Below are positions 1 through 54,467 of a stretch of DNA of 54,467 nt, in pieces (the first letter of the stretch is position 1; each line of letters opens with the position of its first letter). Origin of the DNA: Cytophagales bacterium (lineage in GTDB: Bacteria > Bacteroidota > Bacteroidia > Cytophagales > Cyclobacteriaceae); the NCBI GenBank assembly GCA_025358885.1, contig JANYHW010000094.1, positions 1 through 54,467 of the forward strand. Direction: 5' to 3'. The notes under the pieces were generated by a model that was not told where the DNA came from, made no database searches, and saw only the letters and a program-made list of their open reading frames with translations. The position numbers and the translations under genes are program-made.

Positions 1-2428
1 GGTTGGCAACCCCCAATGTACCATCAGCCGCAAACGCACCACCATTGACGGACTTTTCCCACCCTATTATGCTGCCCTTGATTCCAGCGACAGGAATGCT
101 TATGGGTGTAGCCGCAGCTGCTTCGCAAATGGTCTGGCTAACTGGTCCCGCTGTTCCACCGGCACTCTGAGCAAATACAGTGACTGAAAGATTTTGTGGA
201 CTGGCTGTGCATGCCAGCATGTTAATGGTATAAGGTGGTATAGTAAACGGAGCTGGTCGGACAGGCAGAGGGCTGGTTACCGTCGTGTTGTCCGTTGACT
301 TGTACTCCAATGCCGCTCCAATATTATTGGTTAGAAAATTAACGCCAGCAAATGCTCCTGCGGCTATATTATAGGTAATCGTAGGAGAGTTGCCTATTAC
401 GGGCGCTATAGTAACAGTGGCCGGAAAGCCAGAAGACCACGTAAATTCTGTTGGCAAAGAAATTGCACCCGGCCCTGGTGCGGGGATCAAGTTGGTTGAT
501 GTATTGGCCGGTATCACCTTGTTAGCTGCCACAGTCGACTCATTATAAACAGTACCGGCTGAGTTATTGCAAACGCTCGTAGCACCGGTAGGAACCGCGA
601 CAACAATCGGCCCAGGCGGAGATAGTCGGATATCAGGCTGCTGGACAATAACAATTTCAATTGGATCACTTTCGCAAGTTGTCCCCCCGGAACCAGCTAA
701 CTGAGTCGCCCAAACAGACATATAGCGACCATTGGTATTGTTGACAGTAAATGCACCACCGATTCCTCCTTGCGCACCGTATGAGGCCGCCGGGAAAGTA
801 AGGTTATTGACACCATTGGCCATCTTAGCGCCGCCAACACTCGCCTGGTCTTTATACCAGTTGACACCTATCCGCGCTCCACCAATTGAACTTACACCTG
901 TAAAATTGAACGCAGTGCTGTTGGGTGTAGTGAAGCAAACCGCCTGCCCTGCTGTGGTTAGTGGTAGTGGCCTGGCAACAATCTCAACCCAGTTCTCAAT
1001 AAAGACTGCAGTTCCGGTATTGGTTGCGGGGGCAGCAAATTGATCGTATTGATTACAGATATCCCAATATTCAAGTTTAACATAAAATCGTTGGCCAATC
1101 TGCTGTAATGTAGGATCCACTGTAGTAATGGTGCCCATATAAGTAAGTGCTGTCGAAACTGTTACTGGCGAGTTTAGGGTAATGGCTCCCTGTCCGTCAG
1201 CAACGCCAACGTTCTTTGGGATAAAGCCCCCTGGAATTATTAGTGTTCCCGTAGCATCATCATTGGTGACAATTGTTGTCCCTCCTCCAAGAACTGCAGG
1301 GAGCGCAACGCGGATATCCGGGATATTTCCAGGTGCGCCAAAATTGGTACTGCCATACGTAATGCGAATATTTCTGGTAAATGCATTTTCAATAAGTCTG
1401 TTCTCCACAGCTGACCTGCAGTTAAGAATAGTATTATCAGAAAATTGCATTGGCCCAACATTTGTACCTTGACAAACAAGTCTCGAGGTGGGTAGAGGTG
1501 ATGGTGGAAACTCTGTGACGGTTAGCGAACCAGTATTTTTATTGTCTACATCATAGTTGGGAAAGAGTTTTGTTTGCGTCACCCCGCCACAGCTAATGGC
1601 AGAAGTCAAACCCAATGTTGGTGTGATTGTAGCACTCCAACCACATTGTTGTAATGCAGTTCCGGGAGGGCTGGTGGTAGAATTGGGGTAAGTATGAGCT
1701 GGTTGGGTAGTCACAATGACTGTTGGTTTTGAAGCACCAAGCCCAACAGGATCTATGTATGTAGTTGATGCTACCCCAGTAGGGTCCGATTGATAGCCAC
1801 CTATAAGGCTAACCGGACTGCCGTCTCCCCAATTAATAGAATTAAATACACATCCTGCATAGTACAATGAACTATTCCTTATTCTAAGGCTAACCTTAAA
1901 TTGAAATTGCGTAAAATCTTCAACGACAGGAATACAAACATCAATCGGTTTTCCGGCAATAGCTGCAACAGCGAAAAAACCAAGATCCGCACAATTCCCT
2001 GGCCAATTATTCTTGGAGGTGGCAAATACGCCACCGCCCATAGAAACTGCAGCCACTCCTCCGACCAACAACGTCCCGCCTGAATTTGTATAATTAACCG
2101 TTAGAACGTCGCCAGGAATCACGAAGGAGGTACCTGCATGAGCAGGTGAAGCATCAAAAGTAACCAGCACATAATTTGTGCCGGGTGCTCCCAGAATGGG
2201 TACACCTGTAATGGTAACAATTGTTCCGTTTACTTTAACAATCCACTGACCGGCAGCACTTGAGCCTGTGACCGCCCCAGTAAATAAGACTGCAATCTGA
2301 TTCTGGCCCTGCGTTTCATGCCTGGGATCATTGGCGGTTATCGAGACCGTTTGGGCAAAAAGCCCTGTTGTACAGAAAAAAAGCCAGAGAAAAATGAATA
2401 GACTACTGAGGGTGTATAACTTCTTCAT
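1..2428 (-). CDS. Large secreted Ig/PKD-like repeat protein, 5' part (partial)
   Basis: An open frame without stops runs on the minus strand from an ATG at 2428 to the window edge, giving about 809 residues of a longer protein. It begins with a signal peptide (MKKLYTLSSLFIFLWLFFC, cleavage probably after LFAQ). The mature part is rich in Thr, Gly, Asn, Pro and Val with no membrane segment. It contains a PKD-like stretch (INWGDGSPVSL) and segments resembling SprB/Ig-like repeats of large Bacteroidota surface proteins. Such proteins usually end in a type IX secretion sorting domain or gliding-motility-associated C-terminal domain, but that end lies outside the window, so the export route is inferred. 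No catalytic motif was recognised; an adhesin or matrix role is a guess from composition. Confidence 0.75.
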   Translation of the reverse strand, partial: MKKLYTLSSLFIFLWLFFCTTGLFAQTVSITANDPRHETQGQNQIAVLFTGAVTGSSAAGQWIVKVNGTIVTITGVPILGAPGTNYVLVTFDASPAHAGTSFVIPGDVLTVNYTNSGGTLLVGGVAAVSMGGGVFATSKNNWPGNCADLGFFAVAAIAGKPIDVCIPVVEDFTQFQFKVSLRIRNSSLYYAGCVFNSINWGDGSPVSLIGGYQSDPTGVASTTYIDPVGLGASKPTVIVTTQPAHTYPNSTTSPPGTALQQCGWSATITPTLGLTSAISCGGVTQTKLFPNYDVDNKNTGSLTVTEFPPSPLPTSRLVCQGTNVGPMQFSDNTILNCRSAVENRLIENAFTRNIRITYGSTNFGAPGNIPDIRVALPAVLGGGTTIVTNDDATGTLIIPGGFIPKNVGVADGQGAITLNSPVTVSTALTYMGTITTVDPTLQQIGQRFYVKLEYWDICNQYDQFAAPATNTGTAVFIENWVEIVARPLPLTTAGQAVCFTTPNSTAFNFTGVSSIGGARIGVNWYKDQASVGGAKMANGVNNLTFPAASYGAQGGIGGAFTVNNTNGRYMSVWATQLAGSGGTTCESDPIEIVIVQQPDIRLSPPGPIVVAVPTGATSVCNNSAGTVYNESTVAANKVIPANTSTNLIPAPGPGAISLPTEFTWSSGFPATVTIAPVIGNSPTITYNIAAGAFAGVNFLTNNIGAALEYKSTDNTTVTSPLPVRPAPFTIPPYTINMLACTASPQNLSVTVFAQSAGGTAGPVSQTICEAAAATPISIPVAGIKGSIIGWEKSVNGGAFAADGTLGVAN

Positions 2429-2541
2429 TAAGGAGGTTCTAAGCTCACTGATTATATACTTCTTGCCCTTTTGGATGTAACCTACCGCCATCAATTTGTC
2501 ATAAAAGCTTCAAATTCCTCAAATTAGAAATAATTTCAAAG

Positions 2542-2560
2542 GGGAGTTTCACCAACTCCC
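2542..2560. promoter_or_regulatory. Perfect 7-bp inverted repeat upstream of pyrG
   Basis: GGGAGTT at 2542-2548 and AACTCCC at 2554-2560 form a perfect stem with a 5-base loop. The repeat sits just upstream of a -7-like element (TACCTTTG, 2569-2576) and covers the position where the -33 element would be expected. It could be an operator or a chance hairpin. There is no following T-run, so it does not look like a terminator. Confidence 0.35.
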
Positions 2561-2568
2561 AAATAATC

Positions 2569-2576
2569 TACCTTTG
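2569..2576 (+). promoter_or_regulatory. Bacteroidota -7 element for pyrG
   Basis: TACCTTTG matches the TAnnTTTG consensus and lies 23 bases before the pyrG ATG. The expected -33 TTG position (2547-2549) reads TTT, so only the -7 half is well supported. Confidence 0.45.
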
Positions 2577-2599
2577 CCCCCGTATTTTTTAGCCCATCC

Positions 2600-4228
2600 A
2601 TGACCTCTCCTGACAAGTCTGCTAAGTATATTTTTGTGACCGGCGGCGTGACCTCCTCTCTGGGCAAAGGAATCATTTCCGCCTCGCTCGGCATGTTGTT
2701 ACAGGCTCGCGGGTTTTCTGTAACCATCCAGAAATTTGATCCCTATATCAACATTGATCCGGGTACCCTTAACCCCTATGAACACGGCGAGTGCTACGTG
2801 ACAGATGACGGAGCCGAAACTGACCTGGATTTGGGACACTATGAGCGCTTTTTGAACATTCGGACCTCCCAGGCGAACAACATCACCACGGGTCGCATTT
2901 ATAATAATGTCATTACTAAGGAACGCCGGGGCGAGTTTCTTGGCAAAACGGTACAAGTTATCCCTCACATTACAGACGAGATCAAGCGGAATATCTACCT
3001 GCTTGGTGAAAGTGGTAAATATGACTTCATCATCACCGAAATCGGTGGGTCTGTCGGAGATATTGAGTCCTTGCCATTCATCGAGGCTGTACGCCAGGTG
3101 AGATGGGATTTGGGCTCCAATCACTCCCTCGTAATCCACCTGACACTTATCCCCTATCTCAAAGCCGCAAAAGAACTAAAGACCAAGCCGACACAACACT
3201 CGGTAAAGAAACTCCTGGAAGAAGGAGTTCAGCCTGATATTCTCGTGTGTCGAACGGAAATGCCACTGCCCATGGACATCCGAAAGAAAGTTGGTCTTTT
3301 CTGCAACGTTCAGCTCAACTCCGTCATCGAGGCTATCGATGCAGACACGATCTACGACGTGCCGCTGCTTATGCGCAAAGAGAAACTGGATGAACGTGTC
3401 CTTTCAAAACTTAAGGTACACGCCAAGAATGAACCTGACCTCGAACAATGGAAGACATTCCTGGGCAAACTGAAAAATCCCACCAATGAAGTCAGGATGG
3501 GCCTGGTTGGTAAATATGTTTCCCTCCCCGATGCCTACAAATCCATTGCTGAATCGTTTATCCATGCCGGGGCAGAGAATGATTGTAAAGTTGACTTGAA
3601 ATGGATTTCGTCTGAGGACATAACTAAAGAGACCGTCGGCGAATTGCTCGGTGGTTTGCATGGGGTCCTGGTGGCTCCGGGCTTTGGAGAACGAGGACTG
3701 GAGGGAAAGATTGAGGCCATAAAGTTTGTTCGCGAAAATAAAGTCCCATTTCTCGGTATATGCCTCGGCATGCAGTGTGCCGTGGTCGAGTTCGCCCGCC
3801 ACGTGTTGGGCCTTGATGCAAGCTCCACCGAACTCAATCCAAAAACAAAAAATCCGGTCATCGATATGATGGAGGAGCAGAAGAAAATCACCTCCAAAGG
3901 AGGAACGATGCGTCTTGGATCGTACGACTGCAAACTCAAGAAAGGCTCAAAGGCGGCATCGATCTATGGGGAAACGATGGTGTCTGAAAGGCACCGTCAC
4001 CGCTACGAATTTAATAACAAATACCTTGAGCCAATGGAAGAAGCCGGCTTGAAGGCCGTAGGAATGAATCCGGAATCGGGGCTGGTGGAAGTTGTCGAGC
4101 TAAAGGATCATCCCTGGTTTGTTGGTGTTCAGTTCCATCCTGAACTCAAAAGCACCGTACTAAGCCCCCATCCCCTCTTCGTTAAATTCATTGAGGCGGC
4201 CCTGAATCATAAAAAGCTGGAATCCTGA
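2600..4228 (+). CDS. pyrG: CTP synthase
   Basis: A 542-residue CTP synthase, normal length. It makes CTP from UTP, ATP and glutamine in the cytoplasm, the last step of de novo pyrimidine nucleotide synthesis. The N-terminal synthetase domain (about 1-275) has the family signature [15 protein letters not shown] with the nucleotide loop at 20-24. The C-terminal class I glutamine amidotransferase domain (about 300-540) has the nucleophile Cys388 in GICLGMQ and the His513/Glu515 pair in FHPE. All catalytic residues looked for are present. yidC follows 28 bases later on the same strand, a common Bacteroidota pairing, so the two are probably co-transcribed. Confidence 0.97.
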
Positions 4229-4256
4229 TACACTTATCTATTCGCATACATTAATT

Positions 4257-6074
4257 ATGGACCGTAACTCCGCCATTGGGCTAACATTGATTGCAGTTTT
4301 ATTGCTGGTGTACTTTAACTTCTTCTCACCGGAACCTCCTAAAGAGACCCCTCCCACCATCACCACAACCGAAAAGACCGACTCCCTTTCACAAGTGACC
4401 ACGAGTAAAATCGATAGCACGGGGTTAATCCCCTCGGGGCCTCTTGCTACTCTTCTTAAGGGCGAGGAAAAAGATACACGGGTTGAGACGAACGACCTCG
4501 TCCTCACCTTTTCCAATCATGGCGGAATCCTTCGTGAAGTGGAATTGAAGAAATTCAAGACCTACTATAAGAAGCCTTTACTCCTTGTCTCTCCCCGATC
4601 GAATGCGTTCAGACTGAATGCCACATTCGAAGGCAAAGACATTGATCTTTACTCGGTATTCTACAAGGTTGAAAGCCGGCAGATATCAGGGATCCATCCA
4701 GAAACAAAACTTCCGGCCGACAGCACCCTCGTGACATTCTCCACTGTCCTTTCCGAAGGGAAGATCGTCAGGCATATCTATTCCATTCCCTCCAATGGAT
4801 ACCGGTTAAAATATAGAATCGAAACTTCGGGTCTTGGCGAATCACTTAACGGTGACCACCTTACCTTGCTATGGACGGACCACATTCCCGTTCAGGAAAA
4901 GGACCTACAGAATAGCCGTTTGAAAACAACGGTGAACTATTACACCGTCAAGGGAGAATTTGAAAATCTTTCGGAATCTTCCCTTGACACAGAAACTGAA
5001 GCGATGGCCTCTCCGGTAAAGTGGATGGGCATCAAGCAAAAATTCTTCACAAGCGCCATTATCGCAAAAAATTCTTTCTCCGGTGGTGAGGCAAGCACCA
5101 GCGTCAATCCTACTGATTCAAGTGTTCTTAAATCTGCTTCCGTAAGGCTTTTCATCCCCAAGGCTGACGTCGTTGGCAACAGGGCAAACTTTGAATATTT
5201 CTTTGGACCCAATGAGTTCCAACTTCTTTCAGCTGTGGCGCCGGGATTTTCCAAGAACCTGGACCTCGGGTGGCCACCAGTGAGTTGGGTAAACAGGTTT
5301 GTGATCATTCCAATTTTCCATTTTCTGGAAAGCTTCATCGGCAATTATGGAATCATCATCATGATCCTCGTGATTATCATAAAGATCGCCCTAACACCAC
5401 TCTCCTATACCTCTTACCTCGGTATGGCCAAGATGCGTTTACTCAAACCGGAACTGGATCTGATTAAGGAAAAGAATGGAGACAACGCGACGCAGGCGCA
5501 GCAGGACCAAATGAAATTGTATCAACAGGCAGGTGTAAATCCTTTCAGTGGATGCATTCCCATCCTGCTGCAGATGCCTATTCTTTTCGCCATGTTCTAT
5601 TTCTTCCCTGTCTCAGTGGAACTACGACAGCAGGCATTTCTATGGGCCGATGATTTGTCAACATATGACTCCATCATTCAACTCCCCTTCACGGTTCCTT
5701 TTGGTTATGGGAGCCATGTAAGTTTATTCGTACTCCTGATGACGGCGTCCACATTGGTTTCCACCTGGCAGAACAACCAGATAAGTTCTGTTACAGGTCC
5801 CATGAAATCAATGTCCATGATCATGCCTGTGATTTTCATGTTTATACTCAATTCATTTTCCGCAGGTTTGAGCTTCTACTACTTTGTTTCCAATCTCATG
5901 GGCCTTGCTCAGCAAGCGATTATCAAACGCTTTGTGGATGAGGACAAGATCAAGGCGGTGATGGAGGATCACAAGAAAAAGATTACCACAGGTACAAGTA
6001 CGAAGTCAAAATTTATGACCAAGCTTGAGGAGGCCATGAAGACAAGTGAGGAGGCGAGGAGGAAGAAGAAATAA
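4257..6074 (+). CDS. yidC: Membrane protein insertase YidC
   Basis: 605 residues, typical of the long Gram-negative form. YidC inserts and folds inner-membrane proteins, alone or with SecYEG. A first membrane segment lies at about residues 7-23. It is followed by a large periplasmic beta domain and then, from about residue 362, the conserved 60-kDa inner-membrane domain (NYGIIIMILVIIIKIALTP, then a cytoplasmic hairpin with MKLYQQAGVNPFSGC). Further hydrophobic helices run to about residue 560. The tail is very basic (ending EEARRKKK), as usual for ribosome contact. It lies downstream of pyrG; the spacer to parA holds inverted repeats. Confidence 0.96.
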   Translation: MDRNSAIGLTLIAVLLLVYFNFFSPEPPKETPPTITTTEKTDSLSQVTTSKIDSTGLIPSGPLATLLKGEEKDTRVETNDLVLTFSNHGGILREVELKKFKTYYKKPLLLVSPRSNAFRLNATFEGKDIDLYSVFYKVESRQISGIHPETKLPADSTLVTFSTVLSEGKIVRHIYSIPSNGYRLKYRIETSGLGESLNGDHLTLLWTDHIPVQEKDLQNSRLKTTVNYYTVKGEFENLSESSLDTETEAMASPVKWMGIKQKFFTSAIIAKNSFSGGEASTSVNPTDSSVLKSASVRLFIPKADVVGNRANFEYFFGPNEFQLLSAVAPGFSKNLDLGWPPVSWVNRFVIIPIFHFLESFIGNYGIIIMILVIIIKIALTPLSYTSYLGMAKMRLLKPELDLIKEKNGDNATQAQQDQMKLYQQAGVNPFSGCIPILLQMPILFAMFYFFPVSVELRQQAFLWADDLSTYDSIIQLPFTVPFGYGSHVSLFVLLMTASTLVSTWQNNQISSVTGPMKSMSMIMPVIFMFILNSFSAGLSFYYFVSNLMGLAQQAIIKRFVDEDKIKAVMEDHKKKITTGTSTKSKFMTKLEEAMKTSEEARRKKK

Positions 6075-6081
6075 TTTGCTG

Positions 6082-6182
6082 ATTTTGTAATTCGTTGATC
6101 CGTTGATTGGAACTGGGTTATATTTGATCCCCGCTTCCATTGAGCAGTTCAACGGATTAACGAAGTAACAAATCAACGAATC
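6082..6182. repeat. Inverted, octamer-periodic intergenic repeat between yidC and parA
   Basis: The left arm 6082-6104 and right arm 6151-6173 are imperfect inverted repeats (19 of 23 positions match). The right side is also a run of four degenerate octamers: AACGGATT, AACGAAGT, AACAAATC, AACGAATC (6151-6182). The left side has the reverse complement of the same unit about twice. The arms could form a long stem-loop downstream of yidC. A similar but weaker arrangement precedes lepB at 9203-9264. Confidence 0.6.
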
Positions 6183-6191
6183 AGACCCAGG

Positions 6192-6965
6192 ATGGGAAAA
6201 ATTATTGCGATAGCAAACCAAAAAGGAGGTGTCGGCAAGACGACCACAGCGATCAACCTCGCTGCCAGCCTTGCGGTGCTTGAAAAGAAAACCTTACTGT
6301 TGGATGCAGACCCGCAGGCCAATTCTTCGTCTGGACTGGGAATAGATCCTAAGAGTGTAAAACTCAGCATCTACGAGTGTATGATTGATGGCGCCAATAT
6401 TCGTGAAGCCATTGTGCAGAATGAACTGAAGTACCTGAGTATCCTTCCTTCACACATTGACCTTGTCGGTGCGGAAGTAGAAATGGTGAACATCGACCAC
6501 CGCGAAGAACGCATGCGAGATGCCTTGAAAACCATCAAGGATGACTATGACTTCATCATCATCGACTGCTCCCCATCCCTCGGCCTGATCACGATAAATT
6601 CCCTTACTGCGGCGGATTCGTTGATTATCCCTGTGCAGTGCGAATACTTTGCCCTCGAGGGTCTTGGAAAGCTTCTGAACACGATAAAAATTATTCAAAC
6701 GCGCCTGAATCCCCAACTGGAAATTGAGGGAATTCTATTGACTTTATATGATTCCCGAACGTCGCTGGGCAACCAGGTGGTAGAAGAAGTGAGGACACAC
6801 TTCAAAAGCATCTCCTTCAAAACGATCATTCCCAGGAATGTGAAGCTGAGCGAAGCACCCAGCTTTGGCTTGCCAGTCATCGTACATGACGCGGAGAGCA
6901 AAGGCTCGATCTCCTATCTCAACCTGGCACATGAAATTCTTGATAAAAACGGCTTAAGTAAATAA
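6192..6965 (+). CDS. parA: Chromosome-partitioning ATPase ParA/Soj
   Basis: 257 residues of a ParA-family Walker ATPase that works with ParB to segregate the chromosome origin. The deviant Walker A box KGGVGKTTT is at 11-19 (signature Lys11), followed by DADPQAN and the later box [14 protein letters not shown]. Length and the lack of an N-terminal DNA-binding extension point to the chromosomal Soj type. The stop codon shares one base with the parB start, so the two are translationally coupled. No parS-like site (TGTTTCACGTGAAACA or a close variant) was noticed in the window by eye. Confidence 0.95.
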
Positions 6966-7843
6966 TGAAGAAGAAAGCACTTGGCCGCGGGCTCAAATCC
7001 CTCTTGAGCGACACCCCAGATTCCGGAACTTTCGAGGAAGCGCCGGCGGCGGCAGGAAATATGTCGGAACTCACTATTGCAGAGATTGAAGTCAATCCCT
7101 TTCAACCACGCAAACATTTCGACCAGGAGGCATTGCGCGAACTTGCCGACTCCATCAAAGTCCATGGTATCATTCAACCCATCACCGTCAGAAAACTCTC
7201 CAGGAATCAGTATCAACTCATTTCAGGAGAAAGAAGGTATCAGGCTGCCCGGCTATCGGGACTAAAGACGATTCCAGCCTATGTTCGTTCGGCTGATGAC
7301 CAGCAAATGCTGGAGATGTCACTGATCGAAAATATTCAACGGGAAAACCTCAATCCAATCGAAGTTGCCTTGAGCTATCAGCGATTGCTTACCGAGTGCA
7401 GGCTGAAACAAGATGAACTGGGGGAACGTGTTGGGAAGAACAGAACAACAGTCACGAACTACCTCCGACTCCTCAAATTACCACCCGATATCCAAATCGC
7501 CCTTCGAGACAATAAACTGTCTATGGGGCACGCGCGGGCAATCATCAATGTCGAGAATCCCGAAGTCCAGCTCCTTATTTTCAAGAGAACCATTAGCGAA
7601 GACCTCTCTGTCCGTCAAGTTGAGGAGCTCGCCCGTTCAATGGCAAGGGGAAACAAAGGGAAAAATACCGCAAATCCTTCTTCCACGGCATCATCGCGCG
7701 AAATAGTCCAGCTCCAGGGCAAACTTTCTTCACACTTTGGCACGAAAGTTAGTGTGAAGAGTGATGGCAGGAAAGGTGAAATCAAGATACCCTTTCTTTC
7801 CATCGAGGACCTGAACAGGATCCTTGACATATTCAAGGTCTGA
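6965..7843 (+). CDS. parB: Chromosome-partitioning protein ParB/Spo0J
   Basis: 292 residues. The ParB/sulfiredoxin-fold nuclease-like domain (about 35-125) has the box GERRYQAARLSGL, the CTP-binding region of ParB clamps. It is followed by a helix-turn-helix region for parS recognition (LNPIEVALSYQRLL, then GKNRTTVTNYLRLLKLP) and a C-terminal dimerisation segment. The N-terminus ([14 protein letters not shown]) is the usual ParB start that contacts ParA. It overlaps parA by one base, and the DUF5683 gene begins three bases after its stop, so this is one operon. Confidence 0.95.
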   Translation: MKKKALGRGLKSLLSDTPDSGTFEEAPAAAGNMSELTIAEIEVNPFQPRKHFDQEALRELADSIKVHGIIQPITVRKLSRNQYQLISGERRYQAARLSGLKTIPAYVRSADDQQMLEMSLIENIQRENLNPIEVALSYQRLLTECRLKQDELGERVGKNRTTVTNYLRLLKLPPDIQIALRDNKLSMGHARAIINVENPEVQLLIFKRTISEDLSVRQVEELARSMARGNKGKNTANPSSTASSREIVQLQGKLSSHFGTKVSVKSDGRKGEIKIPFLSIEDLNRILDIFKV

Positions 7844-7846
7844 TGC

Positions 7847-8443
7847 ATGTTGAGAATTTTGGTGATATGGCTGGCCAGCATGATGACAACATGTGCTCTG
7901 GCTCAACAAGTAGATGTTGTGGCGGATACCGTACCTGCATTGCCAGACTCTGTGGTGATGACGAAAGGTGGAAGGATCATTAATGTCCGGTCATATGCCA
8001 AACGCTTTAACCCGCGAAAGGCTTTGCTTTATTCGGCTGTTCTGCCTGGCATGGGCCAGGTATACAACAAGAAGTATTGGAAACTGCCACTGATCTATGC
8101 AGGCTTCTACCTCCTCACCAAGAATGCTGTGGCGTACAATAATTTATACATCAAATACAAAGAGGAACTGTATGGCACACTTGAAACACCCGCCATCCCA
8201 CCTCCCAGTGGCTACACACAAACACAGCTCCGCACACTCATTGATAACTACCGTCGACAACGCGACTACTTTATCATTCTCGATGGATTCGTCTATATCC
8301 TTCAACTCGTAGACGCCCATGTGGATGCACACCTTAAAGAATTTGACCTCAATCCCCAATTGAAAGTAAGTTTGCGACCGACCGTCCAGCCCACAGGACT
8401 CATGGGGCACTCCTCCGGGTTCACGTTTACACTCAAATTCTGA
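7847..8443 (+). CDS. DUF5683-family exported protein
   Basis: 198 residues with a signal peptide (MLRILVIWLASMMTTCALAQ). The conserved core starts around residue 55 (FNPRKALLYSAVLPGMGQVYNK, YWKLPLIYAGFYLL). This is the Bacteroidota DUF5683 family, with two or three hydrophobic helices including YFIILDGFVYILQLVDAHVDAHL. Its role is unknown. It lies three bases after parB and four before dapB, an order kept in many Bacteroidota, so it belongs to this operon. An envelope location is inferred from the signal peptide and hydrophobic helices. Confidence 0.85.
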   Translation: MLRILVIWLASMMTTCALAQQVDVVADTVPALPDSVVMTKGGRIINVRSYAKRFNPRKALLYSAVLPGMGQVYNKKYWKLPLIYAGFYLLTKNAVAYNNLYIKYKEELYGTLETPAIPPPSGYTQTQLRTLIDNYRRQRDYFIILDGFVYILQLVDAHVDAHLKEFDLNPQLKVSLRPTVQPTGLMGHSSGFTFTLKF

Positions 8444-8447
8444 TGCC

Positions 8448-9158
8448 ATGAAAATACTTCTCATCGGGTACGGTAAAATGGGTAAGGCAATTGAGGCTGT
8501 CGCCAAAGAAAGGAACCACACCATTGCAGGGCGGATTGATCCAGAAACAGGACTTACCTTCGACTTCAGTATGCCTGTAGATGTTGCCATAGAATTTACC
8601 ATGCCTGAGTCTGCCGCCAATAACATTCGAATGTGTTTGGATAAAAACATTCCAGTCCTGTCAGGCACCACAGGCTGGCTAAAACAAAAACCATCTGTGG
8701 ATGAATATTGCCTTGGCAGGAATGGGGCCTTCTTCTATGCTTCCAACTATAGCCTGGGGGTAAATATTTTCTTTCGGTTAAGCGAAGAACTTGCGCGAAT
8801 GATGCAAGGGCAATCCGGATATGACGTGGGAATTGAGGAGATCCACCACACACAAAAGAAGGATGCACCCAGCGGCACAGCCATCACGCTGGCGGAAAAC
8901 GTTTTGAGGCATTTCAAAAGCAAATCAAATTGGGTGAACCAGGCAAGTAATCGTCCAGAAGACCTTGTCATTCATTCTGTAAGACAGGACCCTGCCCCTG
9001 GTACACACACGGTACGGTACCAGTCTGTTGTAGATAACATTGAGATAAGGCATACGGCTCACTCACGGGAAGGTTTTGCCAAGGGGGCCGTCGCCGTTGC
9101 GGAATGGCTTCCAGGACAAAAGGGTGTTTTGGGCATGAATGATTTTTTGAAATTCTGA
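8448..9158 (+). CDS. dapB: 4-hydroxy-tetrahydrodipicolinate reductase
   Basis: 236 residues. DapB reduces 4-hydroxy-tetrahydrodipicolinate with NAD(P)H in the diaminopimelate/lysine pathway, which feeds peptidoglycan synthesis. The Rossmann motif GYGKMGKAI is at 8-16. The family signature EEIHHTQKKDAPSGTA carries the catalytic His and Lys. It is shorter than the E. coli enzyme, as is usual in Bacteroidota, where the N-terminal domain is compact. It starts four bases after the DUF5683 gene. Confidence 0.94.
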   Translation: MKILLIGYGKMGKAIEAVAKERNHTIAGRIDPETGLTFDFSMPVDVAIEFTMPESAANNIRMCLDKNIPVLSGTTGWLKQKPSVDEYCLGRNGAFFYASNYSLGVNIFFRLSEELARMMQGQSGYDVGIEEIHHTQKKDAPSGTAITLAENVLRHFKSKSNWVNQASNRPEDLVIHSVRQDPAPGTHTVRYQSVVDNIEIRHTAHSREGFAKGAVAVAEWLPGQKGVLGMNDFLKF

Positions 9159-9202
9159 CTTCCGATAATTTTACTTTTATTTGCGGGGCTTTTACAATCG
9201 CT

Positions 9203-9264
9203 GTTCGTTGATTGTTATTCGCGAATGCGCCAACGATTAACCAACGGGCCAAACAACCAACAAC
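9203..9264. repeat. Degenerate short-period repeats with inverted arms upstream of lepB
   Basis: GTTCGTTGATTGTT at 9203-9216 faces AACGATTAACCAACG at 9232-9246 as an imperfect inverted repeat. It is followed by AAC/CAA-rich units up to the lepB start. Base pattern and orientation resemble the repeat between yidC and parA. An open frame from 9225 passes through it in frame with lepB, but this stretch does not look like protein. Confidence 0.4.
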
Positions 9265-9272
9265 TATTTACT

Positions 9273-10403
9273 ATGAATTGGAAATTCTGGGAAAAGAAGA
9301 AAGAAGAAGAGAAGGTGAAGAAATCATTTTTCCGCGAATGGCTGGATGCTATCGCCTTTGCTGTAGTGGCAGCGACGCTCATTCGCTGGCTTATTATGGA
9401 AGCGTATACCATACCTACTCCGTCCATGGAGAATTCTCTTTTGGTCGGTGACTTTCTTTTTGTGAGCAAATTCCATTATGGCACCAGGACTCCAAAAACC
9501 ATTTTGCAAATTCCACTGACACATCAAAAAATATGGTTTACCAATATTCCTTCCTATGTAACATGGATCCAGTTGCCTCAATATCGTCTGCCGGGTATCA
9601 GCCATGTAAAAAGTGGAGATGTAGTGGTGTTTAATGTACCCCCGAGGGAACTCAACGAAGGCAAAGACTATCCAGTTGACCTAAAGACGAACTATATCAA
9701 ACGATGCGTTGCCGTTGCTGGTGATGCAATCCGGGTGAAGGATCGTCAGGTGCTGGTGAACAATGAGCCAATTCCCAATCCACCCGACATGCAGTTCAGC
9801 TATCTCGTTTACGCCAAAGATGAGATCAATGAAAGAAACCTTACTAAACTTGAACTGGATCCGGATGATTACAATTTTCTTGGAAGACCCGAAGAGAACC
9901 AGGTGGTGTATCAAATGTTTCTTACCAAATCGAAAGCAGAAGAATTGAAATCAATTCCATATATCACGGGCGTGGCCGACGACCATCGCACCTATGATGA
10001 ACCCGATCCGCGGATTTTCCCATCTACCAGGGGAACTCAATGGAACGCAGATAATTACGGCCCTATCACTCTTCCCAAAAGAGGGATGACCATTGCCATC
10101 AACGACTCCACGTTGGCCCTTTACGGAAGCACTATCAAGAATTATGATCACAACAAAAATGTTGATATCACTAAGACCACTCTGACCATTGATGGCAAGG
10201 ACATAAAGGAGTACACTTTCAAGCAGGACTATTTCTTTATGATGGGGGATAACCGTCACAACTCCCTTGATTCACGTTATTGGGGCTTCGTTCCCGAAGA
10301 TCACATTGTGGGCAAGGCCTTCTTTATCTGGCTGTCAATTGACAAGTATGCTGACTTCTTACACAAGATACGCTGGAGCCGGTTTCTTAATCTTATCAGA
10401 TAA
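9273..10403 (+). CDS. lepB: Signal peptidase I
   Basis: 376 residues from the ATG at 9273; an in-frame ATG at 9225 would add a repeat-derived N-terminus and is rejected. LepB cleaves signal peptides of exported proteins at the inner membrane. One membrane anchor lies at about 27-42, followed by the catalytic box [13 protein letters not shown] with nucleophile Ser51. The general base is Lys143 in [12 protein letters not shown], and the last conserved box is [19 protein letters not shown]. An insertion of about 130 residues between the Lys box and the last box is typical of the long Bacteroidota LepB. Last gene of the parA-parB-DUF5683-dapB-lepB run. Confidence 0.95.
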
Positions 10404-10411
10404 GCCATTCT

Positions 10412-11083
10412 TTACCATTCTATCTCACTAATCCCCTTACTCTTCAAATACTGGTTTGTCTTACTAAAGTGCTTACACCCAAAGAATCCCCGGTCCGCCG
10501 AGAATGGTGAAGGATGAGCCGACACCAGCACACAGTGTTTATTCCCATCAATTATTTCACCCTTCTTCTGTGCATAGGCACCCCATAGCAGGAATACGAG
10601 GTTTTCTTTTTCTGTCGAGAGCTTTTGAATCACGACATCCGTAAATGCTTCCCAACCTTTGTTTTGGTGAGAGCCTGGAGAGGACGCCCTCACCGTAAGT
10701 GTCGCATTGAGCAGCAGCACTCCTTGTCTTGCCCACCGGTCCAGATTACCGGATGAAGGGATGGGTTTGCCAAGATCATTTCTTATTTCCTTGAATATGT
10801 TAACCAGAGAAGGAGGTTGTCGCACGCCATCACCTACCGAAAAACACAATCCGTTTGCCTGCCCCGGTCCGTGGTAAGGATCCTGCCCGATGATGACCAC
10901 CTTGACGTCCTCAAAACGGCAAGCATCAAACGAATGGAATATTTCCCGCCCGGGAGGATAGACGACTCCGGAAGCATACTCCTGTTTAACGAAATGAATG
11001 AGCGATTGAAAATAGGGCTTCCCAAATTCTTCCGACAGCCGCGATTTCCAGGAACCATCTATTTTTATGTCATTTTCCTTCAC
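10412..11083 (-). CDS. ung: Uracil-DNA glycosylase
   Basis: 223 residues, family 1 UDG; removes uracil from DNA to start base excision repair. The catalytic water-activating motif GQDPYHG is at 66-72 (Asp68). The second motif HPSPFSA includes His190, and the gap between them matches the family. The start is a GTG codon at 11083 (GTG AAG GAA AAT); no better ATG lies in frame. The gene converges on lepB with only eight bases between stops and diverges from apaG. Confidence 0.95.
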   Translation of the reverse strand: MKENDIKIDGSWKSRLSEEFGKPYFQSLIHFVKQEYASGVVYPPGREIFHSFDACRFEDVKVVIIGQDPYHGPGQANGLCFSVGDGVRQPPSLVNIFKEIRNDLGKPIPSSGNLDRWARQGVLLLNATLTVRASSPGSHQNKGWEAFTDVVIQKLSTEKENLVFLLWGAYAQKKGEIIDGNKHCVLVSAHPSPFSADRGFFGCKHFSKTNQYLKSKGISEIEW

Positions 11084-11125
11084 GCCCTAATATCCACAGA
11101 AAGGGTGAAAATTAGAAAAAATTGA

Positions 11126-11133
11126 TATTTTTG
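11126..11133 (+). promoter_or_regulatory. -7-like element directly before apaG
   Basis: TATTTTTG fits TAnnTTTG and ends five bases before the apaG ATG, so the transcript would be leaderless or nearly so. No TTG is present at the expected -33 position. Confidence 0.3.
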
Positions 11134-11138
11134 ACTGA

Positions 11139-11525
11139 ATGGTAACCGAAGTCACCAATGGTATCAAAGTAACGGTGGAGACCGAATATCAACCCTCCTA
11201 CTCAAGCCCGAGCCAATACCATTATGTGTTTACCTACCGCATTACCATTGACAACGGTGGCGACTTCACCATACAACTCATGAGACGCAGGTGGCACATT
11301 TATGATGCGGGTTTCATGTCCCGCGAAGTGGAAGGCGAAGGCGTTGTCGGTCAGCAGCCAGTCCTGGAACCGGGTCAAACACATCAATATGTGTCAGGGT
11401 GTAATCTCAAATCAGGCATAGGAAAAATGGCGGGTACCTACCTTATGGAACGAATCGTAGATGGCACAACCTTTATGGTAAATATCCCCGAGTTCAGTAT
11501 GGTAGCCCCCATGAGACTGAACTAA
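11139..11525 (+). CDS. apaG: ApaG/DUF525 domain protein
   Basis: 128 residues covering the whole ApaG fold, an immunoglobulin-like beta sandwich. Recognisable parts are the first strands (VTNGIKVTVETEYQP), the central RRWHIYDA and the loop EVEGEGVVGQQPVLEPG, followed by GTYLME. ApaG proteins are small cytoplasmic proteins of uncertain biochemical role; a link to Ap4A metabolism is historical and weak. The start is probably leaderless. The methyltransferase gene follows after 23 bases on the same strand. Confidence 0.9.
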   Translation: MVTEVTNGIKVTVETEYQPSYSSPSQYHYVFTYRITIDNGGDFTIQLMRRRWHIYDAGFMSREVEGEGVVGQQPVLEPGQTHQYVSGCNLKSGIGKMAGTYLMERIVDGTTFMVNIPEFSMVAPMRLN

Positions 11526-11548
11526 CTTCACCTAACCGCTCGCACACT

Positions 11549-12331
11549 GTGTCTTCGTTTCATCAGGCAAAGTCATTCCTTCATCATTGGTTATTCGAGG
11601 TAGATGAACACTCGATTCACTCTCCATTCTTTTTTGATCTTTACGCCAAGACCATTTCAAAAAAGAAAAGAGAAGACTTTCCTTTGCTTGTCAAGCTAAG
11701 GACGAGCCTGTTGGACAATGACACCATCCTTGAAATCGAGGATATGGGTTCTGGGGGGCAATCAACACCGTTCTACAAAAGCACCATTGGGGAAATAGCC
11801 CTTACCAGCGTTACCTCTGCCTCGATGGCATTGTTTTACCTGGAACTCGCCTATTTTGCACAAGCTCACCGAATAGTTGAGTTGGGGACTTCCCTGGGCC
11901 TCACGGCATTGTACCTCGCTCAAAAAAAGGATGGCGCAGTGTACACATTTGAAGGAAGTCATTCATTGGCCAATACAGCGCTAACCAATTTTGAGTGGGC
12001 CGGACAGAAAAATATTTACCTGATTGAAGGGAATATTGACAATACCCTCCACCGTTTTTTAGAGCAGACCCTCAAAATAGACTTCGCGCTGATGGATGCC
12101 AATCACAGGTATGGTCCAACCATGCGATATTATCAACAACTCACCAGGCGATTCACCGAAAAGTCGATTCTTGTTATTGACGATATCCACCGTTCACCTG
12201 AAATGGAAAAGGCATGGAAAGAGATTAAGTCAGATGTATTGGTTTATGGAAGCATTGATTTGTACCACTGTGGTATTTTGTTTTTTGATCCTGTACTAAA
12301 TAAACAGCATTTCGTCTGGTCATTGAAATGA
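11549..12331 (+). CDS. Class I SAM-dependent methyltransferase
   Basis: 260 residues from a GTG start. The central part has the S-adenosylmethionine motif I (IVELGTSLGLTALYLA, about 110-125), the acidic end of strand 2 (YTFEGS), and later DFALMDANHRYG and ILVIDDIHRS. These resemble O-methyltransferase-like and class I Rossmann methyltransferases of Bacteroidota. The substrate is not recognisable. It sits between apaG and a membrane coiled-coil gene, and its last codons contain the promoter of the latter. Confidence 0.8.
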   Translation: MSSFHQAKSFLHHWLFEVDEHSIHSPFFFDLYAKTISKKKREDFPLLVKLRTSLLDNDTILEIEDMGSGGQSTPFYKSTIGEIALTSVTSASMALFYLELAYFAQAHRIVELGTSLGLTALYLAQKKDGAVYTFEGSHSLANTALTNFEWAGQKNIYLIEGNIDNTLHRFLEQTLKIDFALMDANHRYGPTMRYYQQLTRRFTEKSILVIDDIHRSPEMEKAWKEIKSDVLVYGSIDLYHCGILFFDPVLNKQHFVWSLK

Positions 12332-12352
12332 ATGGGCCATAGCCTAACTTTG
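12323..12352 (+). promoter_or_regulatory. Bacteroidota-type promoter for the coiled-coil gene
   Basis: TTG at 12323-12325, a 19-base spacer and TAACTTTG at 12345-12352 match the TTG-N19-TAnnTTTG consensus of the Bacteroidota primary sigma factor. The -33 element lies inside the end of the methyltransferase gene. The ATG is at 12373, giving a short leader of about 15 bases. Confidence 0.7.
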
Positions 12353-12372
12353 GGCCCTAAATAAGAGAGTCC

Positions 12373-13287
12373 ATGGAGTCCAGCCAAGAGGAAGCGCCCA
12401 AGAAATCGAACAAAGCAGCGGTTATTATTGCACTGCTGTCTATCGTTGTCATTGTTCAATCGGTAAAAATTTACCTGGACTTTAAGGATAAAGCTGAAAT
12501 TACTGAGCAGAAAGCCAACGTCGAGGAGGACCTCGCGAGCACCCTGCAAAGGCTCAAGGAGATACAGACCGAATTGGAACAAAAAATTACAGAAATACGG
12601 AAGCTTGGTGGTGACATCACTGAATTACAAAAAGCCAAGGCAGAAGTCACCGCTCAGCTTAAGCGCAACGTGGCCAAGAGTTCAAAGGCCATCAAGGAAT
12701 TGAAGGACCGTGTCCAGGGCTACGAAGAACTGCTTAAAATCAAGGATGAGGAAATTGACAAACTGAAGTCAGTCAACAAGGAATTGTACAGCGAAAACAG
12801 GGTGCTGAAGACACAGAAGAATGTACTGAATGACTCTATAAACCGTTTGTCGACAACCAAACAAGAACTCGCCTCCAAGGTCGCCATTGCCAGTCAGCTG
12901 AAAGCAGAAAACATTTCTGTCATGGCAGTAAATTCAAAAGGCAAAGAGCGGGAATCACCATTCAAGAACAAGCAGCTTGAAAAACTCAAGGTGGAATTCA
13001 ACCTCTCCGAAAACAAGGTCGCACCCATTGAAGGAAAGAAAATAATGATCCGTGTCGTGGATGAGAATGGCCAGGTGATTTTCGATGTAGCCAAGGGATC
13101 GGGCACATTCATGCTGAGTAACAAAGAAGAATTTTACACCGCCATTCAGGAAATTTTGTTTGACAATACCCGTCAGAAACTTACATTCAACTATTCAAAA
13201 GGTTCAGAATATGTTTCGGGGAATTATTCTATTGAAATTTATACTGACGGATATCTGATGGGGAGAGCTCAGTTCGTAGTGAAGTAG
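12373..13287 (+). CDS. Membrane-anchored coiled-coil protein of unknown function
   Basis: 304 residues. A short charged N-terminus is followed by one membrane helix at about 14-35 (AAVIIALLSIVVIVQSVKIYL). A long coiled coil follows at about 38-185, rich in Lys, Glu and Leu heptads. The compact beta-rich C-terminal domain (about 205-304) contains KIMIRVVDENGQVIFDV and YSIEIYTDGYLMGRAQF. The topology suggests an inner-membrane protein with a periplasmic stalk and head, but the orientation is inferred. Similar proteins occur in Cytophagales as hypothetical proteins. It has its own promoter. No enzyme motif was seen. Confidence 0.75.
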   Translation: MESSQEEAPKKSNKAAVIIALLSIVVIVQSVKIYLDFKDKAEITEQKANVEEDLASTLQRLKEIQTELEQKITEIRKLGGDITELQKAKAEVTAQLKRNVAKSSKAIKELKDRVQGYEELLKIKDEEIDKLKSVNKELYSENRVLKTQKNVLNDSINRLSTTKQELASKVAIASQLKAENISVMAVNSKGKERESPFKNKQLEKLKVEFNLSENKVAPIEGKKIMIRVVDENGQVIFDVAKGSGTFMLSNKEEFYTAIQEILFDNTRQKLTFNYSKGSEYVSGNYSIEIYTDGYLMGRAQFVVK

Positions 13288-13336
13288 AGTTGGCCAGGGA
13301 TCAGGCATTAGAATTATCAGACATTGGGTCGCATTT

Positions 13337-14242
13337 CTAAGCGTATCGTTTGCGCAAGGTTTCTAACATAAAGGCATTGATCTCCCATTGATTCGCTACG
13401 GGTTGACGTGTATAAGGAAGAGCAGGCATGTAATCCACAGGTCCAAATTCGGTCAGGATAGTAATTCTTTTTCCTTCTTTCTTTTTAGTCTCTACGATTT
13501 TGTCCCACCAGGCATAATGGGTATCTACTGACTTCTTCCATTCCGGGGCCCGCGGGTCATTTACCTGAGGACCCTCAGGGTGGCCAATTCGTGCATGAAT
13601 GTGGTCGGTTCGTGAAAGAGTCATCGCAAGGGTTTCCTGCTGGTCCTCCAACAGGGATTCATGCACATTGCACCAATGCGATACATCGAGTGTCAGCCGC
13701 AAATCAGAAATCTTTTCCATGAATTGTTTGGCGACAGGTGCCGAATATAAAATCCTGGAACGGTGGGTTTCATGATATATCGGAACCTGACTCCGTTGCC
13801 CAACTTCGCGCGTAAGGTCCATGAATGCCCGATTGTCATCAAATGAAAAATGGTCACGGCCCGAGTGACAATTGATATACAGGGGCCTCAGTGCAACTGC
13901 TAACTCAAGACTGTCTTTGAATTGCTGGAAATGTTTCTTTACATCACTGTCAGAACCTCCAAGCATGAATCCTATTTTTAGAGAATTGTCTTTTACCGCA
14001 TTAAGGCAATCATCCCTGTCTTTAGAATTTGATGGAAACCATACTTCGACACCATCATAGCCAGCTCCTTTTGCTTTCTTGCAGAATTCTCCATAACTCC
14101 CCGAAAAGCCCCAGTTGGTGGCGAGAATAATCAACTCGTATCCAGGTTGGGCTTTGATGTCGGCACTCGCGGTGATTGGCGACAAGGTGCCAGCCAGCCA
14201 AGATCCGGCAGTAAGATTCATAAATTCCCGACGTGAGTACAT
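13337..14242 (-). CDS. Sugar phosphate isomerase/epimerase-like TIM-barrel protein, Tat-exported
   Basis: 301 residues. The N-terminus has a twin-arginine type leader (SRREFMNLTAGSWLAGTLS), so export of the folded protein is likely. The body is an AP-endonuclease-2/xylose-isomerase-like TIM barrel: GYDGVEVWFPS near the start, INCHSGRDHFSF, PIYHETHRSRIL, LTLDVSHWCNVHESLL, DHIHARIGHPEGPQVNDPRAP and ITILTEFGP near the end. The conserved His, Glu and Asp residues fit the divalent-metal site. The substrate is unknown; relatives act on inositols, keto-sugars or uronate derivatives. Confidence 0.8.
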   Translation of the reverse strand: MYSRREFMNLTAGSWLAGTLSPITASADIKAQPGYELIILATNWGFSGSYGEFCKKAKGAGYDGVEVWFPSNSKDRDDCLNAVKDNSLKIGFMLGGSDSDVKKHFQQFKDSLELAVALRPLYINCHSGRDHFSFDDNRAFMDLTREVGQRSQVPIYHETHRSRILYSAPVAKQFMEKISDLRLTLDVSHWCNVHESLLEDQQETLAMTLSRTDHIHARIGHPEGPQVNDPRAPEWKKSVDTHYAWWDKIVETKKKEGKRITILTEFGPVDYMPALPYTRQPVANQWEINAFMLETLRKRYA

Positions 14243-14285
14243 AGGTTTCGATTTTCGGTTTACGACATCAGGTCAAGAGGAGTTT

Positions 14286-14555
14286 CTACCCTTTGTCTCT
14301 CCATCGTAGGAGTGAAGGTATGTTTCTGGTGAATATTCCGGCAAGAAAACCTGGAAAGCCAAATTCCTTCAACTTGTCCTTCACCCGGGCCTTCATTCCT
14401 TCAATTGTCAATTCAGGTTGAGTGAAATTGCCTTGCTGAAAGCAATGAGAGCAATACATTAAGCTGCGCGACCCGTCTGCATTTGTTCCGCCGCCCTGCT
14501 CATCTCGTTTCATCGGCATGCCACAGGATTGGCAGTTTTTATAGGATTTTTCCAT
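14286..14555 (-). CDS. Putative zinc-ribbon domain protein
   Basis: About 89 residues from the ATG at 14555; an upstream frame opening at 14609 and an ATG at 14561 are alternatives. The N-terminus carries paired cysteines, CQSCGMPM and YCSHC about 25 residues later, with DEQGGGTNADGS between them. This fits the small Zn_ribbon_2 family (transcription-regulator-like, role unknown). The C-terminal half (FTQPELTIEGMKARVKDKL) is helical. It follows the TIM-barrel gene's start on the same strand with a 43-base gap. Confidence 0.7.
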   Translation of the reverse strand: MEKSYKNCQSCGMPMKRDEQGGGTNADGSRSLMYCSHCFQQGNFTQPELTIEGMKARVKDKLKEFGFPGFLAGIFTRNIPSLLRWRDKG

Positions 14556-14701
14556 GTTCATACCAGTTTTGTGATGTCCAATAAGATAGGCGAAATGAGG
14601 CTGGTGCACTTCAATGACGTCTAAAATAGAGGAAATCAGGCCAGAATCAAAGATTTTTGAGGATTTAGGGGCAATCAGGCTACAAATACCAAAATTCCCG
14701 C

Positions 14702-14709
14702 TATTTTTG
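14702..14709 (+). promoter_or_regulatory. -7-like element before rpsF
   Basis: TATTTTTG fits TAnnTTTG and lies 27 bases before the rpsF ATG. No TTG occurs at the expected -33 distance, so the promoter is only half supported. Confidence 0.35.
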
Positions 14710-14736
14710 CACCCTCATTTTAAAACCAATTAATAC

Positions 14737-15126
14737 ATGAACAACTACGAGACGGTATTCATTTTAAATCCCGTTTTGTCTGAGGACCAGGCAAAGGATA
14801 CTGTCGAAAAGTTCGTGAAGGTGTTGGCCACTAACAAGGCCAACGTAATTAATGTGGAGCAATGGGGGCTGAAAAAGATGGCGTACCCCATCCAGAAGAA
14901 GTCCACAGGCTTTTACAACCTTATCGAATTTGCGGCAGCTCCGGAGACAATCGGAACACTCGAGACAGAATACAGAAGGGACGAGTCAGTTATGCGATTC
15001 CTGACCATTAGCCTTGATAAGTTTGCCGCTGAATACAACAGCCGCAGGCGCAAGGGGGAATTTAACAAGAAGAAAGAGACCAAGGCTCCTTTACAAAGGA
15101 GAGAAAGAGAGGAGACAAAAGCATGA
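14737..15126 (+). CDS. rpsF: 30S ribosomal protein S6
   Basis: 129 residues. S6 binds 16S rRNA together with S18 in the small-subunit platform. It begins [20 protein letters not shown], the standard S6 start, and has the conserved core [21 protein letters not shown]. The C-terminus is a basic, disordered tail ([12 protein letters not shown]) typical of Bacteroidota. Its stop overlaps the rpsR start by four bases (ATGA), so the S6 and S18 partners are coupled. Confidence 0.97.
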
Positions 15127-15374
15127 CACTGGTAAACGAACCCATCAAGCGGGCGGAGATCAAACCCAAATATTGCCGCTTCAAGAAGAACGGTATCCGC
15201 TACATTGACTATAAGAACCCTGACTTCTTAATGAAGTTTGTCAACGAGCAAGGAAAGATCCTGCCCAGCAGACTATCCGGTAATAGTTGGAAGTACCAGA
15301 AGAAGGTTGCCCAGGCCATCAAGCGCGCACGTCATATCGCGTTGCTGCCATATCTCGGCGACTCACTAAAATAA
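15123..15374 (+). CDS. rpsR: 30S ribosomal protein S18
   Basis: 83 residues of bS18. The conserved core is present: [38 protein letters not shown] and [13 protein letters not shown]. It overlaps rpsF by four bases and is followed by rplI after 19 bases, the usual rpsF-rpsR-rplI operon. Confidence 0.97.
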
Positions 15375-15393
15375 CCTTTAAGCCGAATCGACC

Positions 15394-15837
15394 ATGGAAA
15401 TAATTTTGAAACAAGACGTACAAGGGCTTGGATATAAGAACGATGTGGTAAAAGTAAAGCCAGGCTACGGCAGAAATTACCTCATACCGAATGGCATTGG
15501 ATTGATTGCCAATGTATCCAACAAACGAATGGTAGAGGAGAATGTCCGCCAGATGGCCCACAAGGCTGCTAAGATAAAAGACGAAGCAGTGGCATTGGCA
15601 GCGAAAATCGGAGAAATGACTGTTGAACTGAAGACGAAGGCTGGCGAAACTGGAAAAATTTTCGGTGCCATCACTTCCCTCCAGGTGTCCGAAGCGTTGA
15701 AAGCTAAAGGCTTTGATGTTGACCGCAAGAAGATTTTTTTCAAAGAGCAACCCAAACAACTCGGTGACTACGTTGCCAGCCTTGACCTTCACAAAGAAGT
15801 GAAGCATGAGATTAAGGTAAAGGTAGAAGCTGAGTAA
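15394..15837 (+). CDS. rplI: 50S ribosomal protein L9
   Basis: 147 residues of bL9. The N-terminal RNA-binding domain has the signature MEIILKQDVQGLGYKNDVVKVKPGYGRNYLIP split by the usual Gly residues. A long connecting helix (about 45-80) follows, then the C-terminal domain (GKIFGAITSLQVSEALKAKG). Last gene of the ribosomal operon; a strong terminator follows. Confidence 0.97.
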   Translation: MEIILKQDVQGLGYKNDVVKVKPGYGRNYLIPNGIGLIANVSNKRMVEENVRQMAHKAAKIKDEAVALAAKIGEMTVELKTKAGETGKIFGAITSLQVSEALKAKGFDVDRKKIFFKEQPKQLGDYVASLDLHKEVKHEIKVKVEAE

Positions 15838-15858
15838 CCTAAAATTGAGAATATGAGA

Positions 15859-15888
15859 AGCCACCCTTAGTCGAGGGTGGCTTTTTTA
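15859..15888. terminator. Bidirectional intrinsic terminator after rplI
   Basis: A perfect 9-bp stem (AGCCACCCT at 15859-15867, AGGGTGGCT at 15874-15882) with a 6-base loop is followed by a T-run (15882-15887). It ends the rpsF-rpsR-rplI operon. It directly abuts the stop codon of the convergent DUF3109 gene (15886), so it may serve both. Confidence 0.85.
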
Positions 15889-16449
15889 TTTTGTCTCGAT
15901 GGCTATAACAAGATCGTCATACCACGCTTCTCCATATTTGCGGATCAATGGATCCTTCAGGAATTTATATAGAGGCACTTCAAGGGAACGACCGAGTGTA
16001 CATGCATCGGCACAAATCCCCCACTTGTGATAGTTGACCGCCTCAAAACCCTTTTTCTTTGTAATCCGAATCGGGTACAGGTGGCAGGAAATTGGCTTCC
16101 GGAAGGAAACTTTACCATCCAGGTAGGCCTGTTCTATGCCGCATTTCAGAATGCCCCTGGAATCATAGTGAGCGTAGGCACACTCTTTACCTCCAATAGT
16201 CGGCGTAGAGTAGTCTCCATCTTCGTCAAGAATATAAGGTCCCTGGGCAGCGATGGCTTTTTTTCCTTCTTCCGTCAGATAAGGCGCAACGGCATCCTGG
16301 ATTTGATGCATGATGGGCAATTCAACTTCCTCCAGTGGCGCCCCCAAGTCTCCTTCCACGCAACAGGCCCCTTTGCACTTCTCGAGGTGACAAACAAATT
16401 CAACCGTTTTAATGTCGTCCGAGACGAGGACCTCCCCTACTTTGATCAT
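15886..16449 (-). CDS. DUF3109 family protein
   Basis: 187 residues. Cysteine-rich protein of the DUF3109 family. The conserved clusters are [19 protein letters not shown] near residues 20-38, then ECAYAH and [23 protein letters not shown] and [11 protein letters not shown]. The arrangement of Cys residues suggests an Fe-S or zinc site, but the function is not established. It converges on rplI with the shared terminator between them. The ATG at 16449 is the only reasonable start. Confidence 0.88.
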
Positions 16450-16514
16450 GAGTGGAAATATACTGAAGGAATTCGTATTGGGCTAAGCCAGTGTCGATGG
16501 GTTTAGATCAAATT

Positions 16515-17039
16515 TCAGAACCGCGCTTTTTGTGTGTCTCCCTTTCTTTTCTTGTAAAACTCCTTATCCGCTATGTAGCATTGGCGTTCAATCTCAGCAT
16601 ATACAATTTGGTCTTCGTCAACCCACTTGATCATGAAAGTCTTAGTAGCATGTCCACATTCCTTTACCTGGAGTTTGATACTGCTCAAATCATCGTGGGA
16701 GATCTTAAGCAAGGCATGGAGGGTCGATTTGGCAGGCTTCTTAAAACGAATGTGAGCTGTCTTGTCCCATACCACATACGCCTCTCCCAGGGAGCGCATC
16801 AGCATAACCATATAGAATGGATCGGCAGCGGCAAAAAGACTTCCGCCAAAAATGGTGCCCACATAGTTTTTGGTCCAGAGGTTGAGTGAAAGCCTGAGGT
16901 GAACCTCCAAGGAATCCCCTGACCAAAAGAGGATTTTCCCACCCGTCCCAAAATACATGGGGTACCAATTCATCATTCTTCTAAACCAAGAGCTTTTGAA
17001 TGATTCTTTTTTGTCCGTCTTAAAAAAGTCAGGCTTCAT
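16515..17039 (-). CDS. DUF4442 hotdog-fold protein
   Basis: 174 residues from the ATG at 17039; a TTG at 17069 would add ten residues and is less likely. Key segments are NWYPMYFGTGGKI, LEVHLRLSLNLWTKNYVGTIFGGSLFAAADPFYMV and VWDKTAHIRFKKPAKS, a hotdog fold of the thioesterase-like DUF4442 family. A central helix with GGSLFAAADP replaces the usual catalytic acid region of acyl-CoA thioesterases. Activity is unproven; a fatty acyl thioesterase-like role is inferred from the fold. Divergent from the helicase gene. Confidence 0.82.
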   Translation of the reverse strand: MKPDFFKTDKKESFKSSWFRRMMNWYPMYFGTGGKILFWSGDSLEVHLRLSLNLWTKNYVGTIFGGSLFAAADPFYMVMLMRSLGEAYVVWDKTAHIRFKKPAKSTLHALLKISHDDLSSIKLQVKECGHATKTFMIKWVDEDQIVYAEIERQCYIADKEFYKKRKGDTQKARF

Positions 17040-17119
17040 GACTTGGCGTTTGCCAAAATTATCATGCAAATCGTCAAAATCATTGACTTCCCTGGTTTAA
17101 CTTGCAGAAGAATTTTTTA

Positions 17120-19375
17120 ATGGATTATCTGGACAACCTCAACCCTTCGCAGCTCGAAGGCGTCATCAACACCGAAGGACCATGCATGCTCATCGCGGGC
17201 GCCGGATCAGGCAAGACCCGGGTGTTGACCTACCGCATCGCCCACCTGATCAAAAGTAAGGGGGTAGACCCTTTCAACATCATGGCCCTTACGTTCACTA
17301 ACAAAGCCGCCAGGGAAATGAGGGAACGGATTGAGCATGTGGTAGGCAAGGATGCCCGGAACCTGTGGATGGGGACCTTTCACTCGGTTTTTGCCAGGAT
17401 CCTCAGGGCCGAAGCACATCACCTGGGATACCCTAACAGCTTCACCATTTATGATACAGATGACTCAAAGTCCTTGATCAAACAGGTAGTAAGGGAAATG
17501 GGACTTGACGAGACCCAATACAAGGCAAATATTGTATACAACCGGATTTCAGGGGCTAAGAACAGGCTGGTGGGGTGGCAGGAGTACCTGAGCAATGCCT
17601 TAATTATGGGCGATGATGCAGCTAACCTTCGTCCTGAAATCGGCAATATTTATAAGGCTTATGCGCTCCGTTGCTTCAAATCCGGGGCCATGGATTTTGA
17701 CGACTTACTGTTCAATACAGACAGATTATTCAAAGAGCACTTGGAAGTCCTCAACAAATACCAACACCGCATTCATTACATACTGGTCGATGAGTTTCAG
17801 GACACAAACCTGTGCCAGTATTTCATCGTCCGGAAGCTAGCCGCCGTAAGAGAAAACATTTGTGTGGTGGGTGATGATGCGCAAAGTATTTATGCTTTCC
17901 GTGGCGCCGACATTACCAATATTTTGAATTTTGAGAAAGATTACGCGGACTTACGGATCATCAAACTCGAGCAAAACTATCGTTCGACTAAAAATATCGT
18001 GCAAGCCGCGAATTCAGTCATTGCAAAGAACAAGGCCCAAATCCCGAAAGATGTATGGACTTCGAATGAAGACGGACATCTCATCGAACTAATCAAGGCG
18101 GTGTCCGATAATGAAGAAGGTAAGCTGGTTGCCACATCCATCTTTGAAGAGAAGATGCAGCATCAGCTAAAATTCAGCGACTTTGCAATTCTTTACCGTA
18201 CCAACAGCCAAAGCAGGGCGATAGAAGAATCGCTCCGGCGAATGAACATCAAGTACAAGGTTGTCGGTGGCCTGTCCTTCTACCAAAGAAAAGAAATAAA
18301 AGACCTACTCGCCTACCTGAGGTATTCGATCAATCAACAGGACGAAGCATCGTTCAGAAGGATAATCAATCTTCCAAAAAGAGGGATCGGTGACTCTACC
18401 GTTGACAAGATCGTTGTTGCTGCAAATGATCATGCCATTTCTATTTGGGAGGTACTTCAAAATGCCAACTCTTTTCTCGGAGGAAGGGCAGCAGGTCAAA
18501 TTGATGATTTCGTCGCTATGATCAGGCGATTTGAAATCGAGATCCAGAGAAAGGATGCCTATGAAGCGGCGACAGAAATTACAAAGGGATCCGGGCTGCT
18601 AAGGGAACTTTATTCAGACAAAACAGTAGAAGGTTTAAGTCGTTATGAAAATGTTCAGGAACTGCTAAATGCCATCAAAGAATTTACCGACGATCCTGAG
18701 CGGGAGGACAAAGGGCTTGGTGCATTCCTGCAAGAAATCTCCCTGATCACCGGACAGGATGAAGACAAGGATAAAGACCCTGAGAAGGTAACGCTGATGA
18801 CCATCCACATGGCCAAAGGGCTGGAGTTCAGCTATGTGTATATCGTGGGAATGGAGGAGGACTTGTTTCCATCTCAAATGATGCTGAGCAGCAGGGCCGA
18901 ACTCGAGGAAGAGCGCAGGCTTTTCTATGTGGCAATCACCCGAGCCAAAAAACGTTTGTTCTTGAGCTACGCACTCACCCGATACCGGTTCGGTCGATTG
19001 AAGAATTGTGAACCGAGTCGATTCCTGGATGATGTGGATACCAATTTTGTCAAGGTAAGCGCAAAGTACGCGGGCATTGATTCTGTACCCTCCAACAGTC
19101 AGTTTGCAAGGAGCTTTGTGACCGGGATGAAAAAGACCATCAGTTCACAACCAGCCTCCAAGGTCACCAGCTACAGGCCGCCAGCTGATTTTGCACCCAG
19201 TGACACTTCCGGCCTCAAGGAAGGGATGAAGGTAGAGCATCCTAAGTTCGGTTTTGGTCAGGTAGTGAAGCTGGACGAAAGCGGCGCCGACCGCAAAGCA
19301 AAAATCAATTTCAATGATTTTGGAGAGAAGACCTTATTGCTTAGTTTTGCTAAGTTGAAAATACACGAGAATTGA
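17120..19375 (+). CDS. UvrD/PcrA-type ATP-dependent DNA helicase
   Basis: 751 residues from the ATG at 17120; a TTG at 17102 is an alternative. Superfamily 1A 3'-5' helicase acting in repair and replication-fork processing. Motifs seen in order: NPSQLEGV (Q motif), Walker A GAGSGKT (27-33), LTFTNKAAREMRER (Ia), VDEFQDTN (II), DDAQSIYAFRGADI (III), LEQNYRSTKNI (IV), VTLMTIHMAKGLEF (V) and RRLFYVAITRAKKRL (VI). The C-terminal end has the PcrA/UvrD-like segment VEHPKFGFGQVVKLDESG. The PcrA versus UvrD name cannot be decided from the sequence alone. Confidence 0.93.
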   Translation: MDYLDNLNPSQLEGVINTEGPCMLIAGAGSGKTRVLTYRIAHLIKSKGVDPFNIMALTFTNKAAREMRERIEHVVGKDARNLWMGTFHSVFARILRAEAHHLGYPNSFTIYDTDDSKSLIKQVVREMGLDETQYKANIVYNRISGAKNRLVGWQEYLSNALIMGDDAANLRPEIGNIYKAYALRCFKSGAMDFDDLLFNTDRLFKEHLEVLNKYQHRIHYILVDEFQDTNLCQYFIVRKLAAVRENICVVGDDAQSIYAFRGADITNILNFEKDYADLRIIKLEQNYRSTKNIVQAANSVIAKNKAQIPKDVWTSNEDGHLIELIKAVSDNEEGKLVATSIFEEKMQHQLKFSDFAILYRTNSQSRAIEESLRRMNIKYKVVGGLSFYQRKEIKDLLAYLRYSINQQDEASFRRIINLPKRGIGDSTVDKIVVAANDHAISIWEVLQNANSFLGGRAAGQIDDFVAMIRRFEIEIQRKDAYEAATEITKGSGLLRELYSDKTVEGLSRYENVQELLNAIKEFTDDPEREDKGLGAFLQEISLITGQDEDKDKDPEKVTLMTIHMAKGLEFSYVYIVGMEEDLFPSQMMLSSRAELEEERRLFYVAITRAKKRLFLSYALTRYRFGRLKNCEPSRFLDDVDTNFVKVSAKYAGIDSVPSNSQFARSFVTGMKKTISSQPASKVTSYRPPADFAPSDTSGLKEGMKVEHPKFGFGQVVKLDESGADRKAKINFNDFGEKTLLLSFAKLKIHEN

Positions 19376-19436
19376 CATTGCCGATCCCGGCAGGCCCCAG
19401 ATGGCCAGCTAATTTCTAAACTAGAATATCTACTAC

Positions 19437-20120
19437 ATGCTTCCAGAATACAACTCACAACGCCCCCTCATTATTCTTAAAGAATACGGTCGTAACATTC
19501 AGAAAATCGTCGAGCATATTCGCACCATCGACGACAAGGACAAAAGGACTGAACTCTCATACACGCTCATTGAGCTTATCAAGCAACTCAACCCAACCGT
19601 CCGTGAGTCTGTTGAAAATCCCCAGCGGCTGTGGGACGACCTTTTTATCATTGCTGACTTCAACCTGGATGTAAACAACCCATTCAACCCGCCCGAAAAG
19701 GATATTTTGTCGAAGAAGCCCATGCTGGTGCCTTACCCACAAAGTGATGTCCGTTTCAAACACTATGGAAAAAATATTGAACGGCTCGTAAAAGAAGCAT
19801 TGAAGAAGGAAGACCCCCAGGACAGGGAAGACGCCGTGATCTACCTGGGCAAGCTGATGAAGACATTCTATGGGAGCTGGAACAAGGAGATCCTCGATGA
19901 CTCTGTAATCCTGAAAGATATTCAACTGATGTCCGGCGGAAAGCTCAGCATGAACCTGGAAAAAGTGCGTGAAGATAACCTCTTTGAGAAACTATACCGG
20001 GAACGCAAGAAACCTCATCCACAAGGAGGTCATTCCAATCAGCGCCAGGGTGGCGGTGGCGGAGGTGGTGGTCGACCATTCAAAAAGCGATTCAATCCCC
20101 ACCGCAGAAGAGACCAATGA
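19437..20120 (+). CDS. DUF4290 family protein
   Basis: 227 residues of the Bacteroidota-specific DUF4290 family, function unknown. The conserved helical core covers about 1-185 (YNSQRPLIILKEYGRNIQKI near the start, later FKHYGKNIERLVKEAL). The C-terminus is a low-complexity Gly/Arg/His tail (QRQGGGGGGGGRPFKKRF), which might bind RNA or nucleic acid by composition. The gene overlaps murA by four bases (ATGA), so the two are translationally coupled; this pairing is common in the phylum. Confidence 0.88.
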   Translation: MLPEYNSQRPLIILKEYGRNIQKIVEHIRTIDDKDKRTELSYTLIELIKQLNPTVRESVENPQRLWDDLFIIADFNLDVNNPFNPPEKDILSKKPMLVPYPQSDVRFKHYGKNIERLVKEALKKEDPQDREDAVIYLGKLMKTFYGSWNKEILDDSVILKDIQLMSGGKLSMNLEKVREDNLFEKLYRERKKPHPQGGHSNQRQGGGGGGGGRPFKKRFNPHRRRDQ

Positions 20121-21421
20121 GTTCGTTCCGGATTCAGGGCGGCAAGCGCCTAAAAGGCGAAATCATCCCACAAGGAGCCAAGAATGAGGCCCTGCAGATT
20201 TTGTGTGCCACTCTGCTTACACATGAGCCTGTGGTGGTTCATAATATTCCGAATATCGTCGATGTCAACAAGCTCATCGAGTTACTGGGGGATTTGGGGT
20301 GCAAAGTCGAAAAGTTAGAGCACCAGAGTTATCGATTTACCGCTTTAACAATTAGTACAAAACATCTTGAGACTGAATCCTACCGGAAGAAAGCAGCTTC
20401 ACTCAGGGGTTCAGTCATGTTGCTGGGACCCATCCTGGCAAGATTCGGAAAGGCAAGCATTCCCAAACCAGGCGGAGATAAAATAGGAAGAAGACGACTG
20501 GACACCCACTTTGTCGGCTTTCAAAACCTTGGCGCTAAATTCAATTTCGATGCTAATGAAAGTCTCTTCCATATAGATGCTTCCGGTTTGAAAGGTGCCT
20601 ATATGCTTCTGGATGAGGCGTCAGTCACGGGTACAGCCAACATCGTGATGGCAGCGGTACTGGCAAAGGGGACAACAACCATCTACTACGCAGCCTGCGA
20701 ACCTTATCTTCAACAACTTTGCCATATGCTTAACCGCATGGGGGCAAACATCAGTGGTATCGGCTCCAACCTGCTGACTATCCAGGGCGTTTCCAAACTT
20801 CATGGCACTGAACATACACTTTTGCCAGACATGATTGAGATTGGATCGTTCATTGGTCTAGCCGCTATGACCCGGTCTGAAATCACGATTAAGAATTGTC
20901 GCATCGACATGCTGGGGATCATCCCGGAGACATTCCGCAAACTCGGCATTAAAATGGAATTCAGGGGCGATGATATCTTTATTCCGGCACAAGATCATAT
21001 TGAGATAGAAAGTTTTATTGATGGTTCAATCCTCACAATTGCAGACTCGCCGTGGCCAGGGTTTACACCTGACCTAATCAGCGTTGCCCTGGTGGTGGCC
21101 ACCCAGGCGAAAGGAACCGTCCTCATTCATCAAAAGATGTTTGAGAGCCGTTTGTTCTTTGTCGACAAACTTATTGATATGGGCGCCCAGATTATCCTGT
21201 GTGACCCACATCGTGCAACAGTAACCGGCCTCGACAGAAAGTATCCGCTCCGCGGCATCAAGATGTCTTCACCCGACATTCGCGCAGGCGTTGCATTATT
21301 AATTGCCGCCCTTTCTGCCCAGGGAGAAAGTGAGATTTCCAATGCAGAGCAAATTGACCGTGGGTACCAGGAGATCGAGGGAAGGTTGAAGAAACTGGGA
21401 GCATTGATAGAAAGAATCTGA
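20117..21421 (+). CDS. murA: UDP-N-acetylglucosamine 1-carboxyvinyltransferase, Cys-to-Asp form
   Basis: 434 residues. MurA transfers enolpyruvate from PEP to UDP-GlcNAc, the first committed step of peptidoglycan synthesis in the cytoplasm. The fold is the EPSP-synthase type; GAKNEALQILCATLL near the start contains the catalytic Lys-Asn pair. The mobile loop reads PGGDKIGRRRLDTH: Asp121 stands where fosfomycin-sensitive enzymes have Cys (Cys115 in E. coli). Asp at this position is known from Mycobacterium and Chlamydia and gives intrinsic fosfomycin resistance. The gene is coupled to DUF4290 by a four-base overlap. Confidence 0.95.
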   Translation: MSSFRIQGGKRLKGEIIPQGAKNEALQILCATLLTHEPVVVHNIPNIVDVNKLIELLGDLGCKVEKLEHQSYRFTALTISTKHLETESYRKKAASLRGSVMLLGPILARFGKASIPKPGGDKIGRRRLDTHFVGFQNLGAKFNFDANESLFHIDASGLKGAYMLLDEASVTGTANIVMAAVLAKGTTTIYYAACEPYLQQLCHMLNRMGANISGIGSNLLTIQGVSKLHGTEHTLLPDMIEIGSFIGLAAMTRSEITIKNCRIDMLGIIPETFRKLGIKMEFRGDDIFIPAQDHIEIESFIDGSILTIADSPWPGFTPDLISVALVVATQAKGTVLIHQKMFESRLFFVDKLIDMGAQIILCDPHRATVTGLDRKYPLRGIKMSSPDIRAGVALLIAALSAQGESEISNAEQIDRGYQEIEGRLKKLGALIERI

Positions 21422-21436
21422 TAAACTTTCCTCCCA

Positions 21437-21463
21437 CTTGATGTTTCAAATTGGAACATCAAG
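21437..21463. terminator. Stem-loop between convergent murA and hydrolase genes
   Basis: A perfect 9-bp inverted repeat (CTTGATGTT at 21437-21445 and AACATCAAG at 21455-21463, 9-base loop) lies 15 bases after the murA stop. It lacks a clear T-run on either side, so it may act as an RNA 3'-end stabiliser rather than a classical terminator. Confidence 0.5.
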
Positions 21464-21486
21464 ATTTACCGGAAAATGACGACGTA

Positions 21487-22887
21487 CTACCTGATTTGGA
21501 TTTTCAACCAATCCGAAATCTCTTTCAACGCGGCCGGAGAAAAAGTCTGCTCGATGGTGGCATACTCGGTGGGTGAACCTGTTTTGCATTCCTGAAAAAG
21601 GTGGTTCAGATTGGGCAATTCTTTGGCTGTAACCGCTTTGTTTCGGCCTTTGGCCAGACCGTGCTGAATGCCGTTCAAATTGACTTCAGCTGGCACCTGT
21701 AGATCCTTTGATCCATTCAATGCCAATACGGGGCACCGGACATCTTTCAAGATCAGGCTCGGATCGTAAGTCAGAAAGAATCTCATCCATGGGCCCGTCA
21801 ATTGATTTATTTGTTGGTTGACAAAATTCTCCCGATCAGTTTCTTTCGGTCTTGAAATTTCCGGTAGTTCATTTATGTTGTCGAGCAGGTATGTCCGGAG
21901 GTCAGCTTTGAGTTTTTCGGCATCCGATGACTTCTGAATAATATCAAATGCCCCCTGGGTTATTTTTTTGTTCTTCTCGAGAGCCTCATCCGAAACACCA
22001 GAAGCTTTGCCAATCAACTCCTGTTGCATGAGCAGCAGCCGATCGCCACGAATACCTGTTCCAGCAAGCAACACAATGAATCCTATTTCTTTTTTCAGTT
22101 TCGCTGCCACCATGGGTGCAATAATCCCGCCTTCGCTGTGGCCTATCAACCCAATCTTATCCTTATCGACATCGCCTCTCCCTTGAAGATATGAAATCGC
22201 TGCTTCGACATCGGTGGCAAGGTCCTGTGAGGTCGCAGCCTTGAAATCACCCTTCGATTCTGCCGTTCCCCGATCATCAAACCGCAATACTCCAACTCCA
22301 TTTCGGGTTAAATAGTCGGACAGCACCAGGAAAGGCTTGTGGCCTAACAACTCCTCATCACGGTTCTGGGGTCCACTGCCACTGATCAATACAACAAAAG
22401 GATATGAGCCCGCCTTCTCAGGCCTGGTCAACGTGCCTGCCAAAACAATACTTGCCTTCGCGTTGGTAAACTTGATTTCCTCCGAATAGTAAGGATATGG
22501 CTTTAAGGGCTCCTGGGGTCGCACTGGTTTTTCCTTTGTGATAATCTCCCGACCCAACGTCAGTGGAAAAGACTGACCACCTTGTTTAAAGGTACCAACA
22601 ACCATCCCATCAACCCCCAATTCGCCCGTATATTCAATCCCTGCATTCTTAACCTCTAACTTGAGGACATTGTTGACAAATGTTGTAGACGTTACCGGTA
22701 TCCCCTTTGCTCCCTGGTCAGGACTGTCCATGGTGGAGCGAAAGTCATCTTCAGTTTTCTCGATATTGAATACCACCCTTAGCTGCATTCCCTGCACCTT
22801 GAGGAGCCCGTTCCATTGTCCCGAAATTTCCTGGCCATGCACAACCAGTGGAAACAATGTCAGCAGTAAAAGATACAAGGTTTTCAT
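21487..22887 (-). CDS. Secreted alpha/beta hydrolase (YbbA/serine aminopeptidase-like)
   Basis: 466 residues from the ATG at 22887, chosen because it opens a signal peptide (MKTLYLLLLTLFPLVVHGQ). An upstream frame opening at 22986 lacks one. An N-terminal beta-rich domain (about 20-120, SGQWNGLLKVQGMQLRVVF) is followed by the alpha/beta-hydrolase fold. That fold has the oxyanion strand FVVLISGSGPQNRDE, the FDDRGTAESKG segment and the nucleophile elbow GLIGHSEGGIIAP (GHSEG Ser). VLALNGSKDLQVP carries the acid Asp, and the catalytic His lies in LPNLNHLFQ. The protein probably acts in the periplasm on an ester or peptide substrate. Confidence 0.85.
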   Translation of the reverse strand: MKTLYLLLLTLFPLVVHGQEISGQWNGLLKVQGMQLRVVFNIEKTEDDFRSTMDSPDQGAKGIPVTSTTFVNNVLKLEVKNAGIEYTGELGVDGMVVGTFKQGGQSFPLTLGREIITKEKPVRPQEPLKPYPYYSEEIKFTNAKASIVLAGTLTRPEKAGSYPFVVLISGSGPQNRDEELLGHKPFLVLSDYLTRNGVGVLRFDDRGTAESKGDFKAATSQDLATDVEAAISYLQGRGDVDKDKIGLIGHSEGGIIAPMVAAKLKKEIGFIVLLAGTGIRGDRLLLMQQELIGKASGVSDEALEKNKKITQGAFDIIQKSSDAEKLKADLRTYLLDNINELPEISRPKETDRENFVNQQINQLTGPWMRFFLTYDPSLILKDVRCPVLALNGSKDLQVPAEVNLNGIQHGLAKGRNKAVTAKELPNLNHLFQECKTGSPTEYATIEQTFSPAALKEISDWLKIQIR

Positions 22888-22900
22888 CTGGTCGGTAAAT

Positions 22901-23716
22901 TTAATGAGGTGGTTCAGCAATGAGCACTTTCGCCCTGGCACCAAACAATTCTCCATTTTTATCTTTAAAGGTAAGTTGCCTGTCAATAGCCGCTTTGTCT
23001 ATATAATAGTCCGGATAAAACAACGAATCATTTCTCAATGTGTAATCAAAACCGGCCATTTCAAGTCCATCTTTTGACGTAGAAGAGACCCACACCCTAT
23101 TATTCACCTTAACCCTTACATAGTCCTTGTCCTCCGTTGCATGGTATTCAGGTTCAAGATCAGATAGTTTTTTATGAACAATAGCATAAACACTATAATA
23201 GATACCCCCATCCTCGAGGCCAAGAACATCGGCGTCAAGCCATTCAATAATCTTGTTCTTTTCAATGGGTTGTTCATAACACGACTTCACAAACTTTACA
23301 ACCGTGTTGTAGTCATCTTTTGTGAATACTTCGGGGTCTAAGTACAAAGTATGCGACTCCTGGGTTGGCGGTAACTTATCCCTGGTCCTGGCAACCGTAT
23401 CGATGATGGAATATTCCACACCCTCAAGCTGGTTCTTGATCGCCGGGAAGACATCCATTTCAAGAGAGCCTGTTCCCACAAGGATCTTTTCGTCATTTGA
23501 GCCTGCTCGTCTAAAAACAATTTTTCGATAGTGAAGGGTCGTTTCAATGGTCGTCTTCGAACGCATTTCGAAAGCAAAGGCATTTCCCTCGAATGGAACT
23601 TCCTCCGATCGTTCTAATTTTTCACAGGACTCGAGGAACGTACCGGCAATGAGTACCGCACAGGAAATCAGACTTCTAATCCCTATATTTTTTATCTGCT
23701 TAAATTCACTCATCAT
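22901..23716 (-). CDS. Lipoprotein of unknown function
   Basis: 271 residues from the ATG at 23716 (a second ATG follows directly). The hydrophobic leader ends in a plausible lipobox (GTFLESC), so it is probably lipid-anchored. The mature part is acidic and beta-rich, with no recognised domain. It begins 14 bases upstream of the hydrolase gene start and is read in the same direction, so the two are probably co-transcribed. Confidence 0.65.
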   Translation of the reverse strand: MMSEFKQIKNIGIRSLISCAVLIAGTFLESCEKLERSEEVPFEGNAFAFEMRSKTTIETTLHYRKIVFRRAGSNDEKILVGTGSLEMDVFPAIKNQLEGVEYSIIDTVARTRDKLPPTQESHTLYLDPEVFTKDDYNTVVKFVKSCYEQPIEKNKIIEWLDADVLGLEDGGIYYSVYAIVHKKLSDLEPEYHATEDKDYVRVKVNNRVWVSSTSKDGLEMAGFDYTLRNDSLFYPDYYIDKAAIDRQLTFKDKNGELFGARAKVLIAEPPH

Positions 23717-23734
23717 ATAGTAAAGGACCTCTTG

Positions 23735-24511
23735 TTACAACTCAATTTTCAAACCAACGGGACAATGATCAGACCCATGATACTCATTATAGATCAATGC
23801 ATCTTTTGCGGCTGGCATTATCCGGTGGTCAACCAGGAAATGATCAATCCGCCAGCCAACGTTTTTCTCTCGGCCGCTGGTCACGAAACTCCAGTATGAG
23901 TATTTGACTTCTTTTGGATAAAAGTGCCGAAAGCTGTCAACAAATCCTGCATCCAGCATTCTGCTGAAGCCATCTATCTCGCGTTGTGTATAGCCGGCTG
24001 ATTTGTTGTAGTTCTCCTTCGGCCGGGCCAGATCGATGGGCTGGTGGGCAACGTTAAAATCGCCGCACACGATGACTGGTTTGCGTTTCTTCAGCCAGGA
24101 CAAGTAATGATTAAATTCGGAATCCCAACTCTCCCGGTAGTCCAGCCGCGCCAGGCCGTCACCTGAATTCGGGGTATAAACAGTGACAAGGAAATAATTG
24201 ATGAACTCTGCGGTGATTACTCTCCCCTCCTGATCATATTTCTCCAGTCCAATATCGTAGGTGACGTTGATGGGTTCGGCCTTGGAGATAATGGCAGTAC
24301 CGGAGTACCCCTTTCTTGCTTTGGAGGAGTTAACGTACACATGATGGCTTTTGAGCACATCGAGTGATTCTGACGATTCATCTTCCCCTGCTTTTGTTTC
24401 CTGAAGGCAAATGACATCCGGGGCCATGGCTTTCACACTCTCCACAAACCCCTTTTTCATGATGGCACGAACGCCATTAACATTCCAGGAAACCAGGTGA
24501 AGAAGGGACAT
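23735..24511 (-). CDS. xth: Exodeoxyribonuclease III / AP endonuclease
   Basis: 258 residues of the exonuclease III/APE1 family; cleaves DNA 5' of abasic sites and degrades 3' ends in base excision repair. Motifs: the start SWNVNGVRA (metal-binding Asn), the metal ligand Glu38 in VICLQETKAG, CGDFNVAH with the catalytic Asp/Asn pair, VGWRIDHFLV and the final GSDHCPVGL with the catalytic Asp-His. Its promoter matches the Bacteroidota consensus well. Confidence 0.95.
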   Translation of the reverse strand: MSLLHLVSWNVNGVRAIMKKGFVESVKAMAPDVICLQETKAGEDESSESLDVLKSHHVYVNSSKARKGYSGTAIISKAEPINVTYDIGLEKYDQEGRVITAEFINYFLVTVYTPNSGDGLARLDYRESWDSEFNHYLSWLKKRKPVIVCGDFNVAHQPIDLARPKENYNKSAGYTQREIDGFSRMLDAGFVDSFRHFYPKEVKYSYWSFVTSGREKNVGWRIDHFLVDHRIMPAAKDALIYNEYHGSDHCPVGLKIEL

Positions 24512-24528
24512 AGCGCTTAATTGAAGGC

Positions 24529-24558
24529 CAAATCTAAGGGAGTCAGTCTAGGTCGCAA
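24529..24558 (-). promoter_or_regulatory. Bacteroidota-type promoter of the exonuclease III gene
   Basis: On the minus strand, TTG (24558-24556), a 19-base spacer and TAGATTTG (24536-24529) match TTG-N19-TAnnTTTG exactly. The ATG follows 17 bases after the -7 element, giving a very short leader. Confidence 0.75.
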
Positions 24559-24596
24559 AGCCTTGAGTGAAATGATTCTGATGCCTGGCAACTCAA

Positions 24597-26495
24597 TCAG
24601 AAATGATATCGAACAAATGCCTCCATGGCCTCATATTCGGCAAGCCCAAGTTCATTGTAGGCTTCCGCTGTAGCGTGGTTCCGGTCCTCCGCCCGAACCC
24701 AAAACTCCCGTTTGTCATTTCCAGGGAAGACAGCACTGTCCTTTTGTGACTGATGCTTGAATACTGCTCTTCGCTTCCGCATCAATTCATCAGGGCTCAG
24801 AGGCACAGCCATCTCAATTTGATCAATGTCCCATTCCTGCCACGCACCACGGTACAACCAGACATAACAGTCCTTCATCCATGGTTTCTTTTTCAGTCTT
24901 CTGAGTGCTTCATATATGGCAGCCAGGCAAACACGGTGTGTTCCGTGAGGATCCGACAAATCACCTGCTGCGTATATCTGGTGCGGTTTTATTTCTTCTA
25001 TAAGATCGACAATGATTTGGATGTCCTTTTCACTCAAAGGTTTCTTTTTCACCTTACCGGTTTCATAAAATGGCATGTCGAGAAAGTGTGCTTGTGAGTC
25101 AGGGATCCCCGTGTATCGACAGCCAGCCTTTGCCTCTCCCCTCCGAATCAGGCCCTTTATTCTCATCACTTCAGGGCTGTCCACTTGTCCAGGTTTCTTT
25201 TCCTTGATCGAAGTCAGGATTTTTTTATAGAACTTCTCACCATCTGATTTATTCAGTCCAAAGGCCACATTAAAATCACGGACGAAGTCGGCGAAACGGA
25301 CGGCATCGTCATCAAAAACGGCAATGTTGCCTGAGGTCTGGTAGGCTACATGGACTTTATGCCCCTGGTCTGCGAGCCGGATAAATGTTCCGCCCATGGA
25401 TATCACATCGTCATCTGGGTGAGGGCTGAATATAATGACTCGTTTTGGGAATGGTTTTGCCCGCTCCGGCCTATTGGTATCGTCTGATTTCGGCTTTCCG
25501 CCCGGCCAGCCGGTAATGGTGTGTTGCAACTCATTGAATACCCTGATGTTGACATTGTATGCCGAACCTAACTCAGTTACAATGTCGCCCATGCCATGCT
25601 CCATGTAATCATGGTTAGTCAACTTCAGTATGGGTTTCTGAACCGTCTGGCATAACCACACTACTGCCTTACGAATAAGTGTATTATCCCATTCAACACT
25701 CTCCAGCAGCCATGGCGTACGGACTTTCGTAAGATGAGATGACGCAGCATCGTCGAGAATAACGAACGCATCGGAATGTTTTTGCAGATAGGTGGAGGGT
25801 ACTTGATCGGTAATCGGACCCTCCACAGCCTTTTGAACAATTGGCGCTTTTCCCTCACCCCAGGCCATCATGATCGTTCGCTTCGACTTCAGGATTGTAC
25901 CCACGCCCATGGTCAAGGCTTTCTTGGGAACATTTTCCTCTCCAAAAAAATCACTCGCCGCATCCATACGGGTAACCTGATCCAGGGTAATCATTCGTGT
26001 AACTGAACGCTCTGAAGAACCCGGTTCATTGAACCCGATATGGCCCGTGCGACCTATCCCGAGGATCTGAATGTCAATGCCACCCAGGTCATCGATCTTC
26101 TTCTCATACGCTTTGCAAAAGGAAGCAACCTTGTCTTTGGGGAGCGTACCATCGGGAATGTTAATATTCCTGGAAGGCACATCAATATGATCGAACAGAT
26201 GCTCCTTCATGAATCGCACATAACTCTGCAACGAGTCTGGCGACATGGGATAGTATTCATCCAAATTGAAAGTAATCACATTTTTGAAACTCAGACCCTT
26301 CCGATGCATTCTTACCAGTTCCTCATATACCCGGGTAGGTGTTGACCCCGTGGCCAATCCCAACACACAGTGCTTCTTCTCCTTTTGACGTCTTCGAATA
26401 AGGGTTGCAATCTCATTCGCAACAAATACTGAGGCTTCTTCCGACGTATTGAAAATTCTCGTGGGTATTTTCTCAAGGACTGATGACATACTCAT
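24597..26495 (-). CDS. nagB: Glucosamine-6-phosphate deaminase fused to a PIG-L (LmbE-like) deacetylase
   Basis: 632 residues, about twice the length of a plain NagB. The N-terminal NagB domain (about 1-285) has GLATGSTPTRVYEEL, FNLDEYYPM with Asp79, and GRTGHIGFNEPGS with His152 and Glu157. The position matching E. coli Asp141 is Thr150. A linker (about 290-350) leads to the PIG-L/LmbE domain (351-632). That domain has the metal motif HPDDD (359-363) and the later DPHGTHR. Expected chemistry is deamination of glucosamine-6-P to fructose-6-P, plus removal of an N-acyl group from an amino sugar by the second domain. The fusion is known in Bacteroidota. Neighbours are a symporter and AnmK. Confidence 0.92.
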   Translation of the reverse strand: MSMSSVLEKIPTRIFNTSEEASVFVANEIATLIRRRQKEKKHCVLGLATGSTPTRVYEELVRMHRKGLSFKNVITFNLDEYYPMSPDSLQSYVRFMKEHLFDHIDVPSRNINIPDGTLPKDKVASFCKAYEKKIDDLGGIDIQILGIGRTGHIGFNEPGSSERSVTRMITLDQVTRMDAASDFFGEENVPKKALTMGVGTILKSKRTIMMAWGEGKAPIVQKAVEGPITDQVPSTYLQKHSDAFVILDDAASSHLTKVRTPWLLESVEWDNTLIRKAVVWLCQTVQKPILKLTNHDYMEHGMGDIVTELGSAYNVNIRVFNELQHTITGWPGGKPKSDDTNRPERAKPFPKRVIIFSPHPDDDVISMGGTFIRLADQGHKVHVAYQTSGNIAVFDDDAVRFADFVRDFNVAFGLNKSDGEKFYKKILTSIKEKKPGQVDSPEVMRIKGLIRRGEAKAGCRYTGIPDSQAHFLDMPFYETGKVKKKPLSEKDIQIIVDLIEEIKPHQIYAAGDLSDPHGTHRVCLAAIYEALRRLKKKPWMKDCYVWLYRGAWQEWDIDQIEMAVPLSPDELMRKRRAVFKHQSQKDSAVFPGNDKREFWVRAEDRNHATAEAYNELGLAEYEAMEAFVRYHF

Positions 26496-26595
26496 AATCT
26501 GGTCTTGTTATAGATTTATCTAAAATTATCCCAACAATTAAACTGAAAGCAAATTTAAAGTCAATTTACGTTTGAAAGTGCCTCCCGGAATCATT

Positions 26596-28074
26596 TTATA
26601 TCGCCTTCGTGCTGAGTTCCTCATTACCCGCATCCTTCTTTTTGGAAATCAACAACAAACCCACAAAAGTGATCAACCCATTGTAGAAAAGGAGCTCAAG
26701 TCCAACCTGGTAGGATTCAAATAGATCACGTTGATAATAATCCATCAAAAAACAAATTACCGGTGCAAGGATGGCAACCCATACCACAAAATTGTCCTTG
26801 ACCTGCCGATGGGTAAATACACCGAAAGAAAATAGGCCGAGCAGTGGTCCATAGGTATACCCTGCAACTTTCAAGATCAACGTGATCATACTGGGATTAT
26901 CAGTCCAACGGAAAATCATGACAAAAATGAAGAACACCAAAGCAAATGCCAGGTGAATACCTTTGCGAATTTTTAGTCGCTTTGCTTCATTCCAGTCCGA
27001 CCGTCTGTTCAACCCGATAATATCAATGCAGGTGGAAGAGGTTAGTGCGGTGATGGCACCGTCAGCACTAGGGAATAGGGCAGAGATCAGCGCTATAATA
27101 AATACAATAGAGAGCCCTGCCGGCAAATACTTTAAGGCAACCAGGGGAAACAACTGATCCCCAACGACGGAGATATCATGTTGGGCTGCAAAAAGATACA
27201 GTAAGCCGCCAAGGAAAAGTGATAAAAGATTGCCAAGCAAAAAAATAACTGAAAAAGTCAGCATGTTTTTCTGCGAATCAGGAAGGGTCTTCACGCTGAT
27301 GTTTTTTTGCATCATCTCCTGGTCCATTCCCACCATGGTGATCGTAATGAACGCCCCCGCAAGGATTTGCTTCAGAAAAAATGTACTGCTCACCGGTGAA
27401 GTATCGAAGATCCGCGTGTAGCCTTTGTCATGAAGTGCCTGGAATCCTCCCAACCAACTAATCTCCAATGAATTCAACAAATAACCGATGGTTACCACAA
27501 GGCCAATAAGGATAAATGATGTTTGTAAGGTATCCGTATATACAATTGTTTTTACCCCACCTTCAAAAGTATAGATAAGGATCATGACTAGGATGATGAC
27601 CGTGGTGACCCAAAATGGGAGTCCAAAACTCTTTAGGATACCATCGTGCAGTATCCTGACAACAAGATAAAGGCGTGCGGTAGCTCCCAATGTTCGGGAC
27701 AATAGAAAGAAAGACGCCCCGGTCTTGTAAGATTGGAATCCAAGCCGGACCTGGAGATAAGAATAGATGGATGTAAGCTTCAACTTATAGTACAGTGGAA
27801 GCAGGATAAAGGCGATGAGTACAAAGCCCAACCAGTTTCCAAGCACAATCTGGAGGTAAAGAAATGACTGCTGGCCAACTGTTCCCGGCACACTTACGAA
27901 GGTGACTCCACTCAGCGTGGTTCCAATCATCCCAAACGCCACGAGAATCCAACTGGAGCTCCGGTTGCCAATAAAAAAGGACTCATTGGTTGCGCCGCGT
28001 GCTGTGATCCAGGCCACAATCATCAATAAAAGAAAGTATCCGACAATAAATGAAAACAAGATTAGAGGAGACAT
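26596..28074 (-). CDS. Sodium:solute symporter (SSS family)
   Basis: 492 residues with about 13 membrane helices. Family features: first helix LILFSFIVGYFLLLMIVAWIT, then SSSWILVAFGMIGTTLSGVTFVSVPG and, toward the middle, a sodium-binding region near ALISALFPSADGAITALTSS. This is the SSS/NSS-like fold (LeuT type). The substrate is not visible in the sequence. Its position between nagB and anmK suggests uptake of an amino sugar, anhydro-sugar or sialic-acid-like compound. nagB starts 100 bases downstream and anmK ends 58 bases upstream, all on the minus strand. Confidence 0.88.
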   Translation of the reverse strand: MSPLILFSFIVGYFLLLMIVAWITARGATNESFFIGNRSSSWILVAFGMIGTTLSGVTFVSVPGTVGQQSFLYLQIVLGNWLGFVLIAFILLPLYYKLKLTSIYSYLQVRLGFQSYKTGASFFLLSRTLGATARLYLVVRILHDGILKSFGLPFWVTTVIILVMILIYTFEGGVKTIVYTDTLQTSFILIGLVVTIGYLLNSLEISWLGGFQALHDKGYTRIFDTSPVSSTFFLKQILAGAFITITMVGMDQEMMQKNISVKTLPDSQKNMLTFSVIFLLGNLLSLFLGGLLYLFAAQHDISVVGDQLFPLVALKYLPAGLSIVFIIALISALFPSADGAITALTSSTCIDIIGLNRRSDWNEAKRLKIRKGIHLAFALVFFIFVMIFRWTDNPSMITLILKVAGYTYGPLLGLFSFGVFTHRQVKDNFVVWVAILAPVICFLMDYYQRDLFESYQVGLELLFYNGLITFVGLLLISKKKDAGNEELSTKAI

Positions 28075-28132
28075 TCTTTTGAGTTATGAAAACCTAAATA
28101 CTTAACCATACAAAATATCTCAACACGTTCAT

Positions 28133-29326
28133 CTAATCTGGAAACGAGATCTTTCCCATCAAGACCCCAGGCACCTTTGCGCCTGAACCAAAATCAATAA
28201 CTTCACCAGCGATGGTTTCATTTGCCAGTACAGCAAACAACATGGCCTCCTTTGCGTCACCTGGCACACCTAATTCGTCAGAAGTCCTCATCGCCTTGAT
28301 CTCAAGCATTTCCTGAATCCACTTCATCAGGAGGAGGTTGTGCATTCCTCCACCACTGCCGTACAGCTCAAACTTGCTTTTCCTTGTCGCTCTGAGAATA
28401 CCCTCCGCGATCGTCTCTGCGCTGAACCTTGTCAGGGTTGCTAAAATATCATCCAGTGGCAACCGTGTAGAATTTGTCTTCTTCAGAGCTCGCGTCAAAT
28501 ACTCATTGTTGAATAATTCTGGCCCTGTCGTTTTGGGGAAAGATCTCTTGAAGAATGGATCCGACTTTAGCGCCTTCAACAGGTTGATATGTACCCTGCC
28601 TTCCGTTGCCCTTGATCCATTGCGGTCAAAGTGCTGACCCGGGATCGTGGACCTCACTTTTTGATCGATCATGGTATTGCCTGGCCCGGTGTCGGTGACA
28701 AACATTTTTTTAGAATCCCGGCCAGCAGGCAAGTACGTGAAGTTGCCAATACCGCCAATGTTCAGCAATATCCTGTTCTCAACAGGGTGGGAAAATAAAA
28801 GATAGTCGCCATAGACTGCCAGTGGTGCTCCTTCCCCTCCTTTCGCGGTATGTTTCTGCCTGAAATCGCTTACCGTGATGATCCCGGTAGTAACCGCAAT
28901 GTGATCGCCATCCCCAACCTGAAGTGTGGCATTGATGTTCTCCCTGGGATGCAAATAGGAAGGTGAATGAAAAACTGTTTGTCCATGAGAGGCAATCAGG
29001 TCAATTTTTCCAGAACTAAAATTATGCTTCTTAAGAAAAGACTGAATCATCTTACCATGCAGGTTACCCAGCCATGCATTCAGGATACAGAGTCTTTCAA
29101 AGTCTATCTTACGTTGAGCAAAAACTTCCAACACCTTTCGCTTTATGGCATCGGTATAGGGAGCCGTTTCAAAAGCCAAAAGTTCAATCTGAGTTTGGAG
29201 TCCGGCTCCTCCGATCTTGCAGCACGCAATATCCAGCCCATCCAGCGACGTACCCGACATGAGACCTATGATAAGCCTCTCCTTCTTGTTGGCGATTTCA
29301 AATAACCTTGAGAGATTTTTGTTCAT
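28133..29326 (-). CDS. anmK: Anhydro-N-acetylmuramic acid kinase
   Basis: 397 residues from the ATG at 29326; a TTG two codons upstream is an alternative. AnmK converts 1,6-anhydro-MurNAc to MurNAc-6-phosphate in peptidoglycan recycling. The signature GLMSGTSLDGLDIA is at 21-34, followed by ASHGQTVFHSP, LQVGDGDHIA, LNIGGIGNFTYLP and DTGPGNTMIDQ. YGSGGGMHN and LGVPGDAKEAMLFAVLANE lie toward the C-terminus. These are the phosphate, adenosine and sugar regions of the actin-like kinase fold. With the symporter and nagB it supports an amino-sugar recycling cluster. Confidence 0.95.
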   Translation of the reverse strand: MNKNLSRLFEIANKKERLIIGLMSGTSLDGLDIACCKIGGAGLQTQIELLAFETAPYTDAIKRKVLEVFAQRKIDFERLCILNAWLGNLHGKMIQSFLKKHNFSSGKIDLIASHGQTVFHSPSYLHPRENINATLQVGDGDHIAVTTGIITVSDFRQKHTAKGGEGAPLAVYGDYLLFSHPVENRILLNIGGIGNFTYLPAGRDSKKMFVTDTGPGNTMIDQKVRSTIPGQHFDRNGSRATEGRVHINLLKALKSDPFFKRSFPKTTGPELFNNEYLTRALKKTNSTRLPLDDILATLTRFSAETIAEGILRATRKSKFELYGSGGGMHNLLLMKWIQEMLEIKAMRTSDELGVPGDAKEAMLFAVLANETIAGEVIDFGSGAKVPGVLMGKISFPD

Positions 29327-29422
29327 GGACAATTTGTAAAAATAAGCCTTCCAACCAAATGGAGGTCTATTTTCAATCGGATTATTACAATAAATCCTTT
29401 CATCTGCTCATCATGTTTACCA

Positions 29423-29452
29423 TTGCATTCGCCTTCCCTCCTCTTACCTTTG
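29423..29452 (+). promoter_or_regulatory. Bacteroidota-type promoter, leaderless, for the GSCFA gene
   Basis: TTG at 29423-29425, a 19-base spacer and TACCTTTG at 29445-29452 fit the consensus exactly. The ATG at 29457 is only five bases past the -7 element, about where transcription should begin, so the mRNA is probably leaderless. Confidence 0.75.
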
Positions 29453-29456
29453 ATTG

Positions 29457-30440
29457 ATGAATGAATTTCGTACTGAAATGATCCCGGTTCTAAAAAAGAA
29501 TATTGACCGAAAATCAGCGATCATTACGCTGGGATCCTGTTTCTCAGATGCGATTGGCAGCAAACTGAAGGAAAATAAGTTTGAGACGCTTGTAAATCCG
29601 TTCGGGACGGTTTACAACCCTATTTCGATACATCGACTCCTTGCCAACGCCATTCAGGCAAAATACCCGACCAAAGAGACCTACCTTCGCTCTCAGGACA
29701 TTTATTTTAACTATGATTTTCACTCAAGGTTCTTTTCATCCAGTGAGGACGACCTTGTCCACCAGATAAAATCAGTCGTTGATACCAGCCACCAGTTTCT
29801 TCGTAAAACCAGGGTTATTGTTATCACCTACGGGACTTCTTTTGTTTACCAAAGAAATGACAACCATCACATCGTGGCAAATTGCCACAAGGTACCTGGC
29901 AAGGAGTTTACGAAAAGGTTGATCAGCAGCGAAGAGATCGTTTCAAGTTTCAAAAACCTGTTTGACATCATTCAGGAACACATTTCATTGGACCGAATTA
30001 TTCTTACGGTAAGTCCGGTCCGGCATGTGAAAGATACCTTGGAGCGTAATAATCTGAGCAAAGCTGTACTCCGGGTTGCCTGCGAGCAAATCGAAGGTCA
30101 ATTTCCTTCTGTGGAGTATTTTCCTTCTTATGAGATCATGATGGATGACCTTCGTGACTATAGGTTCTACAAACGGGACCTGATTCACCCCACAGACCAG
30201 GCGGAGGACTACATTTGGGAAAGGTTTGCACATACTTATTTTTCTGAATCTACCCTCAAGCTCCTGAGAGAATGGGATGGAATCCAAAAAGCTATGGCAC
30301 ATAGACCTCATCAGGTCAACGGAGTATCACATCAGGCATTTCTATTGGAAACTATCAAGAGGTTGGAGGAAGTAAAACCTCATTTTGATGTTGAATCTGA
30401 GATCACCAAACTAAAGTCCCTACTTGGCATCACCACCTAA
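29457..30440 (+). CDS. GSCFA domain protein
   Basis: 327 residues from the ATG at 29457; a TTG directly before it is in frame but less likely. The N-terminus has the family motif as [10 protein letters not shown], followed by [19 protein letters not shown] and CHKVPG lie in the middle, and [11 protein letters not shown] near the end resembles the GDSL/SGNH His-containing block V. The family is related to SGNH hydrolases, so an esterase or acyl-transfer role is possible but not shown. The DUF255 gene follows after 32 bases. Confidence 0.88.
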
Positions 30441-30472
30441 TTCCCAATTTTATACCCAAGCGCCCCGTACCT

Positions 30473-32494
30473 ATGCCAAACATTACAAACCGCCTAGCGC
30501 GTGCCACAAGTCCTTACTTGCTTCAGCATGCCCATAACCCGGTGGATTGGTTTGAATGGGGCAAAGAGGCACTGACGAAGGCGAAGAACGAGGACAAGCC
30601 TATTTTGGTCAGCATCGGATATTCTTCATGTCATTGGTGTCATGTAATGGAGCGTGAGTCATTTGAAAACGAGGAGATCGCCCGCATCATGAACGAAAAC
30701 TTTGTGTGCATCAAAGTGGATAGGGAAGAAAGGCCGGATATTGACCACATCTACATGGAGGCCGTGCAAGCTATGCAACAACATGGCGGCTGGCCACTAA
30801 ATGTTTTTCTCACCCCCGAACAGAAGCCTTTTTACGGAGGAACCTACTTCCCGCCAAATAACTGGTCACAACTTTTGCTTCAGGTCAGCAAGGCGTTCAA
30901 ATTCAAACGAGATGGCATTAACCAATCATCAGAAGAGCTTCGCCAGCATTTACAGACGAATGACTTAAAGAGGTTTGCGCGCGAACCCGGTATGGAAAAA
31001 TTCAAGACGGAGAGCCTTGATAAAATGTTTGAGATTCTTACCACCCGGTTTGACTCAACATGGGGTGGCATTGAAAAGGCACCAAAGTTTGTAATGCCCT
31101 CCATCTGGCTGTTTCTTTTGCGATACTTTTCTGTAACCAAAAGGCAAGAGGCTCTTGATATGGTCAGACTTACGCTGGAAAAGATATCCATGGGAGGAAT
31201 CTATGATCAATTGGGCGGAGGATTTTCAAGGTACTCGGTAGATGGAGAGTGGTTCGCTCCTCACTTCGAAAAAATGCTCTATGATAACGCCCAACTACTG
31301 AGCCTCTATGCGGAAGCGTACAGCATTTCCAAAAATAATGACTTCAAAAGGATAATCTATGAGACAGTAAGGTGGCTCGAACGAGAAATGACTCACCCCG
31401 ATGGTGGTTTCTATTCAGCACTGGATGCAGACAGTGAGGGCGAGGAGGGTAAGTTCTACACATGGACATGGACAGAACTCATGACGTCAGTCGAAAAACA
31501 CGATGTTACTCCGGAATATTTCAACGCCACAAAAAACGGAAACTGGGAACACGGTCGAAACATCCTCATCCGGACTGGCAACGACTCGGCGCTCATGAAC
31601 GACTTCAACATCAATGCGCATGACCTTGAAGTCCTTGTAAATGAAGGCAAAAAGAAACTGTTGGCTGCCCGATCGCAACGGATCCGGCCCAGCCTGGATG
31701 ACAAAATACTTCTCGGGTGGAACGCCATGATGATACAAGGATTGACAGATGCCTACAAGTTCACGGGAGATTCCATGTTCTTACAACGTGCATTGAAATG
31801 TATCTCTTTCCTGGAGAGCCATATGATGGATGGCGAGAAAGTCTACCGGGCATTCAAGAACAAACGGTCCGGCACTGAAGGATTCCTCGAGGACTATGCC
31901 TTTCTTATTCAAGCATACATCTCCCTATACGAGTCAACATTCAAGGAGACGTGGCTGGAGAAAGCAAGGCACTGGTGTGAATATGTGATAATCCATTTTT
32001 ATGACGAGTCCGACGGATTTTTCCAATTCTCCAGCAACGGTGCCGAACAACTCATCGCCAGCAAAAAAGAAATATTTGATAATGTCATTCCATCATCCAA
32101 CGCAGTGATGGCCAGGAACCTATATCAACTGGGTATCATGCTTGGACGTGATGACTGGAAACAAATGGGAACTGACATGGTGTCAAGAATCGCTTCATTA
32201 ATTGAGTCTGAACCGGGTTACCTATGTCACTGGGGTATTGCCTTTTCAGAAATTACCCACGGATTGTCAGAAATTGTGGTGGTGGGCAAAGAGGCCCAAC
32301 AAAGAAAAAACGAATTAAACCAACATTACCTTCCCTTTGCCAGGATACTGGGAACGGAATCAAGCAGCACGTTGCCCCTGTTTGAGGGCCGGGAGGCCAG
32401 GGATGAAAAAACAATGATCTATGTATGCTTTAACAAAACCTGTGAACTACCCGTCAATAAAACCGATGAAGCATTGGATCAACTCTCCCGATAA
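30473..32494 (+). CDS. DUF255 thioredoxin-like protein (YyaL/spermatogenesis-associated 20 family)
   Basis: 673 residues, full length for the family. It starts with the conserved [21 protein letters not shown]. The thioredoxin-like domain (about 1-165) has the motif [10 protein letters not shown] (CHWC at 53-56). The rest is an alpha/alpha toroid related to N-acylglucosamine epimerases and glycosidases (for example [39 protein letters not shown] and DGFFQFSS). The biochemical role is uncertain despite wide conservation. It lies two bases before the fucosidase gene. Confidence 0.92.
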
Positions 32495-32496
32495 GT

Positions 32497-33954
32497 ATGG
32501 GGACCGATAATTTTTGCGTGAGAAAATTCGCCATACTCCTGAATTTCTTGCTTCTCTCCTGTTCAATGAAGGAGGTTGCACCACCTTCACCTCTGTTGCC
32601 TATACCGACGCAGAGTCAATTGGACTGGCATGACATGGAATTAAATGCCTTTGTTCACTTCACCACCAACACATTCACAGACAAAGAGTGGGGCTTTGGC
32701 GATGAACCTCCTTCGATTTTCAACCCATCTGAATTCAACGCGGAGCAGTGGATCACCACATTCAAGAGCGCAGGATTCAAAGGTGTTATACTCACCTGCA
32801 AACATCACGATGGTTTCTGTCTTTGGCCGAGTCGCTATACAAATCATTCTGTAAAACAGACTCTGTGGAGAGATGGCAAAGGGGATGTAATCAAAGAGGT
32901 TGCAGCCGCGTGCAGGAAATATGGGCTTTCATTCGGAATATACGTGTCACCCTGGGACAGAAATCATAAAGATTATGGAACACCTGCCTATGTAGAGTAC
33001 TACCGCAATCAGCTTACCGAGCTCTTCGAATCGTACGGTCCGATATTTGAAATGTGGTTTGACGGGGCTAACGGAGGTGATGGATACTATGGTGGAACGC
33101 GCGAGAAACGAAGTATTGCCGGAGCGACCTATTATGATTGGCCCCGGACACTCGACCTAGTTCGAAGAATGGAGCCCAACGTAATTTTTTTCAGCGATGC
33201 GGGACCCGGTGTGCGGTGGGTGGGAAATGAAAAGGGAATGGCCGGAGAGACCAACTGGAACACCATTTCTCCTGACACACTTTTTGCCGGCAAAGGCGGG
33301 ATTGAACAACTGCTGAACTCCGGTTCTGAGAACGGCACCTCGTGGATACCCGCTGAAGTAGATGTCTCTATCCGTCCTGGCTGGTTCTATCATCAACTGG
33401 AAGATTCCCTGGTGAAATCTCCACGACAATTGTTCGAAATTTATTTGAACTCGGTCGGACGTGGTTCAACTTTGTTGCTCAATGTCCCCCCCGACCGGAG
33501 AGGCCTCCTTCACGAGCAGGATATCAAATCATTGAAGGGGTTCAGGGAGTTAGTGGATAATGAATTCAAGACAAACATTACAAAAGATTCTGAGGTAACG
33601 GCAAGTTCAACGCGGGGAAAAAATCAATTCACTGCCTCACTGGTCATTGACGGAGATCCTGAAACTTACTGGGCAACAGAAAATGATGTGGTGAACGGTT
33701 CAATTGAAATCGTCCTGAAAGAAGAAAAAGTGGTTCAGTATGTCGTTCTTCAGGAATACCTTCCCCTGGGACAACGTGTGAAAGTCTTTTCTGTCGAAAC
33801 CTGGACTAACAATCAGTGGACTCCGGTTGCTTCAGGAACCACCATTGGTCACAAAAGAATAATTAGAATTGCACCCACCTCGACAAAAAAGATCAGGATC
33901 AATTTCCTGGAAGCGAAGGCCAGCCTTGTCATCTCAAATATCGAAGTCTACTAG
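32497..33954 (+). CDS. Alpha-L-fucosidase (GH29) lipoprotein
   Basis: 485 residues. A lipobox (FLLLSCS, Cys22) predicts a lipid-anchored protein. A GTG at 32518 is an alternative start that keeps the leader. The GH29 catalytic barrel (about 45-350) has FVHFTTNTF, LTCKHHDGFCLWPS and FEMWFDGANGG with nucleophile Asp189, then LLLNVPPDRRG. The C-terminal domain (about 365-485: SSTRGKNQFTASLVIDGDPETYWATE) is F5/8-type or galactose-binding-like. The enzyme should release L-fucose from glycans at the cell surface. It follows the DUF255 gene by two bases; a hairpin lies downstream. Confidence 0.92.
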   Translation: MGTDNFCVRKFAILLNFLLLSCSMKEVAPPSPLLPIPTQSQLDWHDMELNAFVHFTTNTFTDKEWGFGDEPPSIFNPSEFNAEQWITTFKSAGFKGVILTCKHHDGFCLWPSRYTNHSVKQTLWRDGKGDVIKEVAAACRKYGLSFGIYVSPWDRNHKDYGTPAYVEYYRNQLTELFESYGPIFEMWFDGANGGDGYYGGTREKRSIAGATYYDWPRTLDLVRRMEPNVIFFSDAGPGVRWVGNEKGMAGETNWNTISPDTLFAGKGGIEQLLNSGSENGTSWIPAEVDVSIRPGWFYHQLEDSLVKSPRQLFEIYLNSVGRGSTLLLNVPPDRRGLLHEQDIKSLKGFRELVDNEFKTNITKDSEVTASSTRGKNQFTASLVIDGDPETYWATENDVVNGSIEIVLKEEKVVQYVVLQEYLPLGQRVKVFSVETWTNNQWTPVASGTTIGHKRIIRIAPTSTKKIRINFLEAKASLVISNIEVY

Positions 33955-33963
33955 ACCGTTTTG

Positions 33964-34053
33964 CCTTCTCTTGTTAGAGAAGGGCCAGGGGTGACATGTT
34001 CAAGCAAAAGTTATTAGTGATACCTACAGAATTGGTAGGGATCTGGGGTGACA
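33964..34053. repeat. Two REP-like palindromic units before priA
   Basis: An 8-bp stem-loop (CCTTCTCT at 33964-33971, AGAGAAGG at 33976-33983, 4-base loop) is followed by GGCCAGGGGTGACA. A second, weaker hairpin (CCTAC and GTAGG, about 34023-34039) is followed by the related ATCTGGGGTGACA (34041-34053). The two hairpin-plus-GGGGTGACA units look like copies of one repeat. The first may also terminate the fucosidase transcript, although no T-run follows. Confidence 0.5.
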
Positions 34054-34087
34054 ATTGTGCCGACACCATTACTTTCCTACTTTTAGT

Positions 34088-36592
34088 GTGGTGGAAATTA
34101 TTGATAAGGAAGAAAGTAAAAGGACGCTCTTCGCGGAGCTGGTACTCCCTGTGCCTGTTCCAAAACTCTTCACCTACCGCGTGCCTGCATCATGGAATGA
34201 TCAGGTAAGAATTGGACAACGGGCGATTGTACCCTTCGGTCAACGCAAAATTCTGACGGGCATCATTATCAAGTTACACCACCTGCCCCCAACAGAGTAC
34301 GAAGCCAAATATCTGCTTGAAATGCTGGATGAAGCAGAAATCATCACCCCCCTTCAGTTTCAGCTTTGGGAATGGATGGCCAGCTATTATATGTGCACCG
34401 TGGGGGAAGTTATGAAAGCCGCGCTTCCATCAGGGCTTAAGCTATCCAGTGAATCGATGGTTCAAATCCATCCTGCATTTGTACTAGAGGAGAGTCCTTT
34501 TGATTTTTCCGAAAAAGAACGCCTGTTGCTCAATCACCTGAAATCTGAGTCGATGGCCTATTCAGAAGCAGCAAACTTGCTTGGCGTGAAGTCCATTTAT
34601 AGCATTCTAAGATCCCTCAGCTCAAAGGAGTCTATCCTGCTGTTCGAGAAAGTCAAGGAGAAGTTCAAACCCAAGACGGAAAAGCGACTGCGATTGACTC
34701 CGGATTTCCTGAACAAAAAAAAACTCGAGCCCTTATTTGAGACACTCGCCTCCAGGCCAAAGCAGGAAGCGGTGCTGCTCAAGTATCTCCAGGAAGTTCC
34801 TGTTTTTCATGATCCCGGACTCAATGAAAGGGGAATTGGGAAGGCGCAGATTCTCTCGGCAGAAATTTCAGAGTCATCATTGAACACCTTACTGAAAAAT
34901 AAGGTCCTCGAGGAGTTCGAAATCGTAGTTCCCCGTTTTGGTTTTGATGACGTACCCGTAACTCACCCCTTGTTGCTGAGTGAAAAGCAGGAGGATGCCC
35001 GCAACAAAATTCTTGAGAGTTTTGAGAAGCAAGGCGCTGCTCTTCTTCATGGGATCACCAGTAGCGGAAAAACAGAAATCTACATTGACCTGATTCGTCG
35101 GGCGCTGGATGGAGGCACGCAGGTATTGTATTTGTTGCCCGAGATTGCACTGACTACCCAAATTGTTCAACGCCTGAAGAAAATATTCGGATCAACCATG
35201 GGCGTGTATCATTCCAAGTTTTCAGACAATGAGCGCGTGGAGGTCTGGAACGGTGTGCTCACGGGAAAATTCAAATTTGTCGTTGGAGTGAGGTCTTCCG
35301 TCTTCCTCCCATTTGATAACCTCGGGCTGCTTATCGTAGATGAAGAGCATGACCCTTCATATAAACAGCAGGAGCCGGCTCCTCGGTACCACGCACGTGA
35401 TGTTGCACTGATGATGGCACAACACCATCACGCCAAAGTACTAATGGGTACCGCCACACCCTCGGGTGAAAGTTATTATCAGTCCATTATCGGAAAAATT
35501 GGATTCGTCTCCCTGACCGAAAGGTTTGGTGAAGCGAAACTTCCTTCAATTGTATTTGCAGATTTATCGAAGGAACGGATGCAAAAGACAATCAAAGGCA
35601 ACTTCTCATCCCTCCTGCTTCGCGAGCTGAAAGATACCATCGCATTAAAGGAACAGGCGATAATATTTCAGAATCGCCGCGGTCACTCTCCGCTTGTTCA
35701 GTGCGAAGATTGCGGTTGGGTGCCAACTTGTATCAACTGTGCCGTAAGCCTTACCTATCACCAGTACCGGCACGCCTTGATCTGCCATTACTGCGGTTAC
35801 CGCGAAGACCTTCCAAAACAATGCCCTACTTGTGCCTCTAAAAGAATACTCACCTTGGGTTATGGTACAGAGAAAATGGAAGAAGAATTAAAGTTGTATT
35901 TCCCGGATGCGTCCATTGGCAGGATGGACTTTGACACTACCCGCACCCGCAGCGGTTATGAGTCCATTCTTTCTGACTTTGAAACAGGCGACACGGATAT
36001 CCTTGTGGGCACTCAAATGGTGACCAAGGGCCTGGACTTTGAACGGGTGAGTCTCGTGGGCGTATTCGATGCCGATCGCATGATGCACTTCCCTGACTTC
36101 AGGTCTTATGAGCGTGCTTTTCAGTTGATCATCCAGGTTAGCGGAAGGGCGGGTCGACGAGACAAGCAGGGAAAAGTCATTATCCAAACATCCAACCCCA
36201 AGCATCCGATGTTTGTGTTTGTTATTCAGCATGATATCATCGGGTTTCTCGAAGAGCAGTTAAAAGACAGGGAACTTCATGGATATCCACCCTATACCCG
36301 CCTGATTGAAATAACTTTTAAACACATTGATAAGGGAGTCGGAAGGAATGCAGCGGAATGGTTCGTCGTCAGGGCGCGCGAAAAACTGAGCATGGCCCAG
36401 GTGATGGGACCCGGCGAACCGATGATCTCGAAAATCAGAAATGAGTTCCTTCATACCATCTTGTTGAAGATTCCGCGCAACCAGGGAAAGCTCATCGCTA
36501 TAAAGGAATACCTCCAATCACTGGCCTCTTTGTCTGCCGATGACAAGTCATTCAGGGCGGTAAAAATTGTGTTTGATGTTGATCCTGTTTAG
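34088..36592 (+). CDS. priA: Primosomal protein N' (PriA helicase)
   Basis: 834 residues from the GTG at 34088. The frame stays open upstream to a TTG at 34055, but those codons lie beside the repeat and are not family-like. PriA restarts stalled replication forks by loading the replicative helicase. The N-terminal DNA-binding domain (ELVLPVPVPKLFTYRVP) precedes the helicase core. Walker A is GITSSGKTE (about 322-330), followed by LLPEIALT and VDEEHDPSYKQ. The zinc module has eight Cys (CEDCGWVPTCINC, CHYCGY, CPTCAS). GYGTEKMEEEL and ILVGTQMVTKGLDF follow, all in the family order. Confidence 0.95.
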   Translation: MVEIIDKEESKRTLFAELVLPVPVPKLFTYRVPASWNDQVRIGQRAIVPFGQRKILTGIIIKLHHLPPTEYEAKYLLEMLDEAEIITPLQFQLWEWMASYYMCTVGEVMKAALPSGLKLSSESMVQIHPAFVLEESPFDFSEKERLLLNHLKSESMAYSEAANLLGVKSIYSILRSLSSKESILLFEKVKEKFKPKTEKRLRLTPDFLNKKKLEPLFETLASRPKQEAVLLKYLQEVPVFHDPGLNERGIGKAQILSAEISESSLNTLLKNKVLEEFEIVVPRFGFDDVPVTHPLLLSEKQEDARNKILESFEKQGAALLHGITSSGKTEIYIDLIRRALDGGTQVLYLLPEIALTTQIVQRLKKIFGSTMGVYHSKFSDNERVEVWNGVLTGKFKFVVGVRSSVFLPFDNLGLLIVDEEHDPSYKQQEPAPRYHARDVALMMAQHHHAKVLMGTATPSGESYYQSIIGKIGFVSLTERFGEAKLPSIVFADLSKERMQKTIKGNFSSLLLRELKDTIALKEQAIIFQNRRGHSPLVQCEDCGWVPTCINCAVSLTYHQYRHALICHYCGYREDLPKQCPTCASKRILTLGYGTEKMEEELKLYFPDASIGRMDFDTTRTRSGYESILSDFETGDTDILVGTQMVTKGLDFERVSLVGVFDADRMMHFPDFRSYERAFQLIIQVSGRAGRRDKQGKVIIQTSNPKHPMFVFVIQHDIIGFLEEQLKDRELHGYPPYTRLIEITFKHIDKGVGRNAAEWFVVRAREKLSMAQVMGPGEPMISKIRNEFLHTILLKIPRNQGKLIAIKEYLQSLASLSADDKSFRAVKIVFDVDPV

Positions 36593-36598
36593 TACAGG

Positions 36599-37378
36599 CT
36601 ATGACAATATATCCCAATCTTCATTCAAGAGAGGAATGGTTGAATGGGCCGTTAGATCAAACTGGCAAGGAACAACGGAAATGTAGTTGTTGGCAATCGC
36701 CCATTCATCGTTGTCCTCTCCCTTATCAAAATTTACAAAATTGCCGGTCATCCAGAAGTATTTTCGGCCGTTGGGATCCCTGCGTTCATCAAATTCCTCT
36801 ACCCATTTGGCATTCGCCTGGCGGCATACACGAATCCCTTTCAGGGGCTCGTTTCGTTTAGGTGGAATATTGACATTCAGTGCCACACCTTTTGGCATGC
36901 CCTTCTTGAGTACTTGTTGCGTTATCTTCTTGACGTAGTCGAGTGCATGGGAAAAATCGGCATCGCCTCCATAATCACACAATGAAAAGCCAATGGATGG
37001 AGTACCCTCGATGGCCGCTTCTATGGCCGCCGACATGGTACCCGAATACAACACACTTATAGAAGTGTTACTTCCGTGATTGATGCCACTCACAACAACA
37101 TCGGGTTGACGCTGGTCTTTCAGCACATAGTGCCTTGCCATCTTCACACAATCCGCCGGCGTGCCGGAACATTCATAGGCTTTAACTCCATCATAGATAT
37201 GTGTCTCTTTCAATCTCAACGTATCCCCCACCGTAATGGCATGACCCATGCCTGACTGGGGCCGATTGGGAGCCACCACGATAACATCACCTAACTCTTT
37301 CATTACGGAAACCAAATGCCCTATACCAGGGGCGGTAATGCCATCATCGTTGATGACCAGAATCAGGGGTTTGTTCAT
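36599..37378 (-). CDS. surE: 5'-nucleotidase SurE
   Basis: 259 residues. SurE is a metal-dependent survival phosphatase that hydrolyses nucleoside 5'-monophosphates. The metal motif NDDG is at 10-13, then VVVAPNRPQSGMGHAIT, the conserved CSGTPADCVKMA and VVSGINHGSNTSISVLYSGTMSAA split by its Gly residues. The C-terminal dimerisation segment is present. It converges on priA with 6 bases between the stops. The exported hypothetical gene ends 5 bases upstream of its start on the same strand. Confidence 0.94.
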   Translation of the reverse strand: MNKPLILVINDDGITAPGIGHLVSVMKELGDVIVVAPNRPQSGMGHAITVGDTLRLKETHIYDGVKAYECSGTPADCVKMARHYVLKDQRQPDVVVSGINHGSNTSISVLYSGTMSAAIEAAIEGTPSIGFSLCDYGGDADFSHALDYVKKITQQVLKKGMPKGVALNVNIPPKRNEPLKGIRVCRQANAKWVEEFDERRDPNGRKYFWMTGNFVNFDKGEDNDEWAIANNYISVVPCQFDLTAHSTIPLLNEDWDILS

Positions 37379-37383
37379 GAGAA

Positions 37384-37980
37384 TTAAAGTGAATTGTAAT
37401 AGCTTACGATTTCCGCAAATTGATATTTATTATCTACACTGAGTTTATTGGTCTTTATGAATTTCTCCACGGTCTCGCCCTTGTTCCCCATGAGGTAAAT
37501 CAAGTCATTTCGCTTACCTACAAATGGCTCAATCGTGCCATTGTCTTTTAACAGGAAGTATTTATTCACAAGAACCAGTCGTGTGGTTGAGCCATAATAG
37601 TAGAAAGAATTTGGATAACTTTTGAACTCAATGGACTCGCGGCACAAAAGAGTCATCTTTCCCTCGGACAATAATTCAAAAAATATGGGAGCTTTGTATA
37701 CGCCAGTGGCTGCATAAGGAAGAGAATAAAAATCGCGGTATCGCTTTGATGTCTTGTCAAAGATTTCAAAGAATATCGCCTTGCGTGCAGAGAAGGACTC
37801 CAGCCTCCCATCTTTTTCAAACTGCAGGAGATCATTTTGGAGGTCGTACTTAATGTTTCCCCGGATTGTATCGCCCGCTTCCAGTACAATCTTACCCTCA
37901 TGCCAATAGTCGGACGGAAATTTTTGAGCATGGATTTCCGTAGCCAATAAAATCAGAGCAAAAAGGCCAATACGCCTCAT
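37384..37980 (-). CDS. Exported protein of unknown function
   Basis: 198 residues with a signal peptide ([18 protein letters not shown]). The mature protein is beta-rich ([37 protein letters not shown]). Its C-terminal part ends in an alpha-helical segment ([21 protein letters not shown]). No domain was recognised. Its start overlaps the ribBA stop by four bases (ATGA), so it is coupled to ribBA. SurE follows five bases later. Confidence 0.7.
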
Positions 37981-39203
37981 AAATGCTTCAGAATATTATG
38001 CCCCATCTTGTCACGTTTGGTCTTCAAGTACTTTTCGTTGTGCTCGTTAGGCACTGTCTCAATGGGAATATTCTCCACAATCTCAAGGCCGTAGCCCATC
38101 AAGCCTACCCTTTTCTGCGGGTTGTTGGTAATCAGTCTCAGCTTGGAAATTCCCAAATCGTGGAGGACCTGAGCGCCGATACCATAATCACGGTTATCCA
38201 TATCAAAGCCCAATTGAAGATTCGCTTCCACCGTATCGAGTCCTTCTTCCTGAAGTTTATAAGCTTTTAACTTGTTCAGTAACCCTATTCCCCTACCCTC
38301 CTGCTTCATATACAGCACCACACCTTTTCCTTCCTTTTCAACCATCTTCATTGCCGCATGGAGCTGCGCACCACAATCACAGCGACAGGAACCAAAAATA
38401 TCTCCGGTCACACAAGACGAATGCACGCGTACCATTACCGGTTCATCTTTCTTCCAGGTTCCCTTGATCAGGGCAAGGTGTAGTTCTCCTGAGTCTATTT
38501 GTTCATAAGCTGCCAGTGAGAAATCACCATAAGAAGTAGGCATATTCACGTCCACCCTCCTGCGTATTTGGCTTTCCGTTTTCATCCGGTAAGCGATAAG
38601 ATCCTTAATAGAGACCAACTTCAGACCATGCTTGTCGGCGACTTTCTTCAAGTCCGGCAAGCGTGCCATCGACCCGTCCTCATTCATGATCTCCACAAGC
38701 ACTCCAGCAGGTCGAAAACCTGCAAGGCGTGCAAAATCAATTGCCGCTTCGGTGTGTCCGGACCTTCTCAACACTCCTTCTCGTTTTGCCTTCAGCGGGA
38801 AAATATGTCCTGGCTTCCCCAACTCCTCTGGCTTTGTCTCAGGGTCAGCCAGTGCCTTGATGGTTTTGAAACGGTCGTGGGCAGAAATTCCGGTGGTGCA
38901 GCCATGACCAATCAAATCAACTGAAACGGTAAAAGGTGTCTCAAAGGCCGCAGTATTCTTGCCCACCACGACCATCAATTCAAGACCCAACTCCTCGCAC
39001 CGATCCTCTACCAGGGGCACGCATATCAATCCACGCCCTTCACGGGCCATGAAGTTGACAATTTCAGGCGTTATACTCTCTGCAGCACAAATGAAGTCAC
39101 CCTCATTTTCCCGGTCTTCATCATCTACCACGATGATCAGCTTCCCATTCTTCACGGCCTCAATGGCTTCCTGTATGTTGTCTAATTTAATTTCCTCTTT
39201 CAT
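37977..39203 (-). CDS. ribBA: Bifunctional riboflavin enzyme RibBA
   Basis: 408 residues from the ATG at 39203; a TTG two codons upstream is an alternative. The N-terminal 3,4-dihydroxy-2-butanone-4-phosphate synthase half (about 1-200) has [12 protein letters not shown] and RRSGHTEAA with the metal His. The GTP cyclohydrolase II half (about 205-400) has the zinc cysteines in [20 protein letters not shown] and the later [14 protein letters not shown]. Both halves look intact, so it supplies both riboflavin precursors. Coupled to the downstream exported protein; no FMN riboswitch was recognised upstream (47 bases to the dnaG stop). Confidence 0.95.
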
Positions 39204-39250
39204 ATGCAATCAACCTCGCGGGTCTAACAAAAATTCGTTCGTCAATGTTC

Positions 39251-41185
39251 CTATTTTCCAAAGACAGTTCCCAATAAAGAAGCCAGTTCTACCTCTGCTT
39301 TCTTCAGTCCTTCATATTCCTCCCAGTACTTCTCAAATGCTTCCTTGTTTCCCCCTTGTTCAGATTCACGGATATGGACAAGGTTATCTTCAATCATTCG
39401 TTGCACAACCCTGTACTTAAGACGCAAAACATTGCTGTTGGCCATTTTCGGAAGCAATTCTGCCTCAGCGGGAACATAAATATGCTTCTTCTTCCAGTTC
39501 GGACTGATTTCGTGCTTTGTCATGACCAGTCCGGCAATGACATTCCTCATCTCATCGCTTCCATGTTGAATCAGGTATTGACTGTCCGGCATCTTCCCAT
39601 TTTGCACATGGTCGCGAAAATGTTGATAGATTTCACGAAAGACCGGGTTTACAAACTCAACATCATCAAGCTCATTTAATAGAAAGTCCGCCAACTTTTG
39701 ATCCTCCAGAGACTGATCCGCATAGTTGAGCAGAAGCCTAATTGTTTCCCGTTCCTGGAAGTATACCTTCTGGCTCGCGTCAATAGCAGCAACAGGAATT
39801 TCCGCGGCTGGTTCGTCGAAGGAAGGTGCATCATCGGACCTTCGGGGTGGCAGCACTTGGTCACGCTCCTTCTTCTTGCGCTCCTGAACAAGCAACTTGT
39901 TCAGTTCAGTGAGCAATACGGGCTCTGCAATCTTCAGTTGCTGGCTTGTTTCCTGCAGGTATACAGATCGTTTTACGGGATCAGGAATCAGGGCGATGCT
40001 GTTCACGATCTCCTTAATTGATTCTGCCTTGCGAATTGGATCGGAACCTGCCTCTGCCGCATATAGTCCCGATTTGAAGGAAATGAAATCCTGGGACTTT
40101 TGCGACAGGTACTTTTGAAATTCGCTTGTCCCTACCTTCCTGGAATAACTGTCCGGATCCTCATTGTCAGGCAGCAGCACAACGCGTACGTTAAGGCCAC
40201 CCTTGAGAATCAAATCAATCCCCCGAACAGCCGCCTTGATCCCTGCTGCATCGCCATCAAAAAGTACGGTGACATTTTCTGTAAACCTGCGGATGAGTTT
40301 GATCTGTGGTTCGGTAAGTGCAGTACCTGATGAAGCAACTACGTTCTCTACATCTGCCTGATGCAGAGAGATGACATCAGTATATCCTTCTACCAGGAAG
40401 CAGTTGTCCTCTTGCCGGATGGCGTTCTTTGCCTGAAACAAGCCGTACAGAACATCGCTCTTGTGATATATCTCCGTTTCAGGTGAATTGATATACTTAG
40501 GCTGGTTCTTATCCTTGCCCAGCATCCGCGCACCGAATGCGATGACTTTTCCAGTCAGGTTATGGATAGGAAAAATAACGCGGCCACGGAATCGGTCGTA
40601 AGTTCTTCCCTCATCATTCCTTACGGTCAGGCCCGTCTTTTCGAGCAGTTCCTTATTGTAATTCTTACTGATTGCTTCGTCACTTAGGTTGTTCCATCCT
40701 TCCAGTGCGTAGCCTAGTTCAAATTTCTGGATGGTGCGATCATTGAAACTGCGCTCATGGAAATAGCTCAACCCGATTCCTTTGCCTTCATCCGTGTTAA
40801 AGAGGTTATCCTTAAAATAGTCCTTGGCAAAGTTCATCAGGATGTAAAGTCCCTCCCTTTCGCTTTGCTTCTCCCTCAGGTCTTCAGACTGAACATCTTC
40901 CTTTATTTCCACGCCGTACTTCTTAGCCAGGAATCGGATGGCCTCTGTATAGCTCATCCCCTCATGCTCCATCACAAAGGTGATCGCATCCCCTCCCTTC
41001 CCACTGCTAAAATCTTTGAATATTCCCTTGCCTGGAACAACAAAGAACGAAGCAGTCTTTTCGTTGTTGAACGGACTCAACGCCTTGTAATTCTGCCCGG
41101 ATCTCTTGAGGGAAACGAAATCGCTGATCACGTCAACAATATCGACGCGGTTCTTGACTTCATCTATGGTTTCACGGCTGATCAA
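39251..41185 (-). CDS. dnaG: DNA primase with a degenerate zinc-binding domain
   Basis: 644 residues. The start codon appears to be TTG at 41185 (TTG ATC AGC CGT), because the residues match the conserved DnaG N-terminus and no ATG or GTG fits. DnaG makes RNA primers for replication. The N-terminal domain (about 1-100) keeps the fold (NYKALSPFNNEKTASF, IFKDFSSGKGGDAITFVM), but the four CHC2 zinc ligands are Ser37, Asn40, Asp58 and Ser61. The TOPRIM/RNA polymerase core is normal: FRGRVIFPIHN, FLVEGYTDVISLHQ, VASSGTALTEPQIKLI and LFDGDAAGIKAAVRGID. The C-terminal helicase-binding region extends to the end. Confidence 0.94.
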   Translation of the reverse strand: MISRETIDEVKNRVDIVDVISDFVSLKRSGQNYKALSPFNNEKTASFFVVPGKGIFKDFSSGKGGDAITFVMEHEGMSYTEAIRFLAKKYGVEIKEDVQSEDLREKQSEREGLYILMNFAKDYFKDNLFNTDEGKGIGLSYFHERSFNDRTIQKFELGYALEGWNNLSDEAISKNYNKELLEKTGLTVRNDEGRTYDRFRGRVIFPIHNLTGKVIAFGARMLGKDKNQPKYINSPETEIYHKSDVLYGLFQAKNAIRQEDNCFLVEGYTDVISLHQADVENVVASSGTALTEPQIKLIRRFTENVTVLFDGDAAGIKAAVRGIDLILKGGLNVRVVLLPDNEDPDSYSRKVGTSEFQKYLSQKSQDFISFKSGLYAAEAGSDPIRKAESIKEIVNSIALIPDPVKRSVYLQETSQQLKIAEPVLLTELNKLLVQERKKKERDQVLPPRRSDDAPSFDEPAAEIPVAAIDASQKVYFQERETIRLLLNYADQSLEDQKLADFLLNELDDVEFVNPVFREIYQHFRDHVQNGKMPDSQYLIQHGSDEMRNVIAGLVMTKHEISPNWKKKHIYVPAEAELLPKMANSNVLRLKYRVVQRMIEDNLVHIRESEQGGNKEAFEKYWEEYEGLKKAEVELASLLGTVFGK

Positions 41186-41229
41186 GGGAGTTTGCGGGAA
41201 TTCAGGTAGATTTTTAAACTATTGGGCTC

Positions 41230-41237
41230 CAAAGATA
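41230..41237 (-). promoter_or_regulatory. -7-like element upstream of dnaG
   Basis: TATCTTTG on the minus strand fits TAnnTTTG and lies 45 bases before the dnaG TTG start. No -33 TTG at 19-base spacing was found. Confidence 0.3.
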
Positions 41238-41286
41238 GTTATTCAGGTAATGCGCCTCTCCTAATTCTTTCAGGTACTTGATCCCG

Positions 41287-41334
41287 AATGCCCAATCTCA
41301 ATGCCTATTGTCTAATGTCTAATACCTAAATTCG
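41287..41334. repeat. Degenerate heptamer repeats between dnaG and mrp
   Basis: This spacer reads as a series of seven-base units related to AATGTCT (for example AATGCCC, AATGCCT, ATTGTCT, AATGTCT, AATACCT). The periodicity is visible but every unit differs, so it is an old or selected repeat. It precedes the mrp ATG by about 15 bases. Confidence 0.5.
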
Positions 41335-41347
41335 CACCGTTGCGCCC

Positions 41348-42442
41348 ATGAGCATTACCAAAGACGATATTCTAAGAGCCCTATCCACGGTTCAAGACCC
41401 TGACTTGAAGCAAGACCTTGTGACCCTGAACATGATACGGGATATTTCCATTAAAGATGGGAATATTGCCTTTACTGTCGTGTTAACAACGCCAGCATGT
41501 CCGCTGAAAGAAATGATCAGAAAGGATTGCGACAATGCTGTCAGAAATGTGACGGGGAAGGATAGTGTAGTCACCATCAATATTACCTCTTCTGTGACTA
41601 CCCTCAGAGACAATGCCCCCTTGTTGCCTGGAGTGAAAAATATCATCGCCATTGCCTCGGGAAAAGGCGGCGTTGGCAAATCAACGGTCACCAGCAACCT
41701 TGCTGTGGCCCTCGCCAAGTCAGGCGCCAAGGTTGGCCTCATTGATGCGGATATTTCCGGACCATCCATCCCGGTGATGTTCAACTGCGAAAAAGAGCAG
41801 CCTGAAGTTAAGGTGGTCAACGGAAAAAACCTGATCGTTCCGATAGAGCAATATGGTGTTAAACTCATGTCTATTGGATTTCTTGCTCCTCCCGACAGTG
41901 CGGTGGTCTGGAGGGGTCCTATGGCTAGTTCGGCATTGAAACAATTCATTAGCGAAGCACTCTGGGGTGACCTGGATTACCTGTTCATTGACCTTCCCCC
42001 CGGCACAAGTGATATTCATCTGACCCTGGTTCAAACAATCCCGGTAACTGGAGCAGTCATTGTTACTACACCGCAAAAAGTAGCACTGGCAGATGCCACC
42101 AAAGGTCTCGCCATGTTTAAACAACCCCAAATTAATGTTCCCATCCTCGGCATTGTGGAGAACATGGCATACTTCACACCTGCGGAACTACCGGATAGTA
42201 AATATTATATCTTCGGGAAGGATGGAGGCAAGAACTTAGCGGAGAAATTCAGTGTTCCTTTCCTGGGACAAATACCCCTGGTGCAAAGTATCCGCGAAAG
42301 TGGAGACAGTGGCTTGCCAGCAGTACTAAAGGATGGAGTTACGGCAAAGGCATTCATTGACCTCGGGGAGGCCCTGGCCCGACAGATTGCCATTAGAAAT
42401 GCTACCTTTGATCATACAAAGAAAGTGGAGATGACCGCATGA
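41348..42442 (+). CDS. mrp: Mrp/ApbC-type Fe-S cluster carrier ATPase
   Basis: 364 residues. An N-terminal MIP18/DUF59 domain (about 1-85, TVQDPDLKQDLVTLNMI) is fused to the P-loop ATPase domain. GKGGVGKST is at 105-113, then IDADISGPSIP, DLPPGTSDIHLTL and GIVENMAYF. The usual CxxC near the C-terminus of many Mrp proteins is not seen: the segment reads NMAYFTPAELPDSKYYIFG. Related Bacteroidota proteins share this loss, and it would affect how a bridging cluster is held. It overlaps the NifU-domain gene by four bases, which supports a joint role in Fe-S cluster supply. Confidence 0.92.
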   Translation: MSITKDDILRALSTVQDPDLKQDLVTLNMIRDISIKDGNIAFTVVLTTPACPLKEMIRKDCDNAVRNVTGKDSVVTINITSSVTTLRDNAPLLPGVKNIIAIASGKGGVGKSTVTSNLAVALAKSGAKVGLIDADISGPSIPVMFNCEKEQPEVKVVNGKNLIVPIEQYGVKLMSIGFLAPPDSAVVWRGPMASSALKQFISEALWGDLDYLFIDLPPGTSDIHLTLVQTIPVTGAVIVTTPQKVALADATKGLAMFKQPQINVPILGIVENMAYFTPAELPDSKYYIFGKDGGKNLAEKFSVPFLGQIPLVQSIRESGDSGLPAVLKDGVTAKAFIDLGEALARQIAIRNATFDHTKKVEMTA

Positions 42443-42708
42443 CAGTTGCTGAAGAAATAAAATCAGAAAATCTACTGCAGAGGATTGAATCTTCTCTCGA
42501 TAACATCCGTCCATACCTTGAGGCAGACGGAGGCAATGTGCGCATTCTCGAGATCACGAAAGATCATGTGGTGAGACTTGAGTTCATGGGGAATTGCGAA
42601 AACTGCCCCATGTCCACCATGACTTTCAAGGCCGGTGTCGAAGAAGCTATCCGCAAGTCAGTGCCAGAGATTCGGTCTATTGAAGTAGTCAATTTGGCGA
42701 CGTCGTAG
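42439..42708 (+). CDS. NifU C-terminal domain Fe-S scaffold
   Basis: 89 residues of the NifU/NfuA-like domain. The start segment is IRPYLEADGGNVRILEI and the cluster-binding motif is CENCPMS (Cys53 and Cys56). It probably holds a bridging 4Fe-4S cluster as a dimer and passes it to target proteins, perhaps with the coupled Mrp protein. The start overlaps the mrp stop (ATGA). Confidence 0.93.
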   Translation: MTVAEEIKSENLLQRIESSLDNIRPYLEADGGNVRILEITKDHVVRLEFMGNCENCPMSTMTFKAGVEEAIRKSVPEIRSIEVVNLATS

Positions 42709-42810
42709 GGTTACCGGTCTATTTTTTTCATGATTTAATCATAGATTTCCATTCCATTCGTTAAACAAGTGCGAAGAAAAGAAATCTAACCTCACAGACG
42801 CATTAGCCTG

Positions 42811-45800
42811 ATGGCCCGCATTCAATTCCTCCTCCTTTCGCTGGGCTTTTATTTGTTACTCTTATCCCCCATTCTAAGTCAGGCGCAGGAAAAGTGCGGC
42901 ATCGTAGAGTACCAGAATATGTTGCGTTCCAAGTTTCCTGGTCGAGAGACGGATGCCCAGTTTGAAAAATGGATGGAGGACAAGATTGTAACCGAAAAGC
43001 TTCGGCGATTTCAAAGTACTCCAGGTGGCAGCATCATCGAAAAGGTGCAAACATCTTCGTATACAATCCCGGTGGTTGTGCATGTTATCCATAATGGTGA
43101 GGCTGTCGGAACCGGAACCAATATTTCTGATGCTCAGATTCAGTCACAAATTGATGTGATGAATAAGGACTACAATCGCCTCAATACAGATAAAACAAAT
43201 ACACCGGCTGAATTTGCACCCGTAGCAGGCAGCATCAGCCTTCAATTTGTTCTCGCCCAGCAAGATCCCGAGGGGTTGGCAACCAATGGGATAACCAGAA
43301 CCCAAGGCACAAAGAGTTCGTGGGCTATAACCGACAACTCTGAAATGAAAGCCCTTAATTATTGGCCTGCCGAAAACTACCTCAACATATGGGTTGTCAA
43401 TTTGACCGGTGGACTGATCGGATATGCTCAGCTACCCGTGTCCACCCAATTACAAGGATTAGATAATGCCTCCACTGACCGGCTTACAGATGGCGTCGTA
43501 ATTGACTACCAGACATTTGGAACAGCGGATGCAGGAAGCTTCAATCTCCTTACGGCATACAACAAAGGCAGAACAGCAACACATGAAGTAGGCCATTTTC
43601 TTGGGCTGAGACATATTTGGGGGGATGGAAATTGTTTAACTGACTATGTCGACGACACTCCATTTCAATCAAGCAGTACCAGTGGATGTCCAAGCGCACC
43701 CCAGGCTTCTTGCGATCCAAATACCACTTTCCCGCATAAAATGTTTCAGAACTATATGGACTATACCAATGACGCCTGTATGAATCTGTTCACGCAGATC
43801 CAGGTGGGTCGCATGGTAGTCATTCTTGGAAACAGTCCAAGGAGGGCAAGCCTTACTACATCAGTTGGCGCGACTCCTCCTACGACATACGCAACCGATC
43901 TGGGCATTCGTCAAATCCTGAGTCCAACTCCTTCCCTGTGTAACAATCCAGTGACACCGCAGATTGAAGTGCGGAACTATGGGACTAACCAAATCACAGA
44001 TTTTCAGGTGAAGGTGATTCTTAACAGCGTTGTTGTTGAGACGAAGACATTTTCAGGATTTGCCCTCAATAATTTACAGGCAGCGACAATTAGTTTTAAC
44101 ACGCTGTCATTGGCTCCCTCCTCAAATCAACAGGTATCATTTCTGATCACTCAAACGACACCTTCCCCTGACCAAGGATCAAGTAACAATTCCGCATCCG
44201 TTCAGGTACAAGTCCCTGCCTCCATTGCCTTACCCATTGTCGAGCCGTTCAATACAGTTCCTTCAGGATGGCAGATCGTCAATCCGGATGGAGACATCAC
44301 ATGGGCCAATGTAGTTGCTCCCGATGCCAATTCGAGCAACCGCGCGATGTTCATGAATTTTCATACCTACCAAAATCAAGGCGCGATTGACTGGCTGATC
44401 ACGCCGGCTTTCAATCTCGCTACCCCGTTAACCTCCCTGGTAAAATTCGATGTGTCCTATGCACAATATCCCGGTCAAACCGGCGATGGACTGAAAGTGT
44501 ATGCCTTGCCAGGCTGCAATAACGATTTATCCAAAGCCATATTGATATATAACAAATCAGATGCGCTGTTGGCAACGGCCCCATCTTCCAGCAATCCATT
44601 TGTTCCGTCATCCGATGCCCAATGGAGAAAATCCGAGGTGGTCTCATTGAACACGTTGAACAATTCAACCACATATCAACTGGCGTTTATTGCCACCAAT
44701 GGCTACGGGAACAACCTCTACGTAGATAATGCAGTCATTACAGACAAAGCCATCAACGACATGGCCCTTTCGGGGATAATCAGTCCCGCCCTGGTACATT
44801 GTATAGCCTCTCCGGGGATTCAATTTAGCGCCAAGAACCTCAGCACCTCAACGGTGACGAGCTTTCAGGTTGAACGTATATTGAATGGCGGGAGTCCGGT
44901 AACGCAGACATTTCCAGTCTCTCTTACCACCGGAGGTCAAAACACATTTACTCTCAACGCCTTCTCTCTTAGTAAAGGAGTCAACCAGATAAAACTTACC
45001 ATTCTTAACCCCAACACACTTCCTGATACAGACCCAAGCAACAACAGCATCACATTCAATTCTTTTCTTGATCAATCCTCAGATACTTCACCGCTAAGGG
45101 AAACCTTTGATAGCAACGGGGAGATCCCCTGGTTATTGGCTAGCCCTTACAATGCAAAATCATGGCAGCTGGTTACCACCAACAAAAGTCAATCGGCGGT
45201 GTACAAGGCTTTTTCCAATACAACAGTTGGAGAAGAATCCTGGGTGGTGAGTCCGGTGCTTGACCTGTCCCGTTACCCTACCGGCAGTTTATTATTTGAT
45301 GTCAGCTATGGGCAAAGGACACCGGCAAACGACCATCTGCGAGTAATAGCTTCAACTGACTGTGGACTTACGTACAATACTGTACTCTATGATCATGCCG
45401 CAAGCGAATTCAGCATCGTCAATTCGCCTTCAGAATGGGTGCCTGCATCCAACTCGGACTGGAAAAGACAATTCATCAGCCTTGACGACTTGGCCGGGAA
45501 AAATAACATCAGACTGGCGTTCATCGCCACGAATGCCAATGGAAACAACCTCTACGTGGACAACCTGGAGATTTTTGCAGGCGACGACAGCAACCCACCT
45601 GTCACTTCGGTGCCCTACCAGCTTTACTATTCCAATCGGGTATCTCAGTCGGACCTTGCACTTACCTTTAATCTGCAAGAAAAAAAGGATGTGAGGCTAC
45701 AGATCTTTTCTGTTATGGGTCAGCTGATTGCAGATAACATACTGCCGGAAACCCTGAACCAAACCTACTACTTTGACCTAAGCATCCAGGCGACCGGATT

Positions 45801-45864
45801 GTACATCTTCCGCCTCCAAATCGACGGAGCGTACAGCTCAACGAAAGTATACATAGGGCATTGA
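42811..45864 (+). CDS. Secreted pappalysin-type (M43) metalloprotease with type IX sorting domain
   Basis: 1017 residues. A signal peptide (about 1-25, ending QAQ) leads to a propeptide and the M43 catalytic domain (about 85-350). Its zinc motif is HEVGHFLGLRH (His258, Glu259, His262, His268). A Met-turn region (NYMDYTNDACMN) follows. Next come a CARDB-like segment, a choice-of-anchor J-like domain (about 475-650: VEPFNTVPSGWQIVNPDGD to YGNNLYVDNAV), and a second pair of the same two domain types (about 655-920). The last ~80 residues (VRLQIFSVMGQLIADNILP, ATGLYIFRLQ) are a type A type IX secretion sorting domain. An extracellular protease is expected. Confidence 0.92.
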   Translation: MARIQFLLLSLGFYLLLLSPILSQAQEKCGIVEYQNMLRSKFPGRETDAQFEKWMEDKIVTEKLRRFQSTPGGSIIEKVQTSSYTIPVVVHVIHNGEAVGTGTNISDAQIQSQIDVMNKDYNRLNTDKTNTPAEFAPVAGSISLQFVLAQQDPEGLATNGITRTQGTKSSWAITDNSEMKALNYWPAENYLNIWVVNLTGGLIGYAQLPVSTQLQGLDNASTDRLTDGVVIDYQTFGTADAGSFNLLTAYNKGRTATHEVGHFLGLRHIWGDGNCLTDYVDDTPFQSSSTSGCPSAPQASCDPNTTFPHKMFQNYMDYTNDACMNLFTQIQVGRMVVILGNSPRRASLTTSVGATPPTTYATDLGIRQILSPTPSLCNNPVTPQIEVRNYGTNQITDFQVKVILNSVVVETKTFSGFALNNLQAATISFNTLSLAPSSNQQVSFLITQTTPSPDQGSSNNSASVQVQVPASIALPIVEPFNTVPSGWQIVNPDGDITWANVVAPDANSSNRAMFMNFHTYQNQGAIDWLITPAFNLATPLTSLVKFDVSYAQYPGQTGDGLKVYALPGCNNDLSKAILIYNKSDALLATAPSSSNPFVPSSDAQWRKSEVVSLNTLNNSTTYQLAFIATNGYGNNLYVDNAVITDKAINDMALSGIISPALVHCIASPGIQFSAKNLSTSTVTSFQVERILNGGSPVTQTFPVSLTTGGQNTFTLNAFSLSKGVNQIKLTILNPNTLPDTDPSNNSITFNSFLDQSSDTSPLRETFDSNGEIPWLLASPYNAKSWQLVTTNKSQSAVYKAFSNTTVGEESWVVSPVLDLSRYPTGSLLFDVSYGQRTPANDHLRVIASTDCGLTYNTVLYDHAASEFSIVNSPSEWVPASNSDWKRQFISLDDLAGKNNIRLAFIATNANGNNLYVDNLEIFAGDDSNPPVTSVPYQLYYSNRVSQSDLALTFNLQEKKDVRLQIFSVMGQLIADNILPETLNQTYYFDLSIQATGLYIFRLQIDGAYSSTKVYIGH

Positions 45865-45874
45865 GGGGAATTTC

Positions 45875-45882
45875 TATCTTTG
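45875..45882 (+). promoter_or_regulatory. -7-like element before ddl
   Basis: TATCTTTG fits TAnnTTTG and lies 16 bases before the ddl ATG; no TTG is found at the standard -33 distance. Confidence 0.35.
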
Positions 45883-45898
45883 GATCGATTTATCATCA

Positions 45899-46972
45899 AT
45901 GGGTCTCAACGTAGCAATCTTATACGGAGGACGTTCCGTGGAGCATGGAGTGTCCGTCAATTCAGCACGAAACATCTTCGAATTTATCGATCGAAAGAAG
46001 TATACACCTATCCCCATTGGAATAACTCCGAAGGGCAAATGGTTCCTCACTAAATCTGTGAGCAAGGGAATGCAAAAAGGAAAGCCTCTCAGCATTCTCC
46101 TTGATCCGCGAAAGCCAGAGTTAAGGTCAGGAGCTCAGAAGATTTCAGTTGACGTGGTCTTCCCGGTACTTCATGGCACGGATGGCGAAGACGGTAGCAT
46201 TCAGGGATTTTTAAAAGCCATGGACTTAACGGTGGTTGGGACGGGTGTGCTGGGGTCATCCTTATCCATGAATAAGATCGTTGCCAAACGACTGCTGCGG
46301 GAAGCAGGCCTTCCAGTTGCAGATTTTATTCCTTTGGGATATTATGAGAACGACAAGCCCTCTTTTGAGGAAATCAAAAGCAAACTTGGATTGCCCTTCA
46401 TGGTTAAGTCCGCAAGCCTTGGGTCCTCCGTGGGCGTCACCAAAGTCAAGTCCAAATCAGACTTTGCGCCGGCAATAGAAGAGTCTTTCCGGTATGATCA
46501 CGAACTGCTCTTTGAACGTTATATAAAAGGGCGTGAAGTGGAATGCGCCATCCTGGGTAACACACCACCCAAAGCCTCTCTGCCAGGCGAAATCATCATC
46601 AGCAAAGAGTATGAGTTTTACACTTTTGATGCCAAGTACGTCGACGGAAAGGCAGTGAAGATCGATGTACCGGCGAAGCTTCCAAAAGAGGTGATGACCA
46701 GAATCCAGGAGCTGTCGGTGAAGGCATTCCAGGTCCTGAAATGTGAAGACTACGCACGTGTAGACCTTTTCTATGCAGACACTGGTGAAATCTATGTGAA
46801 TGAAATCAACACCATCCCGGGATTCACCAACTCGAGCATGTACCCGATGATGTGGAAAGAAAAGGGAATTTCATTTACTGACCTCATTTCAACACTTATT
46901 GATCTTTCATTGAAAAGGAATAAACTAAAGGATCGAATTCAGCACGACTTTAACTCTTCTCTAAAATTTTGA
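45899..46972 (+). CDS. ddl: D-alanine--D-alanine ligase
   Basis: 357 residues with the ATP-grasp fold; joins two D-alanines for the peptidoglycan stem peptide. Motifs: ILYGGRSVEHGVSVNSA at the start, PVLHGTDGEDGSIQGFL, STLSMNK-like SSLSMNKIVAK, then the lid residues VKSASLGSSVGVTKVK and the metal and substrate end YVNEINTIPGFTNSSMYP. The last motif is typical of Ddl rather than a VanA-type ligase. The PASTA protein starts one base after its stop, so the two form an operon. Confidence 0.94.
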   Translation: MGLNVAILYGGRSVEHGVSVNSARNIFEFIDRKKYTPIPIGITPKGKWFLTKSVSKGMQKGKPLSILLDPRKPELRSGAQKISVDVVFPVLHGTDGEDGSIQGFLKAMDLTVVGTGVLGSSLSMNKIVAKRLLREAGLPVADFIPLGYYENDKPSFEEIKSKLGLPFMVKSASLGSSVGVTKVKSKSDFAPAIEESFRYDHELLFERYIKGREVECAILGNTPPKASLPGEIIISKEYEFYTFDAKYVDGKAVKIDVPAKLPKEVMTRIQELSVKAFQVLKCEDYARVDLFYADTGEIYVNEINTIPGFTNSSMYPMMWKEKGISFTDLISTLIDLSLKRNKLKDRIQHDFNSSLKF

Positions 46973-46973
46973 C

Positions 46974-47786
46974 ATGAAATTCAAATCCTTGCTCAAGGAA
47001 GGTTCTCTTCAGTCATTGATGATCAATGTTGGTCTTGCCCTGGGAATCATCCTGATGGGGGGAGTATCTTTCTTTTATGTCTACCTCCCAAACTCCACGA
47101 ACCATGGAGAAGAGATTCCAACACCGGACCTCAGCGGAAAAAATATCACGGAACTCGACAGCATGCTTACCCCATTGGAACTGCGCTATGAAGCCGGAGA
47201 CTCTTCTTACTCCGCCGACCTTCCTCCACTCACCGTACTACAGCAGTTTCCCAGGCCTGGACACCCCATCAAACAGAACCGGAAGATATACGTTTCAATC
47301 AATCGAAGTACTCCCCCTACTTTACCTATCCCTAATCTGCTCGAAAGTGGCAGCGGCTCGCTGGCAAACGCTGAAGCGGTGTTGAGAAGTAATGAATTGA
47401 AACGCGGAAAGATACTATACAGGCATAGCCCGTTTCGTGATCTAATCATTGAGATGCGGATGAATGGAAAAGTAATTGAACCCGGTAGCCGGGTGCCCAA
47501 AGGTTCCGTCATCGATCTTGTCGTCGGTGATGGCGGAGGCCCCAAGGACTTCATCATGGGCAACCTGGTAGGCCTGCCCTATGAAAATGCCCTGCTAAGG
47601 CTTGGAAACCTCAGCCTGCACCTCGGTTCGGTACAAATTCCCGAGGAGGTCGATACTAGTACATTCATTATATACGTTCTCAAGCAGTCACCCGTACAAG
47701 GAGATTCCGTTAGCATTGGCGACCCCATTAATCTTTGGATTGGGCCAAAGGACTATAAACTAAAGGAAGAAGAGATCGAAAATTAA
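46974..47786 (+). CDS. Membrane-anchored PASTA-domain protein
   Basis: 270 residues. A cytoplasmic start is followed by one membrane helix at about 15-36 (LMINVGLALGIILMGGVSFFYV). Three PASTA modules follow (about 45-110, 110-185, 185-262), each with the P-x-L-x-G pattern, such as TPDLSGKNITELDSML and MGNLVGLPYENALLRL. PASTA domains often bind peptidoglycan, but here there is no kinase domain, unlike PknB. Placement right after ddl supports a cell-wall link. The C-terminus is acidic. Confidence 0.88.
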   Translation: MKFKSLLKEGSLQSLMINVGLALGIILMGGVSFFYVYLPNSTNHGEEIPTPDLSGKNITELDSMLTPLELRYEAGDSSYSADLPPLTVLQQFPRPGHPIKQNRKIYVSINRSTPPTLPIPNLLESGSGSLANAEAVLRSNELKRGKILYRHSPFRDLIIEMRMNGKVIEPGSRVPKGSVIDLVVGDGGGPKDFIMGNLVGLPYENALLRLGNLSLHLGSVQIPEEVDTSTFIIYVLKQSPVQGDSVSIGDPINLWIGPKDYKLKEEEIEN

Positions 47787-47802
47787 AGGAACTTCCCGAA
47801 GC

Positions 47803-49704
47803 GTGAAAATTCTTGCAAGTTATCTCTTAACCCTTTCCCTGCTTACCCCTGCTGCGGCCCAACTGGTTGAGTTCCCCATCGCTCCTGGCAACCTCTCAAG
47901 ACATCACTCTTCTTCAGCAAGAATCCAGGACATCACTCCTCTCCATCTTCCCTTTTGGGATGACTTCTCTTATACGGATACACTCACTTATCCAAACCAA
48001 ATCCTCTGGCAGTTCGGCAATTCTGTTTTTCTGAATAATGGCATAGGAATAAATCCTCCATCCAAGAATGTAGTCACCTTCGATGGAGTAGATTCCCTGG
48101 GCAAGCCATACAATGTGAATGATGCTTTGGCGAAGGGACTTGCCGACAAACTTGTGTCCGCGCCCATACGACTTGACCTTGTTGACCCTTCATTGCGGGG
48201 AACGGTATACCTGAGTTTCTTCTACCAGGTTCAAGGTCGCGGTGAGCCACCCGATCCCGGAGATCAATTAATCCTGTCCTTTAGGAACTCCAGTAATTTG
48301 TGGGAAACCATTCAAACCCTGGAAAATAACACTTCCCTTGACCCAACAGTTTTCTATCAGGTAGTCGTTCCCGTAAATGGCGATCAGTTTTATCATAATA
48401 ATTTTCAATTTAAAATTCAGAATTTCGCCCGGCTTTCTGGTCCCTACGATTCCTGGAACGTGGATTACGTCTATTTAAATAGTGGGCGTTTTCCCACAGA
48501 TACTTCTTATCCGGATCGAACGGTGTCCACGCCACTCAATTCACTTTTTGCGGATTATTTCGCAATTCCCATAGATCATTTCATGCTAAACCCTGCAGGT
48601 AATCTGAAGAAGCCTTCATTGACCCTTTTCAATATGAGGTCGGGAAACTTACAACCCTTCGACTACACCACTGAAGCCAGGATAACGACGAAAATTGGTA
48701 AACAGGTCACAACTACCAAGATTCCATTAGACGCAGCCCAGGATCCAGGCACTATTTTGATAGGACTTCAGTTCCTGAACCTCACTTTGAATAGCATTCC
48801 CGCCGTAAATGCATTCGATCCGAAAGCAGACTCTATTGGAATCAGGTTCAAGTACGGCATGTCCACCAAAGACAATGTCTTGCCATCCAACAATGGAGAC
48901 TATGATGTTGCGAAATACAGTCCAATTGATTTCAGGTACAATGACAGCATCCGTACCAAGTATGTGCTCTCCACTTATTACGCCTATGACGATGGGTCGG
49001 CAGAGTATGGTGCAGGACTCAACCAGGCCGGTTCATACCTTAGTACCCTGTTCCTGTTTAAATCATCTAAACCCGACACCTTAACTTATGTCGATATCTA
49101 TTTTCCGGATTTTGGCATCAATACGGTCCAATCACTACAGCTTGAAGTAAGGAGCAACCTTTCCGATGCAGCATCTTCGATATTATACACGCAAACCATA
49201 CAGGTAACCCGCACCACCCAAAACAAATTCACTCGATACAAATTTGACATACCGGTACTCATCAAGAGCGACTTCTATCTTGGTTGGAAACAACCCGTGA
49301 CAGTATCTCTCCCAGTAGGTTTGGACAAGAACACGGACAACGGCGATAAGATTTATTACAATACGAATGGTGTCTGGGTGAAGAATGTTAACGTAAAAGG
49401 AAGCATGATGATACGGCCCGGGTTCGGAAGGCCCGGAGGAAATGGGCCCGTGACAGGCATTGACGAAGAAAGTAAAGTCACCCCCATTTATCCCAACCCT
49501 ACCAGCAGGTATTGTTATTTGCCTGCCGAAGCATTAGATATTTCAGTTATTGACATTACCGGACGCAGAATTGACTTTGAAGTATTGCAACAATCCGATT
49601 CAATGGCTATTGAATTTCTTTCGCATGTAAATGGTCTAGTTGTGGTTCGCTATTCGCTGCGGGGACAGTATCGCGCTGAGAAAATTATGGTGCGGGAGGA
49701 GTAG
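47803..49704 (+). CDS. Secreted protein with type IX secretion sorting domain
   Basis: 633 residues from a GTG start. A signal peptide (about 1-20: VKILASYLLTLSLLTPAAAQ, first residue read as Met) is followed by a long beta-rich region. No catalytic motif is visible; a segment at about 45-230 (PFWDDFSYTD to SWNVDYVYLNSG) is jelly-roll like. The C-terminus (about 560-633: VTPIYPNPTSRYCYLP, IDITGRRIDFEVL, NGLVVVRYSLRG) is a type A type IX sorting domain. Role unknown; a surface or extracellular structural protein is likely. Its end overlaps the convergent M50 gene by 20 bases. Confidence 0.82.
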   Translation: MKILASYLLTLSLLTPAAAQLVEFPIAPGNLSRHHSSSARIQDITPLHLPFWDDFSYTDTLTYPNQILWQFGNSVFLNNGIGINPPSKNVVTFDGVDSLGKPYNVNDALAKGLADKLVSAPIRLDLVDPSLRGTVYLSFFYQVQGRGEPPDPGDQLILSFRNSSNLWETIQTLENNTSLDPTVFYQVVVPVNGDQFYHNNFQFKIQNFARLSGPYDSWNVDYVYLNSGRFPTDTSYPDRTVSTPLNSLFADYFAIPIDHFMLNPAGNLKKPSLTLFNMRSGNLQPFDYTTEARITTKIGKQVTTTKIPLDAAQDPGTILIGLQFLNLTLNSIPAVNAFDPKADSIGIRFKYGMSTKDNVLPSNNGDYDVAKYSPIDFRYNDSIRTKYVLSTYYAYDDGSAEYGAGLNQAGSYLSTLFLFKSSKPDTLTYVDIYFPDFGINTVQSLQLEVRSNLSDAASSILYTQTIQVTRTTQNKFTRYKFDIPVLIKSDFYLGWKQPVTVSLPVGLDKNTDNGDKIYYNTNGVWVKNVNVKGSMMIRPGFGRPGGNGPVTGIDEESKVTPIYPNPTSRYCYLPAEALDISVIDITGRRIDFEVLQQSDSMAIEFLSHVNGLVVVRYSLRGQYRAEKIMVREE

Positions 49705-50830
49705 ACACAATCATTTCAATTGGTGCCGGCGTGAAGCACACGACAAATATGGCCAGCGCAATCCATCCCAATATTTTTCGCTCGGGGGTAAGTGGCGCCT
49801 CAATTTCTGAAGGCGGGTGAGAAATCCCGATAAATCTTCCAATCAAAAATACAAATAACAGCCAGCCAGAATAGCCATGAATACCAGGCAACATCCAGGA
49901 TAGCAGAAATTGTGAGGTGAAGATGAGCATCGCATACATCAGGGTGTCCTTCCAGGGGCGGCCAAGACCCATCAGGCAGAAATAGAGAAATCCGACATAA
50001 AAGAAAATTGTCCAAACCGGATCCGGGTTAGGCCCAAAATAATCGATGTAACCTAAGCCCGAATAAAACAAGAAGGCAACAAATACAATTGAGGCAACAA
50101 TCCGGTGGCCCCGATAACCCAACAAACCATACAATACATGACCTCCATCGAGTTGGCCTATCGGAAGAAGATTGATACTGGTGAAAACAAGGGACAGGAA
50201 CCCTGCAAAAAGGTAAGGGTAGTGCATAATTTCATGCACGTTGGGAACACGGGCAGGATCCGCAACAAACTTCTCAAAGAATAGGAATAAAAGGTTCTTA
50301 CCAATAATCACATCGATCGTTCCTTCTTCCATATTTTCAGTCGAATACACATGGCTTGCATAGTCAAGCCCAAACTGCTCATAGTGAGGGTGGAATTGGT
50401 ATACGTACTCCGGTGGTGGCAATGTGGCAAAGCCATAGCCGAGCACCCCTAAGGCCACAACAAATCCCGCGATGGGTCCGGCAATTCCGATATCAAAGTT
50501 CTGTTGCTTCGTTTCAACTTTGCTCTTCAGTCGTATCAAGGCACCCAAGGTCCCAAACATTAACTGAAAGGGTGGCAGGGGAATGTAGTATGGCAAAGTG
50601 GTCCGGACCTTATAGTGGATGGCTGTAAAGTAGTGACCAAATTCATGTGCCGTGAGGATTAGGAGAAACGGAACAGAGTACGACATGCCGCTCAAAAAAT
50701 CCTGCCAACCGTAGCCCTCCATAAAAATTGACTTTCCATACACCCATTCGGCGCCGGCAAGTGTGGTGGTCACAAAGGTGACGAGAAAGAGGCCGAGGTG
50801 AAGGAGAACTTTCTTAACGGATAATTCCAT
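49685..50830 (-). CDS. M50-family site-2 protease-like membrane protein
   Basis: 381 residues from the ATG at 50830; the frame also opens at 50878, but that part lies over a hairpin. The metal motif HEFGH is at 62-66 in ILTAHEFGHYFTA, and the second metal site NLLPIGQLDGGHVLY lies toward the middle. Several membrane helices run along the whole protein. This is the S2P/SpoIVFB-like class that cuts membrane proteins; in Bacteroidota the target is usually unknown. The 3' end overlaps the convergent type IX cargo gene by 20 bases. The gene lies downstream of the tRNA region. Confidence 0.88.
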   Translation of the reverse strand: MELSVKKVLLHLGLFLVTFVTTTLAGAEWVYGKSIFMEGYGWQDFLSGMSYSVPFLLILTAHEFGHYFTAIHYKVRTTLPYYIPLPPFQLMFGTLGALIRLKSKVETKQQNFDIGIAGPIAGFVVALGVLGYGFATLPPPEYVYQFHPHYEQFGLDYASHVYSTENMEEGTIDVIIGKNLLFLFFEKFVADPARVPNVHEIMHYPYLFAGFLSLVFTSINLLPIGQLDGGHVLYGLLGYRGHRIVASIVFVAFLFYSGLGYIDYFGPNPDPVWTIFFYVGFLYFCLMGLGRPWKDTLMYAMLIFTSQFLLSWMLPGIHGYSGWLLFVFLIGRFIGISHPPSEIEAPLTPERKILGWIALAIFVVCFTPAPIEMIVSTPPAP

Positions 50831-50850
50831 AATATGAACATGAAACAAGC

Positions 50851-50878
50851 GTGCCACCCCGAAGGTTCGAAGTGGCAC
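50851..50878. terminator. Stem-loop downstream of the tRNA region
   Basis: GTGCCAC (50851-50857) and GTGGCAC (50872-50878) form a 7-bp stem with a 14-base loop that can partly pair further (TTCGAA core). It lies between the tRNA remnants and the M50 gene and could process or stop tRNA transcripts read on the minus strand. No T-run follows. Confidence 0.4.
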
Positions 50879-50889
50879 AGGTGAATGAG

Positions 50890-50956
50890 TGGCCCTGTTG
50901 GATTTGAACCAACGACCACCTGTCCCGATAGCTATCGGGAGAGTCAGTGCTCTCCC
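50890..50956 (-). pseudogene. Left tRNA remnant: 3' half with palindrome in the anticodon loop
   Basis: 50891-50922 is identical to 50980-51011 of the intact tRNA and covers the variable region, T arm and 3' acceptor strand. Then, in place of five anticodon-loop bases, the 18-bp palindrome (50923-50940) follows. Then GAGTCAG-TGCTCT, which matches the 5' side of the anticodon and D arms with one base missing. Past 50953 the match fades. GGGAGAG (50937-50943) and CTCTCCC (50950-50956) form a further 7-bp hairpin not present in the intact copy. Cannot give a working tRNA. Confidence 0.85.
50923..50940. repeat. 18-bp perfect palindrome, left copy
   Basis: TCCCGATAGCTATCGGGA reads the same on both strands. 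It replaces the five bases ATTAT (plus strand) of the intact tRNA's anticodon arm. Confidence 0.95.
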
Positions 50957-50977
50957 TAATTCTACAAACTACTTAAG

Positions 50978-51051
50978 TGGGCCCTGTTGGATTTGAACCA
51001 ACGACCACCTGATTATGAGTCAGGTGCTCTAACCGTCTGAGCTAAGGGCCC
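50978..51051 (-). tRNA. tRNA with anticodon CAU, probably tRNA-Ile2
   Basis: A complete cloverleaf on the minus strand: acceptor GGGCCCT/AGGGCCC with discriminator A, D arm GCTC/GAGC, anticodon stem CCTGA/TCAGG with loop CTCATAA (anticodon CAT, at 51017-51015), T arm GTTGG/CCAAC. CCA is not encoded. Similarity to E. coli tRNA-Ile2, including C4-G69 and C5-G68 that favour lysidine formation by TilS, suggests it reads AUA as isoleucine; elongator Met is the alternative. Its own promoter lies upstream. It is flanked by two broken copies. Confidence 0.9.
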
Positions 51052-51064
51052 TTGAAATTGGCTG

Positions 51065-51093
51065 CAAGTTTAATTATTTAATCCCGACTACAA
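51065..51093 (-). promoter_or_regulatory. Promoter of the intact tRNA
   Basis: On the minus strand, TTG (51093-51091), an 18-base spacer and TAAACTTG (51072-51065) nearly fit the Bacteroidota consensus (one mismatch in the -7 element, spacer one base short). It lies between the GIY-YIG stop and the tRNA, so the tRNA can be transcribed independently of the nuclease gene. Confidence 0.5.
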
Positions 51094-51107
51094 AAACGGT
51101 TCTTTTC

Positions 51108-51416
51108 TCAAGGATATTTTTGGCGGAGTTTCTCAACAATTTCGGGGTATTGCTTTAAGGATTGAAGATACTTTCTGCTCTTCATTCTCTTGATGTGGTT
51201 CTCAATCCGAATCGCCTGGGAGTACGACGTGCACGGAACCGACAAGAAAAGCTCCCAATCCTTGGCCTTCCTCGAATAGGAATCATCGTAGAATCCAGTC
51301 CGATGTTTTTCAACACGATCTGTCAGATCTGTGTGGGTTGCCCCTACATAGAAACTATCCAATGATGGGCTGAATAATATGTAGCAAGAGGTTGGCACAA
51401 ATCGTGTGGCGACCAC
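51108..51416 (-). CDS. Small GIY-YIG nuclease
   Basis: 102 residues from a GTG at 51416; a second GTG at 51398 is an alternative. It is a one-domain GIY-YIG nuclease: CYILFSPSLDSFYVGATH holds the two strands (GIY as YIL, YIG as YVG). The catalytic Arg is in DLTDRVEKHR, and the Glu in IRIENHIKRMKSRKYL. This is the URI/UPF0213-like group, often present in many copies in Bacteroidota. The first GTG lies in the anticodon stem and variable region of the right tRNA remnant, so its first residues are tRNA-derived. The frame is closed upstream by a TAG inside the palindrome. A target is not known. Confidence 0.85.
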   Translation of the reverse strand: MVATRFVPTSCYILFSPSLDSFYVGATHTDLTDRVEKHRTGFYDDSYSRKAKDWELFLSVPCTSYSQAIRIENHIKRMKSRKYLQSLKQYPEIVEKLRQKYP

Positions 51417-51472
51417 CTGTCCCGATAGCTATCGGGAGAGTCAGGTGCTCTAACCGTCTGAGCTAAGGGCCA
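51410..51472 (-). pseudogene. Right tRNA remnant: 5' half with palindrome in the anticodon loop
   Basis: 51438-51471 is identical to 51017-51050 of the intact tRNA (acceptor 5' strand, D arm, 5' anticodon stem). Then the 18-bp palindrome (51420-51437) replaces the same five bases as in the left remnant. CGACCACCTG (51410-51419) continues the 3' anticodon stem and variable region before the match ends in the GIY-YIG coding sequence. The T arm and 3' acceptor are missing. Base 51472 makes position 1 a U, which would pair with A72 of the left remnant. Confidence 0.85.
51420..51437. repeat. 18-bp perfect palindrome, right copy
   Basis: Identical to the left copy (50923-50940) and in the same place of the anticodon arm. 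It contains the TAG that closes the GIY-YIG frame upstream. Confidence 0.95.
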
Positions 51473-51671
51473 AAAAAGCGGTGCAGTGCCCCGGAATTTC
51501 TGCAGGGAGCTTAAAATTAAATTTATTGGGTGTTCTTCGGTTAGAAAAAATGTGCTAAAATTGGAGGCCTAAACGCAGAAACGACTGGATTCCAGGTGAG
51601 GAAGTCTCTGAAATTTCGGTATTAGTGTATTTGGGCTGCCATATGACCTTTTAATAACTAATTAAACACCT

Positions 51672-52556
51672 ATGAAATTCAAACGTAACGCACTCATCTT
51701 CGCCTTTCTTGCTTGTTTCGGACTGTGGTCGTGTGGTTCTAAGGGAGACAAAGGCAAAAATTCTGATGAATTTTCTGATGCCGAGAAGTCTCTCAACGAA
51801 GAGATCAAAGATATTGCCTACAGCATCCCCCCTCCTGCTGAAATTCCTTACATGCTGGAGGCCACGGGTGCCGATTTTAACCAGAGTCTCGTAAACGATA
51901 AAAAGAAGGCTGATTCATACGGATCACAGAGCGAAAAAGCCGCACTCAACCTCGGAATATATACAGCGGACATTGGCTACCTGAGTTCTTACGACAAGAC
52001 GCAGGAGTCGATTGACTACCTGAATGCCTGCAAGAATCTGGCCGACAAACTGGGTGTAACAGGTTCTTTTGATCGCGCGACACTAGAAAAATTCGAAGCG
52101 AATATTGCCAACAAAGACTCTTTGGCCGCACTCCTGAATGACGCCATGCAGAAGACCGATAAGTACCTGAAAGACGGAAACAAAAGCAAACTAGGTGCCC
52201 TGCTGGTTACCGGAAGCTTTGTGGAAAGCCTTTACATTTCTACCGGCCTCATAAAGTCTTACCCAAAGAATATTCTCCCTGATGATAAGCGTAACCTTAT
52301 CCTTACTCCTCTGATGGGTATTATAATCAAACAACGCAAGTCCGTGGGCGAGGTGACCAAAATGCTTGGCTCAGTGGAGCAGACTGGGATAATTCCCCAA
52401 ATTGTTACAGACCTTAAGAACCTCGAAGCCAGTTATGCTGCCCTAAACCTGGAAGAAAAAATCAAGAACAACAAAGCAAATATGGCCTTGTCCGACAAAA
52501 ACCTGGAGGACATTACCAAAGTGGTGGAGAAACTGAGGACTGACATTGTCCAATAA
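51672..52556 (+). CDS. Lipoprotein of unknown function
   Basis: 294 residues. Lipobox FGLWSCGS (Cys21) predicts a lipid-anchored envelope protein. The mature part is almost entirely alpha-helical and rich in Lys, Asp, Leu and Ala, with motifs such as EIPYMLEATGADFNQSLVN, KAALNLGIYTADIGYLSSYDKTQ and LLVTGSFVESLYISTGLIK. No known domain was recognised. A repeat-like helical bundle is suggested. A strong terminator follows, so it is probably a single-gene transcript. The 200-base upstream spacer (51472-51671) shows no gene and no clear promoter. Confidence 0.75.
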   Translation: MKFKRNALIFAFLACFGLWSCGSKGDKGKNSDEFSDAEKSLNEEIKDIAYSIPPPAEIPYMLEATGADFNQSLVNDKKKADSYGSQSEKAALNLGIYTADIGYLSSYDKTQESIDYLNACKNLADKLGVTGSFDRATLEKFEANIANKDSLAALLNDAMQKTDKYLKDGNKSKLGALLVTGSFVESLYISTGLIKSYPKNILPDDKRNLILTPLMGIIIKQRKSVGEVTKMLGSVEQTGIIPQIVTDLKNLEASYAALNLEEKIKNNKANMALSDKNLEDITKVVEKLRTDIVQ

Positions 52557-52580
52557 TTCTTGTCTTTAGCTTACACTAGG

Positions 52581-52607
52581 GGGATTGGTTGGACCAATCC
52601 CTTTTTT
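52581..52607 (+). terminator. Intrinsic terminator after the lipoprotein gene
   Basis: A 9-bp stem (GGGATTGGT at 52581-52589, ACCAATCCC at 52593-52601) with a 3-base loop is followed by TTTTTT (52602-52607). Confidence 0.9.
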
Positions 52608-52665
52608 ATTTTTCTCTTTTCCTTCCTACTTGTATATTGAGTGTAAAACCTAGCCTCTCCTACCC

Positions 52666-54375
52666 ATGAGCGAACCCGTCTTGAAAGCCATCCTCCGCCT
52701 GTTTGCCATTGTGGCAAAGGAAGATCAGGTAACCGTTCAGGAGCGGGACTTTGTACTTGCCTTTCTCAATGATCACCTTGGCCGCAAGGCGGTGATGGAG
52801 AGCATCGCCTTCTTCGATGATTTTGCGCAAAATCTACCTGAAGATGCAGACAAGAACATACAACAGCTCTGTAACGAAATCAATCAGGACGTTACTTCAA
52901 AACAAAAGGCCATTATCATTCTCGAATTGATGAGTGTGGTGCTTGCGGATGGCATCATTTCTGAAAAAGAAGACTACTACGCCAAAAAGATCGGTGCTGC
53001 ACTGAATGTACCAGCGGCAGACATCGACCTTATCACACACTACATATTGGGCGAACACCGAAACACATTCAATTCGGAAAGAATCCTGATTATAGATTCA
53101 GTTCCGGACAAGCCCAATTCATGCAAACATATTTATCGTGAAAAACTGGATGGCACGATTGCCATTCTCCACCTGACGGCTGGCGACTTGTTCTTTTTCA
53201 AATACACAGGCAAAGGGGACGTATACCTTAACGGTATCCCTCAAAAATCTTCGAACATCAACCCATTGGCCCACGGCAGCAGCATTCGGTGGGAAGGAGT
53301 TGAACCTGTCTACTTTGGTGAAACACTCAGTCAATTCAAGAAACTCAGTTCAGAGACACGCACTACGTTTGAGGCAAAAAACATTTCATATCAATTCAAG
53401 AATGGAAAGCTCGGCCTGCGCCAAGTCAATATCTTCGAAGAATCCGGTAACTTAATTGCTCTGATGGGTGCCAGCGGGGCTGGCAAGTCAACCCTGCTGC
53501 AGGTACTCAATGGTTCCGAGAAACCTTCCAGCGGTCACGTGTTGATTAATGGGATTGATATTCATCGCGAAGCAAGGAAAGTCGAGGGCGTCTTTGGATT
53601 CGTTCCTCAGGATGATCTTCTCATTGAAGAATTGACGGTGTATCAAAACCTCTATTTCGCTGCCAAATTATGCTTCAACCATTTGAACGAAAAAGAGGTT
53701 GAGACACTTGTGTTGCACACACTCGATGACCTGGGTCTGCTCGAAACAAAGGACCTCACTGTTGGCTCACCACTCCGAAAGACAATCAGTGGAGGACAGC
53801 GTAAGCGACTCAACATCGGTTTGGAATTGTTGAGGGAACCCGCTATCCTCTTTGTGGACGAACCTACCTCAGGGCTGTCATCACGTGATTCAGAAAATAT
53901 CATTGACCTGCTCAAAGAACTGGCACTAAAAGGCAAACTCGTGTTCGCCGTAATTCACCAGCCCAGTTCCGATATATTCAAGATGTTCGACAGGCTTGTA
54001 ATACTCGATACCGGTGGCTACCAGATTTATTATGGCAACCCGGTAGATGCCATCACCTACTTCAAGCAAAACATTCAAATGGTCAATAGCGACCAGGGAG
54101 AATGTCCTCAATGTGGGAACGTAAATCCCGAACAGATCTTTAACATCATTGAAACAAAAGTCATTGATGAGTACGGCAACTTTACCAACGAGCGCAAAAT
54201 TGCCCCTGAACAGTGGTACCATTTCTTCAAGGAAAAGATCAGGACCCCTACTGTGATTCCGTCATCCGAGCCACCACATTCAACCCTTCACCTGCCTGGT
54301 TGGCTCCGATTGTGGTGCCGCCCTTCGCGGCGGAGGATGTTGCGCAGGTCGCCGAGTGCGGCCATGCAGAGGTAG
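52666..54375 (+). CDS. ABCG-like transporter ATPase with N-terminal TerB-like domain (broken by contig junction)
   Basis: About 545 native residues, then unrelated sequence; the frame runs on to 54375. A TerB-like helical domain (about 1-130) is followed by a beta-rich FHA-like domain (about 137-225). The ABC ATPase domain (about 235-455) has Walker A GASGAGKST (268-276), signature ISGGQ (374-378) and Walker B ILFVDEP (394-400). A CPQCG motif (480-483) follows the ATPase domain. The family then normally continues LHLPNW-like into an ABC-2 membrane domain, which is missing because the native sequence stops near 54300. The remaining C-terminus (RLWCRPSRRRMLRR) is an artefact of the junction. 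Confidence 0.85.
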   Translation: MSEPVLKAILRLFAIVAKEDQVTVQERDFVLAFLNDHLGRKAVMESIAFFDDFAQNLPEDADKNIQQLCNEINQDVTSKQKAIIILELMSVVLADGIISEKEDYYAKKIGAALNVPAADIDLITHYILGEHRNTFNSERILIIDSVPDKPNSCKHIYREKLDGTIAILHLTAGDLFFFKYTGKGDVYLNGIPQKSSNINPLAHGSSIRWEGVEPVYFGETLSQFKKLSSETRTTFEAKNISYQFKNGKLGLRQVNIFEESGNLIALMGASGAGKSTLLQVLNGSEKPSSGHVLINGIDIHREARKVEGVFGFVPQDDLLIEELTVYQNLYFAAKLCFNHLNEKEVETLVLHTLDDLGLLETKDLTVGSPLRKTISGGQRKRLNIGLELLREPAILFVDEPTSGLSSRDSENIIDLLKELALKGKLVFAVIHQPSSDIFKMFDRLVILDTGGYQIYYGNPVDAITYFKQNIQMVNSDQGECPQCGNVNPEQIFNIIETKVIDEYGNFTNERKIAPEQWYHFFKEKIRTPTVIPSSEPPHSTLHLPGWLRLWCRPSRRRMLRRSPSAAMQR

Positions 54376-54467
54376 CGTTCGAGGGGGCCACGAGCGGGGT
54401 CGTACTGCTCGGGCCGTTTGAGGAGCGACAGAATCGCGTCCTCGGCGGCCTCCTGGATGAAGTGGTC
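54300..54467 (-). other. High-GC foreign segment encoding a sigma-70 fragment; likely assembly chimera
   Basis: From about 54300 the base composition rises sharply (42 of 60 bases are G or C in 54301-54360). The minus strand is open to the window edge and encodes a sigma-70-like piece with DHFIQEAAEDAILSLL, YDPARGPLERYLCMAA and LGDLRNILRR, resembling region 2 of sigma factors from high-GC bacteria such as Planctomycetes. The plus strand frame of the ABC gene loses family similarity at the same point. A misassembly or chimeric read is more likely than transfer. Confidence 0.75.

Follow-up and report, generated by a model that had tools for sequence, protein, structure and literature searches.

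In a Cytophagales draft genome we found an intact tRNA gene with the anticodon CAU and a small GIY-YIG nuclease gene lying between broken, hairpin-marked copies of the same tRNA. The DNA analyzed was a 54,467-nt stretch (the window), and the same arrangement recurs at many tRNA genes of other genomes, where the target follows the nuclease lineage, and empty sites occur in related species. We consider it probable that the window locus is a member of a widespread family of minimal, free-standing elements of the homing type that insert into tRNA genes and rebuild them, leaving a hairpin-marked piece behind. To judge from sequence comparisons, the nuclease presumably cleaves its target and the element presumably moves.

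Structure of the window locus and its nuclease

On the minus strand of positions 50890-51472, a 5' tRNA piece is followed by a palindrome, the GIY-YIG gene, tRNA(CAU), a second palindrome and a 3' tRNA piece. The features, in this order, are:

51438..51471, minus strand: displaced 5' tRNA piece (tRNA bases 2-35) adjoining the native upstream flank; exact 34-nt repeat of the intact tRNA
51420..51437, no strand assigned: palindrome TCCCGATAGCTATCGGGA instead of bases 36-40 of the tRNA (anticodon loop plus the first base of the stem), from sequence comparison
51410..51419, minus strand: tRNA bases 41-50, continuation of the displaced 5' piece, read from the sequence
51108..51416, minus strand: GIY-YIG nuclease gene, 102 aa as listed (Pfam PF01541, E 5.6e-9)
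51052..51107, minus strand: spacer with a promoter-like region upstream of the intact tRNA, suggested by TTTTTG and TAAACTTG in the sequence
50977..51051, minus strand: intact tRNA, anticodon CAU, probably tRNA-Ile2 (ARAGORN; Rfam RF00005, 76.6 bits)
50941..50953, minus strand: degenerate tRNA bases ~22-35 with one base missing, beginning of the 3' displaced piece, read from the sequence
50923..50940, no strand assigned: second palindrome TCCCGATAGCTATCGGGA, at the identical tRNA position, from sequence comparison
50891..50922, minus strand: displaced 3' tRNA piece (tRNA bases 41-72) adjoining the M50 protease gene; exact 32-nt repeat of the intact tRNA

A preliminary description of this DNA had placed the intact CAU tRNA and the GIY-YIG gene between two broken tRNA copies, and the sequence, ARAGORN, Rfam and Pfam all confirmed this. 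It had also reported the same 18-bp palindrome at the same anticodon-loop site in both broken copies, and we indeed found that TCCCGATAGCTATCGGGA replaces five bases in and next to the loop in each of them. These two copies were the only ones within 2 mismatches in the window, and none was found in 100 dinucleotide shuffles. The tRNA repeats in the window are exact over 34, 32 and 35 nt, and ARAGORN and Rfam each detected a single tRNA at the locus. The listed start of the nuclease gene overlaps the displaced 5' piece; homology suggests that the GTG at 51398 is perhaps an alternative start. We take the motif upstream of the intact tRNA to be a promoter motif of the Bacteroidota type. The tRNA itself, which in our judgment resembles E. 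coli ileX, is likely tRNA-Ile2, given this resemblance and its being the sole member of its class among the three CAU tRNAs of the draft genome.

The outer pieces had been described as the 3' half and the 5' half of one split tRNA. They are displaced 5' and 3' pieces as described but they are not clean halves, as they overlap across approximately tRNA bases 22-50, each spanning the palindrome and running into the far side of the anticodon stem; the overlap means that they do not correspond to two halves left by a single cut. An apparent U1-A72 acceptor pair, offered as proof of a single split ancestor, failed as such: relatives have G1-C72, and T1 with A72 occurred in none of the 37 distinct CAU tRNAs in the fetched loci. 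The apparent pair is readable as the loss of one base at each end (TTTTTTGGCCC versus TTTTTTGGGCCC in the relative L127; GGGCCAC versus GGGCCCAC). The left (3') piece would be better read as a separate 3' unit lacking a nuclease, as in L110 and L051. The group of pieces likely represents one 5'-type unit with a nuclease and one nuclease-less remnant of the 3' type around the intact tRNA.

Two models were rejected for the window. No group I intron was found there at Rfam gathering scores and the tRNA was the sole Rfam match, which led us to reject a group I intron. Within the unit, the GIY-YIG gene is the only ORF of at least 60 aa on the tRNA strand; an integrase-type island was rejected since the unit contains no integrase gene.

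GIY-YIG was the only Pfam match of the window protein, with no Y1/HUH transposase domain, and it matched all 21 aligned family members, seven of which additionally matched T5orf172. The residues Y, Y, G, R, H and E were invariant in the 21 aligned rows and are retained in the window protein as Y12, Y23, G25, R34, H38 and E72. The AlphaFold model of the nuclease had a mean pLDDT of 92. Similarity to UPF0213-like small GIY-YIG proteins was present in sequence and in fold: the nearest solved relatives in a profile search were UPF0213 proteins (1zg2, E 3.1e-12) and Slx1, before I-TevI, and the top Foldseek match of the model was also 1zg2 (E 4.6e-3, probability 1.00, TM 0.48-0.52), with the same families among the matches and none at E below 0.001. 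A tblastn search of 50,697 phage records gave no match to the window protein at E 1e-3, and two proteins, that of the window among them, had no PHROG match at E 0.01; on this basis we rejected a phage origin, the SegB sequence itself being outside the comparison. The dN/dS values were 0.06-0.49 in 20 of 21 listed close pairs, which are non-independent, and the remaining pair had a dS of 0. In the tRNA-Ala unit (L016:1381-1578), the nuclease frame extends into the displaced tRNA piece, which gives the protein a tRNA-derived tail.

Recurrence, targets and hairpins

The source genome is a 3.84-Mb draft of 246 contigs, and its tRNA set is incomplete since only 24 tRNAs were found. It contains five GIY-YIG matches and 20 copies of the palindrome within 2 mismatches. 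All three of its small GIY-YIG genes lie beside an intact tRNA and a palindrome-broken tRNA piece, at the tRNA(CAU) of the window, at tRNA-Thr(UGU) and at tRNA-Ala(GGC). At the tRNA-Thr site the 5' half and the upstream region are duplicated, with the nuclease in between and the palindrome in the anticodon loop. At the tRNA-Ala site the nuclease comes after the intact tRNA, and the displaced 3' piece has the palindrome in its T-loop. The two GIY-YIG genes with longer frames (608 and 470 aa), presumably UvrC and a DnaQ-type protein, had no tRNA in the fetched loci.

A profile built from these three small nucleases was used to search other genomes and matched 39 of 58 genomes, the source genome included, in a first sample. 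Seventy-six named loci were taken from genome contigs; to judge by the titles, nearly all came from Bacteroidota, the exceptions being a few from Ignavibacteria and a single one from Neomarinimicrobiota. Among the 105 loci L021-L125, 104 had a nuclease match, and an intact tRNA lay within 1 kb of the nuclease in 87 of these (84 of 101 when three duplicates were left out); as a rough figure, we estimate that some 2% of such a genome would lie that close to a tRNA. When the three loci of the source genome are added, all 90 of 90 nucleases share the strand of their tRNA, 71 lying downstream of it and 19 upstream. Additional exact tRNA fragments of at least 12 nt were found within 1.5 kb at 78 of the 90 loci, with none at the other 12. 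In a sample of the phylum (296 genomes, at least 90% complete, the source genome included) nuclease matches were found in 187. Linkage to a tRNA was examined at 29 new best loci from this sample, and 26 of them had an intact tRNA within 1 kb, always on the same strand and with the nuclease downstream (24 of 27 once two loci already present in the first set are left out). The preliminary description had proposed to look for palindrome-flanked GIY-YIG genes at other tRNAs, and such palindrome-marked genes were widely found in two samples.

An intact tRNA within 1 kb was not found at 17 of the 104 loci of the first set and 3 of the 29 of the second. For these 20 loci an Rfam search gave one tRNA (L051), and in 10 of them a tRNA match of at least 15 nt on the plus strand stood among the five top-ranking word matches listed for each locus. 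Several of the 20 sit at contig ends. We also noted several nuclease matches at extreme contig ends (G205:C3, G098:C39, G085:C20, L048, L049), as if assemblies break at the repeated units.

The insertion interval recurred by target. For Met(cat) the interval 35/41 was found in 11 unique pieces at 8 loci, the window and two Ignavibacteriales among them, and further recurring intervals were 22/27 for Arg(cct), 26/44 for Gly, 30/44 for Val(tac) and 45/51 for Asn. We built a nuclease tree from 85 sequences (83 different) and mapped the identity of the target tRNA on it, which required 20 changes relative to a shuffled mean of 52.8; none of 200 shuffles was as low, in a tree in which 41 of 80 inner branches are open and near-copies help clustering. 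Host orders were mixed on the same tree (22 changes over 48 named rows). The target tRNA and the insertion point track the nuclease lineage, which argues for sequence-guided targeting.

The displaced pieces are marked by hairpins. A first-pass palindrome search detected 95 palindromes other than the tRNA's own arms in displaced pieces at 56 of the 90 loci. After repeats were collapsed 71 remained, of which 52 were centered in a loop or in the variable region (anticodon loop 25, T-loop 10, D-loop 10, variable region 7) and 19 in a stem. At 30 of 90 loci this search gave no palindrome with tRNA matches on its flanks, and at 34 of 90 only the tRNA's own arms or nothing. As a rule, 3' pieces come after downstream nucleases and 5' pieces come before upstream ones. 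The palindrome-bearing pieces were mostly 3' pieces where the nuclease is downstream (42 of 71) or 5' pieces where it is upstream (16), the exceptions being 12 5' pieces at downstream loci and one 3' piece at an upstream locus. Since this first pass sought palindromes, inserts were defined in a second pass solely by two flanking colinear tRNA matches of at least 9 nt. Such inserts were present at 85 of 137 loci, and 66 of the 105 distinct ones had at least 5 complementary outer arm pairs, relative to 0.8% of shuffles; some of the other 39 were longer readings of the same sites, with the palindrome plus extra bases. The outer bases of the inserts often read YCCCGA...TCGGGR, with a center that is variable yet self-complementary, as seen in the inserts at the T-arm of tRNA-Asp in L116, L162, L164, L166, L171, L174 and L180. 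Other outer sequences, for example TCCGCC...GGCGGA, occurred too.

The hairpin is not confined to the element, since the palindrome types of the tRNA pieces also occur away from tRNAs. In the first sample the palindrome was present in 28 of 39 genomes with a nuclease match versus 2 of 19 without, kinship being ignored. In the phylum sample CCCGATAGCTATCGGG (at most 1 mismatch) was carried by 41 of 187 genomes with a match versus 9 of 109 without (Fisher p 0.002, ignoring kinship), and at least three copies were present in 17 of 187 versus 1 of 109 (Fisher p 0.004, ignoring kinship). We examined 22 rpmI-rplT regions and found the palindrome type in 3 of the 20 readable ones; other loci there hold different hairpins, one of which, TCCGCC...GGCGGA, is a type also found in displaced tRNA pieces. 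The palindromes at rpmI-rplT belong to the source genome (L005/L210, G000:C200:17548-18048) and two relatives (L211, L214), and other genus members (L219, L225, L229, L231) had different short hairpins there, TCCGCC...GGCGGA among them. At L004 (G000:C154) and L006 (G000:C238), palindromes were embedded in longer imperfect repeats and no tRNA was shown.

Occupied sites, empty sites and arrays

An M50 protease is encoded next to the window locus. Among 58 genomes of the genus, 50 had a match to this protein, and we fetched 30 loci, the window's own included. In the stretch upstream a CAU tRNA was found on the M50 strand in 13 of 30 loci and on the opposite strand in 8; none was found in 9. A nuclease lay beside the tRNA in 3 of the 13, namely L126 (the window), L137 and L150. 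In L127, L131 and L142 a single plain tRNA was found next to M50 and both nuclease and palindrome were absent. The uninterrupted tRNA at the orthologous place upheld the proposal that a nuclease-bearing unit had been inserted in the tRNA gene along with an intact copy; the prediction that relatives would carry such a tRNA beside M50 proved correct, but the U1-A72 acceptor predicted for it did not, the relatives having G1-C72. The flank upstream of the plain tRNA in L127 aligned with the one that adjoins the window's displaced 5' piece, indicating that this piece marks the native tRNA position. Occupied (L126, L150) and empty (L127, L131, L142) alleles of this one site were seen between species of one genus, not between strains.

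L149 has a plain tRNA next to M50 and a remnant of the nuclease C-terminus upstream. Local alignment of the close genomes L149 and L150 gave 91% and 97% identity on the two sides and one additional unit of ~400 bp in L150, which consists of tRNA bases 1-14, a palindrome, bases 18-32 and the nuclease, followed by a second copy of the upstream region and of the whole tRNA. This unit-sized difference is located at the D-loop. Given the nuclease remnant in L149, the pair could also reflect loss of a unit.

Tandem arrays were also found. L095 (CP012155.1, titled complete genome) has 11 units of ~80 bp, each with tRNA-Asn bases and a D-loop palindrome, upstream of the intact tRNA, and at least 5 nuclease copies downstream with T-loop palindromes in the pieces between them. 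L110 has six nuclease-less 3' units, and tandem nucleases also occur in several genomes from the phylum sample, for example six copies ~381 bp apart in G302. The examined stretches of L095 and L110 contain a single intact tRNA; more than one whole copy was found in L045 and L087. The nuclease-less tandem arrays of tRNA pieces (L095:1544-2424, L110:2256-2873, L051), with palindromes in L095 and L110, resemble non-autonomous copies of the element.

Mechanism, alternative explanations and known systems

In the mechanism that we propose, the nuclease would cut the tRNA gene at the hairpin position, and recombination would copy in a unit ending in a copy of one part of the tRNA, so that a whole tRNA is rebuilt and the native part is pushed aside. 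The hairpin would destroy the cut site in the displaced piece and hinder loss by recombination between the tRNA copies, and repeated cutting of the rebuilt tRNA might give rise to the frequent tandem arrays. A point against the homing account is that the rebuilt tRNA has an uninterrupted presumed cut site, which raises the question of how the host tolerates the nuclease; for SegB, the available text of a published study discusses efficient repair and a donor allele that is cut to a limited extent (PMC13096335). As for expression, a T-run lies between the tRNA and the nuclease domain in 52 of 71 downstream loci, which makes transcription from the tRNA promoter doubtful and leaves capture of that promoter through a missing terminator unsupported. 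At upstream loci, a -7-like motif was present upstream of 7 of 19 intact copies and 7 of 14 located displaced copies.

Could the hairpin itself be the mobile entity? A structure-specific GIY-YIG enzyme of the Slx1/UPF0213 kind might act on hairpins or cruciforms, and palindromes would then spread to stem-loops throughout the genome, tRNA arms included, in the manner of REP elements. The presence of the palindrome types beyond tRNAs, at 3 of the 20 readable rpmI-rplT loci, keeps this account alive, and the 20 dispersed copies in the source genome, the excess of genomes with at least three copies among those with a nuclease match (p 0.004, ignoring kinship) and the closeness of the nuclease to UPF0213 and Slx1 before I-TevI agree with it. 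On the other hand, the insertion point tracks the tRNA target and the nuclease clade, the palindrome occurs in 9 of 109 genomes without a nuclease match, and that same palindrome is absent from 146 of 187 genomes with one. We regard this account as unlikely, though worth keeping in view.

A role that serves the host or its defense, in which nuclease-driven amplification of tRNA loci increases tRNA dosage or makes up for tRNAs lost to defenses that cut them, would fit the tandem nuclease copies of several genomes. It has a precedent in SegB, for which such a role is reported; in the available text, the enzyme is said to make its cuts inside tRNA genes and to cause their tandem amplification (PMC13096335). 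The arrays, however, multiply broken tRNA pieces and nuclease genes around the single intact tRNA of the examined L095 and L110 stretches, and we consider such a role improbable. Still less credible is the idea that a tRNA gene was simply duplicated in tandem and then decayed, the neighboring nuclease gene being unrelated. Duplication can produce broken copies, and the left piece in the window is degenerate, but the same arrangement was found at many tRNA types in two samples with hairpins far above shuffles, and the single plain tRNA in relatives, that is the empty sites, together with this recurrence already contradicts duplication. That the feature is an assembly artefact, as its position ~3 kb from a contig end in a 246-contig draft might suggest, we find hardly conceivable, as a like architecture was found in L095, from a sequence titled a complete genome, and in many other assemblies.

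The homing account that we favor has parallels in known systems. Homing genes inserted in mitochondrial genes, such as Allomyces atp6, displace the native gene end and supply a replacement; that case concerns a protein gene of a fungal organelle, whereas the present one concerns tRNA genes of bacterial chromosomes and a recurrent hairpin. REP palindromes with Y1/HUH transposases, and IS200/IS605 elements, likewise tie short dispersed palindromes to a nuclease gene, but the enzyme here is GIY-YIG rather than HUH and the palindrome lies within tRNA pieces. Seg/SegB of T-even phages are free-standing GIY-YIG nucleases beside tRNA genes with a wide range of tRNA isotypes, according to the available text of the reports (PMC13096335, PMC2988022); the SegB gene belongs to a phage and lies between tRNA genes, and that text describes neither a split tRNA rebuilt by the element nor a hairpin-marked piece. 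Group I introns in tRNA anticodon loops combine insertion in the anticodon region with a homing nuclease, as the accessible part of PMC3984707 relates; in the window, which has no intron at Rfam gathering scores, the tRNA is a second copy and is not restored by splicing. Integrase-type tRNA islands are also flanked by one complete and one partial tRNA and measure ~9-23 kb in the portion of PMC9897764 at hand, but the present units are ~0.4-0.6 kb, break at internal arms and, in the window unit, have the GIY-YIG gene as the sole ORF on the tRNA strand. A literature search, with bioRxiv and most subscription papers outside its range, found no published description of the arrangement in bacterial chromosomes; the nearest reports were those on phage SegB, tRNA introns and mitochondrial homing genes.

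As a bolder and rather doubtful proposition, the loci could represent a new class of mobile element, in which a structure-specific GIY-YIG protein of ~90 residues reads the arms of tRNA genes as DNA hairpins, inserts and rebuilds the tRNA, with YCCCGA...TCGGGR as the end of the element and also as REP-like repeats. The findings point to a selfish element that has essential tRNA genes of bacterial chromosomes as its targets and persists because it rebuilds them. Such an element connects nuclease specificity with hairpins and with the arms of tRNAs. It could account for partial tRNAs and for unusual GIY-YIG genes in annotations, and it would offer a tractable system for the study of homing in bacteria.
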